Positions 1 to 34,681 of a stretch of 34,681 nt of DNA are shown here, piece by piece (position 1 is the stretch's first letter; each line of letters begins with the position of its first letter). The stretch comes from Bifidobacterium breve. Its GTDB lineage: Bacteria > Actinomycetota > Acidimicrobiia > Acidimicrobiales > Acidimicrobilacustridaceae. The DNA lies in assembly GCA_945862505.1 (NCBI GenBank), contig CAMAYJ010000023.1:1-34681 (forward strand), in the 5' to 3' direction. The notes under the pieces were generated by a model. That model was not told the DNA's origin. It worked only from the letters and a program-made list of their open reading frames with translations, and did not search any database. A program made the translations under genes and the position numbers.

Positions 1-1287
1 CTCGAGGCCGCGATTAACCGAGCAAAGGCCATCGACGGCAAACCAGCTCTCATCGTCCTGCGCAGTCATATCGGGTTCCCCTCTGCAAAATTCACCGACA
101 CCGCTCATGCGCACGGCAACCCCTTCGGTGTTGAGGAAATTGCTGCGACGAAAGCTCTCATGGGAATGCCCGATGAAGCTTTCTGGTGCCCCGATGATGT
201 TCTCGAGCACATGCGTGCTGCTGGAACGCGCCATCGCCCCGAGCGTGAAGCGTGGTACTCGATGTATGAGAACTGGACGGAAAACAAACCGGTGCTCGAC
301 GCCATGCTGGAAGGGCGGGGCCTCGATGGATGGAAGGACGCTCTGCCAACATGGGAACCAGGCGAGCCAGTTGCGACACGTGCCGCAGGCAAAAAGGTTC
401 TTAATGCGTTAGCGCCCGTCGTTCCCGGCCTCATGGGCGGTGGAGCCGATCTCACCGGCAATTGCGGTGTCGAACTCGATGGCGCTGTTCCTTTCTCTCG
501 ATTGAATCGAGACGGACGTCAGATCCATTTCGGTGTTCGCGAGCATGCAATGGGATCTGTGATGAACGGCCTGGCAGCACACGGAGGAATCATCCCCTTC
601 GGAGGCACATTCTTTGTCTTCGCCGATTACATGCGACCGCCAGTCCGTTTGGCCGCTCTCTCTGATCTGCATGTCATCTATTCGTGGACTCACGATTCAA
701 TCGGTGTCGGCGAAGATGGACCCACTCATCAGCCGATCGAACACCTTGCGTCGCTGCGAGCGATGCCGAAGTTGCGGGTGATTCGACCCGCCGATGCCAA
801 CGAGACCGCTCAAGCATGGCGGATTGCCATTGAAATGGGCGGCCCAACAGCACTCGTGTTGAGTCGTCAGAACCTTCCGGTTCTGGAAAACACCGCCGGC
901 AATACAGACGTCGAACGTGGGGCATACATCCTTCGATCGACCAAAGCCGATCCAGACGTCGTCCTGATCGGAACCGGGTCCGAGGTTTCTCTCTGTATTG
1001 CAACTGCCGATCAACTCGCGACCGAGGGAATCCACGCTCGAGTTGTCTCAATGCCATGTTGGGAACTCTTCATGGATCAAGATGATGACTACCAGCGGGC
1101 GATTCTTGGCGAAGGGTTCCCTCGTGTTTCTGTCGAGGCCGGTTCTACCTTCGGCTGGGCGCTGTGGGCCGACGCCTGCGTCGGGATTGACCATTACGGT
1201 GCGAGCGCTCCCGCCTCGGAATTGATGGAGCTCTTCGGCATGACCGTAGAGAACGTCATTGAACACGTTCGTATTGTCCTCAACTGA
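1..1287 (+). CDS. tkt: Transketolase, C-terminal part (5' end outside window)
   Basis: Transketolase moves two-carbon ketol units between sugar phosphates in the non-oxidative pentose phosphate pathway, using thiamine diphosphate. The frame is open from base 1, so the gene starts upstream. About 428 residues are present of a family length near 690, so roughly the first 260 residues, including most of the diphosphate-binding domain, are missing. Visible landmarks are the end of the first domain (KPALIVLRSHIGFPS), the pyrimidine-domain motif GVREHAM with the catalytic Glu, and HDSIGVGEDGPTHQP followed by EHLASLRAMP, all typical of the family. The C-terminal domain follows to the TGA at 1285-1287. 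Transaldolase starts 14 bases downstream on the same strand, as in many actinobacterial tkt-tal operons. The family assignment is firm. Confidence 0.97.
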   Translation, partial: LEAAINRAKAIDGKPALIVLRSHIGFPSAKFTDTAHAHGNPFGVEEIAATKALMGMPDEAFWCPDDVLEHMRAAGTRHRPEREAWYSMYENWTENKPVLDAMLEGRGLDGWKDALPTWEPGEPVATRAAGKKVLNALAPVVPGLMGGGADLTGNCGVELDGAVPFSRLNRDGRQIHFGVREHAMGSVMNGLAAHGGIIPFGGTFFVFADYMRPPVRLAALSDLHVIYSWTHDSIGVGEDGPTHQPIEHLASLRAMPKLRVIRPADANETAQAWRIAIEMGGPTALVLSRQNLPVLENTAGNTDVERGAYILRSTKADPDVVLIGTGSEVSLCIATADQLATEGIHARVVSMPCWELFMDQDDDYQRAILGEGFPRVSVEAGSTFGWALWADACVGIDHYGASAPASELMELFGMTVENVIEHVRIVLN

Positions 1288-1301
1288 CTCGGAGAACCCT
1301 C

Positions 1302-2393
1302 ATGTCTCGTCTTAACGACTTATATACAACCGAGGATCAAAGTCCTTGGCTCGACAACGTGCGGAGAGACTGGATCGAAAACGGCGAGATGCAGCGCTGG
1401 GTTGACCGCGGTGTTCGTGGAGTCACGTCGAATCCAACGATCTTTCAGAAGGCCATTTCTGGTGGAGATGCCTACGACGGGCAATTTCGCGAACTCCTTT
1501 CGAGCGGAACATCGGTTACTGACGCCTATTGGGAACTCGTAGTTACCGACATCAATCATGTTCTCGCTCTTCTGCGTCCGGTCTACGACTCAAGCAACGG
1601 GATCGACGGTTACGTCTCGATCGAGGTCTCTCCGCTGCTCGCTCGCGATACCGAAGGAACAGTTACCGCAGCGCGACATCTTCATCGACTCATCAATCAG
1701 CCGAACCTCTACATAAAGATTCCCGGCACCAGAGAGGGCCTACCGGCTATTAGGTCGATGATCTCCGAAGGAGTGAGCGTGAACGTCACGCTGCTTTTCT
1801 CTCTTGATCGTTACCGTGAGGTGATGGAGGCCTACATTTCTGGCCTCGAAGCTTGTGAGGGTGACCTCTCTGCGGTTTCTTCTGTTGCCTCGTTCTTCAT
1901 TAGTCGAGTCGATTCAGAGGCTGATAAGCGTCTCGACGCTCTGAATTCGACCGAAGCTGCAGCGCTCAAGGGCAAGGTTGCTGTTGCCAACGCACAAGTG
2001 GCCTACGAGGCATTTCTCGAAACGTTTAGTGGTCCCCGTTGGGACGCGTTGGCTGCTCGGGGAGCACGCCCGCAGCGTCCACTCTGGGCGTCAACATCTA
2101 CAAAGAATCCCGACTATCCAGACACGCTCTATGTTGATCAACTCATCGGCCCGAACACTGTCAACACGATTCCTGAGAAGACTCTCGATGACTTCGATGA
2201 TCACGGGACGCTCAAGCGAACTGTCGACGCTGATCTACCTGGCGCCCACGCCGTCCTTTCGACATTTGCCACGCTCGGTATCTCACTCGCAGATGTAACC
2301 GCACAGCTAGAAGATGAAGGCGTTGCGTCCTTCTCTAAGTCGTTCGATGACCTTCTCGAGTCTCTTGAGGCCAAGGCGAAGACTCTGAAGTGA
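1302..2393 (+). CDS. tal: Transaldolase
   Basis: This enzyme transfers a dihydroxyacetone unit between sedoheptulose 7-phosphate and glyceraldehyde 3-phosphate in the cytoplasm. The protein has 363 residues, the length of the mycobacterial-type transaldolase. The N-terminal TSNPTIFQKAI motif (about residues 42-52) and IEVSPLLARDTEGT (107-120) are present. The Schiff-base lysine is expected at K139 in NLYIKIPGT. The motifs RPLWASTSTKNP and TVNTIPEKTL in the C-terminal half are also typical. The ATG at 1302 is preceded by a GGAG at a suitable distance. The gene is cotranscribed with tkt (14-base gap), and its stop overlaps the GTG of the next gene by 4 bases, which suggests translational coupling. 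It is not fused to glucose-6-phosphate isomerase, as happens in some bacteria. Confidence 0.97.
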   Translation: MSRLNDLYTTEDQSPWLDNVRRDWIENGEMQRWVDRGVRGVTSNPTIFQKAISGGDAYDGQFRELLSSGTSVTDAYWELVVTDINHVLALLRPVYDSSNGIDGYVSIEVSPLLARDTEGTVTAARHLHRLINQPNLYIKIPGTREGLPAIRSMISEGVSVNVTLLFSLDRYREVMEAYISGLEACEGDLSAVSSVASFFISRVDSEADKRLDALNSTEAAALKGKVAVANAQVAYEAFLETFSGPRWDALAARGARPQRPLWASTSTKNPDYPDTLYVDQLIGPNTVNTIPEKTLDDFDDHGTLKRTVDADLPGAHAVLSTFATLGISLADVTAQLEDEGVASFSKSFDDLLESLEAKAKTLK

Positions 2394-3073
2394 AAGGTTC
2401 ACTCGTCGTCGTCGACGACGTAGCGAAGGCCTTTGCGCAACTCGTCGTCGATCAAGCCCAATCGAACTCTCTAGCGTTCTCTCTAGCGTTCTCGGGTGGT
2501 TCGACTGCACGCGACTGTTATCGGGAGCTCGCCCGCTCTGGCTCAACCGCTATTGACTGGAAGAACGTCACCGGCTGGTGGGGCGATGAGCGGTGCGTTC
2601 CTCTCACCGATCTCGCTTCCAATTTTCGCTTGGTAAAGGAGTCTCTACTTGAATTCGTTGAGCCCCTCGCTGCGGTCCATCCCATGCATTCAGGAATCTC
2701 TGATCCGGACCTTGCTTATGAGCAACTCCTTCGAGCCTCGCCCCCAATCGACCTCATCCACCTGGGGCTCGGACCAGACGGTCACACCGCATCGCTCTTC
2801 CCTGGTTCCGATGCGCTCGATTCTCCAAAGGATCGGCTTGTGGTTCTAAATCGCGATCCGTCCTCAAACAATCCTCACGAACGGTTGACATTTACCTTTG
2901 AGGCCATCTCTCAGTGCAGGACGGTCGTGGTCACTGTCGCCGGCTCGGCCAAGACAGACGCCCTGCATCGGGTGCTCGACGGCGATCTGAGCGCGCCAGC
3001 CACGCGTCTCTCTGGGACAGACGTCATTTGGCTCGTAGACAACGCGGCAATGGGCGCACGAACCCCCCGATAG
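2390..3073 (+). CDS. pgl: 6-phosphogluconolactonase
   Basis: It hydrolyses 6-phosphogluconolactone to 6-phosphogluconate, the second step of the oxidative pentose phosphate pathway. The protein has 227 residues, near the usual 230-250. It shows the phosphate-loop motif SGGST (about residue 36), WWGDERCVP (64-72) and GLGPDGHTASLFPG (126-139), which together define the DevB/SOL family. The GTG start at 2390 overlaps the tal stop (GTGA). Just before the SGGST loop a 12-base unit occurs twice in tandem (2468-2491), giving SLAFSLAF in the protein, and Ala replaces the more common Pro after GGST. In many actinobacteria zwf and opcA lie between tal and pgl; here they are absent. The next gene is fbiC, 10 bases downstream. 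Confidence 0.94.
   Translation: MKGSLVVVDDVAKAFAQLVVDQAQSNSLAFSLAFSGGSTARDCYRELARSGSTAIDWKNVTGWWGDERCVPLTDLASNFRLVKESLLEFVEPLAAVHPMHSGISDPDLAYEQLLRASPPIDLIHLGLGPDGHTASLFPGSDALDSPKDRLVVLNRDPSSNNPHERLTFTFEAISQCRTVVVTVAGSAKTDALHRVLDGDLSAPATRLSGTDVIWLVDNAAMGARTPR
2468..2491 (+). repeat. Perfect 2 x 12-bp in-frame tandem duplication inside pgl
   Basis: The unit tctctagcgttc occurs twice head to tail with no mismatch and encodes the repeated SLAF residues just before the conserved SGGST loop. It keeps the reading frame, so it could be a recent slippage event or a family-typical Leu/Ala/Phe strand that happens to repeat. Confidence 0.8.
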
Positions 3074-3083
3074 GGTTCCCGAC

Positions 3084-5423
3084 ATGCTTCGGCTCGATGC
3101 TCCGCTCGAAGAACTCATGGCGCGAGCCAGGTCTATTCGTGACAACTCGTTTGGTGTGAGGGTTACCTATTCGCCGAAGGTGTTCATTCCTCTCACCATG
3201 CTCTGTCGCGATCGCTGTGGCTATTGCACCTTTGCGCAACCGCCCGCTCGCCTTGAGTCCCCGTACCTCTCCCCCGCTCAAGTCCGAGCCCTTGCGATCG
3301 CCGGAGCACGGGTTGGTTGTCATGAAGCCCTCTTCACACTCGGAGAGGCTCCTGAGGACCGTTATCCAATCGCGGCGCAATGGCTCTCCGACAATGGTTA
3401 CTCCTCGACGATCGATTATGTCGCTGCGATGGCTCAACTCGTTCTCGACGAAACGGGGCTACTCCCCCACGCCAATGCTGGGGCGCTGCCGGCCGATCAA
3501 CTCGCACAATTGCGGAAGGTTTCCCCGTCTCAAGGCGCGATGGTTGAGTCGTTGCGTGGTGATCTTGAATGTCACCGTGGTGCTCCCGATAAAACTCCTG
3601 AACGCCGCCTCGCAACGCTCGAATCGGCGGGCGAACTCGCCATTCCTTTCACTACCGGAATACTCGTCGGCATCGGGGAAAATCGTGAAGATCGCATCGA
3701 GGCGCTCGAAGCGATAGCTGCTTCACACCTTCGACATGGCCACGTGCAGGAAGTGATCGTTCAGAACTTCCTCCCCAAAGAGGGAACCGCAATGCATTCC
3801 GCTCCGGCCTGTCCAAGCGACGTCTACCTAGATGCCATCGCTCTCGCCCGAATCATTCTCCCTCCGGATGTGCACCTTCAGGCGCCACCAAATCTTTCTG
3901 ATGATTTCGGCATCCTCCTCGACGCAGGCATCGACGACTGGGGCGGCGTCTCCCCGGTTACCGCTGACCATGTGAACCCCGAGCGGCCTTGGCCAGATCT
4001 CGACCGCCTGCGTGAAGTTACCGAAGCAAAGGGCTTCGAACTTACTCCTCGTCTCACTGTCCATCCTGAGTTCGTGCGGGAAGACACCAAGTGGATCGAT
4101 GAAGGCCTTCGCTTTTCGGTGATGGATCGATCAGACGCCGATGGACTCGCCCGAGATGATCCCGGAGCCGTCTTCGTCCAGTCGCTCAAGCCCGCTGCTC
4201 CTGAACAGGTTGATGACGGCGTTGAAGTCCTTCAGATCGGACCGCGGTCCACAATTTGGAGCGCTGGTTCACGTATCAGCCCACCTGCGCTTATTCCTGC
4301 GAAGGGACGAGCAACCGGCGCAGTTGCTGAAGTCATCGCCGGGGTGCGTCTAGGACAAGAACCAGGTCTCGACGAGATCGTCACACTGTTCGGTGCTCGC
4401 GGCCAGAACTTCGCCGCAGTGACGCAATTGGCCGACGAACTCCGACAGGAAGCTGTTGGAGATACGGTCACTTGGGTACATAACCGAAATATCAATTACA
4501 CAAACGTCTGCACGTTTAAGTGCAAATTCTGCGGATTTAGCAAAGGCCCGCTTTCGCTGAATCTGCGCGGCACTCCTTACTTACTGACCCTTGATGACAT
4601 TGCTACGAGAAGTCGTGAAGCGGCAGATCTCGGCGCGACGGAGGTCTGCCTTCAAGGTGGAATTCATCCAGACTTCGACGGCAACTACTACATCGATGTT
4701 GCACGCGCCGTTTCCGTAGCAGTTCCTGAAATACACATTCACGGATTCACCGCTCTCGAAGTCACCGAAGGCGCACGACGCCTCGATGAACCACTCGACT
4801 CCTACCTCCGCCGTCTCAAAGACGCCGGTCTAAAAACCCTCCCAGGCACGGCCGCCGAAATTCTCGATGATGAAATACGCGCCATCATCTGTTCAGACAA
4901 GATCAACACCGAGGAATGGCTCGAGGCTCACCGGATCGCACATAGCGTTGGTCTTCGTTCCAACATCACCATCATGTTCGGTTCTGTAGAGCGACCCATC
5001 CATTGGGCCCGTCACATCGTCCGCACTCGAGATCTACAAAGAGAGACCGGCGGATTCACCGAATTTGTGCCGCTTCCATTCGTGCATATGGCAACTCCGT
5101 TGTACCTCCAGAAGAAAGCCCGGAGAGGTCCAACGTTCCGCGAGACGATGCTCATGCACGCGATTCCGCGCATCGCCTACCGCGGCCTCATCGACAACAT
5201 TCAGGCTTCGTGGGTGAAGTTGGGTGCCAACGGTTCCAGACAGGCGTTGCAGGCTGGCGCCAACGATCTGGGTGGAACGCTGATGGATGAGAACATCAGT
5301 CGCGCCGCCGGAGCCGATCATGGCCAAGGTATGGAACCGTCCGATTTTGCCGAACTCGTGGCCCCAATCGGCCGCAACGCTGTGCAGCGCACGACGCTGT
5401 ACGGACGTCTTGCCGGAGTCTGA
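3084..5423 (+). CDS. fbiC: FO synthase, fused CofG-CofH type (F420 biosynthesis)
   Basis: FbiC makes FO (7,8-didemethyl-8-hydroxy-5-deazariboflavin), the chromophore of coenzyme F420, from tyrosine and a flavin pathway intermediate. The 779-residue protein contains two radical-SAM halves. The N-terminal CofG-like half has CxxxCxxC at C41, C45 and C48 (CRDRCGYC). The C-terminal CofH-like half has a second CxxxCxxC at about C476, C480 and C483 (CTFKCKFC), followed by typical CofH sequences such as CLQGGIHPDFDG. Fusion of both halves is the actinobacterial arrangement; archaea and cyanobacteria have two separate genes. The ATG at 3084 lies 10 bases after the pgl stop, so the gene is probably in the tkt-tal-pgl transcript. 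Both clusters look intact. No F420-dependent enzyme or other cof/fbi gene is visible in the window. Confidence 0.96.
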   Translation: MLRLDAPLEELMARARSIRDNSFGVRVTYSPKVFIPLTMLCRDRCGYCTFAQPPARLESPYLSPAQVRALAIAGARVGCHEALFTLGEAPEDRYPIAAQWLSDNGYSSTIDYVAAMAQLVLDETGLLPHANAGALPADQLAQLRKVSPSQGAMVESLRGDLECHRGAPDKTPERRLATLESAGELAIPFTTGILVGIGENREDRIEALEAIAASHLRHGHVQEVIVQNFLPKEGTAMHSAPACPSDVYLDAIALARIILPPDVHLQAPPNLSDDFGILLDAGIDDWGGVSPVTADHVNPERPWPDLDRLREVTEAKGFELTPRLTVHPEFVREDTKWIDEGLRFSVMDRSDADGLARDDPGAVFVQSLKPAAPEQVDDGVEVLQIGPRSTIWSAGSRISPPALIPAKGRATGAVAEVIAGVRLGQEPGLDEIVTLFGARGQNFAAVTQLADELRQEAVGDTVTWVHNRNINYTNVCTFKCKFCGFSKGPLSLNLRGTPYLLTLDDIATRSREAADLGATEVCLQGGIHPDFDGNYYIDVARAVSVAVPEIHIHGFTALEVTEGARRLDEPLDSYLRRLKDAGLKTLPGTAAEILDDEIRAIICSDKINTEEWLEAHRIAHSVGLRSNITIMFGSVERPIHWARHIVRTRDLQRETGGFTEFVPLPFVHMATPLYLQKKARRGPTFRETMLMHAIPRIAYRGLIDNIQASWVKLGANGSRQALQAGANDLGGTLMDENISRAAGADHGQGMEPSDFAELVAPIGRNAVQRTTLYGRLAGV

Positions 5424-5424
5424 G

Positions 5425-5628
5425 CTAGTCCATCGAGTCGTCGGGCTCGCTCAGCAGAACAATGGCTTTCTCAACGGCGCGCCGAGCCCTTGTTAATCGC
5501 TTCTCATCTACCGGCAATTCATGACCACCAGCATCAATCGATTCGCGCAAGCGAATGATTGCGAGGTCGGCCAGTTCTTCGGCGATCGTTTCGAGTCGAG
5601 TTCGTAGCTCATCAAATTCTCCTGACAT
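5425..5628 (-). CDS. Small conserved helical protein, function unknown
   Basis: This is a 67-residue, mostly charged helical protein (it contains ELRTRLETIAEELADLAI and RLTRARRAVEKAIVLL) without a membrane segment or cysteine. The heptad-like spacing of Leu/Ile suggests a short coiled coil or helical hairpin. I chose the ATG at 5628 rather than the upstream in-frame start at 5667 because an AAGGA Shine-Dalgarno sequence lies 7 bases before it. It converges with fbiC, whose stop is one base away, and diverges from the Cys-rich gene at 5715. I believe I have seen similar short proteins in other actinobacteria, but I cannot name a family. Confidence 0.7.
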   Translation of the reverse strand: MSGEFDELRTRLETIAEELADLAIIRLRESIDAGGHELPVDEKRLTRARRAVEKAIVLLSEPDDSMD

Positions 5629-5714
5629 TTCCGTATCCTTACTCACCGGTTGAGACAGAGCGAGCAACTAGAGTTTCGCTCGTACTCTTTACCCGATAGT
5701 GGACGGATGGTTCG

Positions 5715-6470
5715 ATGGCTGGGCAACGAAGTGAGATCACCGATGACGACACGCACGAGTGGATCTCATTCGATCTCGACGGAGAGACCTACACCTTCGA
5801 TGTCACTTGGCTTACGAGTAACTGGAAGTGCATCTACGGCGACGGTTGCTTAGGCATTGGAGAAGAAGCAGCGCCCGAGAAGATGTTCGGATGCTGCTCT
5901 CACGGCGCCCATTTCGCTGACAAAGACGACCGCAAACGAGTAGCCGAAGTGTTCCCTCGTCTACGCGACGACGAGTGGCAGTTCAAAGCGGTCGCTGCCG
6001 ATCTCGGCGGTCCCATCCATAAGGACCATGGCGAGTGGGTCACACGGCGCCACGAAGACGCCTGCATCTTTCTCAATCGTCCGGGCTTCGAAGGCGGGGC
6101 CGGATGTGCATTTCACACCGCGGCGCAGTCTCGCGGAGAAAGCTTCATCGATTGGAAGCCTGAAGTCTGCTGGCAGGTCCCCGTCCGTCTCGATTTCCAT
6201 ATCGACGACAACGAATGGGAAACAAACATTCTCCGGGAATGGAAGCGCCGAGACTGGGGTGAAGGTGGAGACGACTTTCACTGGTGGTGCACCGAAGACC
6301 CCCGCGCATTCGTAGGCGAGGTTCCAGTCTATGTTTCGAGTAGAGATGAGATCATTGCTCTCGTTGGGCAAGGCGCGTACGACCACATCGTAGAAATCAT
6401 TGAACGAAAAGGAACCGAAGTTTTCCTTCCGCACCCATCAATGAAACGCACCGCCGCAAGCGCCGAATAA
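5715..6470 (+). CDS. Conserved Cys-rich protein, possible metal or Fe-S binding
   Basis: The 251-residue soluble protein has no signal peptide or membrane segment and is rich in Trp, His and acidic residues. It carries a set of well-spaced cysteines: C39 and C45 (CIYGDGC), C60-C61 (FGCCSHGAHF), then a later group in ACIFLNRPGF, GAGCAFH, PEVCWQVPVR and WWCTEDP. The order Cx5C, CC, C, C, C resembles the metal-binding pattern of YkgJ/DUF3109-type proteins, which is why I suspect a bound metal or cluster. That is inference from spacing, not a family match. The gene is monocistronic, diverges from the 67-residue protein and converges with typA; the two stop codons lie within a 7-bp inverted repeat. 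The start has only a weak purine tract (GGACGGATGG) upstream. Function unknown. Confidence 0.78.
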   Translation: MAGQRSEITDDDTHEWISFDLDGETYTFDVTWLTSNWKCIYGDGCLGIGEEAAPEKMFGCCSHGAHFADKDDRKRVAEVFPRLRDDEWQFKAVAADLGGPIHKDHGEWVTRRHEDACIFLNRPGFEGGAGCAFHTAAQSRGESFIDWKPEVCWQVPVRLDFHIDDNEWETNILREWKRRDWGEGGDDFHWWCTEDPRAFVGEVPVYVSSRDEIIALVGQGAYDHIVEIIERKGTEVFLPHPSMKRTAASAE

Positions 6471-6488
6471 GAATCTACAAAATTCTTA
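6468..6488. terminator. Weak AT-rich inverted repeat between convergent stops
   Basis: TAAGAAT and ATTCTTA form a perfect 7-bp stem around a 7-base loop. The left arm contains the TAA stop of the + strand gene and the right arm contains the TAA stop of typA. The stem is AT-rich and has no strong T-run, so it would be a weak terminator at best. The symmetry may only reflect the two stops. Confidence 0.3.
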
Positions 6489-8318
6489 CTTCTTATTGGT
6501 GCGTCGACGATCTGATTCTTTGAGCAGGCGTTTACGCAGTCGAAGAGATAGCGGTGTGATTTCAACAAGTTCGTCGTCACCGATGAACTCGATGGCTGTT
6601 TCGAGCGTGACTTCGCGGGGTGGGACCAACTTGATCGCTTCGTCCGCTGAATGAGTACGAATGTTGGTCTTCTGCTTTTCGCGGATGATGTTGATCATCA
6701 TGTCGTCACTGCGTGAGTTCTCTCCGACGATCATCCCCTCGTAAACCGCTTCTCCTGAGCCGATAAACATTTCGCCGCGCTCTTGAAGGTTTCCGAGCGC
6801 GTAACCAGTGGAGGTTCCGTCACGATCAGAAATCATCGCACCACCCTTACGGGTGGGGAGATCGCCGACCCATGGCACCCAACCGGCGTTGTGCTGATGC
6901 ATGAGGGCAGTTCCGCGTGTAGCGGTAAGTAACTGAGAGCGGAACCCAATGAGGCCGCGGGCCGGGGCTTCAACGGTCACGATGGTTCGGCCAGTGTCGC
7001 CTGGTCGAAGATCGGTGACACGCCCCTTACGGGGAGCGAGCGCCTGTGTGACGGTACCAACATGTTCGTCAGGAACATCGATAACTGCTCGCTCGAGCGG
7101 CTCGTGTTTGGTTCCATCGATGAGCTTGACGATTACCTCGGGACGACTGACCTGAAGCTCATAGCCCTCTCGGCGCATGGTCTCGATAAGTACGGCGAGC
7201 TGAAGTTCGCCTCGGCCTGAGACCTCGATGATGTCAGGTGATTCGGTAGGTTCAACCTTGATCGAAACGTTTCCGAGGATTTCCCGGTCGAGCCGATCAC
7301 GAAGATGACGAGACGTGAGGAATTGGCCTTCCTTGCCAGCAAGGGGCGAGGTGTTGACGCCAAAGGTCATGCGCAGCACTGGCTCATCGACTGTGAGACG
7401 AGGCAACGCAACAGGATTCACCGAGTCAGCGAGCGTGTCGCCGATCTCGACCTCAGGGAAACCGGCCACGATGAAAAGGTCGCCAGCTCTCACCGAATCG
7501 ACCTCGATTCGACCGATGCCTGAGAACGTCATGAGTTGGCTCAGCTTTCGCCGAAGCGGGCTTTGTCCTTCGTCTTCTTCGCACAGTGCAACCTGCTCGC
7601 CTCGACGGAGCGTTCCTTGCATCACCCGACCAATGGCGAGGCGGCCCAGATATTCAGAAGCATCGAGGTTGGTAACAATCGCCTGCGCCGGAGCGTCGGG
7701 ATCGCCAGTCGGAGCAGGAATCGCGTCGACGATGGCCTGGAAGAGCGGCGTGAGATCGTCGCCTTCGCCCGGCATTCCTATTCCAGAAACTGCTTTACCT
7801 TCTCGGGCAATAGCGGAGATAACGGGAAACTCGATTGCGTGTTCATCGGCATCGAGATCAAGGAAAAGTTGGTAGATCTCATCGAGAACCTCTTCAGGTC
7901 GCGCATCTTGGCGATCGACCTTGTTGATGACGACAACGGTTGGCAATGAAAGAGCTAGAGCCTTCGACAGCACGTAACGGGTCTGAGGCAGGGGGCCTTC
8001 AGCGGCATCGACAAGAAGGATGACGCCGTCGACCATCGAGAGGGCGCGTTCGACCTCGCCACCGAAATCGGAGTGGCCAGGGGTGTCGACGAGATTGATC
8101 TGAATGTCGTTCCAAGTGACTGAAGCGGCCTTGGCGAGAATCGTGATGCCACGTTCGCGTTCTTGATCGTTCGAATCCATAATTCGATCCACCACAGCGG
8201 CATGTTCACTGAACGTACCGGTCGCCCGAAGTAACGCATCGACGAGGGTGGTCTTGCCATGATCGACGTGGGCGACGAGCGCGACGCTACGCAACGGAAG
8301 AGAAGAGGTGGGGGGCAC
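6486..8318 (-). CDS. typA: GTP-binding protein TypA/BipA
   Basis: TypA is a ribosome-associated translational GTPase involved in ribosome assembly and stress adaptation. The 610-residue length matches the family. The GTPase motifs are intact: G1 AHVDHGKTT (about residues 16-24), the RERGITI switch I sequence, G3 [14 protein letters not shown] and G4 NKVD. The EF-Tu domain 2-like region, an EF-G domain V-like region (FIEIS-type [11 protein letters not shown]) and the TypA-specific C-terminal domain with [18 protein letters not shown] follow. The C-terminus ends in a basic tail ([16 protein letters not shown]), common in the family. It is the last gene of a long minus-strand run; the 64-residue protein gene ends 44 bases upstream. 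Confidence 0.97.
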
Positions 8319-8362
8319 GAGTGTCTTTCAGTTCGGTCCACCGGCACAGGACCGATGGGAGT

Positions 8363-8557
8363 TCAGGAGGGCCAGGCGCTTTCGTCGCGATCGGCCTCTG
8401 CGTCGTACATGCACCATGACGAATGGTCATGGCCCGGATCGGCCCCACACTCAGGGCACGGTTCGGCATCGCGAGCATCGAGGATCGCGTCAAGATTTTC
8501 GTTGGTGCGTTTGAGGGCTCTCGCTTCCTCGAAACGCCGATGTCGACCCTTTTTCAA
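8363..8557 (-). CDS. Small Cys/His-containing protein, possible zinc binding
   Basis: The 64-residue protein has a basic N-terminal helix (MKKGRHRRFEEARALKR) and a compact C-terminal part with CPEC (C34, C37), GHDHSSWC (H43, H45, C49) and an acidic tail. CxxC followed by His and Cys is suggestive of a zinc site, but the spacing is short and I cannot assign a known fold. It lies between rnd and typA on the same strand, 82 bases after rnd and 44 before typA, which fits a cotranscribed gene. The basic head suggests RNA or ribosome contact, which would suit its neighbours; this is speculation. The gene call rests on sequence character and position. Confidence 0.68.
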   Translation of the reverse strand: MKKGRHRRFEEARALKRTNENLDAILDARDAEPCPECGADPGHDHSSWCMYDAEADRDESAWPS

Positions 8558-8639
8558 CGGTCAACTCCCGTCGGTGAGATTGCCGAGGGAGTGTATCGGT
8601 ACCAGAGGCAGTCGGGTGTTATCTCAGATGGAGAGTTCC

Positions 8640-9806
8640 TCATGAAAGGGGTTTACGGGATCGTTGTTCGATCACCAATTCGCCATTTCCGGCAAAAGCA
8701 ACGGCTGCGCCCCCTTCAAGGAGGCTGCGAACGGGGCTGCCGGCGAGGGCCTCACGCCACCCTGTCGCGAGACGAGCATCGGAATCGCCCCTGAGGAATG
8801 CCTCGATATCTCCCCTTGTGGCCAAAATCGAAGCATCGAGTTCGAGGTCTCGGGCCAGTTGGGACACCCAAGCTGAAATGAGAGCGATCGCCGGCCGGAG
8901 GTCCTTCTCGACACCCCCCGGGACGACATCATCAACCACAGGGTTCTCATCGGCCATCCCCGCCTTGACCGCACCAAGGATCTCTCCCACTACTTCTTCG
9001 CGGGTGCCCCGATCGAACCCCCGCACCTTTTCGAAGTCGCGACGATCCTTCGGCGGTCGCTGCGCAATCCCGGTAAGAGCAATGTCTGAAAGGACATACC
9101 GCACTGGAATATCGAGAGCAGCAGCTCGCCGCTCGCGCCATGCGGCGAGTGATCTTGCGACAGTCCGAGCCGAACCACGCAATTGGCGAGCCTCTTTAAT
9201 TCGCCGCCATGCTTCATCGGGGTTGCGCTGCCCACGTAGGCGGACTCTTTGGATTTCGCATTCATCCAACGCCCAACTCAATCTTCCACGCTCTTCAAGT
9301 TGCTCGACAATTTGATCCTTCGCCTGGAGGAGCCGGGCGACGTCGTTGGCCGCATAGATGAGCTGACCATCTGTCAGAGGTCGCTGCAACCAATCAGTAA
9401 GACGGTCGCCTTTCCCGACACGGAAGTCCGCAAACCGCTCATAAATCGTGGTGAGCGACGGCGTGCTGAGACCCAAAAAACCGGCAGCGATCTGAGTATC
9501 GAACAGCACACGTGGAACAGTTCCGCAAACCAGTTCAAGTATTTCGAGGTCCTGATCGGCGGCGTGAAGCACGGCAACGGTGTCACTCTCGAGGATCTCG
9601 GCAAACGGTCGCAGATCAACAGCCAAGGGGTCAACCAATACCAAGTCACCAGGCCAAGCGATCTGCACCAAAGCGAGCTTTGGGTAATAGGTCCGCTCCC
9701 TGTGAAATTCCGTATCGAGCGCGTAGCAGGGTTGGGCGCGAAGCAGTTCTATTACTCGAGCAAAATCGCTCTCGGTGTCGACAATTCGAAAGTCAGGCTC
9801 AGTCAC
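8640..9806 (-). CDS. rnd: Ribonuclease D-like 3'-5' exonuclease with HRDC domain
   Basis: This is a DEDD-family 3'-5' exoribonuclease of the RNase D type, which trims 3' ends of tRNA and other stable RNAs. The 388-residue protein has Exo I with D31 and E33 (ALDTEFHRE), Exo II with D86 (LHAADQDLEIL) and Exo III with Y151 and D155 (YAANDVARLL), giving the DEDDy set. A helical HRDC-type nucleic-acid binding region follows at about residues 210-290 (RDIPVRYVLSD-like and FEKVRGF sequences). Actinobacterial homologues are usually of similar length, 400-430. The start ATG at 9806 lies 9 bases after the rhodanese stop. The gene probably belongs to the DUF3151-mobA-rhodanese-rnd operon. Confidence 0.93.
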   Translation of the reverse strand: MTEPDFRIVDTESDFARVIELLRAQPCYALDTEFHRERTYYPKLALVQIAWPGDLVLVDPLAVDLRPFAEILESDTVAVLHAADQDLEILELVCGTVPRVLFDTQIAAGFLGLSTPSLTTIYERFADFRVGKGDRLTDWLQRPLTDGQLIYAANDVARLLQAKDQIVEQLEERGRLSWALDECEIQRVRLRGQRNPDEAWRRIKEARQLRGSARTVARSLAAWRERRAAALDIPVRYVLSDIALTGIAQRPPKDRRDFEKVRGFDRGTREEVVGEILGAVKAGMADENPVVDDVVPGGVEKDLRPAIALISAWVSQLARDLELDASILATRGDIEAFLRGDSDARLATGWREALAGSPVRSLLEGGAAVAFAGNGELVIEQRSRKPLS

Positions 9807-9815
9807 GTGACAACA

Positions 9816-10142
9816 TCAAACTGGCGATGTTCCGCTCACGACTGGACGTCCGGAGTCGACCCAACCATTCGTGCCTCCAGCAACGTTGATCGCATCGATC
9901 CCCTTGGTCCGAAGAAACTCAGCCGCTTTGCCGCTGCGTCCACCAAGGGCGCAAATGACATAGACCGGACCGTCAGAAGGAATTTCGTCAACACGATCGG
10001 GCACCATCGATAGAGCTATGTGCACAGCGCTCGACACGTGCCCGTCGGAGTATTCGTCATCTTCTCGAACGTCAACCAGAACGATCGGTTCGGCGAGAAG
10101 CAGCTCTAACGTTGTCAGATCGATTTCAGGAACTGTGCTCAA
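9816..10142 (-). CDS. Single-domain rhodanese-like sulfurtransferase
   Basis: The 108-residue protein is one rhodanese domain. It has the N-terminal CH2A-like motif LVDVREDDEYSDGHV and an active-site loop CALGGRS with the persulfide-carrying cysteine at C64, where the six-residue loop fits sulfur transfer rather than phosphatase use. The C-terminal VAGGTNGW motif is typical. Its ATG overlaps the stop of mobA by 4 bases, so the two are probably translationally coupled. Sulfur mobilisation would fit molybdopterin synthesis, but a single rhodanese domain without a MoeB partner cannot be assigned a substrate. Cytoplasmic; no signal peptide. Confidence 0.93.
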   Translation of the reverse strand: MSTVPEIDLTTLELLLAEPIVLVDVREDDEYSDGHVSSAVHIALSMVPDRVDEIPSDGPVYVICALGGRSGKAAEFLRTKGIDAINVAGGTNGWVDSGRPVVSGTSPV

Positions 10143-10762
10143 CGGGAATCCTCATTCGGAGTTGAAGACCTCAACGGGTCTGCAGCGTAGCGTCGAAGGT
10201 CCGAGGGCCGATCGACATCATCGACAGCTGAGGCGACTACCCCATCGACTGTAATGGTCCGTAAGTTCGCAAAAGCGAAGCGGGGGGCCCTCTCTCCGTC
10301 GGCATACGCTTTGGAAACGAGATCCCAAGCGCGGCTTTTTCGCCATGCTGCGGTGAGCGGCTGAACACGGCCGTCAACTTGAGCAAAGGCCACCGATGCT
10401 TCAGGATCCGAAAGCAATGCCGCTACGAGCGTGATCGGTGCATCCGACGTGATGCCCGGTGTGTCGCAGGCGAGAACCACAACAACGTCGTCAATCGAAT
10501 AGCGCATGGCTGTGAGGATTCCGGCGAGCGGACCCTCACCTGGGTAATCGTCAGGTACCGACCGAGTGACTCCGTCAAGAGATGAAAGAGCAGCAAGGTC
10601 GCCGCCTACAGTGAAAACCTCGCAAGCTCCTGCGCCATGAAGTGCGTTCGCAACGATCGAAGTCAGCTCGACCCCATTGATCGTAAGCAACGCTTTGTCT
10701 CGACCCATCCGGGTTGATGCGCCACCCGTAAGTACAGCGCCGGTGAACTGCACGGGCGCCAA
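10139..10762 (-). CDS. mobA: Molybdenum cofactor guanylyltransferase, MobA-like
   Basis: MobA attaches GMP to molybdopterin to give the guanine dinucleotide form of the cofactor. The 207-residue protein has the nucleotide-binding motif LTGGASTRMGRDKAL (residues 11-25; R18, D22 and K23 are the key positions), the PGEGPLAGI motif at about 74-82, and the metal-binding CDTP motif at D100. These are typical of the NTP-transferase 3 family. A CofC- or MocA-like nucleotidyltransferase is the main alternative, but the RMGxDKA and GPLAGI combination favours MobA. It starts 3 bases after the DUF3151 stop and overlaps the rhodanese start. No other molybdopterin gene or molybdoenzyme lies in the window. 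Confidence 0.88.
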   Translation of the reverse strand: MAPVQFTGAVLTGGASTRMGRDKALLTINGVELTSIVANALHGAGACEVFTVGGDLAALSSLDGVTRSVPDDYPGEGPLAGILTAMRYSIDDVVVVLACDTPGITSDAPITLVAALLSDPEASVAFAQVDGRVQPLTAAWRKSRAWDLVSKAYADGERAPRFAFANLRTITVDGVVASAVDDVDRPSDLRRYAADPLRSSTPNEDSR

Positions 10763-10765
10763 CGG

Positions 10766-11212
10766 TCAACCCGTGAAGTCAGCCGGTGGCCACGAGGGGT
10801 CGCATTGACGAAGAAACAATTCGCAACGCTCGGCTTCGTCGTGCTCACCGATTAGGGCCGCGCAGCGAGCCAAGCCTGCGAGACAGGACAAGAACCCACG
10901 ATTCGACGGGCTGGCCCAACGAACGTATCCAGAACCGCGCCAGCCATTTGCACGTAACGAATCGAGTCCTCGGTGATAGCCGACACGGAAATAGGCATAG
11001 GCCTCAATCGTTGAGGTTGCGTTCTCCCCCATCGCCGCCCAAACGCTGCTCGAGCGAGGGGCACGACCCGCAATGTCTCCGAGGAGCACTAAGCGGTTCT
11101 CGTCGCTTCGTTGCGCCTGTTCGAGAGCATGGCGAAGCGCCGCCGGTTCTTCGGGGAGCACTGCCTCGGGCGGACCGGAGGTTGAAAGGTTGATCGGTCG
11201 GGATTCAGTCAC
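10766..11212 (-). CDS. DUF3151 family protein
   Basis: A 148-residue soluble protein recognised as DUF3151, an actinobacterial family without known function. Typical features are the helical central part with ENATSTIEAYAYFRVGYHRGLDSLRANGWRG-like sequence (about residues 62-95), the W-x-S-P-x-N-R-GFL motif and the C-terminal EHDEAERCELFLRQCDP. The repeated helical pattern and GEHDEAERCxxFL sequence look like a degenerate TPR-type repeat. It is the first gene of the tight DUF3151-mobA-rhodanese-rnd cluster, 80 bases downstream of pyk. No membrane segment or signal peptide. The context does not reveal a role. Confidence 0.87.
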   Translation of the reverse strand: MTESRPINLSTSGPPEAVLPEEPAALRHALEQAQRSDENRLVLLGDIAGRAPRSSSVWAAMGENATSTIEAYAYFRVGYHRGLDSLRANGWRGSGYVRWASPSNRGFLSCLAGLARCAALIGEHDEAERCELFLRQCDPSWPPADFTG

Positions 11213-11292
11213 AGGTTCACGCTACGAGATCTTCTGACAGTTCACACGCTCTCGAAATCGAACGATGAAGCCAAATTCTCACTCGAACCGAA

Positions 11293-12726
11293 TTACGGGA
11301 CCTCAACAACACGAACGGTGTCGGTGACTCGACCCTTTGAAAAACGGGAACCACCGACGACCACGACGAGATCGCCGGGATGAATCTCGCCCTTCGAGCG
11401 GGCAAGAGCAATCGCCTCGTCAGTGAGCTCATCGGCGCTGCCCGTGGCTTCGAGATGGTACGGCGTGGTACCCCAACTAAGGGTCAGTTGATTAATCGTC
11501 CGAGGATCTGAAGAAAATCCAAGAATTTTCGCTTTCGGCCGAAAGCGAGCTACCGAACGAACCGTGAATCCGCTTTGCGAAATGCACAGAATTGCCGCCG
11601 CCCCGATTTCGCTCGCAGCACGTTGAGCTGCCGAGGTAACTGCATTCGTGACACGAGATCCGGCGCTATCGCCTGTCGCCAGTTGCAGGGAGGCTAGGAG
11701 CGTCGGCCATCCGGCGTAGTCGAACTTCTCATCAGCCCGAGCAGCAATTCTCGCCATGACGTCCACGACATGCTCCGGATCGTCACCAATGGCGGTTTCT
11801 CCTGAGAGCATGACAGCCGATGAACCGTCGAAGACTGCGTTTGCAACGTCGGAGGCTTCGGCGCGTGTCGGGCTTGGAGAGTGAATCATCGACTCGAGCA
11901 TCTGTGTTGCCGTTATTACAGGACGACCTGCTGCAATACAACGACGGATGATTTCCTTCTGGAGATGCGGAAGTTCTTCGATCGGGAACTCCGAACCAAG
12001 GTCGCCTCGAGCGACCATCACGGCGTCCGCCACTTCGACAATTGAGGCCAAGTTCTGGACTGCTGCGCGCGTTTCGATCTTGGCGATGACCATTGGTCCT
12101 CGGGGAGCTGGTTCAACTCCGACACGGCGTACATCGTGGGCCGAGCGAACGAATGAAAGAGCGACCATGTCGACGCCGACTTCGACAAATGCGTCGAGGA
12201 ATCGGAGATCTTCTGGGGTAGGAGTTGCGATACGAAGTCGATCAGAAGGAATGTGTATTCCGGGTCGACCCGTGAGATGACCACCGTGATTCACTCGAAC
12301 TCGGAGGTGATCGCCTTGTCGACCGAGAACGAGAACTTGGACCGCTCCGTCACCAAAGACCAGGTGATCTCCTTCTTGAATATCGGTCAGTAGATCCTCG
12401 TAGTCGACCTGAAAGACCTCGGCGGTGCTCGATCCGGTACCGGGAGTGACCAGAAACTCTTGCCCGCCGGCAAGGTGTACCCCGTCACCGGGAATTTTTC
12501 CGAGACGAACTTTCGGACCAGGGAGGTCGGCGAGGATACCAATTGGACGACCGATATCTTCGGCTACGGCACGAATCCGGTGATAGCGCTCGAGCGCTAA
12601 TTCCAGCGATTCGTGAGAGAGGTTGATCCGGGCGATGTCCATACCGGACTGCATCAACCCCTTGAGCACACGGGGATCGTCTGATGCTGGACCAATAGAG
12701 GCGATGATCTTCGTGCGGCGGGTCAT
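11293..12726 (-). CDS. pyk: Pyruvate kinase
   Basis: It catalyses the last glycolytic step, phosphoenolpyruvate + ADP to pyruvate + ATP, in the cytoplasm. The 477-residue length fits the bacterial enzyme. Visible motifs are TKIIASIGPASDD and IARINLSHES at the N-terminus, the B domain, the catalytic lysine region MVIAKIETRAAV, VMVARGDLGSEFP (Mg and PEP binding) and the signature TATQMLESMIHSPSPTRAEASDVANAVFDG with LSGETAIGD. The C-terminal regulatory domain is complete (ending SRFSKGRVTDTVRVVEVP). The gene is separated by 70 bases from the SirB1-like gene upstream and 80 bases from the DUF3151 gene downstream, so it may have its own promoter; I found no clear -35/-10 pair in either gap. Confidence 0.97.
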   Translation of the reverse strand: MTRRTKIIASIGPASDDPRVLKGLMQSGMDIARINLSHESLELALERYHRIRAVAEDIGRPIGILADLPGPKVRLGKIPGDGVHLAGGQEFLVTPGTGSSTAEVFQVDYEDLLTDIQEGDHLVFGDGAVQVLVLGRQGDHLRVRVNHGGHLTGRPGIHIPSDRLRIATPTPEDLRFLDAFVEVGVDMVALSFVRSAHDVRRVGVEPAPRGPMVIAKIETRAAVQNLASIVEVADAVMVARGDLGSEFPIEELPHLQKEIIRRCIAAGRPVITATQMLESMIHSPSPTRAEASDVANAVFDGSSAVMLSGETAIGDDPEHVVDVMARIAARADEKFDYAGWPTLLASLQLATGDSAGSRVTNAVTSAAQRAASEIGAAAILCISQSGFTVRSVARFRPKAKILGFSSDPRTINQLTLSWGTTPYHLEATGSADELTDEAIALARSKGEIHPGDLVVVVGGSRFSKGRVTDTVRVVEVP

Positions 12727-12796
12727 GACTCCACGCTACCGGTGCGAGAGTTCAGGTCCGAATCATTTGATTGCGAGCCAACTTACGCGAGCGGAC

Positions 12797-13546
12797 TTAG
12801 TTGAGTCGGGCCCGCAACCCTGCAGCGGCGAACCGAAATCCATCAGCCTCATCTTCAGGCGCCTCGGCGGCTAGGGCCTCAAGCACGCATGAAGCCTTTT
12901 CAAAATCGCCCGAAGCCCCATAGGCCCGAGCAAGTTCGGCTCGTTCCCAAATCGAGGAATCGGGGAGCAAACTTCGAAGACGGGTGGCGATGACACGTGA
13001 TTGATGATCGTGCTCGAGGATCGCGACTTGGGCAAGATTATTGAGCATTCGTCGGACAATCCCTCGGGGACCTATTGGTGCAAGCATCGATTGGTGCCAC
13101 GGAGCATCTGGTCCGTGCAACTGCTTGAATAATTGCTGACAGCCTAATTCGTCGAGCTGCGCGCCACGGTCGAACGCATCGATGTACAGGTCGGAATCTG
13201 CATCCTTCGTAAGAAAATGTCCCGGCATTCCAATACCGTGGAAGGTGCGGCCAACTCGACGACCAATCGACATCACGACAATCGAAAGAGTGATCGGAAT
13301 TCCGAGACGCTGTTCGATGACGTAATCGAGACATGAATTGTTCTGGTCGTAATAACCGCAAGAGTTGCCAGTGAACTGCAGATCTTCGAAGATTCGTGTT
13401 CTCACTGCTTCGAAAGAAGAACCACAACCATCTGCGAGTTGATCGAGTCGGGCCATCTGGTCTTCAACGATCAGGCCTTCGTGGAAGTGCGAGGCCAGAA
13501 CGAACGCAGCCTCGTCGACGTTGATCAAACTCTCGTCGCTTGACAT
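12797..13546 (-). CDS. SirB1 family protein (transglutaminase-like plus helical repeat)
   Basis: The 249-residue protein matches the SirB1 family: a transglutaminase-like N-terminal domain followed by a TPR-like helical tail. Markers are NSCLDYVIEQRLGIPITLS and RRVGRTFHGIGMPGHFL, with Asp in the DAFDRGAQLD segment, then LNNLAQVAILEHDHQSRVIATRLRSLLPDS and a helical repeat to the C-terminus. A cysteine is present in SCGYYDQNNSCLDYV, but the catalytic triad of true transglutaminases cannot be confirmed. I chose the ATG at 13546; the frame stays open to 13834, but that extension lacks family-like sequence and would run through the start of the divergent GDPD gene. No clear Shine-Dalgarno sequence precedes 13546. 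Biological role unknown. Confidence 0.88.
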   Translation of the reverse strand: MSSDESLINVDEAAFVLASHFHEGLIVEDQMARLDQLADGCGSSFEAVRTRIFEDLQFTGNSCGYYDQNNSCLDYVIEQRLGIPITLSIVVMSIGRRVGRTFHGIGMPGHFLTKDADSDLYIDAFDRGAQLDELGCQQLFKQLHGPDAPWHQSMLAPIGPRGIVRRMLNNLAQVAILEHDHQSRVIATRLRSLLPDSSIWERAELARAYGASGDFEKASCVLEALAAEAPEDEADGFRFAAAGLRARLN

Positions 13547-13642
13547 GAGGATGGTGAAACGATCATTTCTTCCCACAGGTTGAGGGTATCGGCACTCCCC
13601 AACTTCCCGACTTCCCGACTTGTGGAGGTCTACGCTGCGGGC

Positions 13643-14401
13643 ATGAATGGGACTGCTCACCCGTATCTCGACCACGAGGGACCAATCCCTTTCGCCCACC
13701 GGGGCGGCGCCGGAGATTGGCCGGAAAATTCTATGGAAGCGTTCTCTAAGGCCGTCGAACTCGGTTTTCGTTATGTCGAAACTGATGCGCACGTCACCGC
13801 GGACGGTGTTGTTGTGGCGTTTCATGACGATCACCTCGACAGAGTCACCGACAGAACTGGTCTCATCGCTGAGACGCCTTGGTCTGAGGTGTCAGTCGCT
13901 CGTATCGATGGGATCGCCCCCATCCCGTTGCTCGAAGACCTCCTGATCACCTGGCCAGACCTACGAATCAATATCGATCCCAAGCACGACGAAGTAGTCG
14001 GGCCGTTGGCCGATCTGCTCCACAACATTCAAGCTCTTGATCGCGTCTGCATCGGTTCCTTTTCCGATCGACGCATCGAACAGTTCCGCGACAGATTCGG
14101 CGAGTCCGTTTGCACATCAATGGGACCTCGAGGGGTCGCCAAACTGCGGGCATCGAGTTTTGGCCTGGGCCGCTCGTATCCGGCCGACAACTGTGTCCAA
14201 GTTCCCACACGCGCTGGCAAAGTACCCCTCGTCGATCATCGATTCCTCCGCCGTGCACATCGGTTGGGCTTGCCGGTGCACGTCTGGACAATCGATGATC
14301 CAGTCGAAATGCACCGTCTTCTAGATCTGGGTGTCGACGGCATCATGACCGACCGACCGAACGTTCTAAAAGACGTGCTTCATTCCCGGTCTCAGTGGTG
14401 A
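13643..14401 (+). CDS. Glycerophosphodiester phosphodiesterase
   Basis: It hydrolyses glycerophosphodiesters from phospholipid turnover to glycerol 3-phosphate and an alcohol. From the ATG at 13643 the protein has 252 residues, the normal size of cytoplasmic UgpQ-like enzymes, and no signal peptide. Catalytic and metal residues are visible: H19-R20 and E28-N29 in AHRGGAGDWPENS, E46 and D48 in VETDAHVT, and H61-D62 in AFHDDHLDRVTDRTG. The C-terminal VHVWTIDDPVEMHRLLDLGVDGIMTDRP is also typical. An upstream in-frame TTG near 13580 would add 21 residues that include a short tandem nucleotide repeat and look non-conserved. It diverges from the SirB1-like gene with about 97 bases between the starts. 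Confidence 0.95.
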   Translation: MNGTAHPYLDHEGPIPFAHRGGAGDWPENSMEAFSKAVELGFRYVETDAHVTADGVVVAFHDDHLDRVTDRTGLIAETPWSEVSVARIDGIAPIPLLEDLLITWPDLRINIDPKHDEVVGPLADLLHNIQALDRVCIGSFSDRRIEQFRDRFGESVCTSMGPRGVAKLRASSFGLGRSYPADNCVQVPTRAGKVPLVDHRFLRRAHRLGLPVHVWTIDDPVEMHRLLDLGVDGIMTDRPNVLKDVLHSRSQW

Positions 14402-14489
14402 CTGCTTCCCGAACGAGCGGCCAATCACCCACCCGCCCCCGAGATTGTCCGCCACCATTGGCTCGGCTGGCCAACTAGGGTTTTAAAGG

Positions 14490-14518
14490 TTGACTCTTAC
14501 CGGGGACTCATCTAATTT
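14490..14518 (+). promoter_or_regulatory. Sigma70-like promoter for the dpp operon
   Basis: TTGACT (14490-14495) and TAATTT (14513-14518) are separated by exactly 17 bases, close to the vegetative TTGACA/TATAAT consensus. A start near 14525 would give a leader of about 105 bases. It is the best promoter match I found in the window. A second, weaker pair (TTACAG at 14544 and TACCTA at 14569, spacing 19) lies downstream of the CRP-type site. Confidence 0.55.
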
Positions 14519-14524
14519 CTTCTG

Positions 14525-14540
14525 TGTGACGCGAGTCACA
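14525..14540. promoter_or_regulatory. CRP/GlxR-type operator, perfect palindrome
   Basis: TGTGACGCGAGTCACA is a perfect palindrome with 6-base arms and matches the CRP consensus TGTGA-N6-TCACA at every fixed position. Actinobacterial cAMP receptor proteins (Crp of mycobacteria, GlxR of corynebacteria) recognise this motif. It lies at the predicted transcription start of the 14490-14518 promoter, which would favour repression. If the weaker downstream promoter is used (start near 14581), its centre would be around -48, compatible with activation. No crp gene is in the window. Confidence 0.6.
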
Positions 14541-14629
14541 TCGTTACAGTTATGTCTCCTGGGTCGACTACCTAGAACCGATGCACGATTGTCAAAGAAC
14601 TCCGCTCCGCTCACTCTTGAGGCAACACG

Positions 14630-15583
14630 ATGAGGTTTGTACGCAGAAAGTTGTTGCAACTCATCGTTGTACTGCTGTGTGTGACTTTTTTTTCATTCCT
14701 ACTTCTCGAACTTCTTCCAGGCGACACCGCCACGCGACTCTGCGCTGGAGCAGGAGGCCAAGAATGCGTCGACCAAAAGCGTCTTGAGTTCAATCTTAAT
14801 GACCCGATGCCTGTTCGCTATGTGCGGTGGCTCGGAGACGCGGTGACTGGCGATCTCGGTGCTTCTGCCCGAAACGCGCAGCCCGTGTCAGAGGCACTCG
14901 CCGAACGAATGCCGGTAACAATTGAATTGCTTCTGTACTCGCAGTTCCTAGCGCTGCTTGTATCAATACCCTTAGCGTTCGCTGCAGCCAAGAGGGCCGG
15001 GGGGATTCTCGATCGGTTTTCAAGCGGCACCTTGTTCATGCTGCTCGCAGTTCCCAACTTCGTCATGGCCATGTTACTGATTTGGATTTTCCCAGTGACG
15101 TTAGGGATTGGTAATGCCACCGGCTATACGGCATTTAGCGAAGATCCCTTAAAGAGTCTTGCCTCACTCACCATTCCCGCCATCTGTCTCGCGGTTGCAG
15201 AGATGGCGGTGTATATGCGTCTTTTGCGCACCGATCTCATCGCCACGATGCAGGAGGACTACATCGCCATGGCTCGCGCCAAAGGCATGTCTCCGCGCAG
15301 AGTCCTGTACGGCCATGCGTTCAAGCCTTCGACGTTTTCGCTCATCACGGTTATTGGTCTGAACTTCGGCCGACTCGTAGGTGGCACCATCATTCTTGAA
15401 GTCATCTTCGGCCTCAATGGTCTTGGCGGTTACACCTACGCTGCCATCCAGGGCCAGGACTACGTCCCCGTGCAAGGCGCCATCGTCGTCATCGCCTGCG
15501 CCTACGTGCTCGTGAACTTCCTCGTAGACCTTCTCTACGCCGCCCTCGACCCCAGGATTCGTCATGCCCGCGCCCTCGCCTAA
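14630..15583 (+). CDS. Peptide ABC transporter permease, DppB/OppB type
   Basis: This is the first membrane subunit of a Dpp/Opp/Nik-type importer. The 317-residue protein starts with a membrane helix (LLQLIVVLLCVTFFSFLLLELLPGD), the classic DppB start with the LPGD motif. A periplasm-side segment follows, with two cysteines (LCAGAGGQEC) and NDPMPVRYVRWLGDAVTGDLGAS, then about five more membrane helices. The EAA loop is seen in MARAKGMSPRRVLYGHAFKPS (about residues 218-238), the contact to the ATPase. The ATG at 14630 follows a TGAGG purine tract. Its 3' end overlaps the next gene by 20 bases. Substrate is inferred as oligo- or dipeptides; nickel or sugar substrates are possible in this family. 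Confidence 0.92.
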   Translation: MRFVRRKLLQLIVVLLCVTFFSFLLLELLPGDTATRLCAGAGGQECVDQKRLEFNLNDPMPVRYVRWLGDAVTGDLGASARNAQPVSEALAERMPVTIELLLYSQFLALLVSIPLAFAAAKRAGGILDRFSSGTLFMLLAVPNFVMAMLLIWIFPVTLGIGNATGYTAFSEDPLKSLASLTIPAICLAVAEMAVYMRLLRTDLIATMQEDYIAMARAKGMSPRRVLYGHAFKPSTFSLITVIGLNFGRLVGGTIILEVIFGLNGLGGYTYAAIQGQDYVPVQGAIVVIACAYVLVNFLVDLLYAALDPRIRHARALA

Positions 15584-16544
15584 CAACGCTGGTCGACCGT
15601 CCGGAGATTCGGTCTTTGCAGCGAGTGGCGACATCGCCTCCGAGGTGACGAGAATCGCCGATGGTGACGCGCATGATCTTGAGGCGCTTCGCCAACTCGA
15701 TCCCGACCAGATCGACGGGGCGAGACCCAAAAAGCGATTGGGTCTCTTCTTCTGGTTCGCTGCTGGTTTCTTTATTCTGGTCATCATTCTTGCCATCACT
15801 GCTCCTTGGCTTCCGATCAAAAACCCAGCAAAAATCGTTGGGCGACCGCGCATAGCGCCGAATAGTCAGTTCTGGTTCGGCACCGACGCACTCGGGCGGG
15901 ACATTTTCTGTCGTGTGATCTGGGGAGCCCGGGCATCACTTGCCGTTGGATTTCTTTCGATTCTGTTCGGCGGCATTGTCGGCACTGCCGTTGGTGTCGC
16001 TGCCGGCTACCTGCGAGGCAAGACCGAAACAGTATTGATGGTGGCAATGGATGTATTGCTCTCGTTTCCTGCCCTACTTCTCGCTTTGGCAATTGTGAAC
16101 TTCACTGATTCAAAGACGATCCTTACCGTGTCGATCGCTCTCGGCCTCGTTGCAGTCGCTCCCACAGCTCGACTCGTACGAGCGAATGCGCTCATCTACG
16201 GTCAGAAGGACTTTGTTTTGGCGGCCCGTTTGCTCGGAGCAAACCACGTTCGGATCCTTCGGCGAGAAATCCTGCCGAATATCGTTCCGCCGCTGCTTTC
16301 CTTTTCGATCATTGCCATTGCCGTGGCCATGGTTGCTGAAGGAGGACTGTCGTTCCTTGGTCTGTCCATCGACGCCGCCTCAACGGCAACCTGGGGCAAC
16401 ATGATCGTGAGCGGGAAACCGGCCCTCGAAAATGGGGCCCCTTGGATCTCTCTCATTCCGAGCGCTGTTCTGTTCCTAACAGTTCTCGCCCTGAACTTTT
16501 CTGGTGATCGAATTCGCGAATACACCGATGTAAAGGAGGGCTGA
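15564..16544 (+). CDS. Peptide ABC transporter permease, DppC/OppC type
   Basis: The second membrane subunit has 326 residues. About 55 residues of an Asp/Ala-rich cytoplasmic extension precede the first membrane helix (FFWFAAGFFILVIILAITAPWLP), longer than in E. coli DppC. Family motifs are FGTDALGRDIFCRVIWGARASLAVG, typical of OppC/DppC, and the EAA loop ARLLGANHVRILRREILPN. The ATG at 15564 lies inside the end of the upstream permease gene, preceded there by AGGA at a suitable distance, so coupled translation is likely. The stop at 16542-16544 is overlapped by the Shine-Dalgarno region of the next gene. Together with the partner permease it forms the translocation pore. Confidence 0.92.
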   Translation: MPAPSPNNAGRPSGDSVFAASGDIASEVTRIADGDAHDLEALRQLDPDQIDGARPKKRLGLFFWFAAGFFILVIILAITAPWLPIKNPAKIVGRPRIAPNSQFWFGTDALGRDIFCRVIWGARASLAVGFLSILFGGIVGTAVGVAAGYLRGKTETVLMVAMDVLLSFPALLLALAIVNFTDSKTILTVSIALGLVAVAPTARLVRANALIYGQKDFVLAARLLGANHVRILRREILPNIVPPLLSFSIIAIAVAMVAEGGLSFLGLSIDAASTATWGNMIVSGKPALENGAPWISLIPSAVLFLTVLALNFSGDRIREYTDVKEG

Positions 16545-16546
16545 CC

Positions 16547-17635
16547 ATGTCCGAGGCCTCTCCCCACGCGCAGAACTCACCACTACTTGAGGTAAAGAAC
16601 CTCTCGACTTCGTTCCGCACAGAACATGGCGTCGTCCATGCGGTCGACGATGTCTCCTTCGTTCTCGATCGAGGCAAGACACTCGGTGTCGTAGGCGAAT
16701 CAGGATCGGGCAAGACGGTTCTCGCCCGGTCGATCATGGGACTACTTCCGAAACGAAATGTCATTCGCGGGGGTCACGTTCTTTATGAAGGCGAAGACGT
16801 CATCTCCTATAACGAGAAGCAGATGAGCAAGGTGTGGGGCGCCGAGATGGCCATGGTGTTTCAGGACCCCATGACCTCACTGAACCCGGTCATGAAGATC
16901 GGCAAGCAAATAACAGAGTCTCTCCGACATCACCTCGGAGTCGACAAAGACGAGGCCAATGCCACGGCGACTGCCCTCCTTCGACAGGTCGGCATTCCCG
17001 AGCCCGAGCGTCGCCTAAGTGAATATCCGCATCAACTTTCTGGCGGCATGCGTCAGCGAGTCACCATTGCTATAGCGCTCGCCTGCGGCCCCAAGATCCT
17101 CTTCGCTGACGAGCCAACCACCGCACTCGACGTCACGGTGCAAGCACAAATTCTCGATTTACTCGATGACCTCCAGCGCGATCGCCACATGGCAATGATC
17201 CTCGTAAGCCATGATTTGGGTGTTGTAGCAAGCCGGACCGACGAAATCATGGTGATGTACGGCGGAAAGGTCGTGGAGCAAGCGTCAACATCCGAATTGT
17301 TCCGCAATGTCCGGATGCCGTACACCGAAGCACTTCTGCGTTCGATCCCTCGTATCGAGGATCCGAGCCATACTCGGCTCGAAGCCATCCCAGGCCGCCC
17401 ACCGAACCTCCTTTCGCCCCCACCCGGATGCAATTTCGCTCCTCGGTGTCGTTACGTACAGGAACGGTGCTTGGTCGAAGAGCCACCGCTCGAATCGGAA
17501 AACGGGCACGTGTGGCGCTGCTGGTATCCGGTTGGTACTGACTCGAATCGAGAAGCCCTTGCGCGCAATGTTGCCGCTGGTGTTCCCGTCGGCATTCCTG
17601 CACCCGGTCCAATGTCGTCAGTAGGTGATCGATAG
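16547..17635 (+). CDS. Peptide ABC transporter ATP-binding protein, DppD/OppD type
   Basis: One of the two ATPases of the importer, 362 residues. Walker A is GESGSGKT (residues 50-57), the signature is LSGGMRQRVTIAIAL (about 163-177) and Walker B is ILFADEPTTALDV (about 184-196), followed by a switch His in LVSHDLGVVA. The C-terminal oligopeptide/dipeptide domain with its cysteines is present (PPPGCNFAPRCRYVQERC and WRCWYP), which in some family members binds a 4Fe-4S cluster. A strong AAGGAGG Shine-Dalgarno sequence lies 7 bases before the ATG, overlapping the end of the DppC gene. The stop TAG shares one base with the GTG start of the next gene. Confidence 0.94.
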   Translation: MSEASPHAQNSPLLEVKNLSTSFRTEHGVVHAVDDVSFVLDRGKTLGVVGESGSGKTVLARSIMGLLPKRNVIRGGHVLYEGEDVISYNEKQMSKVWGAEMAMVFQDPMTSLNPVMKIGKQITESLRHHLGVDKDEANATATALLRQVGIPEPERRLSEYPHQLSGGMRQRVTIAIALACGPKILFADEPTTALDVTVQAQILDLLDDLQRDRHMAMILVSHDLGVVASRTDEIMVMYGGKVVEQASTSELFRNVRMPYTEALLRSIPRIEDPSHTRLEAIPGRPPNLLSPPPGCNFAPRCRYVQERCLVEEPPLESENGHVWRCWYPVGTDSNREALARNVAAGVPVGIPAPGPMSSVGDR

Positions 17636-18648
17636 TGGCTGGATCAGGTACCGCTCATTTGCGTGACGCATCAGCGGCCATTCTGCGCGCCGCAAACTTG
17701 GTGGTCGAGTTCCCAATCGGCTCAACAGGGTTAAAGGTTCACGCGGTAAGTGATGTCAGTTTGGATCTTCTTCCAGGCGAGACACTTGGACTTGTCGGTG
17801 AATCCGGATCGGGTAAGTCGACGACAGGTCGCGCCCTCATGCAGATGCCCTCACCAAACTCAGGTTCTGTCTTCCTCGAACAGAAGAACCTCACAGAGTT
17901 GTCCGGGGCTGATCTCCGTGAGCTTCGTCCGCAGATGCAGATGATCTTTCAAGATCCGATTTCTTCGCTCAATCCGCGACGCAAGGTGACCGACATCGTC
18001 GCCGAGCCCCTGAAGATCTGGAAGCGCGGAACAACTACCGAACAATACGAACTCGTTGATCGCGTTCTTGAATCGGTCGGAATCGATCCCGAGGGAGCAC
18101 GTTCACGACGTCCTTCAGAATTCTCGGGTGGCCAATGTCAGAGAATATGTATTGCGCGTTCGCTCATGCTTGAGCCGAAATTATTGATCTGCGATGAACC
18201 AGTTTCGGCTCTCGACGTTTCCGTACAAGCTCAGATCCTCAACCTTCTTCAGGATCTAAAGGAGCAGCACGGACTCACAATGCTGTTCATCGCGCACGAT
18301 CTCGCCGTCGTGAAGAACGTCAGCGATCGCGTTGCCGTGATGTACCTCGGAAAGTTATGCGAGGTGGGCGACCCCGATGCCTTGTATTCAACTCCGGCTC
18401 ACCCGTATACAAAGACACTTCTGGATTCAATCCCCCACCCAGACCCCGACGCACCAAAGGGTGATTTCGCAGGGTTGTCAGGCGAAATCCCGTCGCCCGT
18501 CGCACCGCCAAGCGGTTGCCGTTTCCGCACGCGGTGTCCTAACGCACAAGAGTTGTGTGCACAGGTCGAACCGGTAATGACCGCAGTTGGTGACGATCAC
18601 TTCGTGGCCTGCCACTTCCCATTGCAAGGCACACCAGTCACGCTCTAA
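17635..18648 (+). CDS. Peptide ABC transporter ATP-binding protein, DppF/OppF type
   Basis: The second ATPase of the importer has 337 residues from a GTG start that shares one base with the previous stop (TAGTG). Walker A is GESGSGKST (about residues 53-61), and [11 protein letters not shown] marks the Q-loop region. The signature is [15 protein letters not shown], where Cys stands in the place of the usual Arg of SGGQRQR. Walker B is [13 protein letters not shown], with a switch His in IAHDLAVV. The C-terminal oligopeptide domain has [18 protein letters not shown]. The operon ends here without a substrate-binding protein gene. It converges with the glycosylase gene 6 bases downstream; I see no strong terminator between them. 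Confidence 0.94.
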
Positions 18649-18654
18649 TTGCGT

Positions 18655-19278
18655 TTACCAATTCTCGGGATCATCAGCGGCGGCCCAGCAATACCAAGCA
18701 GCCACACTGCGATACGGAGCGAACCGATCGCCTAGTGGTGCTAGTTCGTGGGCGCTTGGCATTACGCCGCCGTTGAAGGCTCGGCCATAGCCACTTCGCA
18801 CTCCGTAATCACCCGAAGGCCAAACATCGAGCCTTCGGAGGGTGAACATCAAAAACATCTGGGCTGTCCATGGGCCAATTCCGCGAACCCCTACGAGGTG
18901 TTCCACCACTTCGTCGTCCGTTGACCGGCCGATTCGATCCAGCCGCACCCGTCCGTCGGAGACCTGTTCAGCGAGGTCGAGAAGTGATGCGCACTTAGCG
19001 CCCGACAGGCCGGCCTCCCTCAGTTGCGCGACTGGAACAGTGCGGACGGCCTCGGCAGTGAAAGGACCATCGATCAGGCCCTTCACACGGGCCCAAATAG
19101 ACGCCGCAGCTCGCCCGTTGAGTTGCTGTGAGGCGATCGCATTCGAAAGAGTTTCAAATCGCTTCGAAACAGGGGGCGCCGCTCCGATTTTCATCAATCC
19201 ATGACGGTCGACAAGCTCTCTCATGACCTTGTCGCGCCGTGCAAGCTCCTGTGAGGCAACTTGATGCGTAACCGGCAT
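18655..19278 (-). CDS. DNA-3-methyladenine glycosylase II, AlkA-like (HhH-GPD)
   Basis: It removes alkylated bases from DNA as the first step of base excision repair. With the start at 19278 it has 207 residues, like the short AlkA proteins that lack the N-terminal domain of E. coli AlkA. The helix-hairpin-helix is VRGIGPWTAQMFL (about 131-143) and the catalytic Asp is D157 in VWPSGDYGVR. An early SNAIASQQL motif (45-53) is typical of the family. There is no 4Fe-4S cluster loop, which separates it from Nth and MutY. A start 33 bases further upstream (19311) is possible and would leave only 9 bases to the divergent ppiA start. The choice is uncertain because neither start has a clear Shine-Dalgarno sequence. 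Confidence 0.9.
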   Translation of the reverse strand: MPVTHQVASQELARRDKVMRELVDRHGLMKIGAAPPVSKRFETLSNAIASQQLNGRAAASIWARVKGLIDGPFTAEAVRTVPVAQLREAGLSGAKCASLLDLAEQVSDGRVRLDRIGRSTDDEVVEHLVGVRGIGPWTAQMFLMFTLRRLDVWPSGDYGVRSGYGRAFNGGVMPSAHELAPLGDRFAPYRSVAAWYCWAAADDPENW

Positions 19279-19320
19279 GGATTGGAGCCTAGGGGTCGTT
19301 GTCTGTGCCACGATACGGGA

Positions 19321-19797
19321 ATGGCATCCGCACCTGAATTCTCAATCGACACGTCGACCATCTACCGCGTCACGATCGCGACCCCGAAGGGCGAGATCGT
19401 CATGGATCTCGATCCTCGTATCGCACCAAACACGGTGAACAATTTCGTCACTCTCGCACGTGCTGGCTTCTACGACGGACTGACATTCCACCGCGTCGTA
19501 GCCGGTTTTGTTATCCAAGGTGGATGCCCGACAGGAAATGGCACCGGTGGTCCGGGTTACAAGTTTGCTGATGAGCCTGTACAGGGGAACTACCGAGACG
19601 GCGCCGTTGCTATGGCGAACTCAGGCCCCGACACCAATGGTTCACAGTTCTTCATTTGTCTCGGCGACCAGCCCGGACTTCCGAAGCAGTACAGCCTTTT
19701 CGGTCACACAATTGCTGGCCTTGACGTTGTTAAGACGATTGCCGTCGGTGACGTGATGACAACGGTGACCATCGAAGAAGTAGCGATCGAGGGCTGA
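19321..19797 (+). CDS. ppiA: Peptidyl-prolyl cis-trans isomerase, cyclophilin type
   Basis: The 158-residue protein is a single cyclophilin domain that accelerates proline isomerisation during protein folding. It has FHRVVAGFVIQGGCPTGNGTGGPGYKFADE-type sequence with the catalytic Arg in FHRV (about residue 60), and the MANSGPDTNGSQFFI motif around 100-115. No signal peptide is present, so it is cytoplasmic. I chose the ATG at 19321; an in-frame start at 19261 would add 20 residues that overlap the divergent glycosylase gene and look non-conserved. The region before the ATG lacks a normally spaced Shine-Dalgarno sequence (GGGA lies directly before the ATG), so a leaderless or short-leader mRNA is possible. 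Confidence 0.95.
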   Translation: MASAPEFSIDTSTIYRVTIATPKGEIVMDLDPRIAPNTVNNFVTLARAGFYDGLTFHRVVAGFVIQGGCPTGNGTGGPGYKFADEPVQGNYRDGAVAMANSGPDTNGSQFFICLGDQPGLPKQYSLFGHTIAGLDVVKTIAVGDVMTTVTIEEVAIEG

Positions 19798-19814
19798 TCG
19801 CAGTTGCCGAATGG

Positions 19815-20021
19815 TCAGTCTTTTGAGGCGACTGCATTCGGAACGACATTCATCTTTGGCTCATAGGCGTCAACCTCAACCTCACGGGGTGCCGACCCCA
19901 ATGTGGCGCGCATCACTTCACGACAATCCTCGCATGGCCCGTAAAAACGCCCGCTCGCAGCCTTGGCACATCGAGGACAAACGAAATCAAGTGGTGCCGT
20001 GTCGAACAAGTCTGTGCCCAT
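19815..20021 (-). CDS. Small four-Cys zinc-ribbon protein
   Basis: The 68-residue protein has two CxxC knuckles (C15, C18 in FVCPRC and C30, C33 in GPCEDC), the pattern of a small zinc ribbon, followed by VEVDAYEPKMNVVPNAVASKD. That C-terminal PKMNVxPNAVAxKD segment is familiar to me from short actinobacterial proteins without assigned function. I chose the ATG at 20021; a GTG 18 bases upstream is an alternative. The same frame is open upstream to 20771, but that part lies antisense to the neighbouring glycosyltransferase gene and is not protein-like. It ends 17 bases from the convergent ppiA stop and starts about 40 bases after the GT-C gene, so it may be the last gene of that transcript. 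Confidence 0.72.
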   Translation of the reverse strand: MGTDLFDTAPLDFVCPRCAKAASGRFYGPCEDCREVMRATLGSAPREVEVDAYEPKMNVVPNAVASKD

Positions 20022-20062
20022 AGAGACATCATCGCGCACGAGAGGCGGTGGGGTCGTAACAG

Positions 20063-21187
20063 TCAAGGAACGTATGCGCCTGTCCATGCAAGCGCGCTGA
20101 GGGCAACGACTCCCCCGGCGAGGATCGTCGTTACTACTCGATCTGATAGCGGGATCTTCGTTGCCACCGCAAGCGTGAGCGCTATCGGGAATGCGTTGAT
20201 TCCATAACGCTCCAGTGAATTCAGATTCTCGGCGCCCAAAGCTGCGCACAGAATGATCGCGGAAAAAATTCCGTACGACACCGGCCAGCAGCGAAATGTC
20301 AACACCAACAAAACCACGAAGGCAATTGCAAACGGGATATGGAGACCGTCGGAAAATCGAGTGGAACCAAACATCTGCGAAATTCCATCCCACATTCTGC
20401 TCATGGGGTTGACCGCAGTTCCCCTCAAATCGTTTTGCACGGAGAAGGGAAGCCAAGCATCGCCGAACACACGATTTACCCAAAGCAGATACGCACCGGT
20501 CGCAACGAAGGGCGAGCACACAGCAGCGAGACCGACTGCCCGCTCGTTGTTCTTGGCACTTCGCCACACTCGGAGTAGTTCGATGGCCACTGGGACGGCA
20601 AAAACGATTCCCAGAGGTCTTGTGAAACCAACGATGAGACCGGCGGCAATCGCCCAACCCCATCGTCGAGTCCGAATCGTCCAAAAACCAAAAACGGCAG
20701 CAAGAATCCACAGCGATTCGGCGTATCCCCAAGCCAACACGAACGCTCCGGGGAAAAGACACACCATCCACACCGCACGGTTTGCCAACTCTTTTGACCC
20801 CCGCTCAAAAATCACCAATCGACGAATAGCAACAGCCAGCAGAAGGGACGCGATATTCGCCACGAGTATGAGTGCGAGATCAGTTCGGCCCAGGGTCACG
20901 ACTGACATGACGCGACCGAGCAACGGGAAAAGAGGGAAGAACCGAAGGCCGTCCGGGGCAACAGCGTCATACCCATACATAGCGATATCGCGGTACCACG
21001 TGCCATCCCAAGCAATGAGACCCTCGCTAAGGACATTGGGCTTATTCGTGGGAACGAGGTGCTCGGACGCCGCGTATGCAGTGATGAAACCCGCAGCAAT
21101 CAAAACACGCGTCGTTAGCCACGGCAGCAGTACTTCTCTAAGGTCCGCATAGAACTTCCGACACTCAGAAGAAATCGATGAGTTCAT
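20063..21187 (-). CDS. GT-C fold membrane glycosyltransferase, PIG-V-like
   Basis: The 374-residue polytopic protein has about 9-10 predicted membrane helices. The first extracytoplasmic loop carries WDGTWYRDIAMYGY and then FFPLFPLLGRV, which resemble the PIG-V/GPI mannosyltransferase II motifs (an Asp next to Trp in the first loop and a PLFP segment). Such GT-C enzymes transfer a sugar, usually mannose, from a polyprenyl-phosphate donor to an acceptor on the outer face of the membrane. The acceptor cannot be told from the sequence. Its ATG overlaps the stop of the upstream GT-C gene by 4 bases (ATGA), so the two are almost surely one operon. Confidence 0.82.
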   Translation of the reverse strand: MNSSISSECRKFYADLREVLLPWLTTRVLIAAGFITAYAASEHLVPTNKPNVLSEGLIAWDGTWYRDIAMYGYDAVAPDGLRFFPLFPLLGRVMSVVTLGRTDLALILVANIASLLLAVAIRRLVIFERGSKELANRAVWMVCLFPGAFVLAWGYAESLWILAAVFGFWTIRTRRWGWAIAAGLIVGFTRPLGIVFAVPVAIELLRVWRSAKNNERAVGLAAVCSPFVATGAYLLWVNRVFGDAWLPFSVQNDLRGTAVNPMSRMWDGISQMFGSTRFSDGLHIPFAIAFVVLLVLTFRCWPVSYGIFSAIILCAALGAENLNSLERYGINAFPIALTLAVATKIPLSDRVVTTILAGGVVALSALAWTGAYVP

Positions 21188-22746
21188 GATGACGGCGCGA
21201 ATCGCAGAAGCGAGGCGTGCTCGAAGTACCGATCGCCATTCTCAGCCACCAGCAGTTGTGGAGCTCGTACCGTCGAGAGAGCGTCGATCAAGCCAGTACA
21301 TTTTCCTTCGAAGGTCTCATACGCGTCACTCCAAACGACAAAGACTGTGTGAGTCGATCCGGCTTGGATGAGAACGCGTCCCGCAAAGGCTGCGGGATCT
21401 GAGGCTTTATTTCGAGCGCCGTAGTCGACCCAATCCACGAATTGGCCATTTTCATAGGCCGGATAGGAAATAAATGTAAGCCCTGCTGGCATCACCCGAA
21501 CTCCTGCGGGTCCCAACTGGTCGGGACAGAAAACGACAATGTCGCCAGCCTTCGCTGTCGTTGTCAGCTCCTCGCCGAGTTCCTTTAGTTGTGTGCGGCT
21601 GTAGAAGACGTTCCAGACCGCGCCAACGGACAGGAGCAGACACATCGCCGCCACGACGCCGAATCGAATCCATCTCGATGCGAAGCAGGAGATGCCTGCG
21701 GCGGTGATGACTGCCAAAAAAGGAAAAATTACAGCGGTATAACGACCGGCGAATGCATTGTTGGCAACGAACGAAATCGACGTGCCGATGAAAAAGGTGA
21801 ATGCAGCGATCCACGCCGCTCCCCTGAACTGTGGTCGAGTCCGGAGGTCGAGAGCTGTCGTTCTGCGATCCACTACGAAGCCGAAGACTCCCAACACGAG
21901 CGCCATCGCGATCAGAACCGCTCCCAACCCGCGTTCCCCGTAATTTCCGCCGCCGTTGTCGGCCAACGTCCATGCCAAGGCCGTGGTTGGCCTCGTGGCG
22001 GGCGCCCATGGAGTTCCGGTGTGTGCTGCCTGGTAGAGCATTGTTGGAAGCCAAGGAACGAACGCTATTCCTGCGGCTACCAGTGCCAGAACAAGACTTA
22101 GCCACGGTCGGCGGGCTGCGCTGTCAGGAGCCCTCCACACCTTCCAAAGAGCCGTGAGACCAACCGCACCGAGCAGCCATAGGCTCCAATAGTGGGTGTA
22201 GAGGAGCACTGCTCCAACAACGGCGATTCCGAAAAAGCGAGGAAGGGTCGCCTTGCCTCGATCAATCACATCATCAATCAGCAACCAGCCAATGGCCACA
22301 AGGAGCATTACGAGCGAATACATCCTCGCTTCGTTCGAATAGCGCACCGCAAAGGGTGAAACTGCGACGACAGCGACCGCAACCCAACCCAAGGTGGGAC
22401 CGCCCTTGCGTCGACCGATTACCCACACCAGCGGGAGGGTAAGGAGTCCGAACAACCCAGAGAGACCGCGAACCGAAAGATCTCCGGAACCGAAGACGCC
22501 TGTCCACCAGTGAAGCAGGAGGTAATAAAACGGCGGATGACCGTCATGTTTGAGGTGCTCAAAAAGCTGACCGAGCGGGGCACTGGCGATATTTACCGAA
22601 AGTGCTTCATCAAGCCATAGAGAAGAACGAGTCACGAAACGGGTAAAGATGCCCACGGCTATAGCGACAGCGGCGAGAGCGATGATCTCAGGCCGCGCCC
22701 GATTCTCTTTAGTCACCACTGATTGGCCATATTCCTCGTCGTGCAT
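21184..22746 (-). CDS. GT39/GT83-like membrane glycosyltransferase
   Basis: About 520 residues with a first membrane helix (IIALAAVAIAVGIFTRFV) followed by a loop with SLWLDEALSVNIA and later HDGHPPFYYLLLHWW. The acidic pair DE after the first helix and the HPPFYY segment are hallmarks of the PMT/ArnT-like GT-C superfamily. About 10-12 helices follow, then a soluble C-terminal part with FCPDQLGPAGVRV and FVVWSDAY. The enzyme probably uses a polyprenyl-phosphate-linked sugar. I chose the ATG at 22746; the frame is open to 22827, but that part overlaps the divergent promoter region and is not family-like. It is the first gene of a minus-strand pair and diverges from the FAD oxidoreductase gene with 109 bases between starts. 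Confidence 0.86.
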   Translation of the reverse strand: MHDEEYGQSVVTKENRARPEIIALAAVAIAVGIFTRFVTRSSLWLDEALSVNIASAPLGQLFEHLKHDGHPPFYYLLLHWWTGVFGSGDLSVRGLSGLFGLLTLPLVWVIGRRKGGPTLGWVAVAVVAVSPFAVRYSNEARMYSLVMLLVAIGWLLIDDVIDRGKATLPRFFGIAVVGAVLLYTHYWSLWLLGAVGLTALWKVWRAPDSAARRPWLSLVLALVAAGIAFVPWLPTMLYQAAHTGTPWAPATRPTTALAWTLADNGGGNYGERGLGAVLIAMALVLGVFGFVVDRRTTALDLRTRPQFRGAAWIAAFTFFIGTSISFVANNAFAGRYTAVIFPFLAVITAAGISCFASRWIRFGVVAAMCLLLSVGAVWNVFYSRTQLKELGEELTTTAKAGDIVVFCPDQLGPAGVRVMPAGLTFISYPAYENGQFVDWVDYGARNKASDPAAFAGRVLIQAGSTHTVFVVWSDAYETFEGKCTGLIDALSTVRAPQLLVAENGDRYFEHASLLRFAPSS

Positions 22747-22855
22747 GCCCCCGCAGAGTACCGCCGTACTCTGCCTCGGACAGCCACCCGGATCATCACT
22801 AGTCAATGATGGCTTCACTACACTCATTCCCGTCCCTCATTGCGAAAGTGGTCTG

Positions 22856-24442
22856 ATGACGTCTCCCCCCGAAGCCAGCAATCCAACGCACCCAACGGTC
22901 GTGATTATCGGCGCCGGGCCCGCAGGACTCACCGCTGCGTTCGAACTCTCGAAGGCTGGCCGATTGAGCACCGTGCTTGAGGCGACCGACATGGTCGGAG
23001 GCATTTCTCGCACCGTCGAACGCGATGGCTGGCGTTTTGATCTCGGCGGCCACCGGTTCTTCACCAAGGTTCAACCAGTCGAGGACCTCTGGCATGAAAT
23101 TCTTCCCGACGAGGATTTCCTCATGCGTCCCCGCATGAGCCGCATCTTTTACGACGGCAAGTACTTCGACTATCCGCTTAAAGCGTCGAACGCCCTCAAG
23201 AACCTCGGGATTCTCGAAGCCGTTCGTTGCGTCGCGTCCTACTTTTGGGCCCGGGCGAAGGTGAGCCTCTCAAAACTTCTTGGTCGCCATAAGCCAGAGA
23301 CAAGTCTCCAAGACTGGATCACGAACCGCTTCGGGAAGCGCCTGTTCGACCACTTCTTCAAGACCTATAACGAAAAAGTATGGGGAGTTCCGGCGAGCGC
23401 CCTGCAGGCCGACTGGGCTGCGCAACGCATCAAGAACATGTCTCTTTGGAATGCCGGTATGAACGCCATCCTCGAGACAATCCCCAGTTGGGTCCCATTT
23501 GTCCACGCTGGAAAATCAACCGACATCACCTCACTGATCGAGGAATTTCAGTACCCCAAATACGGTCCTGGGATGATGTGGGAAGCCGCACGAGACAAAG
23601 TCGTCGCCGCAGGCTCAACCGTTCTGATGGAACAGAAGGTCACGCGCATCGAACATCGTGAGGGTCGAGCTATTTCGGTCACGACAACGAGTGCGAGCGG
23701 AACGAAAACGTTCGAGTGCGACGAGGTCATCTCGTCGATGCCGATGTCGTCGCTTCTGAAAGCGATGGATCCGCCACCACCTGCCGACGTACTATTCGCG
23801 GCAAACGATCTGCGTTATCGAGATTTCCTCACCGTTGCTCTCGTTGTCCCCGAGAGCGTTGGGTTTCCCGATAACTGGATCTACATCCACTCACCAGCGG
23901 TGATCGTCGGCCGAATTCAGAACTTTGGGTCTTGGTCTCCATACATGGTGAAAGAAGGCCGAACCTGTCTCGGCCTCGAATACTTTGTTTTCGAAGGCGA
24001 CAAGATTTGGAACACCTCGGACGAAGAACTTGTCGCGCTGGCCACTCGCGAACTCGAATCAATTGGACTCATTGAGTCCGGTCGGATCGAGGCTGGCTAT
24101 GTCGTGCGCGTCCCTAAGGCCTATCCGTTCTACGACGAGCGGTACAAGGCCAATGTTGAGAAACTTCGAGAGTGGATTAACGAATGCGCTCCTAACGTGC
24201 GTCCCGTTGGTCGAAACGGCATGCATCGCTACAACAACCAGGACCATTCGATGTACACGGCAATGCTTACAGTTGAAAACATCGTGAATGACTCTTCCCA
24301 TGACGTTTGGGAGGTCAATGTCGACGAGGAATATCACGAGGAGAAGGCTCCCGCCTCCGGTGCCGGTACTGGTAGAGATGCTCCAGTCATCGAGCGAGAC
24401 GCGTTCGAGCGCGATCACCCCGTCCATCAATCGCCGTCCTAA
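22856..24442 (+). CDS. FAD-dependent oxidoreductase, COG1232-type
   Basis: The 528-residue protein begins with a Rossmann FAD motif (VVIIGAGPAGLTAAFELSKAG, G19, G21, G24) followed by LEATDMVGGISRTVERDGWRFDLGGHRFF. The FFKTYNEKVWG and DWAAQRIKNMSLW motifs are typical of a group related to protoporphyrinogen oxidase and UDP-galactopyranose mutase that is often found next to glycosyltransferases. A second conserved part is SSMPMSSLLKAMDPPPP. The C-terminal NGMHRYNNQDHSMYTAMLTVENI fits FAD binding. I chose the ATG at 22856 because the upstream extension to 22649 overlaps the divergent gene. The substrate is unknown; a lipid-linked sugar or polyprenyl compound is possible given the neighbours. The GT4 gene follows 7 bases downstream. 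Confidence 0.87.
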   Translation: MTSPPEASNPTHPTVVIIGAGPAGLTAAFELSKAGRLSTVLEATDMVGGISRTVERDGWRFDLGGHRFFTKVQPVEDLWHEILPDEDFLMRPRMSRIFYDGKYFDYPLKASNALKNLGILEAVRCVASYFWARAKVSLSKLLGRHKPETSLQDWITNRFGKRLFDHFFKTYNEKVWGVPASALQADWAAQRIKNMSLWNAGMNAILETIPSWVPFVHAGKSTDITSLIEEFQYPKYGPGMMWEAARDKVVAAGSTVLMEQKVTRIEHREGRAISVTTTSASGTKTFECDEVISSMPMSSLLKAMDPPPPADVLFAANDLRYRDFLTVALVVPESVGFPDNWIYIHSPAVIVGRIQNFGSWSPYMVKEGRTCLGLEYFVFEGDKIWNTSDEELVALATRELESIGLIESGRIEAGYVVRVPKAYPFYDERYKANVEKLREWINECAPNVRPVGRNGMHRYNNQDHSMYTAMLTVENIVNDSSHDVWEVNVDEEYHEEKAPASGAGTGRDAPVIERDAFERDHPVHQSPS

Positions 24443-24449
24443 GCCTCAA

Positions 24450-25622
24450 ATGAGCTCCGCAGTTTCGGTCGACGACATCACTGCACTTGCACTCGCTGCA
24501 GGAATTCAGCGAGTGCATGTTCTTGCATGGCGTGACCTTGTCGATATTGAAGCGGGCGGTTCTGAGTTGCATGCAGCGAGAGTGCTCTCGCTTTGGTCAG
24601 AAGCCGGCCTTGAGGTGTCTATGCGCACCTCCTATGCACAAGGCCATCCCTACGAAGGCACTCGCGATGGATACCGGATCGTTCGCAAGCACGGCCGTTT
24701 CATGGTCTTTCCGACGACGGTCATCAGCGAGATTCTTGGCAGCCTTGGGCCTCGAGATGCAATTGTCGAGATCTGGAACGGTGTCCCTTTCCTCACGCCC
24801 CTCTGGGCGCGCGGGCCCCGATCGACATGGATTCATCACGTGCACCGCGACATGTGGGAAATCGTCCTCGAGCCCGGCTTAGCGAAGGCTGGCAAATTCT
24901 TCGAACATCGACTGGCGCCTCCGCTTTACCGTCGCACGCCCATCGTCACGCTTTCTGAATCAAGCCGGTCAGAGATCGTTGAGTATCTGAGACTCCCCGC
25001 AGCCAACGTACGTGTCGTTCCTCCTGGCATCGACGGGCAGTTTCACCCCAGCGGTGAAAAATCCCCAACTCCACTCGTTGTTTCGGTTGGACGATTTATG
25101 CCTTCGAAGCGGTTCGACGATCTCATCGAATCCATGGTCGAAGTACGACGGTCGGTGCCCAACGTTGAGCTTGTCATCGTTGGCGATGGTTACGAGCGTC
25201 CCGCGCTGGAGGCCCAGATTTCTTCACTTGGCGCAAAGTCTTGGATCCGTCTCGCTGGACGAGTTTCCGACGAGGAACTTCTTTCGCTCTATCGACGCGC
25301 ATGGGTTGTCGCTAGTGCGTCGATCGCTGAAGGGTGGGGAATGACCCTCACTGAGGCCGCCGGCTGCGGCACACCCTCTGTGGCTACCGATATTGCCGGG
25401 CATCGCGACTCGGTGGCACCGAATTTGTCGGGTCTCCTCGCGCGTTCTTCACGCGAGTTCGCCGAGTCTCTGGTCGCCGTACTCACCGACCAAACATTGC
25501 GTGATCGACTCTCAGCAGGAGCGCTCCAACACGCAGCAACCCTTACCTGGACAGCCACCGCACTAGGAACGTTCACTCCCCTTGCAGAAGACGCCCTTCG
25601 CCGCCACAAAGGGCACTCATAG
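24450..25622 (+). CDS. Glycosyltransferase family 4 protein
   Basis: A 390-residue soluble GT-B enzyme with retaining GT4 features. The N-terminal domain has AGGSELHAARV (about residues 35-45). The C-terminal domain starts VVSVGRFMPSKRFDDLIESM, then LVIVGDGYERPALE, and the nucleotide-sugar site has SIAEGWGMTLTEAAGCGTPSVATD, where the two Glu of EGWGMTLTE form the EX7E motif. The frame is open upstream to 24288, but that overlaps the FAD oxidoreductase gene, so I chose the ATG at 24450, 7 bases after its stop. The stop TAG shares one base with the GTG of the hydrolase gene. It probably adds a sugar from a nucleotide donor on the cytoplasmic side, while the two GT-C enzymes act outside. Confidence 0.92.
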   Translation: MSSAVSVDDITALALAAGIQRVHVLAWRDLVDIEAGGSELHAARVLSLWSEAGLEVSMRTSYAQGHPYEGTRDGYRIVRKHGRFMVFPTTVISEILGSLGPRDAIVEIWNGVPFLTPLWARGPRSTWIHHVHRDMWEIVLEPGLAKAGKFFEHRLAPPLYRRTPIVTLSESSRSEIVEYLRLPAANVRVVPPGIDGQFHPSGEKSPTPLVVSVGRFMPSKRFDDLIESMVEVRRSVPNVELVIVGDGYERPALEAQISSLGAKSWIRLAGRVSDEELLSLYRRAWVVASASIAEGWGMTLTEAAGCGTPSVATDIAGHRDSVAPNLSGLLARSSREFAESLVAVLTDQTLRDRLSAGALQHAATLTWTATALGTFTPLAEDALRRHKGHS

Positions 25623-26296
25623 TGGCGCCACCAGTCGTCCTCGTGCCTGGCTTTGCGACGTCTGCATCGAGAACTTGGGGTGACAACGGTTGGATCGATC
25701 TGCTCGCTGACATCGGCCGCACCGCGTTCGCTCTTGACGTTCTCGGTTCAGGCTCCTGCGAGAAGCCACATGATCCTGTGGCGTATGCAATGTTTGAACA
25801 ACACCTGCTCGACCGTTTCCCGTCTGAGCCAGTCGACGCGATCGGATTCTCGCTTGGTGCTCGAACGCTCCTCACTTTGGCTGCCGTGCATCCCGATCGA
25901 TTCAATTCGCTTATCGTTGCTGGCGTAGGTCGCAACCTGTTCGAACGCGATACGACAGGCGAATCGATCGCATCTGCCATCGACGGAACCGGCGACAGCA
26001 ACGACCCGACAGTTCGCTATTTCGTGCAACTGGCAGAGGCGCCCGACCAAGATCCCTTGGCCCTCGCTGCGTTCATGCGCCGGCCTTCCGCCGTTCCGAT
26101 CACTCGCGAGCTTTTGGGTGCGATCACCTGCCCTGTCCTTGTTGTTTTAGGCGACAAAGACTTCGCTGGCCCGGCCGATCCGCTCATGGACGCTCTACCC
26201 GGATCTCGCTTGGTCACGCTCCGAAACGTCGACCACTTCGCCACGCCCAAGGATTTCGGCTTCATAGACGCTGCTCTCAGCTTCCTCTCAACTTAG
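25622..26296 (+). CDS. Alpha/beta hydrolase
   Basis: A 224-residue single-domain hydrolase. The oxyanion segment is VLVPGFATS near the N-terminus; the nucleophile is S77 in GFSLGAR, the acid is D178 or D180 in LGDKDFAG, and the base is H205 in NVDHFATPKD, so the triad is complete. It lacks a signal peptide. The GTG start shares one base with the stop of the GT4 gene, giving tight coupling. The substrate is not evident; the linkage to the FAD oxidoreductase and GT4 suggests a glycolipid or polyprenyl ester, which is inference only. No terminator is evident in the following 156-base gap. Confidence 0.9.
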   Translation: MAPPVVLVPGFATSASRTWGDNGWIDLLADIGRTAFALDVLGSGSCEKPHDPVAYAMFEQHLLDRFPSEPVDAIGFSLGARTLLTLAAVHPDRFNSLIVAGVGRNLFERDTTGESIASAIDGTGDSNDPTVRYFVQLAEAPDQDPLALAAFMRRPSAVPITRELLGAITCPVLVVLGDKDFAGPADPLMDALPGSRLVTLRNVDHFATPKDFGFIDAALSFLST

Positions 26297-26452
26297 GACT
26301 GAGCGCTCGCACGTGAACAGCCAAGGCCAGATTTCATCGTGGACGCCCATTTCCTGAAGTGTGGTGAGATCCGCACTAACTTATGAAAGCGGAAGTGATA
26401 TTTCGCAAGCGCGGGAACTTTCACCCGTGCTCACCCAACACAAGGAGCGTCC
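26297..26452 (+). promoter_or_regulatory. Intergenic region before the Trp-tagged membrane protein
   Basis: The 156-base gap ends in a strong AAGGAG Shine-Dalgarno sequence (in CACAAGGAGCG) before the ATG at 26453. It presumably holds a promoter for this gene, because the next gene follows a clear gap. I find no convincing -35/-10 pair; ACTAACTTATGAA and GTGATATTTCG are AT-rich stretches that could contain a -10. Confidence 0.35.
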
Positions 26453-27166
26453 ATGAGCGACACATCCCAGGGTCCGGGCTGGTGGCAAGCATCGGACGGC
26501 AAGTGGTATCCCCCGGAGCAAGCCCCCGGTGCAGCACCTCAGTCGTCTGGCGGTCGACTTGATATCGGAGCGGCCCTCTCCTACGGATGGGAGAAATTCG
26601 TTGCCAATCTGAGCACGATGATCCTCATCGTCGCCATCTTCTTCGGCGTGCAGTTGGTCATCAACATCGCCATCCAGTTCCTCAAACCAAACGGCCTCAT
26701 CGCTGGTCTGTTCGTCGGCGGTGTCCTGATCGCGATTGCCGTCTTTGTCGGCCTCATGATCGAAGCTGGGCTCATCCGTGCGGCACTGGCGATCACTGAA
26801 GGTCGCCCTCCAGAAGCAAGCATGATGTTCTCCGCAGAACGGCTTGTTCCATTCGCAATCGGAGCAGTCATCGTTGCCCTCTTGTCGTTCGTTGGCATTC
26901 TGGCGTGCTGTATAGGTTACGTAGTGGTTCGTTTGTTCATTCTGTTCTGGGGTTTTTACGTTCTCGACCCCAAGCGCAACGACGAACCAGTCGACGCGAT
27001 AAAGAATTCATTCAACCTTGTAAGCAAGAACGCAGGCGATGTTCTTGTCTTTGCAATCGTTGTCGTTCTCATTAATATCGTTACGTGCGGTCTGGCTATC
27101 GGTGTTACCGAAATCGCTATTGGCTACGCCTACAAGCAGCTCAACGGCGATCCCATCGCTGCTTGA
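26453..27166 (+). CDS. Trp-tagged integral membrane protein, function unknown
   Basis: The 237-residue protein opens with a short cytosolic tag, GPGWWQASDGKWYPPE (residues 7-22), a Trp-rich module related to the DUF2510-type motif that I associate with Acidimicrobiia and other actinobacteria. A Pro/Ala/Gln linker, then an amphipathic stretch (GGRLDIGAALSYGWEKFVANLS), leads to four to six membrane helices. They include STMILIVAIFFGVQLVINIAI, VGGVLIAIAVFVGLMIEAGLI, AIGAVIVALLSFVGILACCIGYVVVRLFI and VLVFAIVVVLINIVTCGLAIGVTEIAIG. The ordering resembles proteins with repeated membrane pairs found with DUF975- or glycerophosphodiesterase-type membrane domains, but I cannot assign a family. It is monocistronic between a gap and a strong terminator, with an excellent Shine-Dalgarno sequence, so high expression is plausible. 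Confidence 0.83.
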   Translation: MSDTSQGPGWWQASDGKWYPPEQAPGAAPQSSGGRLDIGAALSYGWEKFVANLSTMILIVAIFFGVQLVINIAIQFLKPNGLIAGLFVGGVLIAIAVFVGLMIEAGLIRAALAITEGRPPEASMMFSAERLVPFAIGAVIVALLSFVGILACCIGYVVVRLFILFWGFYVLDPKRNDEPVDAIKNSFNLVSKNAGDVLVFAIVVVLINIVTCGLAIGVTEIAIGYAYKQLNGDPIAA

Positions 27167-27183
27167 TTGAGCTCTTGCTTTAC

Positions 27184-27214
27184 AAAAGGCCCCTGTCACT
27201 GACAGGGGCCTTTT
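27184..27214. terminator. Strong bidirectional rho-independent terminator
   Basis: AAAAGGCCCCTGTC and GACAGGGGCCTTTT form a perfect 14-bp stem around the 3-base loop ACT. The GC-rich core flanked by A-run and T-run reads as an intrinsic terminator on both strands. It serves the Trp-tagged membrane protein gene (+, stop at 27166) and gltD (-, stop at 27237), which converge here. Confidence 0.93.
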
Positions 27215-27236
27215 CGCGTGCAGTGAAAAGTTGTGA

Positions 27237-28700
27237 TTAACGCAGTGGAACTGCAAAGGTGTCGATCGGAGCCGGAAGCGTTGTTCTCCCAGTCAGCCAA
27301 GTGTCGACAGATGCTGCGACCGAGCGCCCTTCGGCGATTGCCCAGACGATGAGGCTTTGTCCTCTGCCCATATCGCCAGCAACGAAAACGCCGTCGACGT
27401 TGGTGGCCCAATTGCCGTCACGAGCGACGTTGCCACGTTGATCGATGGCGACACCGAGCTGGTCCAACAGACCGCCTTGTTCGGGTCCAACAAAGCCCAT
27501 CGACAGGAACACGAGTTCACAGGGAAGCACGAATTCCGAGCCGTCAACGGCTTCGAACGAAGGTCTTCCATCGACAATTGTCGAAACCACTTCGACTGCA
27601 CGGAGACCGCGAAGGTTGCCCTGATCATCGCCAAGGAACTCAAGCGTGTTGACTGCGTAGACCCGCTCGCCACCCTCTTCGTGTGCTGACGATGTTCGAT
27701 AGACAATCGGCCACGTCGGCCATGGGTTTTCGCTGGGTCGGGAATCGCCCGGTCGAGACATGATCTCAAATTGATGCACAGAGGTGGCCCCTTGGCGGTG
27801 AGAGGTGCCAAGACAATCGGCACCAGTGTCGCCACCACCAATGATGACAACTCGTTTCCCTTCGGCATGGATTGGGCTGCGATCAAGATCGCCTTGTTGC
27901 ACACGATTAGCCAAGGGGAGAAATTCCATTGCCTGGTGAATACCGTTGAACTCCCTTCCCGGAATTGCAAGATCTCGCGCCGCCGTGGCCCCTCCTGCGA
28001 GCACCAACGCATCGAACTCGGCGCGGAGCTGTGCACCGGTGATGTCAACGCCGACGTTGCTATTGCAACGAAAGTCGACGCCTTCAGCCTCGATTTGAGC
28101 CAGCCGTCGATCGAGATGGCTTTTTTCCATCTTGAATTCCGGGATGCCATAACGCAGCAGCCCACCGGGACGGTCTGCACGTTCGAAAACCACTACGTCG
28201 TGTCCGGCCCGAGCCAATTGCTGAGCCACTGTTAGGCCAGCAGGACCCGAGCCAATGACTGCGACTCGTTGGCCGGTGCGCACTGTTGGAAGTTGAGGCT
28301 CAATCCATCCCTCGGACCATGCTCGATCGATGATCTCGACCTCAACCTGTTTGATCGTTACGGGGTCCTGATTGATGCCAACAACACAAGCGGCTTCACA
28401 AGGGGCAGGACACAGTCGCCCGGTGAACTCGGGAAAGTTGTTGGTTGCATGAAGTCGATCAATGGCATCTCGCCAGCGATCGTGGAAAACGAGATCGTTC
28501 CAATCGGGAATCAGATTCCCCAGAGGGCAGCCGTTATTACAGAACGGGATGCCGCAATCCATGCATCGGCTTGCCTGTTCACGAACCTTTGCGATCGGGA
28601 AATCTTCGTAGACCTCGCGCCAGTCTCGAAGGCGTACTGGAACCTCTCGTCTCGAAGGAAGTTCACGATCATGTTTCAGAAAACCACTTGAATCACCCAA
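27237..28700 (-). CDS. gltD: Glutamate synthase (NADPH) small subunit
   Basis: GltD passes electrons from NADPH through FAD and 4Fe-4S clusters to the large subunit, for glutamate synthesis in ammonia assimilation. The 487-residue length is standard. The cluster motifs are CMDCGIPFCNNGCPLGNLIPDWNDLV and CPAPCEAACVV. FAD binding is at VIGSGPAGLTVAQQL with FERADRPGGLLRYGIPEFKMEK, NADPH binding at VIIGGGDTGADCLG, and the C-terminal FAD contact at VFVAGDMGRGQSLIVWAIAEGR. The start is TTG at 28700, giving MGDSSGFLKHDRE, the common start sequence of the family. It is supported by AGGAGG at 28708-28713, 7 bases upstream, which overlaps the gltB stop. This implies reinitiation or coupling from gltB. 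Confidence 0.96.
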   Translation of the reverse strand: MGDSSGFLKHDRELPSRREVPVRLRDWREVYEDFPIAKVREQASRCMDCGIPFCNNGCPLGNLIPDWNDLVFHDRWRDAIDRLHATNNFPEFTGRLCPAPCEAACVVGINQDPVTIKQVEVEIIDRAWSEGWIEPQLPTVRTGQRVAVIGSGPAGLTVAQQLARAGHDVVVFERADRPGGLLRYGIPEFKMEKSHLDRRLAQIEAEGVDFRCNSNVGVDITGAQLRAEFDALVLAGGATAARDLAIPGREFNGIHQAMEFLPLANRVQQGDLDRSPIHAEGKRVVIIGGGDTGADCLGTSHRQGATSVHQFEIMSRPGDSRPSENPWPTWPIVYRTSSAHEEGGERVYAVNTLEFLGDDQGNLRGLRAVEVVSTIVDGRPSFEAVDGSEFVLPCELVFLSMGFVGPEQGGLLDQLGVAIDQRGNVARDGNWATNVDGVFVAGDMGRGQSLIVWAIAEGRSVAASVDTWLTGRTTLPAPIDTFAVPLR

Positions 28701-28707
28701 GTCGATC

Positions 28708-28713
28708 CCTCCT
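28708..28713 (-). promoter_or_regulatory. Shine-Dalgarno AGGAGG overlapping the gltB stop, for TTG-started gltD
   Basis: On the minus strand TAAGGAGGG combines the gltB stop TAA with a full-strength AGGAGG, 7 bases before the TTG start of gltD. The strong site compensates for the rare start codon and decides this start. Confidence 0.85.
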
Positions 28714-31700
28714 TATCCTCTCGCCGCGGCCATGACGGCATCGATCGGGTCGGTGCCATCGGCAAGTGCTTTGCGTTCAGCCTCGAGCACTCGCTTGAAA
28801 TCCTTCGGAATTACTTTTACGAACTTCGTTGCGGCGTCTAGCCATGAATCCAACATCTTTTCGGCGACCACGGAGCCCGTCTCGTGACGATGACTCTCAA
28901 TGCGGTCTCGTAACCATTCGAGATCATCGGCGTCGAGTTGATCGATATCGATCATCTCAGGATTGACTCGGAGGAGAAACGTGCTGTCTGGGTCGTAGAC
29001 AAACGCGAGACCACCGGACATACCGGCGCCAAAGTTGCGACCGGTAGGACCTAGAACGACGACCCTTCCACCGGTCATATATTCACAGCCGTGGTCACCT
29101 ACTCCTTCGACGACAGCAACAGCTCCGCTATTTCGAACGCAGAACCGTTCGCCCACAATTCCTCGAAGGAACATCTCGCCTTGGGTCGCACCATAGAGAA
29201 CAACGTTGCCAGCGATGATGTTGTCCTCAGCGGCAAACGTCGCACTCTTCGAGGGACGAACGATGATCCGACCACCAGAAAGACCTTTGCCGGTGTAATC
29301 GTTGGCATCGCCTTCGAGTTTCAGCGTTATGCCCCTTGGTAAAAACGCTCCAAAGCTTTGACCGGCTGAGCCCTCGAATGCGATTGTGATCGTGTTGTCG
29401 GGAAGTCCTTCACCGCCAAAGCGACGCGTGAGTTCAGCACCCAACATCGTGCCGACAGTCCGATTGACGTTGCGGATAGGCGAGGCAATCTCGACCCGTT
29501 CGCGTCGATCGAGCGCCGGGGCAGCCTGCCGGATCAATTCGTTATCAAGAGCAAGATCAAGACCATGGTCTTGGGCCGTCGTACAACGTCGGCTCGCTCC
29601 CTTGGCGATCTCAGGAAGGTAGAAAATTGGCGAAAGATCGAGTCCGGATGCTTTCCAATGCTCCACGGCCTGAACTGCGTCGATCAGCTCCACCTGGCCA
29701 ATCGCTTCGTCGAGAGTCCGAAAACCAAGTTCCGCAAGGAGTTCCCGAACCTCTTGCGCGATGAACTCGAAGAAATTCACCACGAATTCCGGCTTACCGC
29801 TGAATCGAGCGCGCAACTCTGGATTTTGGGTTGCGACACCTACAGGACATGTGTCGAGGTGGCAAACACGCATCATTATGCACCCGGACACGACCAGAGG
29901 AGCTGTTGCGAATCCAAACTCTTCGGCGCCGAGGAGCGCGGCGACAATGACGTCGCGACCCGTTTTGAGCTGCCCATCGACCTGCACAACGATTCTGTCG
30001 CGAAGATTATTCAGCAACAGGGTCTGCTGGGTTTCTGCGAGTCCGAGTTCCCACGGTCCGCCAGCATGTTTCAGTGAAGTCAGCGGCGAAGCGCCGGTGC
30101 CACCGTCGTGGCCGGAAATTAGCACCACGTCGGCGTGAGCCTTGGAAACGCCGGCGGCGACAGTTCCAACGCCAACCTCCGACACGAGTTTCACGTGGAC
30201 GCGTGCCTCGTTGTTAGCGTTCTTGAGGTCGTGAATAAGTTGCGCTAAATCCTCGATTGAATAGATGTCGTGGTGCGGCGGAGGTGAGATCAGCCCGACG
30301 CCTGGGGTTGAATGACGAGTTTTCGCCACCCACGGGTACACCTTGTGCCCCGGAAGTTGGCCGCCTTCGCCCGGCTTTGCACCCTGAGCCATTTTGATCT
30401 GAAGATCATCGGCATTGACGAGGTACTCGCTCGTCACACCAAATCGACCCGAAGCGACCTGCTTGATAGCCGAACGCTTTGAATCGCCGTTAGCCAGTGG
30501 AGTGAAACGTTCGGCATCTTCTCCACCTTCGCCTGTGTTGGACTTTCCGCCGATTCGGTTCATGGCGATCGCCAAATTCTCGTGGGCTTCAGCAGAAATC
30601 GAACCGTAGGACATAGCCCCGGTAGAGAATCGCTTCACGATTTCGGAAACTGACTCAACTTCGTCGATGGGTACCGAGGGCCGCGCATTGACGTCAAGCT
30701 CAAACAGTCCACGCAGAGTCGCAAGATTCTTTGATTGGTCGTTGACTAGCGCGGTGTATTCCTTGAAAATGTCGTAGCGACCAGAACGGGTTGAGTGCTG
30801 GAGTTTGTAAACGGTTTCGGGATTAAAGAGGTGGTATTCACCTTCGCGACGCCATTGGTATTCGCCTCCGGCCTCAAGAGTCCTATGAGCGCGTTCCGTC
30901 GAGTTCACGGGATGGGCCAAGCTGTGCCGGCTCGCAACCTCTTGCGCAATTTCATCGAGACCAATGCCACCGAGACGGCTGACGGTGCCGCTGAAATACT
31001 CATCGACGAGTTCACGCGCCAGACCAATGGCCTCGAAGATCTGGGCACCGGTGTACGACGCGACGGTCGAGATCCCCATCTTCGACATGACCTTCAAGAC
31101 ACCCTTGCTCGAAGACTTGATGTAGTTAGAGATCGCCTTGATTGGATCGTTCATCTCGCTTCGACCCTCGGCAATGAGATCTTCAATCGTTTCAAAGGCG
31201 AGGTACGGGTTGATCGCAGCAGCGCCGTAGCCAATTAGGACACACATGTGATGTACCTCGCGAGCGTCACCGGCCTCGACGATAAGTCCCACCCGGGTAC
31301 GCGTCTTTTGGCGAATCAGATGGTGGTGGACAGCACTAGTGAACAGAAGCGATGGGATCGGTGCCATTTCGGCATCGGAACCCCGATCTGAAAGCACGAG
31401 CATGGTGGCTCCGGCTTTGATCGCGTCGTTCGCTAGGCGACGCACATTCGCCAACGCCTTCTCGAGTCCTTCTCCCCCAGCAGCAACTGGGTAGAGACAC
31501 GGGATTACAACAGTTCGAAAATCGATTGCACCTTCGTTGTCGGCAATATGCACGAGAGTGCGAAGTTCGTTGTTGTCGAGGATTGGGCGCTCAATCAGGA
31601 TCTGTCGACACGAGGAAGGCTGGGGATTGAGGAGGTTCCCCTCGGGGCCCAGCATGCCGCTGATTGCGGTGACAAGTTCCTCTCTGATTGCGTCAAGCGG

Positions 31701-33275
31701 CGGGTTTGTCACCTGCGCGAAAAGCTGAGCGAAGTAATCGAACAAAAGACGTGGACGCGACGAAAGAACAGCGATTGGCGTATCGGTTCCCATCGAACCA
31801 ATCGGCTCAAGACCGTTCTTCGCCATTGGCTCGAGAATGAGCTTCATCTCTTCGTAGGTGTAACCGAAGAGTTGCTGACGCTTTATCACTGCATCATGTG
31901 GCATCAAGGTGTGCGTCTGAGATGCAAGAGAATGAAGTTCGATCTGATTTGCAGCGAGCCAATCGCCATAGGGATGACGTTCGGCAAGATGGGTTTTGAT
32001 CTCCTCATCGTCGATAATTCGACCCTGCTGGGTATCGACAAGGAACATTCGACCAGGTCGCAAGCGGCCCTTCTGTACGACGCGCGCAGGGTCGATGTCG
32101 ATAACTCCGACTTCGGACGCCATGATCACAAGATCATCCGTCGTTACCCAATAACGAGATGGCCGGAGACCATTGCGATCGAGAAGCGCGCCAATCACGG
32201 TGCCATCGGTAAATGCTATGGAAGCTGGGCCATCCCATGGCTCCATGAGCGATGCGTGGTAGCGGTAGAAGTCGCGTTTCGCTCGGGGCATCGATGGCTG
32301 ATGCTCCCAAGCCTCGGGAACCATCATGAGGACTGCGTGAGGGAGGTCGTAGCCGCCCATATGAAGAAGTTCGAGTACTTCGTCGAACGTCGCCGAATCT
32401 GAGGCCTCGGGCGTGCAAATGGGGAAGATGCGATCAAGATCGCCAGGCAGGAGTTCGGAGTGCAGCAACGCTTCGCGTGCTCGCATCCAATTGCGATTGC
32501 CTTGGACCGTATTGATCTCGCCGTTGTGAGCGATATATCGGAAGGGATGAGCCAGCGGCCAAGACGGGAACGTGTTCGTTGAGAAACGGGAATGAACAAG
32601 AGCAAGTGCCGACTCAACACGAGGATCATTGAGATCTGTGAAGAATGCACCAAGCTGCGTTGTCGTCAACATTCCCTTGTAGATGAACGTGCGGCTGGAA
32701 AGCGACGGGAAGTACACGCCCCCATCGCTGAGGGAGCCGAGTTCGACTTCCGAGCGCTTGCGAGCGAGGTACACATGCCGATCAAGAGTGAGGCCATGGA
32801 GGCCTTCACCAACGATGAACGGCTGAAAGAAGGAAGGCTCCACCCCCTTCGCCTGTGACCCGATCATTGAGTCGTCGACAGGGACCTCTCTCCAGCCGAG
32901 GACAGTTAATCCCTCATCGAGAAAAATGGCCTCGATCGATGACCGAACAGACGCCGCCGCTGCTTCATCTGCGGGCAGAAAGGCGAGCCCTGTGGCGTAA
33001 TTACCTTCGGGTGGAAGATCGAAGGGCACAACGGAGCGGAAGAACTTGTCGGGAATCTGCAGAAGTATGCCGGCGCCATCACCGGTGTTCACCTCTGAAC
33101 TAGCCGCACCGCGATGATCCATATTGCAAAGGGCACCAAGACCATGACGCACTATCTGATGACTGCGCTCACCTTTCATGTGCACGACAAAATTGACGCC
33201 ACAGGCGTCGTGTTCGAATCGGGGGTCGTAGAGACCTTGTGCACTGGGGAGCCCGGAGGGGCGAAGTGTTGACAT
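28713..33275 (-). CDS. gltB: Glutamate synthase large subunit
   Basis: GltB combines glutamine and 2-oxoglutarate to two glutamates. From the ATG at 33275 it has 1520 residues, the usual bacterial size. The N-terminal class II amidotransferase domain starts at C25 in HDACGVNFV, which would become residue 1 after removal of a 24-residue propeptide. [18 protein letters not shown] follows. Then come the central domain, the FMN-binding synthase domain ([68 protein letters not shown]) and the 3Fe-4S motif [19 protein letters not shown] (around residue 1130). The C-terminal GXGXG domain has [20 protein letters not shown]. The start at 33275 is chosen because CAGGAA at 33281-33286 is well placed; the upstream ATG at 33314 has no Shine-Dalgarno sequence. 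gltD follows 12 bases after the stop. Confidence 0.96.
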
Positions 33276-33476
33276 ACGTCTTCCTGCGTTGCACGGACCA
33301 GCAGCTCCACCCATTGGGTTGAGGGCTCTGGTGTTGACACGCTCACGATGGGGACGACGCTGGCCCCTGAGCGGAGACTAGATCGTACACGGAGATTGCG
33401 AGGATTCTCCCGCCGAGCGCCTAATCGGTGTTCGAGCAGAGGACACCCACAGATCTGCACCGGTAGGGTCTTCAGC
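33276..33476. promoter_or_regulatory. Divergent intergenic region between gltB and the M18 peptidase gene
   Basis: About 200 bases separate the divergent starts, so promoters for both genes should lie here. A perfect TTGACA occurs at 33334-33339 on the + strand but has no -10 at a usual distance. On the minus strand TACGAT (33382-33387) could be a -10 for gltB, but its -35 position is poor. The gltB Shine-Dalgarno sequence is CAGGAA (33281-33286). I see no terminator, palindrome or nitrogen-regulator site that I could defend. Confidence 0.4.
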
Positions 33477-34681
33477 GTGCAAAGGCCTGATCAGGATCCC
33501 AAAAGCCATATCGCCGATTTGGCAGGCTTCATCGAGGGGTCACCCTCGCCTTTTCACGCCGCAGCAATGGCATCAGAACGCCTTGAACGGATTGGATTCA
33601 TCGAAATTGAGGAATCCACTACCTGGCCGCCTCAGCCCGGCAGATACTTCCTTCGTCGTGGCGGAGCCCTCGTGGCATGGTCAACTGCCGACGGGGCACA
33701 CCCACACGCCGGATTCCGAATCATCGGCGCCCATACCGACTCGCCAAATCTCCGACTACGGCCTCGCCCCGATCACCGTTCAGCGGGGATGGCTCAACTT
33801 GGAGTTGAAATCTACGGCGGTGTTCTTCTCAATTCTTGGCTCGACCGCGACTTGGGTCTCTCGGGTCGCGTAATTCTCATCGGCGATGGCGGCCAAACCG
33901 AGACCCGACTCCTCCACGTCAATGAACCGCTGCTACGGGTTCCTCAGTTGGCCATCCACCTTGACCGATCAGTCACGACCGACGGTCTTCGGCTCGATCC
34001 GCAGCGTCATCTGCAACCGGTGTGGAGTTCCGCCCAAGGCGAATTCCCCATCTTCCGCGAATGGCTTGCCCATCAACTCGAGGTCTCAACCTCAGCGATC
34101 GGCGCTTGGGATCTCATGGCTCATGACCTGACCCCACCCACCCGACTCGGAGTGGACGGTTCGATGTTCGCCTCCGGACGGCTCGACAACTTGCTCTCCT
34201 GTCACGCCGGTCTTGTCGCTCTCGTAAATAGTTGCACCGATGGCTTCGCATCCGTGCCGGTCCTGTGCCTCTTCGATCACGAAGAAGTTGGCAGTGAAAC
34301 GGCGAGTGGCGCTGCCGGACAATTACTCCCGGCGACTTTAGAAAGAATCTGCCTCTCATCGGGCCTGACCCGAGATGAATGGTTCGCATCCCTCGCTGCG
34401 TCGATCTGCGTCTCTGCAGATGGAGCCCACGCGACACACCCGAACTGGCCCGAGCGCCATGAACCAGACCATCTAGTGCTACTTGATGGTGGACCTGTCG
34501 TGAAATGGAACGCCAACGCTCGTTATGGCACTGACGCCCCAGGGGCAGCGCACATCCTTGCGCTCGCCGAGCAACTTGAGATGCCGATGCAAACCTTTGT
34601 CTCCCGCAATGACTTTCCGTGTGGATCAACAATCGGTCCCATTACCGCAGCGCAACTAGGAATCACGACGATTGATATCGG
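33477..34681 (+). CDS. M18 family aminopeptidase, 5' part (runs off the window)
   Basis: The frame starting with GTG at 33477 is open to the last base, giving about 401 residues of an enzyme usually near 430. It matches the M18 (aspartyl aminopeptidase) family: FIEGSPSPFHA near the N-terminus, the zinc-binding AHTDSPNLRLRP (H86, D88), YGGVLLNSWLDRDLGLSGRV, VDGSMFASGRLDNLLS (D237), FDHEEVGSETASGA (E269, E270), SADGAHATHPNWPERH, and VVKWNANARYGTD. The last residues, GSTIGPITAAQLGITTIDIG, are close to the C-terminal His ligand, so only about 30 residues are missing. A weak AGGG precedes the GTG by 8 bases; no better start exists because the next ATG would cut the conserved N-terminus. It removes N-terminal residues from peptides in the cytoplasm and could act on peptides brought in by the importer. 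Confidence 0.94.
   Translation, partial: MQRPDQDPKSHIADLAGFIEGSPSPFHAAAMASERLERIGFIEIEESTTWPPQPGRYFLRRGGALVAWSTADGAHPHAGFRIIGAHTDSPNLRLRPRPDHRSAGMAQLGVEIYGGVLLNSWLDRDLGLSGRVILIGDGGQTETRLLHVNEPLLRVPQLAIHLDRSVTTDGLRLDPQRHLQPVWSSAQGEFPIFREWLAHQLEVSTSAIGAWDLMAHDLTPPTRLGVDGSMFASGRLDNLLSCHAGLVALVNSCTDGFASVPVLCLFDHEEVGSETASGAAGQLLPATLERICLSSGLTRDEWFASLAASICVSADGAHATHPNWPERHEPDHLVLLDGGPVVKWNANARYGTDAPGAAHILALAEQLEMPMQTFVSRNDFPCGSTIGPITAAQLGITTIDI

Follow-up and report, generated by a model that had tools for sequence, protein, structure and literature searches.

The five-gene locus at positions 20063–26296 of the analysed window (the whole stretch of DNA, 34,681 nucleotides, from an uncultured actinobacterium) probably contributes to assembling an arabinan-linked envelope polysaccharide of Acidimicrobiales, one that contains furanose sugars, is exported and is made without Emb, Glf and GlfT2, in a process akin to the arabinan side of wall assembly in mycobacteria. 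The evidence consists of computed family membership, conserved active-site residues, co-occurrence and gene order. Its two main elements are a flavoprotein that looks like a UDP-galactopyranose mutase (UGM) and a glycosyltransferase of family GT4 that tracks an AftD-type arabinofuranosyltransferase encoded outside the window.

ORF analysis shows a divergent arrangement of two minus-strand and three plus-strand genes. The minus-strand pair encodes polytopic GT-C enzymes, a PIG-V-like protein of 374 residues (20063–21187; PF04188, 27.7 bits, cut-off 22.4) and a PMT_2 (GT39/GT83-like) protein of about 520 residues (21184–22746; PF13231, 39.9 bits, cut-off 26.1), whose genes overlap by 4 bases (21184–21187). 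Close to their N termini, these proteins display a WDGTWY and an LDEA stretch, respectively. The plus strand carries the gene of the FAD protein, a member of PRK07208 (22853–24442; 529 residues; PF01593 Amino_oxidase, 88.6 bits, cut-off 19.8), followed after 7 bases (24443–24449) by that of the retaining-type GT4 (24450–25622; 390 residues; PF00534 Glycos_transf_1, 111.1 bits, cut-off 26.4), which has one base (25622) in common with an alpha/beta hydrolase gene (25622–26296; 224 residues; PF00561 Abhydrolase_1, 56 bits, cut-off 25.8). The layout, overlaps and gap described in an earlier note on this DNA are all confirmed by these coordinates. Another genome of the same genus has orthologues of all five genes in the same order, and the arrangement is kept in part across the order Acidimicrobiales, which indicates more than a chance association.

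As longest open frames, the PMT_2 (21184–22827, minus strand) and FAD (22649–24442, plus strand) genes overlap. The starts that we chose as most likely, ATG 22746 and ATG 22853, leave a divergent intergenic region of 106 bases (22747–22852); the former was picked from a TANNNT element immediately 5′ of it, seen by eye in the window and in six of six relatives. The GT4 frame is open over 24288–25622 (plus strand), with its start most likely at 24450. A repeat scan of the intergenic region revealed a palindrome, GCAGAGTAC-CGCC-GTACTCTGC (22753–22774), one half-site of which is exact in three of six relatives' regions. The scan detected the inverted repeat itself in none of the six, and its reading as a conserved operator was therefore rejected.

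Of 148 distinct FAD loci, 81 have 5 kb of sequence on each flank; removal of 14 whose record titles point to other actinomycetes left 67, in which gene neighbourhoods were compared and which are thus Acidimicrobiales-type by exclusion. A PMT_2 gene lies on the 5′ side of the FAD gene, no more than 5 kb away, in 43 of the 67 loci, and a PIG-V gene is found at such a distance in 26. No GT4 or AftD of Acidimicrobiales type occurs within 5 kb on each side in the 14 other-actinomycete loci. Among eight distant plasmid records listed, all four examined have a glycosyltransferase gene within 5 kb of the FAD gene. In a member of another order of the class, AftD, GT4, GT2, FAD, PIG-V and PMT genes follow one another on one strand within 14 kb. 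The earlier note saw one glycan locus that combines polytopic GT-C enzymes with a GT4 of cytoplasmic type, a view upheld by relatives that keep its parts together. The hydrolase is not supported as a core member: its gene comes within 5 kb of FAD in only 3 of 67 loci and is present in 13 of 60 GT4 neighbourhoods. It lies directly 3′ of AftD in some relatives, one of which has GT4, AftD and hydrolase in a row, and is an accessory component. Just 3′ of the PIG-V gene, a 77-residue ORF with a zinc-ribbon-like CxxC pattern (19815–20048, minus strand) matches rubredoxin weakly (17.3 bits, under the cut-off of 23); in 12 of 67 loci its type recurs no more than 5 kb from the FAD gene, and it is a possible neighbour only.

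The FAD protein scores 763.7 bits with NF005548 (PRK07208.1-4; curated cut-off 389), and its best matches in the PDB are eukaryotic-type UGMs (6.1e-26 for the single sequence, 1.9e-36 for a profile), the best of which covers residues 15–373 with a second piece at 452–481. The matched chains are presumably those of Aspergillus fumigatus UgmA (AfUGM), with which the numbering fits. In the reciprocal comparison, a 338-residue segment of the Aspergillus enzyme has PRK07208.1-4 as its best NCBIfam match (132.7 bits, E 1.4e-38); it matches neither of the prokaryotic UGM profiles PF03275 and TIGR00031. The window protein likewise does not match PF03275 and reaches 32.4 bits with TIGR00031, against a cut-off of 303.75. 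Among the AfUGM ligand residues given in Table 3 of PMC3624792, R182, Y317, R327, Y419 and Y453, which bind the substrate diphosphate, correspond to R192, Y344, R354, Y424 and Y460, and N457, W167, H63 and Y104 to N462, W177, H67 and Y107. All nine counterparts are invariant in 53 of 53 rows, the window included. The AfUGM numbering was anchored at position 207, where the PDB chains carry different residues, and the Y419–Y424 correspondence was read by eye from the profile alignment. The histidine loop beside the flavin is present (G65-G66-H67). Of the uracil contacts, Y104 and F158 are kept as Y107 and F168; F106/Q107 are replaced by L109/K110. AfUGM N207 aligns with F216, and with these changes the nucleotide or sugar may differ. 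Judged from these residues and matches, the best reading of the FAD protein is a UGM-like NDP-sugar mutase rather than a redox enzyme. In-frame TGA codons had been suspected in FAD matches of ten genomes; in nine of the nine examined, the stop is the end of the protein. None of the papers searched contains the term PRK07208.

A canonical Glf gene is found in 3 of 89 FAD-bearing versus 8 of 59 FAD-less genomes (p = 0.027) and, among AftD-bearing genomes, in 2 of 70 FAD-bearing versus 2 of 8 FAD-less ones (p = 0.05), p values that serve as mere guides because the genomes are not independent. These counts only hint that PRK07208 and canonical Glf stand in for one another.

The GT4 has an E-x7-E motif at E294/E302, both residues of which are invariant in 14 of 14 rows. 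Its presence (match above 300 bits, all such rows being listed) tracks that of the AftD-type enzyme: in the 148 genomes compared within the order, both occur in 73, GT4 alone in 1, AftD alone in 5 and neither in 69, and the two agree, as read by eye, in each of eight families holding both states. AftD presence was taken from all 78 genomes; AftD distances rest on 76 of 115 rows and refer to its N-terminal domain. The AftD-type gene is close to GT4 in many relatives; in the genome of the window it is on a different contig, C82, and encodes a protein with 307.6 bits for PF11847. This AftD is divergent: 14 rows of the order score 627–771 bits and the remaining rows at most 357. For GT4 and FAD, the 148 genomes divide into 69 with both, 5 with GT4 only, 20 with FAD only and 54 with neither. 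The pairs share a contig in 47 of the 69 cases, lying within 10 kb in 38 and on the same strand in all 38; three genomes (G005, G013 and G045) entered this analysis without their second-copy GT4 rows.

The genome of the window also encodes the synthesis of decaprenyl-phospho-arabinose, with adjacent genes on contig C22 for UbiA (355.3 bits, NCBIfam cut-off 207), DprE1 (596.8, cut-off 500; 429 bits with solved DprE1 chains) and DprE2 (299.5, cut-off 250). Among the loci compared, this trio is near GT4 in one family only, five genomes of which have it within about 4 kb; DprE2 and GT4 are separated by less than 100 bases in L273 and L274, and by about 1.9 to 4 kb in L065, L064 and L061. The earlier note had found that no known pathway fits exactly; it missed the main clue, the AftD partner together with this pathway, which lay outside the window. 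DprE1 was detected with NF053785 in place of PF04030, a misleading test with which the genome's own DprE1 scores only 27 bits and other matches more than 200. At a threshold of E 1e-60, DprE1 is absent from 27 of 74 GT4-bearing genomes, whose AftD-type enzymes are therefore without a known arabinose donor. The stronger AftD subfamily has DprE1 in 10 of 14 genomes (p = 0.16), and thus gives no clear support. Of the mycobacterial arabinogalactan parts, decaprenyl-phospho-arabinose synthesis and an AftD-type enzyme are present in the genome of the window; EmbABC, canonical Glf and the GlfT2 N-terminal domain were not found there, and it therefore has no known arabinan polymerase or galactan. The literature consulted gave no usable statement on whole-cell sugars of Acidimicrobiia.

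From these data we infer the polymer itself, its sugars, the substrates, the sequence of steps and the side of the membrane on which each takes place. The PRK07208 flavoprotein would work in the cytoplasm and convert an NDP-hexopyranose to the corresponding furanose and back (most likely UDP-Galp and UDP-Galf). The GT4, which may start the chain as the earlier note proposed, would there add a nucleotide-activated sugar to a glycan that is nascent or linked to lipid. On the outer side, polyprenyl phosphates may serve the PMT_2 and PIG-V-like enzymes as sugar donors, and arabinofuranose may be added by the AftD-type enzyme from decaprenyl-phospho-arabinose, the product of UbiA, DprE1 and DprE2. 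Points against this scheme are the 27 of 74 GT4-bearing genomes without DprE1, the absence of Emb and of the GlfT2 N-terminal domain and the divergent AftD in the genome of the window, the 20 of 89 FAD-bearing genomes without a strong GT4, the 14 other-actinomycete loci with no GT4 or AftD of this type, and the residue changes at AfUGM F106, Q107 and N207. A bolder and more tentative version is that Acidimicrobiales possess a wall polymer with both arabinofuranose and galactofuranose, made without Emb, Glf and GlfT2 and arabinogalactan-like outside Mycobacteriales, with PRK07208 being the bacterial representative of eukaryote-type UGM.

It seems improbable that the FAD protein, labelled an oxidoreductase in the earlier note, is a true redox enzyme of the protoporphyrinogen-oxidase/phytoene-desaturase type, acting on a lipid carrier or sugar in an ordinary exopolysaccharide locus. 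Its PF01593 score and COG1232 label, scores of about 40–60 bits with NCBIfam protoporphyrinogen oxidase and carotenoid desaturase models, and the name FAD-dependent or NAD(P)/FAD-dependent oxidoreductase in plasmid records all point that way. However, the Aspergillus UGM segment itself scores 36.4 bits with PF01593, so that the Pfam label is no argument for redox chemistry, and the UGM substrate residues are kept. Moreover, among the best 60 of 103 PDB rows, solved oxidases match only the N-terminal part (about residues 5–100) whereas UGM matches most of the protein; protoporphyrinogen oxidase was for this reason rejected as the main reading.

Less improbable, although still rather unlikely, is that two modules are merely adjacent: FAD, PMT_2 and PIG-V for a separate glycan or glycolipid, and GT4 and AftD for an arabinan-type one. 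FAD genes without a strong GT4 occur in 20 of 148 genomes, loci of which (six examples) have PMT_2 near FAD, as do three Frankia-related records, and FAD is absent from five GT4-bearing genomes. Yet FAD is present in 69 of 74 GT4-bearing genomes, and 38 of 47 same-contig pairs lie within 10 kb, all on one strand. There is also little likelihood that the locus serves trehalose-lipid or other lipid export, although the Corynebacteriales AftD/GT region holds MtrP, TmaT and MmpA-like genes for trehalose mycolates. PMC7775120 gives the C. glutamicum order as aftD, cg3162, tmaT, two membrane proteins (cg3164 and cg3165), the putative glycosyltransferase cg3166, cg3167 and mtrP. L264 has MmpA-family (640.6 bits) and PorA (317.3 bits) matches between GT4 and an acyltransferase, and related methyltransferase and acyltransferase genes occur in 5 of 60 GT4 neighbourhoods each. 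Against lipid export, Pfam and NCBIfam scans of nine window proteins revealed no MmpA or mycolate genes, the partner that GT4 tracks is AftD, and DprE2 is directly 5′ of GT4 in L273 and L274.

Should the arabinan-linked polysaccharide be confirmed, a type of envelope assembly known from mycobacteria and corynebacteria would extend, in reduced form, to largely uncultured actinobacteria. The widespread PRK07208 flavoproteins, a large family whose members are currently annotated as hypothetical protein or oxidoreductase, would then have a function open to testing, and the putative glycosyltransferase next to aftD in Corynebacteriales (cg3166 in C. glutamicum) would gain a hint of its partner.

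Comparison with A. fumigatus UgmA shows similarity over most of the length, with counterparts of H63, R182, W167, Y317, R327, Y419, Y453 and N457 kept; the window protein differs in belonging to the bacterial family PRK07208 and in the L109/K110 replacement. As in the known decaprenyl-phospho-arabinose pathway, the three genes are adjacent and each exceeds its NCBIfam equivalog cut-off, but here they are away from the window locus. Sixteen stretches were compared with a canonical AftD query (the untrimmed 2418-residue stop-to-stop frame of L223): L268 has no AftD, and L269, L270 and L275 have weak or distant matches only. As at the AftD (Rv0236c) locus of Corynebacteriales, a GT4 of this family is near AftD, and in other families it lies near a methyltransferase and an acyltransferase. 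In contrast to that locus, Emb, Glf and GlfT2 have no counterparts found in the genome of the window, and the Acidimicrobiales GT4 and AftD have diverged and are joined to UGM-like and PMT_2/PIG-V genes.

The locus comprises a PIG-V-like GT-C gene (20063..21187) and a PMT_2 GT-C gene (21184..22746) on the minus strand and, on the plus strand, genes for the PRK07208 flavoprotein (22853..24442), a GT4 glycosyltransferase (24450..25622) and an alpha/beta hydrolase (25622..26296). An ORF check bears out the layout described in the earlier note, including the overlaps of 4 bases and 1 base and the 7-base gap, and Pfam assigns the five products to PIG-V, PMT_2, Amino_oxidase, Glycos_transf_1 and Abhydrolase_1, respectively. 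This is a real, conserved glycan locus. The divergent promoter region holds a perfect 9-base inverted repeat (22753-22774), which is not conserved as such; within it TACTCT, directly 5' of the PMT_2 ATG, resembles a leaderless -10 element, and by eye six relatives show TANNNT at the matching position. The source genome (2.3 Mb, 115 contigs, an estimated 99.55% complete) contains the window as contig C23. The closest named matches of the flavoprotein are metagenome-assembled genomes with lake-suggesting names, one labelled Candidatus Microthrix, and these names hint at a freshwater origin.

The flavoprotein belongs to NCBIfam PRK07208.1-4 (763.7 bits against a cut-off of 389), a family described only as 'hypothetical protein'. 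Its top PDB matches are UDP-galactopyranose mutases (UGMs), both as a single sequence (6.1e-26) and as a 53-sequence profile (1.9e-36); we take the matched chains to be Aspergillus fumigatus UGM (AfUGM), which the chain numbering fits. In the reverse search, a 338-aa segment of the matched UGM retrieves PRK07208.1-4 as its top NCBIfam match, and NCBIfam and Pfam searches with it give no match to TIGR00031 or PF03275. Since the Aspergillus segment itself fails these prokaryotic UGM models, the same failure by the flavoprotein is no argument against UGM function. Ligand residues of AfUGM are listed in the accessible portion of PMC3624792 (Table 3). Residue mapping places AfUGM R182, Y317, R327, Y453 and N457 at window R192, Y344, R354, Y460 and N462, and N163, W167, H63, Y104 and F158 at N173, W177, H67, Y107 and F168; Y419 falls on Y424 by eye in the profile match. 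Across an alignment of 53 flavoproteins (the window's and those of 52 of 65 usable loci, out of 80), every row has R192, Y344, R354, Y424, Y460, N462, W177, H67 and Y107, and N173 varies. R182 and R327 are important for UGM function in Aspergillus, according to the available part of PMC3893270. The uracil-contacting F106 and Q107 of AfUGM are replaced by L109 and K110, and N207 is aligned with F216, so the nucleotide or sugar used may differ from that of AfUGM. On these sequence comparisons, the most probable function of the flavoprotein is that of a UGM-type mutase. All four distant plasmid records examined (Novosphingobium, Methylomagnum and, twice, Gloeothece; 4 of 8 listed, 44 matched) carry a glycosyltransferase gene less than 5 kb from the FAD gene.

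Among 67 FAD loci inspected over 5 kb on both sides and classed as Acidimicrobiales-type by exclusion of others, 43 have a nearby PMT_2 gene, in every case 5' of FAD. Relative to FAD it runs divergently in 15 and in the same direction in 28, so the pairing survives inversions. PIG-V is near in 26 of these loci and the hydrolase in 3; GT4 is near in 22, each time downstream of FAD in the same orientation. The 14 FAD loci of other actinomycetes have PMT_2 near in 3, PIG-V in 1, and GT4 and AftD in none. A stretch from another order of the same class (L267) shows AftD, GT4, GT2, FAD, PIG-V and PMT_2 genes consecutively on a single strand. A 77-aa CxxC protein with a weak rubredoxin match under the cut-off is encoded at 19815-20048 (minus strand), and 12 of the 67 loci have its gene no more than 5 kb from FAD. 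Two neighbours in other genomes are leads only: a PpgS-like GT2 (85.6 bits against a cut-off of 370) and a weakly SucT-like acyltransferase (26.2 against 1275).

Strong GT4 orthologues (matches above 300 bits) occur in 74 of the order's 148 genomes, and 40 of 60 GT4 neighbourhoods carry a protein of median length 1525 aa, the one scanned being AftD (PF11847, 330.3 bits), an arabinofuranosyltransferase of arabinogalactan according to the accessible part of PMC6034362. Both genes are found in 73 genomes, GT4 alone in 1, AftD alone in 5 and neither in 69, a co-occurrence for which Fisher p values ignore genome relatedness. In each of eight families (f7, f14, f16, f23, f28, f30, f31 and f32) that include genomes of both states, GT4 and AftD agree by eye, so common descent is not by itself a sufficient explanation of the match; the six mismatches fall in f12, f17, f22, f47, f53 and f55. 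In 58 of 72 genomes (AftD rows included in the distance count) both genes are on one contig, lying less than 1 kb apart in 26 and less than 10 kb apart in 52. In the window genus AftD does not adjoin GT4: the own-genome AftD-type gene (1480 aa) lies on contig C82 (L077, 2163-6605, minus strand), and that of G053 lies about 52 kb from GT4 on one contig. AftD scores fall into two groups, 627-771 bits in fourteen rows and no more than 357 in the rest, the own copy among the latter. In locus L019, GT4, AftD and hydrolase are consecutive, which points to the GT4-hydrolase junction of the window being a remnant of such an order. On genomic grounds the pairing of GT4 with AftD can be regarded as firm, with high confidence.

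Genes for UbiA, DprE2 and DprE1, of decaprenyl-phospho-arabinose synthesis, are adjacent on own-genome contig C22 (L224, 13779-16867, minus strand), each above its NCBIfam equivalog cut-off, and the DprE1 scores 429 bits against solved DprE1 chains. Homologues of the trio lie near GT4 in five f7 genomes; DprE2 ends less than 100 bases 5' of GT4 in L273 and L274, and about 1.9 to 4 kb separates the two in L061, L064 and L065, the UbiA of L061 being cut by the stretch end. DprE1 exceeds its cut-off in 45 of 74 GT4-bearing against 14 of 74 GT4-less genomes. What weighs most against a strictly arabinan reading is that 27 of the 74 GT4-bearing genomes yield no DprE1 at E 1e-60. The link of DprE1 to the flavoprotein is loose (44 of 89 FAD-bearing against 15 of 59 FAD-less genomes). 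A classical galactan is unlikely here, since searches of the own genome found no GLF, no Emb and no GlfT2 N-terminal domain; among the 148 genomes that domain occurs in G016 only (L225, L281), which also holds the strongest GLF match, without PRK07208.1-4 at E 1e-80. A predicted arabinan-linked, furanose-containing polymer is, with moderate confidence, the single reading that best explains the locus. A literature search whose reach excluded most subscription journals returned no paper naming PRK07208 or joining AftD or DprE1 to Acidimicrobi, and the four papers pairing arabinogalactan with Acidimicrobiia were, by title, all off topic; Rv0225 is mentioned in a single paper. Given that reach, the silence on PRK07208 and on these pairings is weak evidence of novelty.

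Across the phylum, the GT4 profile finds matches at E 1e-55 in 36 of 246 genomes, own order counted. GT4 adjoins a methyltransferase and AftD in some of the more distant genomes, G279, G352 and G229 (L250, L253, L254; also L271, L272) and G249 (L276); L269, L270 and L275 give only weak or distant AftD matches, and G234 (L268) has none in its 20 kb. In three genomes of f89, a family that appears mycobacteria-like (L261-L266), methyltransferase, GT4, acyltransferase and AftD are spread over about 11 to 21 kb; in G290 AftD is partial because the stretch ends there. In L264, an MmpA-family trehalose lipid delivery protein and PorA (2099-5018) are encoded between GT4 and acyltransferase, upstream of AftD. 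Rv0225 and Rv0228 are presumably the names of counterparts of genes in this arrangement. Rv0224c and Rv0226c are among essential orthologues in the accessible part of PMC7775120. The f89 arrangement, as in L264, resembles the Corynebacterium glutamicum order given in that same part: aftD, cg3162, tmaT, cg3164, cg3165, the putative glycosyltransferase cg3166, cg3167 and mtrP.
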